Shown: piece by piece, positions 1-32,296 of the stretch
Position numbering within the stretch: position 1 is the stretch's first letter
Layout of the letters: the number at the start of each line of letters is the position of its first letter
Origin: a virus
Length of the DNA: 32,296 nt
Direction: 5' to 3' (one strand)
Virus record (IMG/VR): IMGVR_UViG_3300025122_000085
Location: 1-32,296 of that record
Translations under genes and position numbers: made by a program
Notes under the pieces: model-generated
Told to the model about the DNA's origin: nothing
Seen by the model: the letters and a program-made list of their open reading frames with translations, nothing else
Database searches by the model: none

Positions 1-33
1 AAATTTAAATTGTATGCGCCGTTCTGAAACACT

Positions 34-51
34 AAAAGCCCGAGGGCATTT
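34..51 (-). terminator. Possible weak terminator hairpin at left edge
   Basis: After the stop codon at 86-88, the minus strand carries a short GC inverted repeat (GCC/GGC around CGAG) flanked by an A-run and a T-run. The stem is only 3-4 bp, so this is a guess at a transcript end. Nothing else is seen in positions 1-85. Confidence 0.2.
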
Positions 52-85
52 ATGCGCTGAAGAACTGGCGGTAGACTGTACTCGC

Positions 86-307
86 TCAACCGCCACCGCC
101 AATGAAGTCGGAAACAAACGACGCGTCGTTCTGAGCCAATAATGTTCGCCGTTTCATTAAGCGGGCCTCGGAACATCTTTGCTGTTCTTCGTTTGCTTTG
201 TGTAATTTTTCCCGCACTCGTGACAGTTCAATCACGGCCTCGCTTCCCAACAATTGCGCTTCTTGTAGAACCCGGAGAATGTGAGCCTTTTTGTTAGGAC
301 TAATCAT
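86..307 (-). CDS. Small coiled-coil phage protein, unknown function
   Basis: This is a 73-residue, charged, helix-rich protein with heptad-like spacing through most of its length and a glycine-rich C-terminus. I recognise no family. Two starts are possible. The ATG at 319 overlaps the stop of the upstream gene (ATGA) but has a poor ribosome site. The ATG at 307 has AGGTGG six to nine bases upstream and is preferred. It is the last gene of the tail operon in this window and follows a membrane-anchored coiled-coil protein. That position is where lysis or tail-fibre accessory genes often sit, but nothing in the sequence confirms such a role. Confidence 0.55.
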   Translation of the reverse strand: MISPNKKAHILRVLQEAQLLGSEAVIELSRVREKLHKANEEQQRCSEARLMKRRTLLAQNDASFVSDFIGGGG

Positions 308-315
308 AAACCACC

Positions 316-618
316 TCATTCTCTGATTTCTTCTACTAATGTACCAAGCAACGTATTGATTGTCGATAGCCGCCCTTCTACGCGAACTAACGAGTTTTCG
401 TCGGCGCGCTGCGCTGCTTCTACTTTCGTTAGCCGCTCTGTAATTGCGGCGCCTTCGATATGACTTTTGAATTCTGTAATTTTCTGAACTTGTCTTTCAA
501 TGGAGCCCATCGTCTTTTCAGTACGATTGCGCGCCGCGCTCATCATTCTTTCTATAGCCAAAGTCACCGACAGCCCAAGCGCCGCATAGGTCGCAATAAG
601 TTCCAGCGGTTGTTCCAT
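316..618 (-). CDS. Membrane-anchored coiled-coil protein (holin- or spanin-like topology)
   Basis: The protein is 100 residues long. Residues about 5-25 form one hydrophobic, membrane-spanning segment. The rest is a polar, heptad-patterned helix rich in Glu, Arg and Thr. One N-terminal anchor followed by a coiled coil is the layout of inner-membrane spanins, some small holin-like proteins and phage XhlA-type haemolysin proteins. The sequence alone does not decide among them. The start at 618 is supported by GGAGAAGG just upstream. It lies at the 3' end of the tail module, a usual place for lysis genes, but no endolysin is present in the window to support that reading. Confidence 0.6.
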   Translation of the reverse strand: MEQPLELIATYAALGLSVTLAIERMMSAARNRTEKTMGSIERQVQKITEFKSHIEGAAITERLTKVEAAQRADENSLVRVEGRLSTINTLLGTLVEEIRE

Positions 619-645
619 ATCCTTCTCCCACGCTACCGATACGAT

Positions 646-2334
646 TCAATTACCGCCCGCCGTTATGGTGTCTGACCTATCAAAGCTCTGCGCCCCGCCT
701 CCAAGTGTTGCAAAAATAGACCAGACTCGCAGCCCTATGGTACACGAACCCGGCTTAAAGATTAACGTCTCAACCGTAGCAAGCTGATTGTCCCATCCAA
801 AATCTGAATCTGTGATGCGAACATTGTCTCCACGAGACACCCGAAAAAACAGAGCCGGCACTCCATCATATTCAACATAATAAGAGGGCGTTGCCGAGTG
901 GCCAACCAGCCAGTCAAGGACGTATTCAGCAGTGGCCGTTTCGTAAATCCACACTGAATCCATAACATCAGATGGTCGATACCCAACCATGTCTTGACTG
1001 GCGCGGCAGATTATAGAATTATTTGCTGTTCGATACGCAACATCTTCATAAATGTCGTCCAATGCGTTGTAGTTAAAACGAAGCGTGAACTCGTTTACTA
1101 TCTGAGTCTTTGGCGTTTCCTGTACGACTGATGCTCTCGACATTATTGGCGATTGACCAACGATAAAATATGCCGCTATCGTTTCAGTTTGATTTCTGTC
1201 AGTTACGACTGGACCATATGATCCATTCTCCCAAGCCATTGAAATCATAGGAAACGAGCCACAAAATTCGCCCTCTATGAATGATATAGTCGATGCCGCA
1301 TTGCTGCCGCCAGCGTTAACGCAAAGCCGCGATTTGAGATTTTGTAGCTTGCTTTCAGCCCGCGCAAACATCCTTTGATTGATGCCTTGGGATGTGAGAA
1401 CAGAATATTCGCCGGCTATTTTTCGTATCTGCGCAATGGGGTTTGTTAGATTTTTTGGACCTCCCGACAAATCAGCATACACGCCTTCCGTGAAGTCAAA
1501 CCACGACGACCCTGATGTAAAGCTAATTGCCGTATAGGGATTCAAGTCTTCATCAACCAATTGCACCTCTGACCACGCATAGATTGCGTGGGTCTTGCCA
1601 TAATTTGTTCCGTTCACATAGACGTTGTCAATATCGTAGTTATGCCCCTCGCACACCATAACCTTCGGCTGAAGCCCGCCCGATGCTACGCCAGTTACAA
1701 ATATGCCGGGAACATATGCAAACTCTGAACAAATGAGTTGCATGCGCTCACCAATAGACTCGTCAGGCGCGTCGGGAAACGTGTCTTCACTTACAATGAA
1801 TGGAGGAAATGTTACGTCTGACGAATCCTTTGGGTCGGTAATACTAAGCTCTACCAATCCTCCATCCGGGGCAAATGTTATTCCGCTATCCATTTCGCCG
1901 CGGATAATTATTATTCGCTCATCGTAATTGCCGCCATCATACATCAAACTGATTTCGCCTATTCCCGCAAGCAATCGATTTTGCTTCATAAGTTCGGTCG
2001 GGTTCACAAGTTCCGAAGGCAGTTGTATTTGCAGCGTCTTAGCTTCGCTATTTCCCGATCCAAGAGTATAGGTCAGCTTCACGTCGGGCTGCTCCGCCAA
2101 CAGCGGCTTGAAGTGATATTTTTTTCCGGCAGTATCGGTAACTCGAACATCCTTTGACGCTATTTGAACTACCTGGTCATTTCCGAAAACCAACTCTGCG
2201 CACACAGCCATCTGTTCAAGCAATTCGTCTTGTTTGCGATGTGTTGCCCACGCCGAATCGTAAATCCCGAGCAGGCCCATATTGCCTGACTGCCAGAACG
2301 TGAAAGCGGGATGTGACTTGTAGATATCCGGCAT
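646..2334 (-). CDS. Phage tail tip / baseplate hub-like protein
   Basis: This 562-residue protein starts immediately after the stop of the preceding tail gene (TAA then AATG) and is the second gene after the tape measure. The sequence is beta-rich with many short Gly/Asp/Asn turns. Stretches such as GLVELSITDPKDSS and FTLRFNYNALDDIYEDVAYR resemble phage tail hub or tail-associated proteins that follow the distal tail gene in siphoviruses. There is no catalytic motif, signal peptide or membrane segment. Assignment rests mainly on gene order (tape measure, large tail protein, this gene) and general composition. It could equally be a minor tail protein of another fold. Confidence 0.6.
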   Translation of the reverse strand: MPDIYKSHPAFTFWQSGNMGLLGIYDSAWATHRKQDELLEQMAVCAELVFGNDQVVQIASKDVRVTDTAGKKYHFKPLLAEQPDVKLTYTLGSGNSEAKTLQIQLPSELVNPTELMKQNRLLAGIGEISLMYDGGNYDERIIIIRGEMDSGITFAPDGGLVELSITDPKDSSDVTFPPFIVSEDTFPDAPDESIGERMQLICSEFAYVPGIFVTGVASGGLQPKVMVCEGHNYDIDNVYVNGTNYGKTHAIYAWSEVQLVDEDLNPYTAISFTSGSSWFDFTEGVYADLSGGPKNLTNPIAQIRKIAGEYSVLTSQGINQRMFARAESKLQNLKSRLCVNAGGSNAASTISFIEGEFCGSFPMISMAWENGSYGPVVTDRNQTETIAAYFIVGQSPIMSRASVVQETPKTQIVNEFTLRFNYNALDDIYEDVAYRTANNSIICRASQDMVGYRPSDVMDSVWIYETATAEYVLDWLVGHSATPSYYVEYDGVPALFFRVSRGDNVRITDSDFGWDNQLATVETLIFKPGSCTIGLRVWSIFATLGGGAQSFDRSDTITAGGN

Positions 2335-2335
2335 T

Positions 2336-5300
2336 TTATATTTCTTCTTCGAAGGTAACCGCCATGTCTCCTACTCGTATCCAGCGGCCAAGGTCCGAAT
2401 CATATTTCCATCCAGCATTATCAAGCGCTGTATCGTCAACGAAGCGACAATAAATCATCTGCGCCGACATGGCGCCATCATCTTGGCATAAAACTATGGG
2501 TCTATTGCCGTATTCGGTTATCTCGCGCATTGTGGCACGAAATGAACGACGATAACTGTCGGCATCGCCCTCAACGTTGCCTTGGATGGTGCGCCGTGCC
2601 AGCCCGCGCTGATACGATTGACGGGTACCGCTCAGGTTCGTTGTTAGATCGTAATTGCCGGCTTCTGTGTCTGTATGATCCCAAACCATCGGCACTGTCA
2701 GTGGCAACGTATGTCCAGCAACAAGCCGTCCTATCTGCCAATAATCATCTTGAGGCTTGCCGGCGGCAACGCGAAGTCGCATAGCGGCCTGAGTTTCGGT
2801 TGGAAAAATTCCCATCATGCGGTCGCCATAGATATGAATGGTATCACCGGTCGATATGCCAAACGATGCCATCAATTGGGTCATTCCCGCCATATAGATG
2901 TTTCGATCGTGGTTGTCGCTAATTTTGAAAAGCTGATTTGTAGCGCCTGTGCCAACGTCCCATTCTACATATTTGCCAGCAAGCTCATGGTCTTTCCATG
3001 AATTTTCGCCCGTCTGAACGCTAATGCCATCAGAGGAAATGGCACCGCTTTGGACCAGGGCTGTATATAGAGTCGCATCGAGAGTTATTCCAGACGGTGA
3101 CGGGAATGTAGTGTTCACGTCGTATTCAACGCGAACCTTCCGCATGTTTGAGCCAATTAGCGCAACGCCAGAATGTTTGAATTGATTATTATCGTTGTTC
3201 GTTGTGGCGTCGAACGTCAGGTCTTGCGCTGCCCCATCATTGCTGCGCCATACCGATTGAGGGCTGTGCGAATTAAGCTGGTTGGCGCCATATTGGTACT
3301 GAACATCCATTTCGAACTCATCGCCTTTATAGCCAGCGCCTCCGCCCCATGATGAGTAAATACCCTGCGCCACGTGGCGCTGATTAGTTGATGCTGGCAC
3401 GCCACGAAGCGTCCATGGATTTTCATAGTAAAGATTTGCCAACGACTCGCCACGCGCCACTATGATATTTTTCAAATAGATCTTATTGTCCGGGCTGCCC
3501 GAGCCAGTTCCAACAGTGTTTGCCCCGCCAGTGCCCATGCCAATCTGGAGCCATTGATCTGTAACTGGCGCAAGCGAGGTGGAGTCTACTGTTAGCAGGC
3601 CACTATTTGTCCATGCTGTATCCCCTCCGACTGTGCAGTAGCCAAAATTGGCAAACACTTTGTCGCCCGCTGTGGAGATTCCGACATAATCTTGGTATCC
3701 AATGCCAAGACGGAACTCTGTCCACTGAGTAAAGTCTTTGCCCGTCGCATGATAAAGCGTTGAGCCTGCCGCTACGTCATACACCGCCGCTTCTGTTGTG
3801 GTTAACGCAACAGAAATTTGAAACGTTCCCCCGGCCCCGAAGGTATAAACATCGCCGACAAACACGCCAATCTTGCTTCGGCCCTGATTAGGGCCGCCCG
3901 GCAAAGTTGCCGCCGACGTGCTGTCGATTTTCATGGTCCACGCAATTAGTGACCTATCGCCAAGACCGTATCCAGCCGGCGGTGCTGGGGTAGCCGCATA
4001 GCTTCGGTCTAAATAATAATAATTCGACAGCCCTGGGCCTGTTTGAATTTCATATCTGTCGGCTTGCCACGAGTTTGCTCCACCCACTCCCGATAGTCGT
4101 CGGGTCCAATACGATGAGGCTGGTGTCCAATTTGTAGCCGATGTAGCACCGACGGCGGCTGCGGTTGGCCCGCCCCATTCTACGCGCCATTGATTGCAAT
4201 CTTCTTCTGCGCCAAACACTGTTCCATCAACCGCTTCGTAAGGTATCCAGAAACAGTTTGTGATGTCATCCGACGACCCATAAAGACGCGAGCGAATTGG
4301 TCGCCGGCTGTATTGCATACAATACGTTGCAACGATTCCGGCATAACTGTCATCGTCATCGTAGTCTGTTGCTGTGCTTTTGTGACTATAGGTCGTGTGA
4401 GCAAGCATCATACAATCGCCAACCCACCGAAACGCGTTCGCTCCGTTCTTTGGCCGATATGCGGTGTAGCCTTGATTCATAAAACCCGAATGAACGGCCA
4501 CTCCCGTGGCTGGTGATCCGTCTGTAATTGCTCCGCGACTAAGCCATGCGCCTGTGCTTTCGCCGCTTGTGAGCCGAGGGTCGTTAATGGCGTTGAGCGG
4601 TATAAGATATGAAACCCGCCCATCATAGCCACAAACTTCTTCGCCAGCAGCCAAATCAACGTCCGAGGAGATGGCCAGAATATGAACATACGCTGAACCC
4701 CGACCAACATACACCGCCTTGACTCCTTTGATGGCTTGATAGAACAAAGGATTAAGAGTGATATGCGTCCAATCTGAATCGCGACTGGCAGTCTCATAGA
4801 GCAGGTCGTTGCCGGTTGACCCCCTCACACGAAGAAACATCCCGTCCGATGTTCCAAGTCCACAAATGCCCGACACCTCATATTTTGCAGCGGTGTCTGA
4901 ACTGGTCGTGTCGAGCCCGTCGGGTTCTTTGGTAATAATTTTCCACGTAGCTCCACCATCGGCCGATACTGCGGTGATTAGCCCGTCCGTCGTGGTGTCT
5001 CTAACATACATGGACAGCCGAACCCAATCACCCGACACGTCGGAATTAATGAACTCAATGTACCGATAGCCGCCAAAATACTTCGTGCAAACGTCCTCTA
5101 CTAACACTTCCCACGTGTCGCCCCCATCGTTGCTTCCCCAAATGTCGAACGTGATATAATCGGGGCCTGTGGTGTCGGTTGGAGCGTAGGGATAGAGAAA
5201 TCGTAGCGACCCATCGGGGTTCTCCCAGCCGGTCGAATATCTGCACCGCCCAGACGGTTCCTTGGCGGTGTCGAAATTTCGGTATCCACTCAGCGCCGTG

Positions 5301-5836
5301 GCTGTTGGCCAATAGCTTGACGTCCATGACGTTGGATTGGCAGCGGATACGGAGCGGATTGCCACTTTAAAGCCCGCAAGTCCTGCGCTGTTCTTGAATA
5401 ATAGAACTCGGTTAAACGCCCGTGAATAGATGATACAGATGTGATAACATTCAGTGGCGTCTGGACTTGCGGTGTCGCCAAATGGCGAATGAACATGCGA
5501 AAAGTGCCGATGGTCGTTCATGCCACGCCATTGGTCAGTGGCATCGCTTTCGAAATTCCATGTCCATTCAGCGGTGCCAAATAAGCCGCCCGCCACAACG
5601 ACCTGATATTGAATTGCTTCTGGATTTGGCTTTGCGTCCGTGGACTCTTCACTCCACTCACTGAAACAGAACGGCATTAGATTGCCGCTGTTATCGGTGT
5701 CGGGCGTGGCTGGGCCAGCGTGAGGGCCAGCCTGGCTTGGTAGGTCAGGCGTGCCACCATAGGTTCCAGCCAACAGGTTGCCGTCTAAGAGCCGGTCTTG
5801 CAAAAGAATAAATCCGTTCGGTTTCACTGTGCTCAT
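2336..5836 (-). CDS. Large tail protein with sialidase-type Asp-box repeats
   Basis: This 1166-residue protein follows the tape measure gene with an AGGA ribosome site. Two clear Asp-boxes are visible, SNDGGDTW (residues 235-242) and SADGGATW (291-298). This is the S-x-D-x-G-x-T-W motif of sialidase/BNR beta-propellers, so the first 500 or so residues are probably a propeller. The next several hundred residues are rich in Gly, Thr, Ser and aromatic residues, consistent with concanavalin/LamG-like jelly rolls, and the C-terminal part is beta-rich. In tail-tip genes such propellers usually bind carbohydrate. The sialidase Arg triad and catalytic Tyr/Glu cannot be assigned, so enzymatic activity is not claimed. 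A role in receptor recognition is inferred from position and fold. Confidence 0.75.
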   Translation of the reverse strand: MSTVKPNGFILLQDRLLDGNLLAGTYGGTPDLPSQAGPHAGPATPDTDNSGNLMPFCFSEWSEESTDAKPNPEAIQYQVVVAGGLFGTAEWTWNFESDATDQWRGMNDHRHFSHVHSPFGDTASPDATECYHICIIYSRAFNRVLLFKNSAGLAGFKVAIRSVSAANPTSWTSSYWPTATALSGYRNFDTAKEPSGRCRYSTGWENPDGSLRFLYPYAPTDTTGPDYITFDIWGSNDGGDTWEVLVEDVCTKYFGGYRYIEFINSDVSGDWVRLSMYVRDTTTDGLITAVSADGGATWKIITKEPDGLDTTSSDTAAKYEVSGICGLGTSDGMFLRVRGSTGNDLLYETASRDSDWTHITLNPLFYQAIKGVKAVYVGRGSAYVHILAISSDVDLAAGEEVCGYDGRVSYLIPLNAINDPRLTSGESTGAWLSRGAITDGSPATGVAVHSGFMNQGYTAYRPKNGANAFRWVGDCMMLAHTTYSHKSTATDYDDDDSYAGIVATYCMQYSRRPIRSRLYGSSDDITNCFWIPYEAVDGTVFGAEEDCNQWRVEWGGPTAAAVGATSATNWTPASSYWTRRLSGVGGANSWQADRYEIQTGPGLSNYYYLDRSYAATPAPPAGYGLGDRSLIAWTMKIDSTSAATLPGGPNQGRSKIGVFVGDVYTFGAGGTFQISVALTTTEAAVYDVAAGSTLYHATGKDFTQWTEFRLGIGYQDYVGISTAGDKVFANFGYCTVGGDTAWTNSGLLTVDSTSLAPVTDQWLQIGMGTGGANTVGTGSGSPDNKIYLKNIIVARGESLANLYYENPWTLRGVPASTNQRHVAQGIYSSWGGGAGYKGDEFEMDVQYQYGANQLNSHSPQSVWRSNDGAAQDLTFDATTNNDNNQFKHSGVALIGSNMRKVRVEYDVNTTFPSPSGITLDATLYTALVQSGAISSDGISVQTGENSWKDHELAGKYVEWDVGTGATNQLFKISDNHDRNIYMAGMTQLMASFGISTGDTIHIYGDRMMGIFPTETQAAMRLRVAAGKPQDDYWQIGRLVAGHTLPLTVPMVWDHTDTEAGNYDLTTNLSGTRQSYQRGLARRTIQGNVEGDADSYRRSFRATMREITEYGNRPIVLCQDDGAMSAQMIYCRFVDDTALDNAGWKYDSDLGRWIRVGDMAVTFEEEI

Positions 5837-5844
5837 TAGCCGTC

Positions 5845-8800
5845 CTATGTGCTGCTGCTATTCGCGTATCGTCCACGACTGAATCCTACTGTTGCGCCAC
5901 TTGCTTTTCGAAGTGATTTTTGCAACTTTGGCGTTCCTCCCCTTGTTCCGGCGACATACAGCACGTCGTCAAGGGTTTTACCTTCCGCCGTGACAGTGAC
6001 CCGCATAGGGGAAGCAGTGCTGCCCATAGACCCCGCCGCTTGCATTACGGCTGGCCCAAGCCCACTAATGGCGGGCGCATCTAATGACGGGGCGGACGTG
6101 CTGCTCATTGCCCGCGCTACGCCTCCCGTCATTGCGCCAAGTATCTGATCGAGCATGTCTTCTTTGTTTTGAGCCGCCACAACATAATCGCCGGGAGCAA
6201 ATCCAGCCGTCAGGCCACTTGACCCAGCCTGTATCACGCCAGGCGTATCGCCAAACGTCTCCGTCTTTTTCGCTCCAAGCGACACAATCTCTTTGATGAG
6301 ATCTCGAAAGAACTTGTACATGCCGACGACGAACTGTTTCGCCATTTCTATGCTCGCCAACCCGAGGCCCGGTATCAACTCTACGAAAATGGCCGCTAAG
6401 ATTTCTGGAATGGCTTCGATTATCATGGCCTGTATTTCCGCCATGGCCACAATTATTGCCGCCATAATTACCGGAATCATTTCCAAGAGAGCGGTTAGGA
6501 TATCTGGCAATGCGTCTACAAGAGCTGTAATAATTTGCGGAATAAGGTCTACGAGAGCCCCCACAAGATCCGGTAGCAACTCAACAAGTGCCGTGATCAG
6601 GATTGGCAATTGTTCAAGAATGGTTGTGATTAGAAGCAAAATGCCATTCAACAACGCCATGACGATTGCGGGGAGATTGTCAATAATGGCGCCAATGATC
6701 TTTGGTATGGCATCAACCAACGCCACAATGATTTGATCCAGGGATTCAAAAAGAGTTGTAATGATTCCCGGCAATGCTGCGGCAAGCTGTTGAATAATCT
6801 TCGGCAGCGCCGCAATTAAGGCAACGACCGCGTCAGTGAGCATTGTTATGATCAGAGGAAGCGCGTCAAGCAACATTCCAAGCAAGGTCGGTATAGCCGC
6901 AATGATGGCGTTTAGAAGTATCGGCAAGCCCTCAACAAGCGCATCCATAATGTCTGGTGCGGCTTTGGCCACGGCGGAAACGATTGGCTCTATATTGTCT
7001 GCCACCGTTTGAATAATGGTGACCAGGCCGTCAGCTATAGCGGTAAGCAGGTCTGGAAGCTGGGCAGCCAATTCTTCCATGAGAACAGGTGCCGCCTCAA
7101 CGAACGCTTGAACCGTCGCAATCGCGCCAGCCATCAATTCTGTCACAAACGTCTGGGCTGCTTCAGCAGCCGTGGCTGGCAAATCTTCTATGCCTTCCAA
7201 ATATTCTGCGCCCGTGATTTCGCCAGCTTCAAGCTCCGCTTCAAGTGCTGTTAGTTCCTGCATTTGGCCTGATATTTCAGCCACTGCATCGCTTAAATTA
7301 AACGCAAAGCCACTTATGGCCGCCAACGTGTCCATCACCCTGCTGAACGCCGCTTGCGCTTGGCCTGCTACACTTATGACTGCTTTAAATCCTGAAACAA
7401 GACCCGCTAAGACATTTATTTTACCTTCGTCGGTTTCGTCTTCTGCTGCCTCGGCTTTAACTTTGGCGATAGCGTCAGCGTAGTATTTTTCGACCAGTAG
7501 GCGCTCTCTTCCCATATCTTCCGGCAGCATCGCCAACAGTGCATCGCGTTCTTTGGCGAGCTTCACCTCTTCGGACGAATCCTGTTCGACTACTTGCAGA
7601 ACCTGGCCCGAAAGGCGTTTACGAAGCGCGATACGCTGCTCGTCATGAACTTCGGCCATGGCGAGCCGTTCTTTTTGCGATGCGTATTCTGCATCGGCTA
7701 TTTCTTCATTGATGCTGGATTCAAGCGCGAGATATTCAGGCATTTGCGCGCGAGTTATGTCAAGCTGTTCCTTGTGCAGTTCTTTCAGGCGAATTGTTTG
7801 TTCGCGCCGTTGAACGCCGCCTATTTCCTGTTGCTGTGCGCTCATAAGTTGATGAATTATGCTGCCAGCTTCTTCTTGCGCGCTATACCATTCGCTCGTT
7901 CCTTCTTCGTGTGCCGCAATCATTCGGTCTTCGTGATTTCGAGCCTGAAGCAATTCGGCCGAATGTTCACGACGCATACTCTCCAATTTCGTCTCGTCGG
8001 CTTTTTTGTTCTCTATATATTGGTCTGACAATTGGCTTTTCAGAGCCTCAAGAGCCTCAACGCCCTCGGTTTCCCGAATGCGGGCCAAGGTCAGAGCCTT
8101 ATTCATTTCAAGCTCTGTGATTTTCTTATTGTGACCTTTCCATAAAGCTATTTCTTCCGCGAATGTTTCCTCGGCCGCTTTTAATCGGTCTTCCAGGCCC
8201 ATTTTCCAAACTTTGAAATCATCGCCACCAGCCGCCGCAAGATTGCGTATAGAATCCCGAATTAGCTTGTCGGTCTTTTTGGCGGCTGCGAGCCTGTCTT
8301 TTTGCAGCTTTTCCCAGATGCTTTTGCGCTTATCCGCATCGCTTTTTTCAAGCGATATTTTATGCTGCTGGCGCTCTCGCTCAATTGCGGCGCCAGTGTC
8401 GCCAATAATGCGCAATTGTCCTTGAAGTTGCGTGTTTAAACGCTCCACTTCTTGTGCGGCGATGGCTTCTTGTCGTACCCAATCTTTCGCCGTATGTCGG
8501 CGGGCATCTTGAATGGCGGCCTGAGTTGTTCCATATTCTGCTATCAGGTCTTCGTCTTCGTATTCCACGCCTCCTTCCGCCATGCCGTCTTTAAGCAATT
8601 CGCGGGCATGCTCCATGGCGGCTACTCGGTCGCGTATGACCTTGATGTCCTGTTCTTTGAGGGCTATCTGTTTTCGTATTTCATTAGCGTTCGCCTGCAG
8701 GGCTTGGCCCATATCTAACGCCGCGTCAGTGCCCTCTTCTTGAGCCAGGCGAGCCGCTGTGGTTGTTGATATAAACGCCGAGTTGCCGTCAATCATTACT

Positions 8801-10575
8801 TCAACAAGCTGCCCAGCATGGAGCGCGGCTTGTTTCTGTTCCGCGCCCATCTCTCGTACCGTTTCAAGTTCGCGACGATAGATGTTGTTTAGAATCCCCT
8901 GTGCGTTCAAACGCATTTCGAGATTGTGCAGCCCTCTATCTGATTCTTCATCGTTGGCCTGCATCATTAGACGCACTGTTTCGTTCGTTGCCTCCACAGC
9001 TTTAGCCAAAGCTCGTTGATGTCTCTGGAGCCGCAGCGCGGCTTCTGATGCATCGTCACTTGATGATGCCAGGTACGCCAAAAGGCTCCCACCAGCCACC
9101 AGTGCAGATATCAGTGCTGGTATTCCAGCAGTTGCGGTATTTACAGCCACCGCGAGGCCAGTCGCCGCGCCCGTCGCCGTTACAAGAGCGCCCGACAACA
9201 AGTGAATTACGCCAATAAACGCATAGACTTTCGTGGTTGCCCATACTGCCAATAGCACTGAAGCAAGCACTCGAAAATGCTTAACGATCCAGAGCGCCTT
9301 TTCGCCCAGCATGGTGAAAAACTGCACAATCTCAATAATATATGCCACGATCGTGGCCTTGTTCTTTCGAATAGACTGCGCCATATTAAGCATTGCCGCA
9401 TTCCAGTCATTCGCTATGGACCCCGATCCCGTGCTCATGAAATCTGTGGTGAACAGAATCAGATCTTGCAATGCCGTTAGAAGCTCTTTAAGCCCCTGTC
9501 CAAAGCCCTCAAAAAGCGTAAGCTGCATTTCTTGAACGACTGATTTTAGAATGTCCCATTGTCCTGAAACCGTATTCATCATCGTCAAATAGTTGGATTC
9601 AGTTAGTCCTGCGCTGTCCGCTATGGCGGCGTTGACCTGTTGCCAGCGGTCCGAATTCTCAGCTATCTCCGCCGAAATTCGGGCTATATTGGCACCTGCT
9701 CTTGCGCCAAATACCTCAATCGCATCTGACGTTCCCATCGACGTTTTGCCAATCGTAGTCATAATCTCCGAAAACGTGAACATTTCGGGGCTTATGTCCT
9801 TCATTGCCAGACCATATTTGGCAAGGACACGTGTTTTGCGGGTAGTAGCTTTCGATGCCTGAATCATTGCCATACGAAAGTTTGTTCCAGCGAGCGACCC
9901 TTCGAGGCCCATGTTTCGGAACATTGCTATAGACGCTGTTGTTTCTTCCAGCGTCATACCGAATGACGAACCAACCGAACCAGCATATTTCATGGCTTCG
10001 GCGAGAGATGTGGTGTCGAGCAGCGAATTATTGATAGCCGACGTATAAACATCAACAATCCGCCCTGACTCATGGGCTCCAATGTTGAACTGGGCCATTG
10101 TTGCGGCGAGAAGGTTTGTGGATGCTTCCATGGTCGTGGCGTTTGCGCCCGCAAAATAAAGCGCCTGCCCCGTAGCTCTAATAATCTCATCAGCCGATAG
10201 ACCCGCACGAGCAAGCGCCTGCATACCTTCAGCGGCTTCGGTTGCCGTGTATGCGGTTGTGGCACCAAGCTCTCGTGCCCGGTCTTCAAGGCTCTGTAGC
10301 GCCTTGCCTGTTGCTCCCGACAGCACGCCCACGAGCGTCATTGCTTTTTCAAACTTTGCACCAGTAGTAGCGGCTGCAACGCCAAACGCCGAAATTGCTG
10401 CAGTAGCCGCAACAAATCCCGCCGTCACAGCCTTATCTACCATCTTGCCAACGCTCTTGGCTTTATTTCCCAGTTTCTTTAGGTCGCCTTGCGCCTTGTT
10501 TGAGCCCTTTGTTAATGCGTCGCCCTTGAATCCCAGTTCAACAAATAGTTTGGCAATTGTGCTTCCTGCCGCCAT
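5845..10575 (-). CDS. Tail tape measure protein (TP901 type)
   Basis: This 1576-residue protein sets tail length and is threaded through the tail tube. Residues about 60-370 carry the TP901-type tape-measure core, including TTAYTATEAAEGMQALARAG and MAQFNIGAHES, followed by a hydrophobic stretch. Residues about 500-1030 are long charged helices, probably coiled coil. Residues about 1180-1430 are a run of hydrophobic 11-to-12-residue repeats built on LPxIIxALVDAL. The start at 10575 has GGAGGG nine bases upstream. It lies between the tail chaperone pair and the tail-tip genes, the standard order. At the usual 0.15 nm per residue the predicted tail is about 235 nm, a long siphovirus tail. No lysozyme or peptidase motif was recognised. 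Confidence 0.95.
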   Translation of the reverse strand: MAAGSTIAKLFVELGFKGDALTKGSNKAQGDLKKLGNKAKSVGKMVDKAVTAGFVAATAAISAFGVAAATTGAKFEKAMTLVGVLSGATGKALQSLEDRARELGATTAYTATEAAEGMQALARAGLSADEIIRATGQALYFAGANATTMEASTNLLAATMAQFNIGAHESGRIVDVYTSAINNSLLDTTSLAEAMKYAGSVGSSFGMTLEETTASIAMFRNMGLEGSLAGTNFRMAMIQASKATTRKTRVLAKYGLAMKDISPEMFTFSEIMTTIGKTSMGTSDAIEVFGARAGANIARISAEIAENSDRWQQVNAAIADSAGLTESNYLTMMNTVSGQWDILKSVVQEMQLTLFEGFGQGLKELLTALQDLILFTTDFMSTGSGSIANDWNAAMLNMAQSIRKNKATIVAYIIEIVQFFTMLGEKALWIVKHFRVLASVLLAVWATTKVYAFIGVIHLLSGALVTATGAATGLAVAVNTATAGIPALISALVAGGSLLAYLASSSDDASEAALRLQRHQRALAKAVEATNETVRLMMQANDEESDRGLHNLEMRLNAQGILNNIYRRELETVREMGAEQKQAALHAGQLVEVMIDGNSAFISTTTAARLAQEEGTDAALDMGQALQANANEIRKQIALKEQDIKVIRDRVAAMEHARELLKDGMAEGGVEYEDEDLIAEYGTTQAAIQDARRHTAKDWVRQEAIAAQEVERLNTQLQGQLRIIGDTGAAIERERQQHKISLEKSDADKRKSIWEKLQKDRLAAAKKTDKLIRDSIRNLAAAGGDDFKVWKMGLEDRLKAAEETFAEEIALWKGHNKKITELEMNKALTLARIRETEGVEALEALKSQLSDQYIENKKADETKLESMRREHSAELLQARNHEDRMIAAHEEGTSEWYSAQEEAGSIIHQLMSAQQQEIGGVQRREQTIRLKELHKEQLDITRAQMPEYLALESSINEEIADAEYASQKERLAMAEVHDEQRIALRKRLSGQVLQVVEQDSSEEVKLAKERDALLAMLPEDMGRERLLVEKYYADAIAKVKAEAAEDETDEGKINVLAGLVSGFKAVISVAGQAQAAFSRVMDTLAAISGFAFNLSDAVAEISGQMQELTALEAELEAGEITGAEYLEGIEDLPATAAEAAQTFVTELMAGAIATVQAFVEAAPVLMEELAAQLPDLLTAIADGLVTIIQTVADNIEPIVSAVAKAAPDIMDALVEGLPILLNAIIAAIPTLLGMLLDALPLIITMLTDAVVALIAALPKIIQQLAAALPGIITTLFESLDQIIVALVDAIPKIIGAIIDNLPAIVMALLNGILLLITTILEQLPILITALVELLPDLVGALVDLIPQIITALVDALPDILTALLEMIPVIMAAIIVAMAEIQAMIIEAIPEILAAIFVELIPGLGLASIEMAKQFVVGMYKFFRDLIKEIVSLGAKKTETFGDTPGVIQAGSSGLTAGFAPGDYVVAAQNKEDMLDQILGAMTGGVARAMSSTSAPSLDAPAISGLGPAVMQAAGSMGSTASPMRVTVTAEGKTLDDVLYVAGTRGGTPKLQKSLRKASGATVGFSRGRYANSSST

Positions 10576-10600
10576 GATCTGTTGCCCTCCGTGATTCTCG

Positions 10601-10629
10601 TTTTATTTTATCTTATTTCCTATGGTCAA
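10601..10629 (-). promoter_or_regulatory. Possible promoter upstream of the tape measure gene
   Basis: The minus strand has TTGACC (10629-10624), 17 bases, then ATAAAA (10606-10601) in an AT-rich stretch between the chaperone stop and the tape measure ribosome site. The -35 matches the consensus in five of six positions; the -10 is weak. Confidence 0.3.
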
Positions 10630-10633
10630 GCTT

Positions 10634-10891
10634 CTATGATGATTCAACTGGAACTCCCATGGCGGAAAGACGGTCGATCATTTGCCTTTCCTTTGCCGCT
10701 TCGTCGACCGGACGTTGGGCTGTTTTTCGTTTCTTTTTCTTGTTTCCTTTTCCGCCAAGAGCGCGGGACACAACATCCATAATCATTGTCATTTGCTCGG
10801 CTTTGGTAGACACAACGCATTTGATGCAGATGGTAAGTTGCTCCCATGTAAGGTCAAGCACATCGTCCAGTGTCCAGCCGCTTGAAAACAA
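10634..10891 (-). CDS. Tail assembly chaperone, C-terminal frame (gpT-like, -1 frame)
   Basis: This frame encodes a helical domain beginning GWTLDDVLDLTWEQL, typical of the second part of siphovirus tail assembly chaperones, and ends in a lysine-rich then charged tail. Its only nearby start is a TTG at 10891. However, the frame stays open and protein-like upstream (KLTLEDVEQGLGLLFSSG) through the stop of the preceding chaperone gene, back to a TGA near 11060. It is in the -1 frame relative to that gene. The obvious reading is the lambda G/GT arrangement, in which a programmed -1 frameshift yields a longer fusion that recruits the tape measure protein. Independent initiation at the TTG, with AAGGG eleven bases upstream, is the alternative. 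Confidence 0.75.
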   Translation of the reverse strand: MFSSGWTLDDVLDLTWEQLTICIKCVVSTKAEQMTMIMDVVSRALGGKGNKKKKRKTAQRPVDEAAKERQMIDRLSAMGVPVESS

Positions 10892-10923
10892 AAGACCCAG
10901 CCCTTGTTCAACGTCTTCGAGAG

Positions 10924-11060
10924 TTAGCTTGTGAGTTGGTTCGCGCTTTTGCCGAGGGTTAGCACTCCCGAGCCCACTCTCTTCACGAACCGCTCCGAAA
11001 AAGGCACAAGCGCCACGACAAGTTCCTCCATGGGGAGAACATCGAGGGGATGCTGATCAC
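10924..11060 (-). other. Overlap zone for a probable -1 programmed frameshift
   Basis: Between a -1-frame TGA near 11060 and the zero-frame TAA at 10924 both frames are open. No canonical X-XXY-YYZ heptamer is present. Half-sites where a P-site tRNA could re-pair after a -1 slip are T-TTT-TCG (around 11002-10996), G-GGC-TCG and G-GGA-GTG (around 10975-10963). The A-rich GGC-AAA-AGC lies at 10953-10945. Confidence 0.5.
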
Positions 11061-11466
11061 CGCACGCATCTGGATACGCCTCTTGAAAGATTGCGCCAAG
11101 AAGTTCAGCTATCTTTTCATCTGTGGCAAGTTGAATAACCACATCAATAATTGCTCCAGCAGATCCATCCCCTTTCGAGATAGACCCCAAAGCAAGCGCA
11201 ACGGCGTCTACTTCGATCAACTCTTTCATGTGCCGAAAGACCTTGACCTGTCTGCGCGCTGAGATTGCGCCAGGCAGCACTATCTCCTTGCCTGTGCACG
11301 TCATGACCGACACTGTATCAGGCGGAACCAGTTTATCTAATAGCTGTTCCATCTGTCCAAAGAAGTTTTCTTCCATGGGGCTGTCGGTCTTATTTGCCTG
11401 CTTTATGGCTCCATTGCTGGGTGCCGATTCTGTTTCACTTGATTCCGTAGCGGTTGGCTCGGACAT
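10924..11466 (-). CDS. Tail assembly chaperone (gpG-like)
   Basis: This 180-residue protein lies between the tail tube gene and the tape measure gene, the place of the lambda G chaperone. The N-terminal 35 residues are Ser/Thr/Glu-rich and probably disordered. The rest is a helical, acidic domain (about residues 40-170), with VMTCTGKEIVLPGAISARRQ near its start. Chaperones of this class coat the tape measure protein during tail assembly. The start at 11466 has GGAGG seven bases upstream; the in-frame ATG at 11499 has no ribosome site. The last part overlaps, in the -1 frame, the open frame of the next gene. Confidence 0.75.
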   Translation of the reverse strand: MSEPTATESSETESAPSNGAIKQANKTDSPMEENFFGQMEQLLDKLVPPDTVSVMTCTGKEIVLPGAISARRQVKVFRHMKELIEVDAVALALGSISKGDGSAGAIIDVVIQLATDEKIAELLGAIFQEAYPDACGDQHPLDVLPMEELVVALVPFSERFVKRVGSGVLTLGKSANQLTS

Positions 11467-11528
11467 ATTCACCTCCAGGGCGTGCCAAGACCGTATCACC
11501 GCGAAGAGTCATTTTCAAGCAACGAAAG

Positions 11529-11589
11529 AGCAGCCCTTTCTAATATATATGCACGTCGTCAAACATTATACACATTAGAAAGAACTGCT
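11529..11589 (-). other. Long RNA hairpin between tail tube and chaperone genes
   Basis: Two 16-base arms (11529-11544 and 11574-11589) pair completely in minus-strand RNA, with two adjacent U-G wobbles, around a 29-base AU-rich loop. In plus-strand RNA the same two positions would be mismatches, which argues that the structure acts in the minus-strand transcript. No T-run follows, so it is not a standard terminator. A role in transcript processing, stability or attenuation between a highly expressed gene (tail tube) and a low-demand gene (chaperone) is inferred. Confidence 0.65.
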
Positions 11590-11607
11590 ATTTTCACGAT
11601 TCAGTTT

Positions 11608-12159
11608 CTAAAGCACTCGTTCAAACTTCACGAGTTGCTGGTTTTCCGCCAAAGCCACTGAGTTCCAATCGGTCGTTGAACGAATCGCCGTGAAGCCATA
11701 TTCGAAAGCGTGTTCGTCTTGGCCAAATTGTGGTGCTACGCCCGTGTTTGATTGCGCCTTCCATACATAGACATTCATGGTGTTGCCACTGACCGCCATA
11801 TAATGTCGCACATGAATGGCAACTTCGGTAATGGCCGGCTCGCCTCCAAACGCAAACGTCTCGGCCGCAGCCGAAACAGTCGTAACGCCACCGCCAAGAG
11901 CATACGCAAGATTCGTGAAATCCCATTCTATGCCGGTGAATTTGAGCGACACATTCGATTGCTGTGAAAACGCATAGACTTGCACGCGAGGATTGCCCTG
12001 CATGATAGTCTTTACTTCGTTCGAAATTTCTAAGCCGACGCCGTCTTCGGCAATGGCCCCAACATCTACCGTCGGGGTTGATCCGGCGGCACCCAGAAAA
12101 AGAACAGCGGGGCCAAATGAGATGTCATTAGTTGTGACGGTCGGAATATTATAGGGCAT
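11608..12159 (-). CDS. Major tail tube protein
   Basis: This 183-residue beta-rich protein (SNVSLKFTGIEWDFTNLAYALGGG, split here by function) has the size and sequence character of siphovirus tail tube proteins. An N-terminal strand runs into a G/A-rich loop, followed by alternating strands and a central helix (FTNLAYALGG). It sits directly upstream of the tail chaperone pair and the tape measure gene and downstream of the tail-completion gene, the conserved order for this protein. It polymerises as rings to form the tail tube. A TTGACA promoter candidate and the ribosome site GGAGG precede it, and a long hairpin follows it, consistent with the high expression a tube protein needs. Confidence 0.85.
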   Translation of the reverse strand: MPYNIPTVTTNDISFGPAVLFLGAAGSTPTVDVGAIAEDGVGLEISNEVKTIMQGNPRVQVYAFSQQSNVSLKFTGIEWDFTNLAYALGGGVTTVSAAAETFAFGGEPAITEVAIHVRHYMAVSGNTMNVYVWKAQSNTGVAPQFGQDEHAFEYGFTAIRSTTDWNSVALAENQQLVKFERVL

Positions 12160-12196
12160 AGGCGCCTCCGTAGAGTGTGAACACTTTGCGGCTGCG

Positions 12197-12225
12197 CCTT
12201 ATTTTGGCGTCGTGCGCTATGTCAA
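12197..12225 (-). promoter_or_regulatory. Candidate sigma70-type promoter for the tail tube gene
   Basis: The minus strand has a perfect -35 TTGACA (12225-12220), a 17-base spacer and the weak -10 ATAAGG (12202-12197), about 40 bases before the tail tube start at 12159. It sits in one of the few intergenic gaps in the tail operon. Confidence 0.45.
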
Positions 12226-12269
12226 CATTGATACCACGCTTTCATTTCTAAGTCCAACGTCACGAGCGA

Positions 12270-12653
12270 TTAGGCCGATATTGAGCGAGTGTCGTTTAGC
12301 TGGTTCTGTTCTCCGCACCGACGACAAGGCACCATAATTGACCCGCCTGCTCCTGGCGTGATGTATGCCACGAAATCCTTGTAACGAACGCGAAGCTCGT
12401 CTTTGTCTGCGTTATAGATCCCAAGTCGAGCACAGCAGTTTTCACATGCCCAAACTTCATCACGCATTGGCGGACGCTCTCCTGAACTGGGCGCATCACT
12501 GGGCGCATCATCGACCTGCTGGTTTACTTCGGTCTGTGAATAAACCACTGCCGAGACATGATGAAGCTGGGCATCCATCTCGCTAACTACCATTTCCAGC
12601 CGCTCAAGTCTTTCGGCTTCACGATCATGATTAGTCTTGGCGGGCGTTATCAT
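12270..12653 (-). CDS. Zinc-ribbon protein, Com-like
   Basis: This 127-residue protein has an N-terminal coiled-coil (about 10-45), a Ser/Pro/Glu linker and a C-terminal zinc ribbon with C70-x2-C73 and C110-x2-C113. The ribbon (WACENCCARLGIYN, then CRRCGEQNQLN) resembles Com of phage Mu, a zinc-binding mRNA-binding translational activator, and the related small phage ribbons. Function here is unknown: RNA or DNA binding, or structural zinc, are all possible. Its start overlaps the stop of the second zinc-ribbon gene (ATGA), so the two are translationally coupled. They lie between the tail-completion gene and the tail tube gene, an unusual place for regulators. Confidence 0.7.
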   Translation of the reverse strand: MITPAKTNHDREAERLERLEMVVSEMDAQLHHVSAVVYSQTEVNQQVDDAPSDAPSSGERPPMRDEVWACENCCARLGIYNADKDELRVRYKDFVAYITPGAGGSIMVPCRRCGEQNQLNDTRSISA

Positions 12654-12844
12654 TTTTTAATCCTTGCTATCGCCTGCTTTCCACAGCCGTTGCAGACCAA
12701 TATTGTGGCATGTCTTTCGTTTTTCGGTTTGGCAATTATGGTCGCCCCGACCGGCAAGGTTTCGAGCCTGTTGCCGCAGGCGCATTTCACAACGAGATCT
12801 GGTTCGTTTGGCGCGTTTGCTGTTTTCCAGTTCTGGGTTCTCAT
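12650..12844 (-). CDS. Small zinc-ribbon protein
   Basis: This 64-residue basic protein has a CxC (C21, C23) and a CxxC (C51, C54) separated by 27 residues, with GNRLE and GKQ in the usual zinc-knuckle positions. This is a rubredoxin-like zinc ribbon. It overlaps both neighbours by four bases (ATGA), and so is coupled to the tail-completion gene before it and the Com-like gene after it. No family name is recognised. Binding to nucleic acid is possible given the basic C-terminus (QAIARIKK) but is not shown. Confidence 0.65.
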   Translation of the reverse strand: MRTQNWKTANAPNEPDLVVKCACGNRLETLPVGATIIAKPKNERHATILVCNGCGKQAIARIKK

Positions 12845-13275
12845 GAAACGGCCCGATAGGATAGCCGAACCGTAAATATGCCGGTTGCGTAAAATGCTCG
12901 AACATTTTCGTTCCAGCCCTCGGTTGGCCTTGCTACCTCTACAGCATATCCGGCGACTTTAATTCCATCACGCCGCAACGTTTGGCAGTGCAGCGCGGCA
13001 AAGCACGCATCATAAAGCTGTAGAACGTGCCCTGCGGACTGGCGCGAGTAGGCCCAAACCTCTACCGTTGCCGCCTGGTATCCACTTGTGCCTTCTACTG
13101 AGCCGCCTGTCAAATCAATAACAACAAGCGGATAGACGGCACCGCCAGCATCAGGATTTTGAAGATGGGAACCATGAACGCGATCGTCCGCTATGGCGGC
13201 TACTGCCGAATCCGCCATTAGCGTCGCCCTGATTATTAGCTTTGCATCGTTCGAGCTTGGCGGTTGATATGCCAT
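12841..13275 (-). CDS. Tail completion / terminator protein (DUF3168-like)
   Basis: This 144-residue protein begins with a helix (NDAKLIIRATLMADSAVAAIA), followed by DDRVHGSHLQNPDAGGAVYPLVVIDL, a strand-turn-strand core and a C-terminal ARPTEGWNENVRAFYATGIFTVRL. This pattern of helix, proline-rich loop, YPxVVI strand and terminal F/Y-rich strand fits tail-completion proteins (gp17/gpU-like, DUF3168), which cap the tail tube and join it to the head. It follows the gp10-like gene directly and precedes the tail tube region, the expected position. I am confident of the class and less so of the exact family. Confidence 0.75.
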   Translation of the reverse strand: MAYQPPSSNDAKLIIRATLMADSAVAAIADDRVHGSHLQNPDAGGAVYPLVVIDLTGGSVEGTSGYQAATVEVWAYSRQSAGHVLQLYDACFAALHCQTLRRDGIKVAGYAVEVARPTEGWNENVRAFYATGIFTVRLSYRAVS

Positions 13276-13782
13276 CTATGCAAACCTAACGCCAGCGCCC
13301 GTACGAAGCTCTTTTCCAAGCACACGAACCACCGCCCGCATCATGTCTTTTTGAACTTCCGGTTCTTGGGCGGTTAGATAAATTGTGTTTCTGGGCAACA
13401 TTACTCGCGTTCCCTGAATCACGAACTTAGCGTATCCGACCGCCCCATAATTGAACCCAACCCGATAGCCTATTTTCTTTCCCGACCCCGTAATTTCGCC
13501 CGTTATATTGTTTCGCATCTTTCTTGATTGAGCATGAACTTGATACGGCTTTTCGGCGTGGATTTTAATAGAGCGATGTCTTCGGGCATAAGGGTGCCCC
13601 ATATCTGCCAGATCTTGGAGCGTATGGTCTATTAGCCCTATATTCCAATGAAGCGCTTTCTCCAGCACCTTTCCTGCCCCTTGGAGAGATTTTTTGGCCG
13701 CCTCGCCAAACGCTGCGCTTTCCAGCTTTTGTAAATTATACAGGCCCGCTTGAAGACCCTCTATTTCTATCGTCACGCTCAT
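13276..13782 (-). CDS. HK97 gp10-like head-tail connector protein
   Basis: The 168-residue protein starts with a strand and a long helix (GLYNLQKLESAAFGEAAKKS), then ALHWNIGLIDHTLQDLADMGHPYARRH and a basic, beta-rich C-terminal half. This resembles HK97 gp10-like minor tail/neck proteins, which complete the head-tail interface. In most phages the gene is next to the gp6-like connector gene; here the two are separated by the 7 kb transferase cassette. Its ATG overlaps the stop of the glycosyltransferase gene (ATGA), and its stop abuts the ATG of the tail-completion gene. Confidence 0.75.
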   Translation of the reverse strand: MSVTIEIEGLQAGLYNLQKLESAAFGEAAKKSLQGAGKVLEKALHWNIGLIDHTLQDLADMGHPYARRHRSIKIHAEKPYQVHAQSRKMRNNITGEITGSGKKIGYRVGFNYGAVGYAKFVIQGTRVMLPRNTIYLTAQEPEVQKDMMRAVVRVLGKELRTGAGVRFA

Positions 13783-16643
13783 GGGTTTATTCTGCCTTGC
13801 GGGGGCGTGTTTTCCAAGACACTATTTTTTTGATTCATTTCTGTATTTTTTGCAAGTTCCAATAATTCATCTAAATCTATGTCCACTGGAACTGCTGTCT
13901 CGGCTTTATTTGCGTTTCCGCTAACAGGCTGGTCTGGAAATGTTGCCTTCAACCACGATACAATTTCGGTTGCCGGCCCATGATATGGATGAGACTCCGC
14001 GAGGCGGAGCAGCGATTGTTCAAACAGCCGACGCCCCCGACGCAGCGTCACGGTCGCAAGCTCCTTCCATGGAAGATATGCGTATCCCGATAGCTCACAT
14101 GCCCGTTCAAAACAGCGCACCATCTGATCTTCCATCTGGTCGTTGCCATATTGTAAGCCAAGCGAGACCCATGGGGCTGGCTCTGTTGGGTTGGCGCGAA
14201 TTTCGTCTACCAGCAATCGGCTGTATCGAACCAGCTTTTCCTGCATTACCTCAGGGCCTCCAGCGAGTCCAAAATGGTTCACCGAAAACGGCGCATATCG
14301 CACCTTGGGAAATATGCCGTTCGCTATCATTTCACGGTTCGACTTTTCTACCGTTTCGTGAACCTTGCCTGAAAAATACACCATGCCGTTCGATTCCACC
14401 CTCACCATTCGTTGCGTTTCCGACCAATACCATTTCCCATCGTGTCGATAGTTTTTGAATCGAAACATCCATCCGAATCCATCACTAACTTCTGCCATGC
14501 GCCGAATAGAAACGGCTGTTGAAAACGCAGATTCAAATACCTCGTCGTCGTCCATAGACAGTGCCCACGAGATTCCATCAGCGCAATATTCACGTATCTT
14601 TACCATGGCCGCATTGCGGCACGCAGCCAAATCACCGTTGAATGGTTCGTGAATCCATTCTACATCGTATGCTTCGCCTACCTGTTTAATGCGCGGCGAT
14701 GGCTCGGACGTTTCCCCTGTCCAGACCAGAATTAATTTGTCTGCCAATCCATAGAAGTTCGACAACATTTCCGCAATGCCAAACGCCTGCTCGTCGTTAT
14801 ACGCAAGCATGAAATACGCAATCCCGTTTCGCTGCACATATGGCGAAAGCCTCATTCCCTCTTCGTCGATTAGATGGGAATATCCGCCTCCGCCCACGCC
14901 TCCCGTCGTCAGGCTTGCCTGTGGATTTGGGTCAAGCTGTGAATAGAACTGATGCTTTCTCATTCGATCTATCGGGCGAAGATATCCAAAATGCCTCATT
15001 CGCAAACCAGCTATACGCTTTGCTGAAATGCCATAATCGGGGCTGTTTCCGCAATGAAGACCTATTTCGTTGCCCCCAACTATGCGCCGTGGCGACGCGC
15101 TATTGTGTCGCCAAATGCGAAACCCTCGCATAGATGATGTGTAATCTGGGCCGCACCAAGGCGGGTCAACACGGCAAAGGCGCGGCGTGTCCCAATGGTT
15201 TAGCCATCCAATGTCATAAACCAGAACATTCGGGTCGGGGTGCTTCATGAGCCGCTGAACCATTTTTCTGGTGATTCGATCTTCAACAATCTCGTCATGG
15301 TCAATAGAAATTAGCCAATCGGTTTCGAGTGATTCAGCAAGCTCAATAGACCGATTGCGCTCATCACGTTCGTTCCATTCACCGTCCCAGCATTCGGTCG
15401 TAATTTGAATATTGCGATTCGACGCCTCGCTAACCGCTTGTTCAAGCCACCGATTGACAGCGTCCTGCACCTCAGTGGCCGATTTTGCAGATACGCATTG
15501 GTCAACAAGGGCAGCGTCCGCGCAGTGCAGTTTCTTTGCTGAATAATCTTTCGACCCCGTGATTTTTGCTGGATTATCCGTAACCAGCATCGCTATACCA
15601 TCGAACAGTGACGCTGAACGCTGAACACTGCTTCGCAACATATGTAGATCTTGCATGGTGAATAGCCGCACGCGATAACACGCTGCGATGGTCTGTTCTC
15701 GGCTTGTCCAGCTTTTCCATTTTTCAAGATAATCGCCAACGTTTGCGCATCCTCGGTTCACTTCAGGAAAATATGCGTCGAGGGTTTGGTGTCCTACGTG
15801 ATGCACATAGACGTTCATGGCAATTACTTTTCGCCAGCCAGCCATCTCTGCGCGGGCGCAAACGTCATTGTCGTCGTGCCCACCTATGCCAAAGCATGGG
15901 TCAAGGAACCAGTCGTTCTCGTTGTTGTAGAGGTCTTTAAGGCATCCCGCGCTATACATCGTAAGAAAGCCCGACAGATAGTTTGCGGATAGCACCGCGC
16001 CCGTGCTTTCAGTACGCATTTTTTCCGCAAAATCGTCAAGCATGGCATCTGCCGATGCTGTGAATCCCGATCCGTTGGACATGGTAATTTTGGGCGCCCC
16101 GATTCGCTGCATCCCAGCAGCATTGTTTGATACTGGACCCGCCATACCTATGCGTTCATCGTTACGGACTTTTGCGCCAGGATGCTTATCAAAATCAGGA
16201 CTGCCTGATAATAGCAACCGCTCGGAATCGAGGGCGTTGCTTAATTCGTCAAGCCACATCGCCCCGACCAACGCATCGTCGTTCATGATAACGAATCTGC
16301 TATCGCCCTCTGCGTATTTTGCGAGCGCCAGTTTCACTCCTTGATTTACTGCGCCAACCCAGCCGGCTGGGCCTGGAAGGTCAATCCAATCAAGCGTCAT
16401 GTCTATAGGGCCTACGCCATTAGCGTTCTCCGCCTCTATCGTTTGCACCGCTTCAACCTCGCATTGGATCTGATGCTTTGAAAACGCACATGCTTCTTTT
16501 TCATTTTCATGCGGATTGGCGATTATGATGAGGTGGGTATTCCATCCTGCGCGATTCATGAGAACTCGCGACACACATCGCACGATTAGATCGGGCGATC
16601 CCATGGTGGGAATAATAATCACGGCTCGTTTATTGTCTGTCAT
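13779..16643 (-). CDS. Triple-domain glycosyltransferase (three GT2-like domains plus TPR-like segment)
   Basis: This 954-residue protein has three successive GT-A type domains. Domain 1 (1-330) starts AVIIIPTMGSPDLIVRC, has NDD at 121-123 and the GT2-like segment GGHDDNDVCARAEMAGWR followed by HHVGH. Domain 2 (about 345-600) has DHDE at 448-451. Domain 3 (about 605-800) has LAACRNAAM and DDDE at 698-701, in the D-x-D/E metal-site positions. Residues 820-890 look like tetratricopeptide helices, and the tail is low-complexity. GT2 enzymes transfer sugars from nucleotide-sugar donors using a divalent metal. The start has GGAGG seven bases upstream, and the stop overlaps the gp10-like gene (ATGA). 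Co-expression with virion genes suggests it decorates the particle rather than the host; the acceptor is unknown. Confidence 0.88.
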   Translation of the reverse strand: MTDNKRAVIIIPTMGSPDLIVRCVSRVLMNRAGWNTHLIIIANPHENEKEACAFSKHQIQCEVEAVQTIEAENANGVGPIDMTLDWIDLPGPAGWVGAVNQGVKLALAKYAEGDSRFVIMNDDALVGAMWLDELSNALDSERLLLSGSPDFDKHPGAKVRNDERIGMAGPVSNNAAGMQRIGAPKITMSNGSGFTASADAMLDDFAEKMRTESTGAVLSANYLSGFLTMYSAGCLKDLYNNENDWFLDPCFGIGGHDDNDVCARAEMAGWRKVIAMNVYVHHVGHQTLDAYFPEVNRGCANVGDYLEKWKSWTSREQTIAACYRVRLFTMQDLHMLRSSVQRSASLFDGIAMLVTDNPAKITGSKDYSAKKLHCADAALVDQCVSAKSATEVQDAVNRWLEQAVSEASNRNIQITTECWDGEWNERDERNRSIELAESLETDWLISIDHDEIVEDRITRKMVQRLMKHPDPNVLVYDIGWLNHWDTPRLCRVDPPWCGPDYTSSMRGFRIWRHNSASPRRIVGGNEIGLHCGNSPDYGISAKRIAGLRMRHFGYLRPIDRMRKHQFYSQLDPNPQASLTTGGVGGGGYSHLIDEEGMRLSPYVQRNGIAYFMLAYNDEQAFGIAEMLSNFYGLADKLILVWTGETSEPSPRIKQVGEAYDVEWIHEPFNGDLAACRNAAMVKIREYCADGISWALSMDDDEVFESAFSTAVSIRRMAEVSDGFGWMFRFKNYRHDGKWYWSETQRMVRVESNGMVYFSGKVHETVEKSNREMIANGIFPKVRYAPFSVNHFGLAGGPEVMQEKLVRYSRLLVDEIRANPTEPAPWVSLGLQYGNDQMEDQMVRCFERACELSGYAYLPWKELATVTLRRGRRLFEQSLLRLAESHPYHGPATEIVSWLKATFPDQPVSGNANKAETAVPVDIDLDELLELAKNTEMNQKNSVLENTPPQGRINP

Positions 16644-16677
16644 GCGGCACCTCCGGGGCGTTAGCTACAGAACTGTA

Positions 16678-17304
16678 TCATGTTCCCTGAAGTTTGCATC
16701 GCAACGCATAATGAATGGGCCTAATTCCAAAACCCACTCGCACTTCACGCGCGCCTTCTATAATCCACTCTTTACTGTCTCCATCGTCTACAGCTATATC
16801 GTCCTCTTGTGGCGCCCATGTGCTTCCTTCATAATCCACGGACGCGTTTGCCATTTCTTTTTCATAGGTTCCCGGCCTAATTGCAGGAAAGGCCATAGAT
16901 CCCGATTCCATGAACGCCACCGGCCTGCTTGCGGCTACCGAATATCGTATAAGATTTGGCGTTCCGTCCGCGCTAACCGCTTTGGCTGATACAGTAGGCA
17001 CTGATGCTTCATCGGCCAGCCCCGTTGTAGTAATGCCTGAAACGGTCGCAAATCGATTAACCGTTACAACCGACCCGTTGCCCGTGAAGGTTAGGCTTTC
17101 AGATGCTGCTCCGCCATCTGCGTCTGTGCCACTGATGGTAACTGACCCCGTCCCGGTCGTGCCGCCATTTACTCTAATCTGCACAAACGAGTTTGCGGCC
17201 AACGATCTATCCGTCGACATTGTTGCCGTGGCCGTTGCTTCATCCATTAGATACGCCGTCTGCCTGTAGAACGTCCAGTATCTATTTGCCATTGACGTTA
17301 TCAT
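16678..17304 (-). CDS. Thr/Ser/Gly-rich beta-type protein, probable virion protein
   Basis: This 208-residue protein is rich in Thr, Ser, Gly and Ala, with short repeating strands (GTGSVTISGTDADGG, SLTFTGNGSVVTV) that look like Ig-like or beta-sandwich phage surface domains. The C-terminal 60 residues are different, with charged and aromatic residues (EGSTWAPQEDDIAVDDGDSKEW). There is no signal peptide or membrane segment. The start at 17304 has AGGG seven bases upstream. It lies inside the transferase cassette, between the sulfotransferase-like gene and the glycosyltransferase gene. It may be a head decoration or minor structural protein and, being hydroxyl-rich, is a candidate acceptor for modification; that is inference only. 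Confidence 0.6.
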   Translation of the reverse strand: MITSMANRYWTFYRQTAYLMDEATATATMSTDRSLAANSFVQIRVNGGTTGTGSVTISGTDADGGAASESLTFTGNGSVVTVNRFATVSGITTTGLADEASVPTVSAKAVSADGTPNLIRYSVAASRPVAFMESGSMAFPAIRPGTYEKEMANASVDYEGSTWAPQEDDIAVDDGDSKEWIIEGAREVRVGFGIRPIHYALRCKLQGT

Positions 17305-17316
17305 GTTTTGCCCTTT

Positions 17317-17874
17317 TTACAGCGCTATCTGATTGTGCCGAAAGCCAGTGCGGTCTTTCTTTTTCACGAACATTTCATGCTGCTGCACGAACTCGCTTTC
17401 GAAGTCTATTTCATAGACTGGCATATTGACCCGCATTTTTTGGCGCGTGCTCCAGATACGATTTTTAATGTCATACGCTCGTTCGCCCTTCAAGGCGGGT
17501 CCCCAAGTATTTTCATAGACAGTAATTTCGAGTTGCTCGATATTTTTGGACCATCCAATTCGGTCTTGGCTTCTCATAACTGCGCTGCGCTCGCGATTTA
17601 CCCAGACTATCGCTCGGTGCGGGGCGGCTGCGACATGATGAATTTTGTGCGCAAAAGCTGGGCACTGAATTGCTACGTTTTTGACTCCCAACGCCCGCCT
17701 CATGGAGTTCCAGCCATCGCTATTTACCTCCGCCTCTTCAATGTACCGAAGGCCAAACTTAGCCGCAAGCATGGCTGTTACGATATGAGTTCCGGCTCGT
17801 TGCGGGCCTGTGACTAATATTTGGCGGGCACCTGAAAGGGCGTCTACAACCTCTAATGCCCTGTTGAGTTTCAT
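17317..17874 (-). CDS. Sulfotransferase-like P-loop protein
   Basis: The 185-residue protein has an N-terminal strand and P-loop variant QILVTGPQRAGTHIV (residues 18-32), which matches the 5'-phosphosulfate loop of PAPS-dependent sulfotransferases better than an ATPase Walker A. A second segment AIVWVNRERSAVMRSQDRIGW-like (88-108) matches the 3'-phosphate-binding motif, with R94 and S102 in the expected spacing. MPVYEIDFESEFVQQ near the end resembles the family's conserved C-terminal strand and helix. At 185 residues it is shorter than typical members. The ATG at 17874 overlaps the methyltransferase stop (TAATG) and is preferred to the ATG at 17892. An alternative is a small P-loop kinase, but no adenylate- or sugar-kinase lid is seen. 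Confidence 0.65.
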   Translation of the reverse strand: MKLNRALEVVDALSGARQILVTGPQRAGTHIVTAMLAAKFGLRYIEEAEVNSDGWNSMRRALGVKNVAIQCPAFAHKIHHVAAAPHRAIVWVNRERSAVMRSQDRIGWSKNIEQLEITVYENTWGPALKGERAYDIKNRIWSTRQKMRVNMPVYEIDFESEFVQQHEMFVKKKDRTGFRHNQIAL

Positions 17875-18383
17875 TATTGTTTCTCGCCCCAAAACATAAG
17901 GTCCAAATCATTGCGTGCGTATTGAGCGTCAAGCTGTTTCCACGCGCACGCCTCTTTTAGAACCTCAATTACTTCATCTGTTGACCGATTTCCATAATAT
18001 CCGGGCGTCGGGCTATCGTTGAGATGATGCGCTCCCCGCTTTGGCGCCCCGCATGTAAAGACTAATACGCCCCCCGACGCAAGAAGTGACGCGGCGTGAG
18101 TTAGGGTTTCTTTCCAGAACGGGTCATGTTCGAGCATTTCGGTAGACACGACTACATCATATTCCGCTGCTTCAGGCTCCCATTCATGGGCCACGCCCAC
18201 AACATCAACTCCCTTTCCGCCATGAAAGTCTATTCCAACATATTCTGCTGGCTGACGAAACCATTGGCGGGGAGTTCCATTTATATCCCGACTTCCAAAC
18301 TCTACTACACGACATCCGGGTCCAAAGTGACAAGGATATCGCTGCGCAATCTTTCCTATAAAGGCCATGACCGTTCCATGCAT
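17874..18383 (-). CDS. Class I SAM-dependent methyltransferase
   Basis: The 169-residue protein has the Rossmann methyltransferase signature: motif I RVVEFGSRDINGT (25-37), an acidic residue ending strand 2 (VGIDFHGGKGVDVV, D52), and YDVVVSTEMLEHDPFW (75-90), the motif-IV/post-motif region of Methyltransf_11-type small-molecule or sugar methyltransferases. There is no nucleic-acid target domain and no NPPY motif, so a sugar or other small substrate is more likely than DNA. The start at 18383 follows one base after the stop of the upstream gene; the in-frame ATG at 18461 would overlap that gene by 77 bases and is less likely. The stop overlaps the sulfotransferase-like gene. Confidence 0.82.
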   Translation of the reverse strand: MHGTVMAFIGKIAQRYPCHFGPGCRVVEFGSRDINGTPRQWFRQPAEYVGIDFHGGKGVDVVGVAHEWEPEAAEYDVVVSTEMLEHDPFWKETLTHAASLLASGGVLVFTCGAPKRGAHHLNDSPTPGYYGNRSTDEVIEVLKEACAWKQLDAQYARNDLDLMFWGEKQ

Positions 18384-18384
18384 T

Positions 18385-18858
18385 CTACCGCTCGCCACTT
18401 GTTGGCTCGGCCTCTTTAGTTTCCTTTGGAGAACTTGCCTTATTCTGTTTCCACTTTCCATTCACGAGCGTTTGAACGCAACATTGTCCTTCGATACTTA
18501 CAAGGCGCGACACTTTGTTTGGCGGCGTTATCTCCTTCCACATGCCGTCACCCAGTTTCTTTAGAGCGTCTTTTATTTTCTTGCATGGGCGTTTCTTGCT
18601 AACAAACACGGTCAGAACAGCCCCCTTTGCTACCTCGTTGCAAACCCTCTTAGCGTCGGCCCCCCACACAACCTTCATGCCTTCAAGGTGCTGGACCCCA
18701 ACCCCAGCCTCATCAACCAGCACGGGCGTACCACGGCCCATCCTTGGAGCGCTGTCTCCACCGAAAAACAATACAGGCGACGCATAGTGCAAATGCTCTC
18801 CCAACGAGTCGCAATGGCTCGCACTGGGAACAAGTCCAATGAATTTCTCATGTCGCAT
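18385..18858 (-). CDS. Uncharacterised protein in the transferase cassette
   Basis: I do not recognise this 157-residue protein. The first 60 residues contain Gly-rich turns (ASPVLFFGGDSAPRMGRG); the middle (VLTVFVSKKRPCKKIKDALKKL) is a strand plus a basic helix. The C-terminal 40 residues are lysine/serine/glutamate-rich and probably disordered. The gene overlaps the RmlB-like gene by 11 bases and is followed one base later by the methyltransferase gene, so it belongs to the same translational unit. No catalytic motif is evident. Confidence 0.55.
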   Translation of the reverse strand: MRHEKFIGLVPSASHCDSLGEHLHYASPVLFFGGDSAPRMGRGTPVLVDEAGVGVQHLEGMKVVWGADAKRVCNEVAKGAVLTVFVSKKRPCKKIKDALKKLGDGMWKEITPPNKVSRLVSIEGQCCVQTLVNGKWKQNKASSPKETKEAEPTSGER

Positions 18859-19888
18859 ATCGTTCTTCCTTTGGCATGGTAGCCGTGGCGAATTCCGCTA
18901 ATCGCACTTCCGAATCCGTATAGTGGCTCAATAGCTGGGCAAGTTCCGCATGGTTCAAAATGTCTCGCTTCGGACTGTTGGCGTCCATCCACGTATTGTA
19001 TCTGTCGCCATTCAGTGCATAGGCCATGTCTTGACCAGGACGGTCGGCCACTTTTATTGCCGCCTTGTCTTCTGGAACGCCCGCTATACCCGCGAGCGCC
19101 ATTATTAGATCATGCACTGAGCATCGCGTTGGCCCAGCTATATTGAACGTGCCAAAATCAATCCCTTTCTCATAAAGCTCTGCTGCACATGCCAAAAGGC
19201 GGTCGGCGAACTCGCTTACATGAATCCACTGTCGAATCTGCGCTCCTCCCCCATGCAAGGGCACTGGTTTTTGATGATTAAGCAAGCGACACGCTATGGG
19301 CACCAGTTTTTCATGATATTGATTCTCGCCCCATGCGTTGCACCCTCTTGCAATTACATATCGCAATCCAAAGCTCCGGCTCATGGCCCTAATTGCCATT
19401 TCTCCCGCCGCTTTGCCCGCCGAGTATGGTGAGCTTGGATGAAGGGGATGGTTTTCAGTTCGTTCAACAATATTTACTCTTTCGCCATCACCCTCTACAA
19501 CCTCTAACGAATCGCCATACACTTCATCAGTCGAGCAATAAACGATAGGCAGCCCAAATTTGGCGCACTTAGATGCCATAACTTGCGTGCCCATGGCGTT
19601 CACTCGCATTGTTTGGGCGGGGTTATCCAGACTATTATCAACGTGAGACTGCGCTGCGAGATGCAATACGACATCGGGACGAGACGCATATATAGCTTCT
19701 TCTACCCGCTCCCCCACGCAAACATCTCCACGCATAAGACGGTCGCCTATCTCGCCGCCCACTTTCTCCCAGCCAGTAGCGGCCCGAGTGCAATTATCAA
19801 GCACCCAAATATCGTGTCCTTCTTTCTTTGCTTGAAACACAAGATGCTGCCCAATAAAGCCGCAGCCTCCCGTAATTAAAAGCCTCAT
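18848..19888 (-). CDS. NAD-dependent nucleotide-sugar epimerase/dehydratase (RmlB-like)
   Basis: This 346-residue extended short-chain dehydrogenase has the NAD-binding motif TGGCGFIG (6-13), LHLAAQSHVDNS (75-86), the RmlB-type active site STDEVYG (119-125, with the Thr-Asp-Glu trio) and YSAGK (155-159, Tyr and Lys of the catalytic pair). A later DRPGQDMAYAL matches the sugar-nucleotide-binding segment of dTDP-glucose 4,6-dehydratases. The Asp-Glu after Thr favours a 4,6-dehydratase over a simple 4-epimerase. The reaction would produce a 4-keto-6-deoxy nucleotide sugar in the cytoplasm, a donor precursor for the downstream glycosyltransferase. It overlaps its neighbours by four (ATGA) and eleven bases. 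The exact substrate is not readable. Confidence 0.88.
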   Translation of the reverse strand: MRLLITGGCGFIGQHLVFQAKKEGHDIWVLDNCTRAATGWEKVGGEIGDRLMRGDVCVGERVEEAIYASRPDVVLHLAAQSHVDNSLDNPAQTMRVNAMGTQVMASKCAKFGLPIVYCSTDEVYGDSLEVVEGDGERVNIVERTENHPLHPSSPYSAGKAAGEMAIRAMSRSFGLRYVIARGCNAWGENQYHEKLVPIACRLLNHQKPVPLHGGGAQIRQWIHVSEFADRLLACAAELYEKGIDFGTFNIAGPTRCSVHDLIMALAGIAGVPEDKAAIKVADRPGQDMAYALNGDRYNTWMDANSPKRDILNHAELAQLLSHYTDSEVRLAEFATATMPKEERYAT

Positions 19889-20277
19889 CGTTGTTCCATT
19901 CGTTTCATAATGGCCACGACTACGCTTTTGCGTGTTTTTCCTCCCTCTTCTGCCGCCAGCAATGATTCAAGATCACTGTCGTGCTTGCCTGTTTTAAGGG
20001 CGCGCTCAATGCTTCTTACTGAACTATCAAGAAGCGATTGGCTTGTTGATTTGATCACGCTCACCTTGGCGGTCATAATTTTACTTGGGCGCGATTTTGT
20101 GGTTTCGCCCGAAAGCCTCCATCCTTTGCGAAGCAAGGCGCGAACAGAACTGCCCCGATGCGCCTCTATTTCAAACCCGCCGTCTTTTGGAATGGCTCGT
20201 AAAACCTCTTCTGGACAATGAACAGTGAACGAACCACTTGAGTCACCCGCTTTGGGCTTGCGACATAGAATAGGCAT
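19885..20277 (-). CDS. Phage protein of unknown function
   Basis: The 130-residue basic protein has an N-terminal beta-rich half (SFTVHCPEEVLRAIPKDGG, then a strand and basic loop). Its C-terminal half ends in SLLAAEEGGKTRKSVVVAIMKRM, a helix pair resembling the C-termini of small phage structural proteins in the head-tail joining region. It starts within the stop of the gp6-like gene (TAATG) with AGGGAG upstream, and its stop overlaps the RmlB-like gene (ATGA). It is therefore the hinge between head-joining genes and the transferase cassette. No family is recognised. Confidence 0.6.
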   Translation of the reverse strand: MPILCRKPKAGDSSGSFTVHCPEEVLRAIPKDGGFEIEAHRGSSVRALLRKGWRLSGETTKSRPSKIMTAKVSVIKSTSQSLLDSSVRSIERALKTGKHDSDLESLLAAEEGGKTRKSVVVAIMKRMEQR

Positions 20278-20846
20278 TAAATACTCCCTGAAGGAAAAGC
20301 GCGCCGATAGCGAGCCAAGATTGCTTCTGCTGTGACTGGCATAGCGCGACCGTCAACCGAATACCGATAGCCACTGACGCTTTCGTTAGCGAGTCCCGCG
20401 TGCCGTCCAGCATTAAACTGTGCAGCACATATCAACGTTGCCGCATGGGATAAATCTTCAGGCACCGTGGCGTGACCGAACGTATATGTGACCTCAACTC
20501 GTTCTCGCCCTTCAGTAAAGAAGGAGCCGTAATTAGACAAACGAATAACGCCCGCTCGCTCGTCGACATAGTAGCTGGTAGCCGCAACGGTAGCCCCCGC
20601 AACAAGCATTGATGCAACCGATATTACCGGGAAATTTCGCAGCACCAATTCGTTTTCGTGATTTGATTCTATGTCATAGCTTTCGTTTGTGACGGTCGTT
20701 TGAGTTAGCGCCGCCATGCCGCAATACGCTAATATCTGTTGGTCTGCTACCTCAAGAAGCGTATCAATAAGCGTATCGTGCTGCGTAACCGACGACGGCA
20801 CGCCCAAGACTCGTTTCACCTTATCCCTGGTCGTGAGGTCTGCCAT
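20277..20846 (-). CDS. Head-tail connector protein (gp6-like)
   Basis: The 189-residue protein begins with a helical half (TTRDKVKRVLGVPSSVTQHD, then LIDTLLEVADQQILAYCG), then a beta-hairpin (LVLRNFPVISVASMLVAG, YYVDERAGVIRL) and a final helix. This is the layout of HK97 gp6 / SPP1 gp15-type adaptors, which form a ring under the portal. Helices of the DxxIxxLLxxAxxxIxxYCG type and the NFPVISV strand are characteristic. It lies downstream of the capsid gene, as expected. Confidence 0.82.
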   Translation of the reverse strand: MADLTTRDKVKRVLGVPSSVTQHDTLIDTLLEVADQQILAYCGMAALTQTTVTNESYDIESNHENELVLRNFPVISVASMLVAGATVAATSYYVDERAGVIRLSNYGSFFTEGRERVEVTYTFGHATVPEDLSHAATLICAAQFNAGRHAGLANESVSGYRYSVDGRAMPVTAEAILARYRRAFPSGSI

Positions 20847-20848
20847 TT

Positions 20849-21355
20849 CTACATCTCCAACGCCAGCCGCCCGGCATCAGTAATTTTGTACTGATACCGG
20901 CGATTGCTCGCTATTGCCCGTCGCCGCTTGTCTATGTTGCACTCCACAAGCCCTTTCTTTTCAAGATACTTGATTGCTGTTCGCCATTCACTGTCTGGAA
21001 GATCAGTGGCCTGTTCCACAATTTCAACCTTTCCGTGCCAACCGGCGTTCATGTTTGCCAGTGTTTCAAGAATATGTCGCTGTCCCGCCGTTGAAGGCTT
21101 TGGTGTAGTCTCGTTCACCATTTCCAAGAACTGTGCGGTAATGTCTCGCCAACCCAGCTTTTGCGCCCTTTGAAGCGCTGACTCGTTTTTAAGAAAGATA
21201 GTATGACGTGCCTCGCCATTGAATGTAACGAGACGACTTTGCGCCGTTTCGTTGTACGACGAAAACAATTGTGGAATGTCCGAATTTAGATGCCGAATCA
21301 TTTGTGCCACAAACTTGTATGAACCTGGCCTTGGCGGCTCTTTCAAAATTCCCAT
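20849..21355 (-). CDS. Winged-helix DNA-binding-like protein in the head operon
   Basis: The 168-residue protein has a C-terminal winged-helix-like domain (about 85-165): AGQRHILETLANMN, then a recognition-type helix DSEWRTAIKYLEKKGLVECN, then a wing with basic residues (DKRRRAIASNRRYQYKITDAG). The N-terminal 80 residues are of unknown fold. The arrangement resembles MarR/PadR-like regulators, yet the gene sits between the major capsid and gp6-like genes. It may be a regulator of the late operon or a structural protein that has borrowed the fold. The start has GGAGGG eight bases upstream. A terminator-like hairpin and a TGATACAGT motif lie between it and the capsid gene, so its expression is probably set apart from that of the capsid. 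Confidence 0.6.
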   Translation of the reverse strand: MGILKEPPRPGSYKFVAQMIRHLNSDIPQLFSSYNETAQSRLVTFNGEARHTIFLKNESALQRAQKLGWRDITAQFLEMVNETTPKPSTAGQRHILETLANMNAGWHGKVEIVEQATDLPDSEWRTAIKYLEKKGLVECNIDKRRRAIASNRRYQYKITDAGRLALEM

Positions 21356-21373
21356 TCTGCCCTCCGTGTGATG

Positions 21374-21382
21374 ACTGTATCA
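21374..21382 (-). promoter_or_regulatory. Recurring TGATACAGT motif upstream of the winged-helix gene
   Basis: TGATACAGT lies 18 bases before the ATG at 21355, just after the capsid-gene hairpin. The same nine bases occur at 16672-16680 before the glycosyltransferase gene. TGATACGGT occurs at 11490-11498 before the chaperone gene and TGATACACT at 24082-24090 before the protease gene. It may be a promoter -10 region or a protein-binding site. Confidence 0.35.
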
Positions 21383-21390
21383 CGAACACC

Positions 21391-21424
21391 AAACGCCCGG
21401 CCAGCATGTGCCGACCGAGCGTTT
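21391..21424 (-). terminator. Terminator-like hairpin after the major capsid gene
   Basis: Two 14-base arms pair fully in minus-strand RNA, including three G-U wobbles, around the loop ACAU. They are flanked by AAA on the left and a short UUU on the right. In plus-strand RNA the wobble positions become mismatches, so the structure is built for the minus transcript. The short U-tract suggests a partial terminator or an mRNA-stabilising end, which would raise capsid output over the downstream genes. Confidence 0.6.
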
Positions 21425-21446
21425 ATTTTGTGGCGCAGAAAGATTA

Positions 21447-22457
21447 TTATGCTGCGCTGATTCCGCCAAGAACAGCCGTGCCGAGCGGATTGCCAAGAAC
21501 ACATGCGCCATCCCAAAAGATGTCGAAGTTTTCATTCTGGCTGTCATCACGAGCAAGAGGCATCATGGTCGTTGGAGTAAGTTCCTCAATCCATGCGTGC
21601 CGCTTATTGACAATCACGAGCCCTGTTGTCGGGTTCGTGGACTCGCCCGTCAAGGCCGACAAAGCCGAACCACTCCAGGTCATGTCATCGGGCATACCGG
21701 TTGATACCACGATGGGAATTCCGTCGTAGCTTCGGACTCGGAATCCGCCAGCGATTTCAACCATGTCGTTGAACTGTTGTTGAGACTGAAGCGCCGCGTT
21801 GAGCTTTCGAACTCCAAGATACGAACCATAAATGACCACATCAGAGCGAGCAGCAGACCCGCGAACCATGTCAATGGTCTCATCGAGTTTGGCGAGAGTT
21901 AACGAATCGCCTGCTGCGGCGGTCGTGTTTGCTACGACCTGTGCCTGAGTTGCATATGCATTGATTTGCGTCAACAGACCATCAATTTGCCCCGCTACCG
22001 CGCCCGAATCGCCAATGAACAAGGCGCTTTCCAGAGCATTGTTGAAATCGTCGAGTTTGAGGGTCATTTCTTCCGCAAGCACATCGAGATACGACCGACC
22101 GGTTGCCCTGATTTTTCGGGTCACCTGCCCACGAGTGGCAAGAGTCTGATACGTGAAGGTGCTTTGAGCATATGTTCCGGTCGATTCGGTAAGTGCTGCA
22201 GTATCAGCAACCCAGACGTTTCCTGCCGTCATAGTGGCCGCCGTTCGACGGTTCACAATAGCTTGCGCTCCCTGACCAGGCTTACGGGCCAACGTGCCCA
22301 TCGCGCCAAATTCACGCAATGAAAGTTGCTGAATTACGCGATTGACGTAGCTTTGGGTGAGTCGCGTTGCAGCGGTTGTGACCGTAACGGCTCGCTCGAA
22401 GGCTTGACGCTGCTGGTCGCTCATGTTTGCCCATGCGGGCGTGTTGATGCCAGACAT
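21447..22457 (-). CDS. Major capsid protein (HK97 fold)
   Basis: The 336-residue protein forms the icosahedral shell. It has an HK97-type composition. A helical spine region (SYLDVLAEEMTLKLDDFNNALE, about 125-150) is followed by an alpha/beta A-domain. Near the C-terminus, MMPLARDDSQNENFDIFWDGACVLGNP is the typical last strand-turn-strand of the family. There is no long N-terminal delta domain, in line with a separate scaffold encoded upstream. The start has GGAGGT six bases upstream, inside the end of the protease/scaffold gene, and the gene is followed by a strong hairpin. Order (portal, protease-scaffold, capsid) supports the call. Confidence 0.9.
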   Translation of the reverse strand: MSGINTPAWANMSDQQRQAFERAVTVTTAATRLTQSYVNRVIQQLSLREFGAMGTLARKPGQGAQAIVNRRTAATMTAGNVWVADTAALTESTGTYAQSTFTYQTLATRGQVTRKIRATGRSYLDVLAEEMTLKLDDFNNALESALFIGDSGAVAGQIDGLLTQINAYATQAQVVANTTAAAGDSLTLAKLDETIDMVRGSAARSDVVIYGSYLGVRKLNAALQSQQQFNDMVEIAGGFRVRSYDGIPIVVSTGMPDDMTWSGSALSALTGESTNPTTGLVIVNKRHAWIEELTPTTMMPLARDDSQNENFDIFWDGACVLGNPLGTAVLGGISAA

Positions 22458-22459
22458 GA

Positions 22460-24034
22460 TTACCTCCAGGTAGAACGGGTTGCGGGATCAGTGATAACGC
22501 CATCAGCGAGAGCGGCGTAAAGAATGGAGCGAAGGTCTGCCTCAAGCTGTGCTCGGCTTGGCAGTTTGTCCGTCGTAGCAGAGCGGCGTTCGGCTTGCTC
22601 TTGTGCCACTGCAACAAGCGCAGACTCGGCACCGAGTTCTTGTGCTGCCGCACGAACAATGCTGTTTGCATTGGTCAAGTCAACGCGACGTTCAGCCGGA
22701 TGGTGACTGTGTCCGCGGCGTTGAGGCGCTTCGGTTAATTTGCCAACAAGCCCTTCAAGTTCGGCGATTCGATCGCGCATAACGGCCATATCTGGATTCG
22801 GGGCGCTTTCTGGGGCCACCTCAACCTTTTTGGTCGGCTTGTCGTTGTTGTCATCGGCATTAGCGTTTCTTGATACCAGACCCTCAAGTAGAGTTCTCAT
22901 ATCTGTGAGGGTTGCCGCGATTGTGGCAGAACCGTCGGCTGGTGCCTCTGTTGTTTCGCTCTTGGGTCGGTCGCTCATTGCGCCATCCTCCTGCTTGGGT
23001 GAAGTCGTTTCACTGTCTAAAGGAGACGGGCTTCTTTGAGCCTTGTTGTCTTCTTCGATATGTTCACTCGTCTTACCGCTTGTGTCAAGGGCGGTTTCTG
23101 CTTGCTTGATACAGTCAAGCTCTCCTACATCGCTTACAGCGTCGGGCGCCGGCATAACTTCAACCGTCGTTTCCGCATGGCTCGCACCCTTTACATCGGC
23201 ATTGACAGACTGTTTTTCACTATCGTTTGTCGTTCGCGTTTCTACGAGTGGCGCATCTGGCGCTTTTTCTTCTTCTTGGGAAATTAGATCTATCATTTGG
23301 ATTTCCTTTGTCTTTGATGAGCGACTGACATTAGCCATTGCTCCAGATACCGAACGCGAAAGCTCTCCAATCCATGAATCAGGATTTGATGGCCGTCGAG
23401 TTGTTGCAAGATGATCCAACTCGACGCCTTGAATTATAATTCGCTCTACTTCGTCTTGCTCGTTGGTAAGAATCGTAAGCTCTGTAAACCATCCACCAAT
23501 AGACCAGCCTATAGTTTGTCCACGGTCGACCATTTCAACCAAACGCTTGCCGCGCTGGTCTTCTGTGTAGACGGTCGTAACCACCTTCAACAGATATCCT
23601 TCCGTTGGCTCGTTTGTCTTCGCCGCATTTACGACCCTGCCCTCAATCACTTCTGCGTCGATAGTGCGCCCGAAAACTTGATCCCATTCATCCTCATGGT
23701 GCGACGGAACATACGGCACGCCCGCTTTAAATTGCCGCGCCATTACATCAAGCGCCCCTATGCTCATTTCGGTGCCGTGCCAATCAACTGATGTGCTGCT
23801 GGCGATGCCCTCTAACAGCGTTTCGCCATCGCCATTCACTCGCTCCGTTGCTTGCGGTTTTGTTGCCTCTGTCTGATTGGTTGCCTGCAGAGCCGCCCGC
23901 TTCGCGGGCATAGAAAGCAATCCATTAAACGGAAGACGTCCACGCGCAATCCATCGTCCTTCTGATGGTTCGCCCAACCGCTCTAATGCGAGCACATGGT
24001 CATTTTCATTAAGTTTTACAGTCACGCTTTGCAT
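22460..24034 (-). CDS. Head maturation protease fused to scaffold
   Basis: The 524-residue protein has an N-terminal HK97-type prohead protease domain (about 1-230). The segment YVPSHHEDEWDQVFGRTID supplies the histidine (H112 or H113), and GQTIGWSIGGW supplies the serine (S178), followed by a strand and DHLATTRRPSNPD as in family members. The C-terminal part (about 245-524) is acidic, Ser/Thr/Glu-rich and then helical (MRDRIAELEGLVGKLTE), typical of scaffold. Two internal ATGs (residues 247 and 353) have good ribosome sites, so shorter scaffold-only products are likely, as for lambda C/Nu3. The protease cleaves scaffold and itself during capsid maturation. It lies between portal and capsid genes. 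Confidence 0.88.
   Translation of the reverse strand: MQSVTVKLNENDHVLALERLGEPSEGRWIARGRLPFNGLLSMPAKRAALQATNQTEATKPQATERVNGDGETLLEGIASSTSVDWHGTEMSIGALDVMARQFKAGVPYVPSHHEDEWDQVFGRTIDAEVIEGRVVNAAKTNEPTEGYLLKVVTTVYTEDQRGKRLVEMVDRGQTIGWSIGGWFTELTILTNEQDEVERIIIQGVELDHLATTRRPSNPDSWIGELSRSVSGAMANVSRSSKTKEIQMIDLISQEEEKAPDAPLVETRTTNDSEKQSVNADVKGASHAETTVEVMPAPDAVSDVGELDCIKQAETALDTSGKTSEHIEEDNKAQRSPSPLDSETTSPKQEDGAMSDRPKSETTEAPADGSATIAATLTDMRTLLEGLVSRNANADDNNDKPTKKVEVAPESAPNPDMAVMRDRIAELEGLVGKLTEAPQRRGHSHHPAERRVDLTNANSIVRAAAQELGAESALVAVAQEQAERRSATTDKLPSRAQLEADLRSILYAALADGVITDPATRSTWR
22976..22993 (-). promoter_or_regulatory. Internal ribosome binding site for a short scaffold product
   Basis: AGGAGG (22992-22987) lies eight bases before an in-frame ATG (22978-22976) inside the protease/scaffold gene. 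Initiation here would give a 172-residue, scaffold-only protein ending at 22460. The site is stronger than that of the full-length gene. Confidence 0.6.
23294..23309 (-). promoter_or_regulatory. Internal ribosome binding site for a longer scaffold product
   Basis: AAAGGA (23309-23304) lies seven bases before an in-frame ATG (23296-23294). The site is exactly at the junction of the protease domain and the acidic region. It would give a 278-residue protein (MIDLISQ start) without the protease. Confidence 0.5.
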
Positions 24035-24118
24035 CGTTTTCTCGTTAAGATGTTTGCGCGCCTGTGGATAGCGTCAATTTGAGTGTATCAGGCTCAGGCG
24101 CAGGTTTCAACATTCGAT

Positions 24119-26569
24119 CTAATAGGTTGGCTTTGGCGGGGGAACGGTTCCTGGCGGATTAGGGGGCATTTCAGTTAACGAAACGGCGGTGCCCGCATTT
24201 ACTTCGTTTTCGGTCCAGAATGTTAGAACACACCGACACAACGCTCCACAAATAGTGCCCTGCCCAGGCAAGACCGATGCTTGGTCAAGTCTTCTGTATC
24301 CGGCGCCTCCCTCATAGGCGCATGTCTTGCAAATTCTTTTGTCTGCGTTGGCAACCCATTCATACATCCATATTGCCACGCGAGATACGCCAGTATCGGG
24401 GTCAATAATTGTACCCGCAGATGCTAACGATTCAAGCGCCGCCACTGACGCAAGCGGAACCATTTTGCCGCTCCAATGATTAATGCGGTGAGCTTGTGCT
24501 GCAAATGTTGCATCGGCCGTTGCCACGACAGCGTACATTTCGGACCCATCGTCTATGTCGTCTATTCGATCTCGCCGCATTGTTGCTCGGTCAATTATGG
24601 TTGCTAACTTTGCCCGCAAGGTTCCAACCAATCCACCCGAATCACCAAGCCATGCCATTGCGTCTATTATATAGTTTTCAGCGGCACGCTCATAATCATA
24701 TTCGGGCAAATTTCCCATCCACTGCTCGGCCGCCGTTACTCCAATTTGCGCTGCATCAACATAATATTGGCTGCACCTCAACTGCCATTTTGCAATCAGC
24801 GCACTGAGCGCCTCGTCAACTTGCCGTTTGGCATACTCTCTACCGACGACCGACATTGTTCCGTTGTAATATGCGGCACGAATAATGGCGGCCACCTCTT
24901 CCGCCGTCTCAATGTAAAGCCCCGTTGCTGTCATGGCATATTCAACTACCGTTTCAGCCAGCGTTTCCAGTGGCACCGTTCTCACGCCAGCAAACTTTGA
25001 ATCATTCTGCCAGCCGCTTGGAAGCCATTCGTTTTTACTTTGCTCACGAAGAATGTTTTTCCACTCTTTATTTACTGGCCCACGCTGCCCGTCTGATGTT
25101 GGCGAGCAACAGTTACTATCGTGCTGAACATGCTGGCGTTGCTGGCGAGTCGAAGCGCTGCGCCCGCCAGTGTTTTGTTCTAAATCTACAGAGTCCTGTT
25201 CTGTGCCCAGTCCGAGGGCTACATCGGTTAATGGCATCGGCCCCATGGCGGTAATCAAGAACGGCGCGTCACCTCCATCAACGGGAAGAAGACCAATATC
25301 GGCTCGAGCTTCGTTGATGGTGATTACGCCATTTCGCAAAAGAACCTCGGCGCGCTTTGCGATATCCAGCCTTTCTTGGGCTGTTGCTGGCAGATTGCGG
25401 TCGAAAACAAATTCAACTTGCGACGAATCAGAAACCAATTGAGGCACAATTTGAGCGTTGAATCTCGCCTGAATGAGTTCAAGAATTGGGGTAATAAGAT
25501 GTGATGACGCTACATCCATCTGCACTTCTGCACTGGCTCTCGGTATGCCTTCGGTTTCGCCGAGTTCTACTGGCGTTACACCGAACACTCGCCAAATAAT
25601 GTGTCGCATCTTGTCGACAACGGAGCCCATTTCCAATTCTTTCATGGACCGACGAAGCTCGACCCACTTTGCCTCTATGCCCTGCGGTTGCGGGCTGGTA
25701 ATGACGCGAATTCGATGGTCTTTACCTCGCATAGATTGCAGGTCCGCTCGCGCCCGTTCCGCAGCAGGCCCCGCCACGCCGCCAAGCACAAGCAGTCCTG
25801 GTGGTATTTCGTCAGCGTCAAGGGCAAGCATGGCGTGTTCGTCTGCCAGAATTACCGCCACGCATTCGTTAATGATCGATTCAATTAAAGGCAGTCCCAG
25901 CGTGGACCGATTGTTTTTGAATAATTGAAAATAGCAAATCTGGTTTGGCTCAAATGAAACGCTTTCTATTTGGTTGTTTTCGGATTCCTGGTCGTAGCGT
26001 ATCAGTCGCCCATGTGCATCAGTGATGGGGAAACACTCGCTGCCAAGCCATGTTGTAATCTCCGCTATTTCGCCAGCAGCGTTTTCTACGATCTCAAGCA
26101 CTCCCGCATCATAAATTAGCAGGTCGGTCGCCATGGCAGTCATTAGTTCTTGCCACGTTGCCCCATCGCTACCTGGCAACGCCAAGAATGTTTCCGCCGC
26201 TTTGCACTCTTTAGTGACTTTTTCATACAATTCTACGTCGTGCGGGTTCACTGTTGGCCTAATGTGCCAATCCCATGTCGCCACGCGCCGCACAATGCTG
26301 TCTATACAGGCGCGAACGTCAGGCGTGTTTTTATACAGCGTCCAATATTGTTCAGGCATTAAAGCGCGATGCTGCCGATAGAATGAATAATGATTGTTCT
26401 GGCTGTCTTGTTCGGCCGTCAACGCCGAATGGCTGTAGCCAAGGCGTTCGCGTGCGCTTGCTGTGCGGCGTGGAACCGATGTAAGCCAACCGCCCGGCTT
26501 TACTGATTTGCGCCTATCGAGAACGACTGTTGTTGCTGGAACGACCTGCAGTTTTTCGCTATACGCCAT
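24119..26569 (-). CDS. Portal protein fused to a MuF-like minor head domain
   Basis: The 816-residue protein is about twice the size of HK97 portals. Residues about 60-460 follow the portal family (YWTLYKNTPDVRACIDSIVRRV; FGVTPVELGETEGIPRASAEVQ), forming the dodecameric DNA channel at the packaging vertex. After a low-complexity hinge near 475-520, residues 520-816 form a helical domain. It ends ADKRICKTCAYEGG, then CGALCRC, the cysteine pattern of Mu F-like minor head proteins (CxxC followed by CxC, a metal site). Fusion of the two usually adjacent genes is known but uncommon. The start has GGAGG seven bases upstream. It is the first gene of the minus-strand morphogenesis operon, and its upstream side is divergent from the plus-strand island. 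Confidence 0.88.
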   Translation of the reverse strand: MAYSEKLQVVPATTVVLDRRKSVKPGGWLTSVPRRTASARERLGYSHSALTAEQDSQNNHYSFYRQHRALMPEQYWTLYKNTPDVRACIDSIVRRVATWDWHIRPTVNPHDVELYEKVTKECKAAETFLALPGSDGATWQELMTAMATDLLIYDAGVLEIVENAAGEIAEITTWLGSECFPITDAHGRLIRYDQESENNQIESVSFEPNQICYFQLFKNNRSTLGLPLIESIINECVAVILADEHAMLALDADEIPPGLLVLGGVAGPAAERARADLQSMRGKDHRIRVITSPQPQGIEAKWVELRRSMKELEMGSVVDKMRHIIWRVFGVTPVELGETEGIPRASAEVQMDVASSHLITPILELIQARFNAQIVPQLVSDSSQVEFVFDRNLPATAQERLDIAKRAEVLLRNGVITINEARADIGLLPVDGGDAPFLITAMGPMPLTDVALGLGTEQDSVDLEQNTGGRSASTRQQRQHVQHDSNCCSPTSDGQRGPVNKEWKNILREQSKNEWLPSGWQNDSKFAGVRTVPLETLAETVVEYAMTATGLYIETAEEVAAIIRAAYYNGTMSVVGREYAKRQVDEALSALIAKWQLRCSQYYVDAAQIGVTAAEQWMGNLPEYDYERAAENYIIDAMAWLGDSGGLVGTLRAKLATIIDRATMRRDRIDDIDDGSEMYAVVATADATFAAQAHRINHWSGKMVPLASVAALESLASAGTIIDPDTGVSRVAIWMYEWVANADKRICKTCAYEGGAGYRRLDQASVLPGQGTICGALCRCVLTFWTENEVNAGTAVSLTEMPPNPPGTVPPPKPTY

Positions 26570-26630
26570 TCTTCCTCCATTTTAAACCTATCACATTCGT
26601 TTCTTTTTAACCGATATTGCCTATGTTCGA

Positions 26631-26659
26631 TTGACCTCTAACCTGTGCCGTAGTATTGT
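26631..26659 (+). promoter_or_regulatory. Sigma70-type promoter for the plus-strand island
   Basis: TTGACC (26631-26636), a 17-base spacer and TATTGT (26654-26659) lie just upstream of the first plus-strand gene. The -10 region and the leader after it match the leaders at 30248-30276 and 29921-29948 on the other strand. Confidence 0.6.
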
Positions 26660-26678
26660 ATTACCAACAAGGGAGAAG
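26650..26678 (+). repeat. Repeated promoter-leader block, copy 1
   Basis: This 29-base block contains GTAGTATTG, then TATTACCAACAAGGGAGAAG, ending with the ribosome site of the gene at 26681. It differs from the copy at 30248-30276 at only two positions. Confidence 0.85.
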
Positions 26679-26680
26679 TG

Positions 26681-26902
26681 ATGGGCGCATTTATTTTAAT
26701 GATGGCGAATTGTATAAGCTGCAATAGCCCCATTTGCTTTAATCCGGTTCATGTTCCAAGCGTCCGAGTGAAGGGCGTTCGTGAGCCACTTTGCAAAGAA
26801 TGTTTTAATGCCTGGAATTTCATTCATCGCATTAGCCATGGGCTTGCGCCCGTTGCCATTCATTTAAACGCCTATGCCGGCGAACCCGAGGAAAACTGCT
26901 AA
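26681..26902 (+). CDS. Small zinc-finger-like protein
   Basis: The 73-residue protein has C11-x2-C14, C19, C38-x2-C41 and a histidine-rich C-terminal half, consistent with one structural zinc site. I recognise no family. The ATG at 26681 is chosen because GGGAGAAG lies just upstream at the same spacing as at other copies of the repeated leader; a GTG one codon earlier is possible. The stop overlaps the next ATG (TAATG). It is the first gene of the plus-strand island. Confidence 0.65.
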   Translation: MGAFILMMANCISCNSPICFNPVHVPSVRVKGVREPLCKECFNAWNFIHRISHGLAPVAIHLNAYAGEPEENC

Positions 26903-27240
26903 TGGCAAATATAACGTGGTCAATTCGTATTCTTGGTTCAGCAAGCCAGGCTTTAGGCTTTGCCAATGGCGAGGCGCGATATCTGACTGAATACCAGCCA
27001 CACACTGTTGAATGCTGCGTAATAACGGGCGACCAACGATATGGCCGCATCCTTACCTCGCCACACTTGGACAGCGCATTGGTTTTTGCTTGTGTGGAAG
27101 ACGCGCTCGGTTGCGTTCATACGGTAAGCCGCACGCTACCATGGCGACCCGATGGCGAACCAAACAAGCCACTGTTGGCATTTCATCTTCAACTGGTAGA
27201 GAACCGAACCGGAAACGGAAAGGAGTGGACCCATGGATAA
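26902..27240 (+). CDS. Uncharacterised phage protein
   Basis: The 112-residue protein is predicted as mostly beta strands with scattered Cys (C38, C39, C64, C70) and a hydrophilic C-terminal tail (QLVENRTGNGKEWTHG). It is translationally coupled to the preceding zinc-finger gene (TAATG) and overlaps the next gene by eight bases; the next gene's ribosome site (AAAGGAG) lies inside it. No family or motif is recognised. Confidence 0.55.
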   Translation: MANITWSIRILGSASQALGFANGEARYLTEYQPHTVECCVITGDQRYGRILTSPHLDSALVFACVEDALGCVHTVSRTLPWRPDGEPNKPLLAFHLQLVENRTGNGKEWTHG

Positions 27241-27835
27241 AGCTGCCATCGTTTGTGAGGCGCGACAATTATTTAACGATGCGTTCGTTAGCAAAAAAGC
27301 GGGCATATCCGTTCTTCCTCGGGCGGCGTGTTTGTATCACACTGTCTGTCTTATGATGGTTGGACACCGGCATGGATTAAACCTTATGCCACAAGCCGGC
27401 GCAGCGGCGTGGCCACGCATAAACATGGCGCACGATGACGGCGTGGTCGACACGCACTTTGCCTATGAATGGCCGGGAATAGACCATCCCGATGTAATGT
27501 CGCGTATCGCCATCGGGGCAATGCCCGAAATGCACGTCTGGGCCGCCGATGCTGACAGCCGAGAAATTATCGACACAACGACCCGCTATTTAATCGACCA
27601 ATGCCAATTGCAGGCCAAACTGCAATGGACAGCGGACACGCCCCCTGACTTTTTTTGGGGAGCGCCCGATGCCTTGCCTGATTTGTGGTTCTACAGGCCC
27701 GATATGCAAGCTATTCATTTAATAGCTAATGCCATCAAAGATTCAATCAATCGTGTAAGCCTTGTTTTGCGAGGTTTCAACCTAACTATTTCGCCAGATA
27801 CCGACATTATTACCGCCACTCGGGAGGCGCAATGA
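27233..27835 (+). CDS. Putative Cys-His-Asp protein, papain/transglutaminase-like fold
   Basis: The 200-residue protein has C33 at the start of a helix (RAACLYHTVCLMMVGHRHG) and a strand HFAYEW. It then has HVWAADAD (H101-V-W) and EIIDTTTRYL (D114). Order and spacing of Cys, His-x-Trp and Asp after a hairpin match the catalytic triad pattern of the transglutaminase/papain-like superfamily, seen in many phage and mobile-element proteins of unknown function. It could be a peptidase, amidase or inactive relative. Substrate is unknown. There is no signal peptide. AAAGGAG before the start supports it, and its stop overlaps the lipoprotein gene (ATGA). Confidence 0.55.
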   Translation: MDKAAIVCEARQLFNDAFVSKKAGISVLPRAACLYHTVCLMMVGHRHGLNLMPQAGAAAWPRINMAHDDGVVDTHFAYEWPGIDHPDVMSRIAIGAMPEMHVWAADADSREIIDTTTRYLIDQCQLQAKLQWTADTPPDFFWGAPDALPDLWFYRPDMQAIHLIANAIKDSINRVSLVLRGFNLTISPDTDIITATREAQ

Positions 27836-28068
27836 ATCCATACATCATTATCATTTCACTTCTTGTGTTCGGCGGATGCTACATCCAGCCACGCCCATTG
27901 CCTAACTGGAAAGCCGACCGGCTATCTCGTCGTGGCCAACTGCCATGCAGTTCATGGCATAAAGGACAACGCCTTGGCGATGGCAAACGAGTTGTTCGGG
28001 TTGGAAACGGGTACATCACCATCCGTCTTCGGTCAGGAGAAACGATCAACATGGGATGCGCGCCATGA
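27832..28068 (+). CDS. Small lipoprotein
   Basis: The 78-residue protein starts with IIIISLLVFGGC, a lipoprotein signal with a lipobox-like sequence (F-G-G-C, Cys16). The mature part is short, basic and rich in Gly/Arg with two more Cys. It would be anchored in a membrane of the host cell. Phage lipoproteins of this size include outer-membrane spanins and superinfection-exclusion (Cor/Llp-like) proteins; neither is shown by sequence. GGAGG lies six bases before the ATG, which overlaps the preceding stop. Confidence 0.65.
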   Translation: MNPYIIIISLLVFGGCYIQPRPLPNWKADRLSRRGQLPCSSWHKGQRLGDGKRVVRVGNGYITIRLRSGETINMGCAP

Positions 28069-28355
28069 ACGCCTATATTCAACAAATCAACAAAACCATA
28101 GAAGAGCTACAGCGCCTTCGTCAGATTTTAAACGACGGGTTCCGCGATGGGAACCATTCAGGGTGCGAGAGTTTGGCACAATACGACAGCGGAGCCTACC
28201 TTCTCCTATCACAAGAGGGTGCTGTGCTGGCTGTAAGCGGCAACAGTGAGTTCAATGACATTGACAAGCATCCTGCGGAGAAGGGAATTATTGTTTGTGT
28301 CGCTGGAAACTATTCGCCACCTGCTGATCTGGCCCCCGCAGGAGGTGAAAAGTGA
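28065..28355 (+). CDS. Uncharacterised phage protein
   Basis: The 96-residue protein begins with a helix having heptad spacing (YIQQINKTIEELQRLRQIL), then a short beta-rich half (GAYLLLSQEGAVLAVSGN) and a proline-rich end. The ATG at 28065 overlaps the stop of the lipoprotein gene (ATGA) and is preferred over the ATG at 28056. The next gene starts with GTGA over this stop. Function unknown. Confidence 0.6.
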   Translation: MNAYIQQINKTIEELQRLRQILNDGFRDGNHSGCESLAQYDSGAYLLLSQEGAVLAVSGNSEFNDIDKHPAEKGIIVCVAGNYSPPADLAPAGGEK

Positions 28356-28810
28356 GTGTTGACCATCAATGTTTCTATTGCGGTGAGTGTTTTGACCCCT
28401 GCCTAATGCACGCCAACAACGACGGGCACACCATCTGTGCCACCTGCATTGCTCTTGAGTGGATCGAACACAACCTCACCAAGGCGTCCAAAGCGGTAAA
28501 TGACGAGAAATTGCGTTCATGGAAAATGACACTAACGAGCGATATTCGCAACAGTCCCTCTAAGCTCCTTGAAAAAGAAAAAAACGACTTTCCACGAAAA
28601 GTCTTTACCTGCACCATTCAGGACATCAAAGCCTATCTCGCAACACATCCCCCGGCCCCGCCCCGGAATCTAATGTCCATAGAAGACATAGAGCAAACCT
28701 TGCGAGACGCGCGATGGGGCGGGCCGGATGACAGCTATGCTGAACTTGAAGAAGCGCTCCGCGACGCCATTGAACATATCTGCAGACTCACGCCTACTTT
28801 GTGTCGGTAG
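28352..28810 (+). CDS. Zinc-finger protein, last gene of the plus-strand island
   Basis: The 152-residue protein has a Cys cluster at its N-terminus (C7, C10, C13, C17, then C29-x2-C32), fitting one or two zinc sites, and a helical, charged remainder. The GTG start overlaps the previous stop (GTGA) and has GGAGG about seven bases upstream. Its 3' end overlaps the converging minus-strand gene by 17 bases, so no room remains for a standard terminator between the two clusters. No family is recognised. Confidence 0.65.
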   Translation: MSVDHQCFYCGECFDPCLMHANNDGHTICATCIALEWIEHNLTKASKAVNDEKLRSWKMTLTSDIRNSPSKLLEKEKNDFPRKVFTCTIQDIKAYLATHPPAPPRNLMSIEDIEQTLRDARWGGPDDSYAELEEALRDAIEHICRLTPTLCR

Positions 28811-29063
28811 CGGGTTCGTCTTTGGGTGCTGGTAATTGGTTCGCCTCTACAGCCTCTACAGCCTCTACAGCCTCTACAGACTCTACAGCCGGTTCAGGTG
28901 AAGGGATAGCCTTCAGCATTTGTAAGATTTCCGACATGGAGGCAGCGACCTGTTCAACGTTCGCCACGGGCGGCACGGGGGCAGGTTCCTCTATTTTTGT
29001 GGGCTCGGTCTTGGTTGGCTCGTCGGCCCAACAAAGTGTGATCAAAAAAACAAAGATTCCCAT
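28794..29063 (-). CDS. Small exported repeat protein
   Basis: The start at 29063 gives an 89-residue protein, two bases after the stop of the upstream membrane-protein gene and with AAGG upstream. The first 13 residues (MGIFVFLITLCWA) look like a short signal peptide with cleavage after CWA. The rest is low-complexity and acidic: PTKTEPTKIEEPAPVPP, then a helix, then VESVEAVEAVEAVEAN encoded by tandem 9-base repeats. With its neighbour it makes a small pair, one membrane-anchored and one exported, which recalls lysis accessory (spanin-like) pairs. There is no true lipobox (LITLC has Leu before Cys), so this is only a suggestion. Confidence 0.55.
   Translation of the reverse strand: MGIFVFLITLCWADEPTKTEPTKIEEPAPVPPVANVEQVAASMSEILQMLKAIPSPEPAVESVEAVEAVEAVEANQLPAPKDEPATDTK
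28850..28893. repeat. Tandem 9-bp repeat
   Basis: About five copies of the unit CTCTACAGC (plus strand) lie inside the small exported protein gene, with one unit carrying a substitution (GACTCTACAGC). On the minus strand they encode Val-Glu-Ala repeats. This is the kind of array that changes copy number by slippage. Confidence 0.85.
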
Positions 29064-29064
29064 G

Positions 29065-29256
29065 TCATTGCCTTGGATGAATGCGTTGAATCTCGCCAAA
29101 AATGGCTTCCGTTGTTGCTTGCATTTGGTCGACTTGATTTTCAATAACTGCCAAGCGGCTTTTGACCTCAACAACAAGCGCCATGGACCCTATGACGGCA
29201 GCAGTTAATATTGCGAGCACTACCTTTTCTACAGACCTGTTTAGCGCAGCCGACAT
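29065..29256 (-). CDS. Small membrane protein with coiled-coil tail
   Basis: The 63-residue protein has a transmembrane segment (VVLAILTAAVIGSMALVV, residues 12-29) followed by a helix with heptad pattern (AVIENQVDQMQATTEAIFGEI). The topology resembles the 100-residue protein at 316-618. Ribosome site GAGGGGGG lies seven bases before the ATG. It may be a holin-like or inner-membrane spanin-like component, possibly acting with the exported protein encoded just downstream. No family is recognised. Confidence 0.6.
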   Translation of the reverse strand: MSAALNRSVEKVVLAILTAAVIGSMALVVEVKSRLAVIENQVDQMQATTEAIFGEIQRIHPRQ

Positions 29257-29318
29257 CGTCCATCCCCCCTCACTTCATTGTCATTGTAACACTGCTGACC
29301 GCGCCTACCGAAACAGGG

Positions 29319-29495
29319 ATGCAGGGCATTTCTTACGCTGCCGCGCCAAAGCGCACTTTCCGCAAAGCCATCGCCCGCCAACTAAAACAACAACAAGTGA
29401 ATCGCAAAGCGGTGTTTGGCATGTTCGTGTGGGAGGATGTTGATTTTTCATGCCCCATTATATCTACCGCATCAGTTGAACCGAAGTCATTCTGA
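29319..29495 (+). CDS. Possible small basic protein in a gap (weak)
   Basis: A 58-residue plus-strand ORF fills most of the 207-base gap between two minus-strand genes and overlaps the 3' end of one of them by 32 bases. It is basic (SYAAAPKRTFRKAIARQ) with CAGGG just before the ATG. Codon choice looks coding-like, but length and orientation make it uncertain. The rest of the gap holds only a weak minus-strand -10 (TACAAT at 29283-29288). Confidence 0.25.
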   Translation: MQGISYAAAPKRTFRKAIARQLKQQQVNRKAVFGMFVWEDVDFSCPIISTASVEPKSF

Positions 29496-29706
29496 ATTGA
29501 ATCCTGCCCCATCGGGCCTTCTGATATGCGTATGATGCCTTGATGTAGATTTCGCAAAGCCTGCTAAGATTATCGTATTCAACGCGCATGGCTTTTGCTT
29601 CTCGCCAATCATGGTCGGCCTCGCGCAACGTTCCATGCAGGGCTGCCAGGTTAGGACAGTTGAACTTCCTTTCAACTATAGCGGTGAACGCCAAATCACG
29701 GAACAT
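29464..29706 (-). CDS. Uncharacterised helical protein
   Basis: The 80-residue protein is almost entirely helical and charged (LHGTLREADHDWREAKAMR). I recognise no family. Its ATG lies inside the end of the preceding gene, and its ribosome site is part of a copy of the repeated CCAACAAGGGAGAAGCC leader. Confidence 0.6.
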   Translation of the reverse strand: MFRDLAFTAIVERKFNCPNLAALHGTLREADHDWREAKAMRVEYDNLSRLCEIYIKASYAYQKARWGRIQFRMTSVQLMR

Positions 29707-29917
29707 TGGCTTCTCCCTTGTTGGCAGGTTGGGGAAGGCATGTTTTGCAATGGTCGATTCCTTCGTCTCGTCCTTGTGCGTCTTTGATCCATGTCACCGT
29801 GGTATGGCGCCGAGCGTTGTTCTCGTTCTCGTATATTTCTCCGCACACTTCGCATTCTACGGAATGGTCTTTTCCTTGAGGGGCAAGGTAACGATGCGGT
29901 CTGTTTGGTAATGACAT
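29696..29917 (-). CDS. Small zinc-finger protein
   Basis: The 73-residue protein has C22-x2-C25, then H38 and C57-x2-C60, with ECEVCGEIYENENNARRH like a C2H2/C4 finger. It probably binds one zinc and perhaps DNA. The gene is preceded by the repeated promoter-leader block and is coupled to the next gene through an overlap. Its last ten codons contain a copy of the same ribosome-site repeat, read as protein. Confidence 0.65.
   Translation of the reverse strand: MSLPNRPHRYLAPQGKDHSVECEVCGEIYENENNARRHTTVTWIKDAQGRDEGIDHCKTCLPQPANKGEANVP
29709..29725 (-). repeat. Repeated leader block, partial copy (ribosome-site part)
   Basis: CCAACAAGGGAGAAGCC serves as the ribosome site of the gene starting at 29706 and at the same time codes for the C-terminus of the upstream zinc-finger protein. 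The promoter part of the block is absent here. Confidence 0.8.
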
Positions 29918-29920
29918 AAT

Positions 29921-29948
29921 TTCTCCCTTGTTGGTATTACTATACTAC
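29921..29948 (-). repeat. Repeated promoter-leader block, copy 3
   Basis: The block reads GTAGTATAGTAATACCAACA then AGGGAGAA, in front of the zinc-finger gene starting at 29917. It matches the copy at 30248-30276 except for one base in the -10 region and the terminal base. Confidence 0.85.
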
Positions 29949-29970
29949 CCCATCGGTTATTGCCTGTCTA
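29942..29970 (-). promoter_or_regulatory. Promoter of the 29917 zinc-finger gene
   Basis: TAGACA (29970-29965), a 17-base spacer and TAGTAT (29947-29942), the latter inside the repeated leader block. The -35 overlaps the stop of the upstream gene. Confidence 0.45.
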
Positions 29971-30243
29971 CAAAAGATTTGCTGTTTTCTCGTTTTGTTT
30001 GAGAAGACGCAGTGCCTCCGCCGCCGCCCGTCGTGACTGGTACCGTTTTCCATTGTCAAATTGGTCATCGTGGTCGCGCAAGAAATAGGTGTGCGGACCG
30101 TTATCCCACCGACCGCCAGTGCGACTGATTACGCCCAACGCAGTGTCGCCCAAAAACACCTGATATGACGGGCTATAATGCTCTCGGTCCCACTTGTTTC
30201 CGAGTTGTTTATAAGTAAATTTATTGTTGGCATCTGGGTACAT
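29968..30243 (-). CDS. Uncharacterised phage protein
   Basis: The 91-residue basic protein has a central beta-rich part (YQVFLGDTALGVISRTGG) and a C-terminal helix (SRRAAAEALRLLKQ). No family is recognised, though the strand-strand-helix layout with an Arg-rich helix recalls small single-domain DNA-binding proteins such as AP2/Arc-like integrase folds. It has its own promoter and repeated leader. Confidence 0.6.
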   Translation of the reverse strand: MYPDANNKFTYKQLGNKWDREHYSPSYQVFLGDTALGVISRTGGRWDNGPHTYFLRDHDDQFDNGKRYQSRRAAAEALRLLKQNEKTANLL

Positions 30244-30247
30244 CTGG

Positions 30248-30276
30248 CTTCTCCCTTGTTGGTATTACCATACTAC
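30248..30276 (-). repeat. Repeated promoter-leader block, copy 2
   Basis: This 29-base block (GTAGTATGGTAATACCAACA then AGGGAGAAG) is directly before the gene starting at 30243. It contains the -10 element and the ribosome site. Confidence 0.85.
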
Positions 30277-30295
30277 CCCCAAGGTTAACCGTCAA
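30267..30295 (-). promoter_or_regulatory. Sigma70-type promoter of the 30243 gene
   Basis: TTGACG (30295-30290), a 17-base spacer and TATGGT (30272-30267). Register and spacing are the same as in the plus-strand copy at 26631. Confidence 0.6.
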
Positions 30296-30329
30296 TCCAA
30301 AAAACGTGCTTTCAAACCTTTTTATTCAG

Positions 30330-30638
30330 TCATCGACGCGCTACGCCAGATAACATTCGCACCATTCCCATCAGCCGGGCTCTTGGATTATCCCCGTGTC
30401 CGTCATGGTTCATGTCAATGCCCGGCGTGACTCCTACGAAGCTGCCAAATATTCGAGCCATCAAACGACCACTGCGTTGGTCTGCGGCCTCTTCCCCTGC
30501 CTGATAGGCTGAACGCAAAGCCTCCATAAATGCTCGCTGTTCTGTTGGTGAGCACCGAACCAGCAAAGCATTAAGGCTTGGGTCATCGGCGGCGTCTACA
30601 GCCGCCAGGAGTGCTGGCAACGCTGGTTTACTTGGCAT
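30330..30638 (-). CDS. Small protein with an EF-hand-like loop
   Basis: The 102-residue helical protein has ALLAAVDAADDPSLNALLVRC and an Ala/Glu-rich middle, then GIDMNHDGHGDN near residue 80. The D-x-N-x-D-G pattern is the first half of an EF-hand or dockerin calcium loop, but the usual Glu at position 12 is replaced by Arg. The ATG at 30638 has AGGAG seven bases upstream and overlaps the stop of the preceding gene; the GTG at 30656 has no such site. Function unknown. Confidence 0.6.
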   Translation of the reverse strand: MPSKPALPALLAAVDAADDPSLNALLVRCSPTEQRAFMEALRSAYQAGEEAADQRSGRLMARIFGSFVGVTPGIDMNHDGHGDNPRARLMGMVRMLSGVARR

Positions 30639-30816
30639 TGTCACTCCTGCCGTCACAGCCTCTCGACGGGCAATTGATCGAGCCTTGCCAACTCATGCCA
30701 CACTTAATGCAATGCCGCATGGTTTTTGCAAGCCTTACGACTACCTCTACTGAGTTGCCGCGACGATCAATAATGGTTTCGCACGAGAACTTCTTTCTGT
30801 TTGGACTAACCGGCAT
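30628..30816 (-). CDS. Small zinc-ribbon protein
   Basis: The 62-residue basic protein has C36-x2-C39 and C49-x4-C54, preceded by an Arg/Lys-rich beta segment. A zinc ribbon is likely. The start lies inside the end of the terminase gene, and GGAGG is about eight bases upstream. It overlaps the next gene by 11 bases. Function unknown. Confidence 0.6.
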   Translation of the reverse strand: MPVSPNRKKFSCETIIDRRGNSVEVVVRLAKTMRHCIKCGMSWQGSINCPSRGCDGRSDNAK

Positions 30817-32296
30817 GATAGCTGCCTCCTTGCTTTAGTAGATCAAGCGCCACTCGTTGATATGCGTCTGAGAAGCGGTAATGGTCTTCGGCATTGCCTT
30901 CTTGCCAAACGTATCGTTCGCCACGATCGTTCAACATTCGTTTGGGCGCCATCATTTGGTCTGCCCAGCCTTTAACGCTCCACACATCTTCACCATAGGT
31001 GCGTCGAGGGGGCCGGGATCTCAAGTCGTCCATCGTAGCGTCGAGCAACTGCGTCCGATCTATGGTCACGACTCGTCTTACGTGGTCGAGTTTCATTCCA
31101 TAATCTTCACGACCCACTCGGTCGGTTGGATGAAACTGCGCCAGCCAGGTATCACACACGCCAGTCTCAAGGCATTTGTCTCGCAGTTCTTGAGCTTTGC
31201 GGATTTCAGGACGCGCATCTATCACCGCTACGTTCACGCGATAGCGGCACAGAATGTCATAAAGCTGTTCAAAGCTTCTACATACACCAGTCCATCGACC
31301 TCTTCTAATGTGCCTTTCGTCGGGTTTGTCCGCTATGGCTATGTCCACATGAAGCTCTTTACCGACGTCGATACCCGCTACAACCAACCCGCCGCCAAAG
31401 TTCTCTCCGCCGCCAAGTTCCATGGGCGGTTCCGTGGCAGCGTTAGCGAGCATTTCGTTGTCTACAGACGACCCTTTTGCCTCGTATGGGCGGCCCAGTA
31501 TAGACGCGTAGAACGCTACCAGTTTGATTGAACTGCTTTGGGCCGCCAGCCACTCGTGCCATAATTTGCGGAAATCTTGGGAAAGCAAATCAAGGCGGCT
31601 AACGTGATATCCGCGACGGGGATTGAACGGTCGTTCAGCAACCCATTCTCCTTTCTCTACGCCACGGTCAAACGGTTTTCCACAACGCCGACAAACTGGC
31701 CGAATGGTTCCGCTTACCGACCGGTCCTTATCCCGCAAAACCCAGCGCCCCGCCGTGTCGCGGTCCACTATATTGGTCACCCAGTCAAGGGGCTGTTTTT
31801 CGTTGCAATGCGTACACTTATGATGCCATTTTCGTCCATCACTTGCCGAATAGAGGGCGGCTACGCCAGTTTTGGGTAATGTTGGGTTTCCAATGCGGAA
31901 TAGCTGTGGATATGGCGAAGCGCGCAAACGGTCACTGGCAAGGGCAAGGTTTGATTGAACGCAACGGTCATACTCGTCAACAATTACAATGTCCGCCGAG
32001 AACTCAATGAAGTCATTTACAGTATTGCTTCCCAAAAACAGTATCGAGCCATTGCCAAACCGCTTAATTCTAACACTGCCCAAGTCACCGCCCGGCAACC
32101 GGCGTACGTATTCGGGCACCGTTTCAAGCACTGGATGAACACGCCTTTGAACAAAGCGGTCGCGCAATTGAAACGTCGGGAGAACGTATGCGGCAATTCT
32201 GCCCGCCCAGCCAGCACGTTCGAGAGCAAGTTGAATAAGCAACTCGGACCAGCCCACCTGCACCGCCTTCATGGCGTCAAACCCTTCTATTCTTGG
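30806..32296 (-). CDS. Terminase large subunit, GpA type (5' end outside window)
   Basis: This is the DNA-packaging ATPase and nuclease. The frame is open to the window edge; the first visible Met at 32272 falls inside the ATP-binding motif, so the N-terminus is missing. KAVQVGWSE aligns with the deviant Walker A of lambda gpA (KSARVGYSK), with the Lys at the front. VIVDEYD (about 96-102 from that Met) is Walker B. CTHCNEKQPLDW followed by CRRCGKPF is the zinc-ribbon-like insert of this family. VVAGIDVGKE and VIDARPE supply nuclease acidic residues. Typical members run 550-650 residues, so only about 70-130 are missing. It pairs with a small subunit not seen here. Confidence 0.9.
   Translation of the reverse strand, partial: PRIEGFDAMKAVQVGWSELLIQLALERAGWAGRIAAYVLPTFQLRDRFVQRRVHPVLETVPEYVRRLPGGDLGSVRIKRFGNGSILFLGSNTVNDFIEFSADIVIVDEYDRCVQSNLALASDRLRASPYPQLFRIGNPTLPKTGVAALYSASDGRKWHHKCTHCNEKQPLDWVTNIVDRDTAGRWVLRDKDRSVSGTIRPVCRRCGKPFDRGVEKGEWVAERPFNPRRGYHVSRLDLLSQDFRKLWHEWLAAQSSSIKLVAFYASILGRPYEAKGSSVDNEMLANAATEPPMELGGGENFGGGLVVAGIDVGKELHVDIAIADKPDERHIRRGRWTGVCRSFEQLYDILCRYRVNVAVIDARPEIRKAQELRDKCLETGVCDTWLAQFHPTDRVGREDYGMKLDHVRRVVTIDRTQLLDATMDDLRSRPPRRTYGEDVWSVKGWADQMMAPKRMLNDRGERYVWQEGNAEDHYRFSDAYQRVALDLLKQGGSYHAG

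Follow-up and report, generated by a model that had tools for sequence, protein, structure and literature searches.

A putative protein-glycosylation module among the head-tail joining genes of an uncultured tailed-phage family

The window, by which we mean the whole stretch of DNA analysed here, is a 32,296-base uncultured viral contig encoding phage proteins. Its minus strand carries, in order, genes for the terminase, the portal, a 524-aa protein, the major capsid protein (MCP; 22457-21447), a winged-helix-like protein and a gp6-like adaptor. An island follows, encoding an RmlB-type dehydratase, small proteins, a methyltransferase, a PAPS-sulfotransferase-like protein, a predicted stopper and a GT2-GT2-GT2-TPR glycosyltransferase (GT). 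Beyond it lie the gp10-like and gp17-like genes and those for a zinc-ribbon-like protein, the major tail protein (MTP; 12159-11608) and the tape measure. The island and the genes at its borders are as follows:

20277..20846, minus strand: gp6-like head-tail adaptor (neck 1), which borders the island upstream (Pfam PF05135, E = 4e-5; PHROG 442, head-tail adaptor, E = 1e-28)
19885..20277, minus strand: unk130, a small conserved protein of 130 aa that follows gp6 in most relatives (HMM matches in 60 loci)
18848..19888, minus strand: RmlB-type NAD-dependent nucleotide-sugar 4,6-dehydratase (PDB profile matches are dTDP-glucose 4,6-dehydratases, best E = 1e-62)
18385..18858, minus strand: unk157, a small conserved protein whose C-terminal tail varies (39 loci; many relatives, including some without RmlB)
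17874..18383, minus strand: SAM-dependent methyltransferase (Pfam PF13489, E = 1e-10; PHROG 32762, E = 4e-26)
17317..17874, minus strand: PAPS-sulfotransferase-like P-loop protein (by motifs; family scores under the cut-off)
16678..17304, minus strand: putative stopper or head-closure (neck 2) protein (by predicted fold and gene position)
13779..16643, minus strand: GT with three GT2-type domains and a TPR (D1 about residues 1-318, D2 319-600, D3 600-815, TPR about 815-890)
13276..13782, minus strand: gp10-like neck-1 or tail-completion protein, which borders the island downstream (PHROG 5, E = 0.002; immediately after the GT in relatives)
12841..13275, minus strand: gp17-like tail terminator (Pfam PF11367, E = 3e-5, slightly below the cut-off)

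All the genes that the first-pass annotation listed between the gp6-like and gp10-like genes are present on the minus strand where it had placed them, along with one further small gene, unk130, that it had passed over between gp6 and RmlB. Read from the sequence, the overlaps at the junctions are 1 base for gp6/unk130 (TAATG), 4 for unk130/RmlB (ATGA), 11 for RmlB/unk157 and 4 for GT/gp10, the last being the ATGA that it had reported (13779-13782). The sulfotransferase and stopper genes are instead separated by 12 bases, and the stopper and GT genes by 34.

Relatives were collected by a search with the MCP followed by a search with the MCP alignment, and were clustered at 95% capsid identity, giving 51 species-level clusters with the window included. 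The window and 24 further species-level clusters have the gp6-gp10 interval in full (3.5 to 8.2 kb), and the GT lies inside it in the window and in 24/24 of these relatives (the automated count was 23, as the ORF filter missed the GT of L060, which was counted from the locus layout). An SDR-family sugar enzyme occurs in 19 of the 24 intervals and the stopper in 20, and the sugar genes neighbouring the GT vary. Searches seeded with the GT, and hence independent of the capsid, again placed it among the neck genes, with gp10 following directly, in the loci that were inspected. Because the arrangement recurs in 24 independent species-level clusters, it is confirmed to be well beyond chance. Distances between GTs correlate with those between MCPs (Mantel r = 0.84), and the correlations for gp6, gp10, gp17 and MTP range from 0.63 to 0.89 (MTP 0.89, gp6 0.77); the GT thus tracks the capsid no less closely than the structural genes do. 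Since the GT is found in every complete interval and its distances follow those of the MCP, the island belongs to the structural operon by inheritance and is not a recent insertion in one genome, in keeping with the earlier view that the cassette goes with the particle. The MCP had no match among 50,697 phage records, and no cultured relative was found.

The GT, first described as a three-domain glycosyltransferase, does contain three GT2-type domains, to which a TPR tail (E = 5e-14) must be added. The N-terminal domain matches Pfam PF13641 (E = 4e-12, 47.1 bits against a cut-off of 27), and the profile of D3 matches SunS (E = 6e-6) and GmaR (E = 1.3e-4). SunS is the sublancin glycosyltransferase and GmaR the Listeria flagellin glycosyltransferase; both act on peptide or protein. 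The GT resembles them in having a GT2 domain; the match is confined to D3, whereas the window enzyme fuses three GT2-type domains and its acceptor is only predicted. Acidic DxD-type motifs (NDD, DHDE and DxDE) are present in all three domains in 8/8 GTs of the alignment; the candidate key residues in the window enzyme are D122/D123 in D1, D448/D450 in D2 and D698/D700 in D3. The hhalign probability between D2 and D3 is only 45%, yet their acidic motifs align, and the two domains are probably related.

The three domains are not equally conserved. All 29 aligned GTs have the DxDE of D3, and no GT long enough to reach this domain lacks it. L086 and L089 have no D1; in L070, L075 and L083 D1 is degenerate, and the only GTs with a degenerate D2 are those of L070 and L083. 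Because D3 is always kept while D1 and D2 decay in this nested manner, the pattern, which represents two or three independent events, would fit an assembly order of D3, then D2, then D1. Relatives of the GT were found among viral contigs with an alignment query, a single-sequence query having returned none. No GT was confirmed in bacterial genomes; tblastn against the 50,697 phage records gave no relative apart from weak Listeria matches, and searching the same records with distant GTs gave none.

The dehydratase resembles the dTDP-glucose 4,6-dehydratase RmlB in its best PDB matches and in its catalytic motifs T120-D121-E122 and Y155-x3-K159, which are invariant across 9 relatives. It differs in scoring under the NCBIfam TIGR01181 equivalog cut-off (206 bits against 365.1), so we assign it as RmlB-type only, and in that an RmlA-like gene (NTP_transferase) is absent from 11 long relatives. 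For the methyltransferase, the start was corrected from 18461 to 18383 (MHGTVM), which is most likely the true one, as 5 relatives align from MHG or MHA; the 77-base overlap at its 5' end was accordingly discarded as a start-codon artefact. The start of the sulfotransferase-like gene was likewise corrected by alignment, to the ATG at 17874, 1 base inside the end of the methyltransferase gene.

The sulfotransferase assignment is based mainly on PAPS motifs. A 5'-PSB-like loop (GxQRxGT) and a 3'-phosphate motif (R94-x7-S102) are invariant in 6 relatives, the R-x7-S spacing having been compared with that of known SULTs. The window protein had no match in Pfam; the best match to Sulfotransfer_3 came from the L022 protein (E = 2e-4, 22.2 bits against a cut-off of 27). 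In structural comparisons, Teg14 ranked second with Foldseek, and small kinases led with VIA-align (9.5 against 7.8 for TPST1), so the fold alone does not separate the putative sulfotransferase from small kinases.

Searches of Pfam and PHROG with unk130 gave no match, and for unk157 the matches were weak and mostly to designed proteins. The gene for unk157 does lie within the island, as first annotated, but in L009 it is found near gp6 with no RmlB in between, and for this reason it may belong to the neck-gene set rather than to the sugar cassette.

What had been annotated as a hydroxyl-rich beta protein of the cassette is better described as a neck protein. In its AlphaFold2 model (pLDDT 82), residues about 1-15 and 120-208 form a predicted stopper fold, into which a Ser/Thr-rich beta-sandwich (about 16-113) is inserted. 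Foldseek found no strong match to the model in the PDB. When the Foldseek candidates were realigned with VIA-align, the first 15 matches were phage neck proteins, the best being XkdH (Z = 10.9; rmsd 2.6 over 91 residues), and the alignments covered both chain ends, with only about 90-110 residues aligned. The insert alone matches a different set of proteins, namely beta-sandwiches that bind carbohydrate or belong to virion surfaces. The gene order adaptor, stopper, terminator is in line with the stopper identity, for which fold and position are the basis, since no known stopper family was matched in sequence with the insert removed or not; nor was there a match among the 50,697 phage records. 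The protein thus shares its predicted fold and its position between adaptor and terminator with XkdH, the neck 2 proteins of phages 7-7-1, Milano and Pam3, and the SPP1 connector, and differs from them in the insert of ~100 residues and in the lack of a family match at the sequence level. Earlier consideration of the protein as a lectin or enzyme was dropped upon the stopper fold match.

The insert is a candidate glycan acceptor. Ser and Thr make up 30% of it in the window, against 12% of the core, and it is the richer part in 33/33 relatives (mean 29% against 14%), although this composition test is a weak one, because beta-sandwich domains are often Thr-rich. The GT and the stopper are not obligate neighbours, as L070, L075 and L083 showed no stopper next to the GT, and in L090 it lies elsewhere.

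Two slots in the interval vary in content, one between unk130 and unk157 and the other between unk157 and the stopper. The former holds RmlB, other SDRs or a GDSL-like protein, and in L072 it contains RmlD, RmlB, a B12 radical SAM protein and methyltransferases, in L078 two SDRs and a DegT aminotransferase. The latter contains only the methyltransferase in L012, L014, L026, L040, L046 and L050, only the sulfotransferase in L005, L015 and L022, both in the window and L021, and neither in other relatives. The first-pass annotation took the island for a short sugar pathway; it does read as a set for building and transferring a sugar, but with the dehydratase, methyltransferase and sulfotransferase swappable, the pathway is not a fixed one. 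A constant GT with exchanging tailoring genes is what diversifying selection on a glycan would be expected to produce.

We lean, with moderate confidence, towards the view that the island is a protein-glycosylation module in the late head-tail operon of this uncultured tailed-phage family, decorating the phage's own particle. The observed gene set, synteny, domain content, motifs and co-inheritance would be compatible with the following route, of which the acceptor, the sugar, the order of steps and the benefit are what we infer. The host would provide activated glucose, the supply of sugar nucleotides being assigned to it solely because of the missing NTP_transferase gene. The RmlB-type enzyme would convert the glucose nucleotide into a 4-keto-6-deoxy sugar nucleotide, to be completed by host enzymes or used directly. 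The D3-TPR part of the GT would then attach the first sugar to a virion protein rich in Ser/Thr, D2 and then D1 would add the second and third, and the methyltransferase and/or the sulfotransferase would cap the glycan. The insert of the neighbouring stopper would be the first acceptor to consider, with the capsid and tail-tube proteins as alternatives. A more specific version, which we put forward tentatively and consider rather doubtful, is that the sugar sits on the head-closure ring itself: the insert would bear a phage-assembled glycan capped with methyl or sulfate groups, forming a sugar collar at the head-tail junction, and the adaptor-stopper interval would be a family-wide cassette exchange site that changes this glycan.

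Placement in a late operon is in itself no proof of a virion target, and GT2-TPR proteins could have other acceptors. RmlB and GT2 enzymes are classic enzymes of surface polysaccharides, and the slot content varies as it would for a host-surface target; the cassette might thus alter the O-antigen, capsule or a surface protein late in infection, blocking re-adsorption by released particles (superinfection exclusion). We regard this as unlikely, given that neither a GtrA-type flippase nor an integrase was found in 13 long relatives, that the window cassette proteins contain no strongly hydrophobic segment (highest 19-residue hydropathy 1.4), that the GT is locked to and co-inherited with the particle genes, and that D3 resembles peptide or protein transferases. 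This last point would also suit a glycosylated protein that leaves the particle, such as a host protein, an assembly factor or a lysis protein, and synteny, which indicates co-expression, says nothing of the acceptor. The position among neck genes, the tight co-inheritance with MCP and MTP and the Ser/Thr-rich insert of the stopper all speak against such a target, making it a distinctly improbable one.

Sugars might also be placed by the GT on hydroxymethylated bases of the phage genome, as a TET/JBP oxygenase, an enzyme known to accompany DNA glycosylation in phages, is encoded by 3/13 long relatives. The oxygenase is, however, missing from the other 10, whereas the GT is in every complete interval; it lies in a separate operon, accompanied in 2 of the 3 by its own transferase-like, radical SAM and cupin genes (judged by eye), and no thymidylate-synthase-type hydroxymethylase was found. 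We consider DNA as the target very improbable. Modification of a protein, probably of the virion, is therefore the best reading, from the co-inheritance of the GT with particle genes and the match of D3 to SunS and GmaR, and to this extent the earlier preference for the particle over the host is upheld.

Phage virion glycosylation is already known. According to the accounts of Freeman 2023 given in PMC12619734 and PMC12363180, it occurs in the mycobacteriophages Che8, Corndog and Myrna, where the glycan was measured on the C-termini of capsid and tail-tube proteins. That system resembles the present one in its phage-encoded glycosyltransferase(s) and in having structural proteins of the particle as target, here a proposed one. 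It differs in that the GT described here is encoded in the head-tail cluster, combines three GT2 domains with a TPR, is accompanied by dehydratase, methyltransferase and sulfotransferase genes in tailoring slots, and is conserved family-wide. On these comparisons, the gene position, enzyme architecture, tailoring slots and family-wide conservation appear to be what is new. If the proposal is correct, protein glycosylation would belong to the core of a widespread uncultured phage family instead of being an accessory met now and then, and a modular exchange site would allow its lineages to change the sugar. Through its nested domain loss, the TPR-GT2 transferase would offer a testable model of stepwise glycan assembly by a single phage enzyme, for which the inserted stopper domain is a concrete acceptor candidate.

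As to regulatory signals in the window, an Rfam search gave no match, a promoter scan returned no more promoters than shuffled sequences, and 24 terminator-like sites were found against 15 expected, none of them decisive. Four repeat elements resembling early promoters are confined to the portal-terminase block, a placement consistent with the cassette being expressed late but no proof of it.

Four copies of the element TACCAACAAGGGAGAA occur in the window, compared with 0.25 expected, at the following positions:

26662-26677, plus strand, copy of TACCAACAAGGGAGAA
29711-29726, minus strand, copy of TACCAACAAGGGAGAA
29921-29936, minus strand, copy of TACCAACAAGGGAGAA
30249-30264, minus strand, copy of TACCAACAAGGGAGAA

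The copies precede short ORFs in the block between the portal and terminase genes, and three of them are adjoined by a GTAGTAT-type block. The element is probably an early promoter combined with a ribosome-binding site. The window also carries a direct repeat, GCCTCTACA, with about five tandem units of nine bases (28843-28896).

Two further proteins are encoded among the structural genes. The first, a zinc-ribbon-like protein with paired CxxC motifs (12270-12653), returned no weighty match in a family search; the position of its gene between the gp17-like tail terminator and the major tail protein is kept in relatives. The second, a winged-helix-like protein (20849-21355), is encoded between the capsid and gp6-like adaptor genes, an arrangement kept in nearly all relatives (86 loci), and this gap is an odd site for a regulator.

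In the related phage loci L070, L075 and L083, inspection of the region beside the glycosyltransferase gene did not reveal a recognisable stopper (head-closure protein), while in L090 the stopper sits downstream of gp17. Unusually rich sugar islands were observed in L072 (13524-20426; RmlD, RmlB, a B12 radical SAM protein and methyltransferases) and L078 (11990-17219; two SDRs and a DegT aminotransferase).

TET/JBP oxygenase genes are found in L098, L099 and L100 (from G012, G004 and G005, respectively), in an operon of their own. In L099 and L100 the operon may be a DNA hypermodification cluster, since the oxygenase gene is accompanied there by genes of ParB-like, radical SAM, transferase-like and cupin type.
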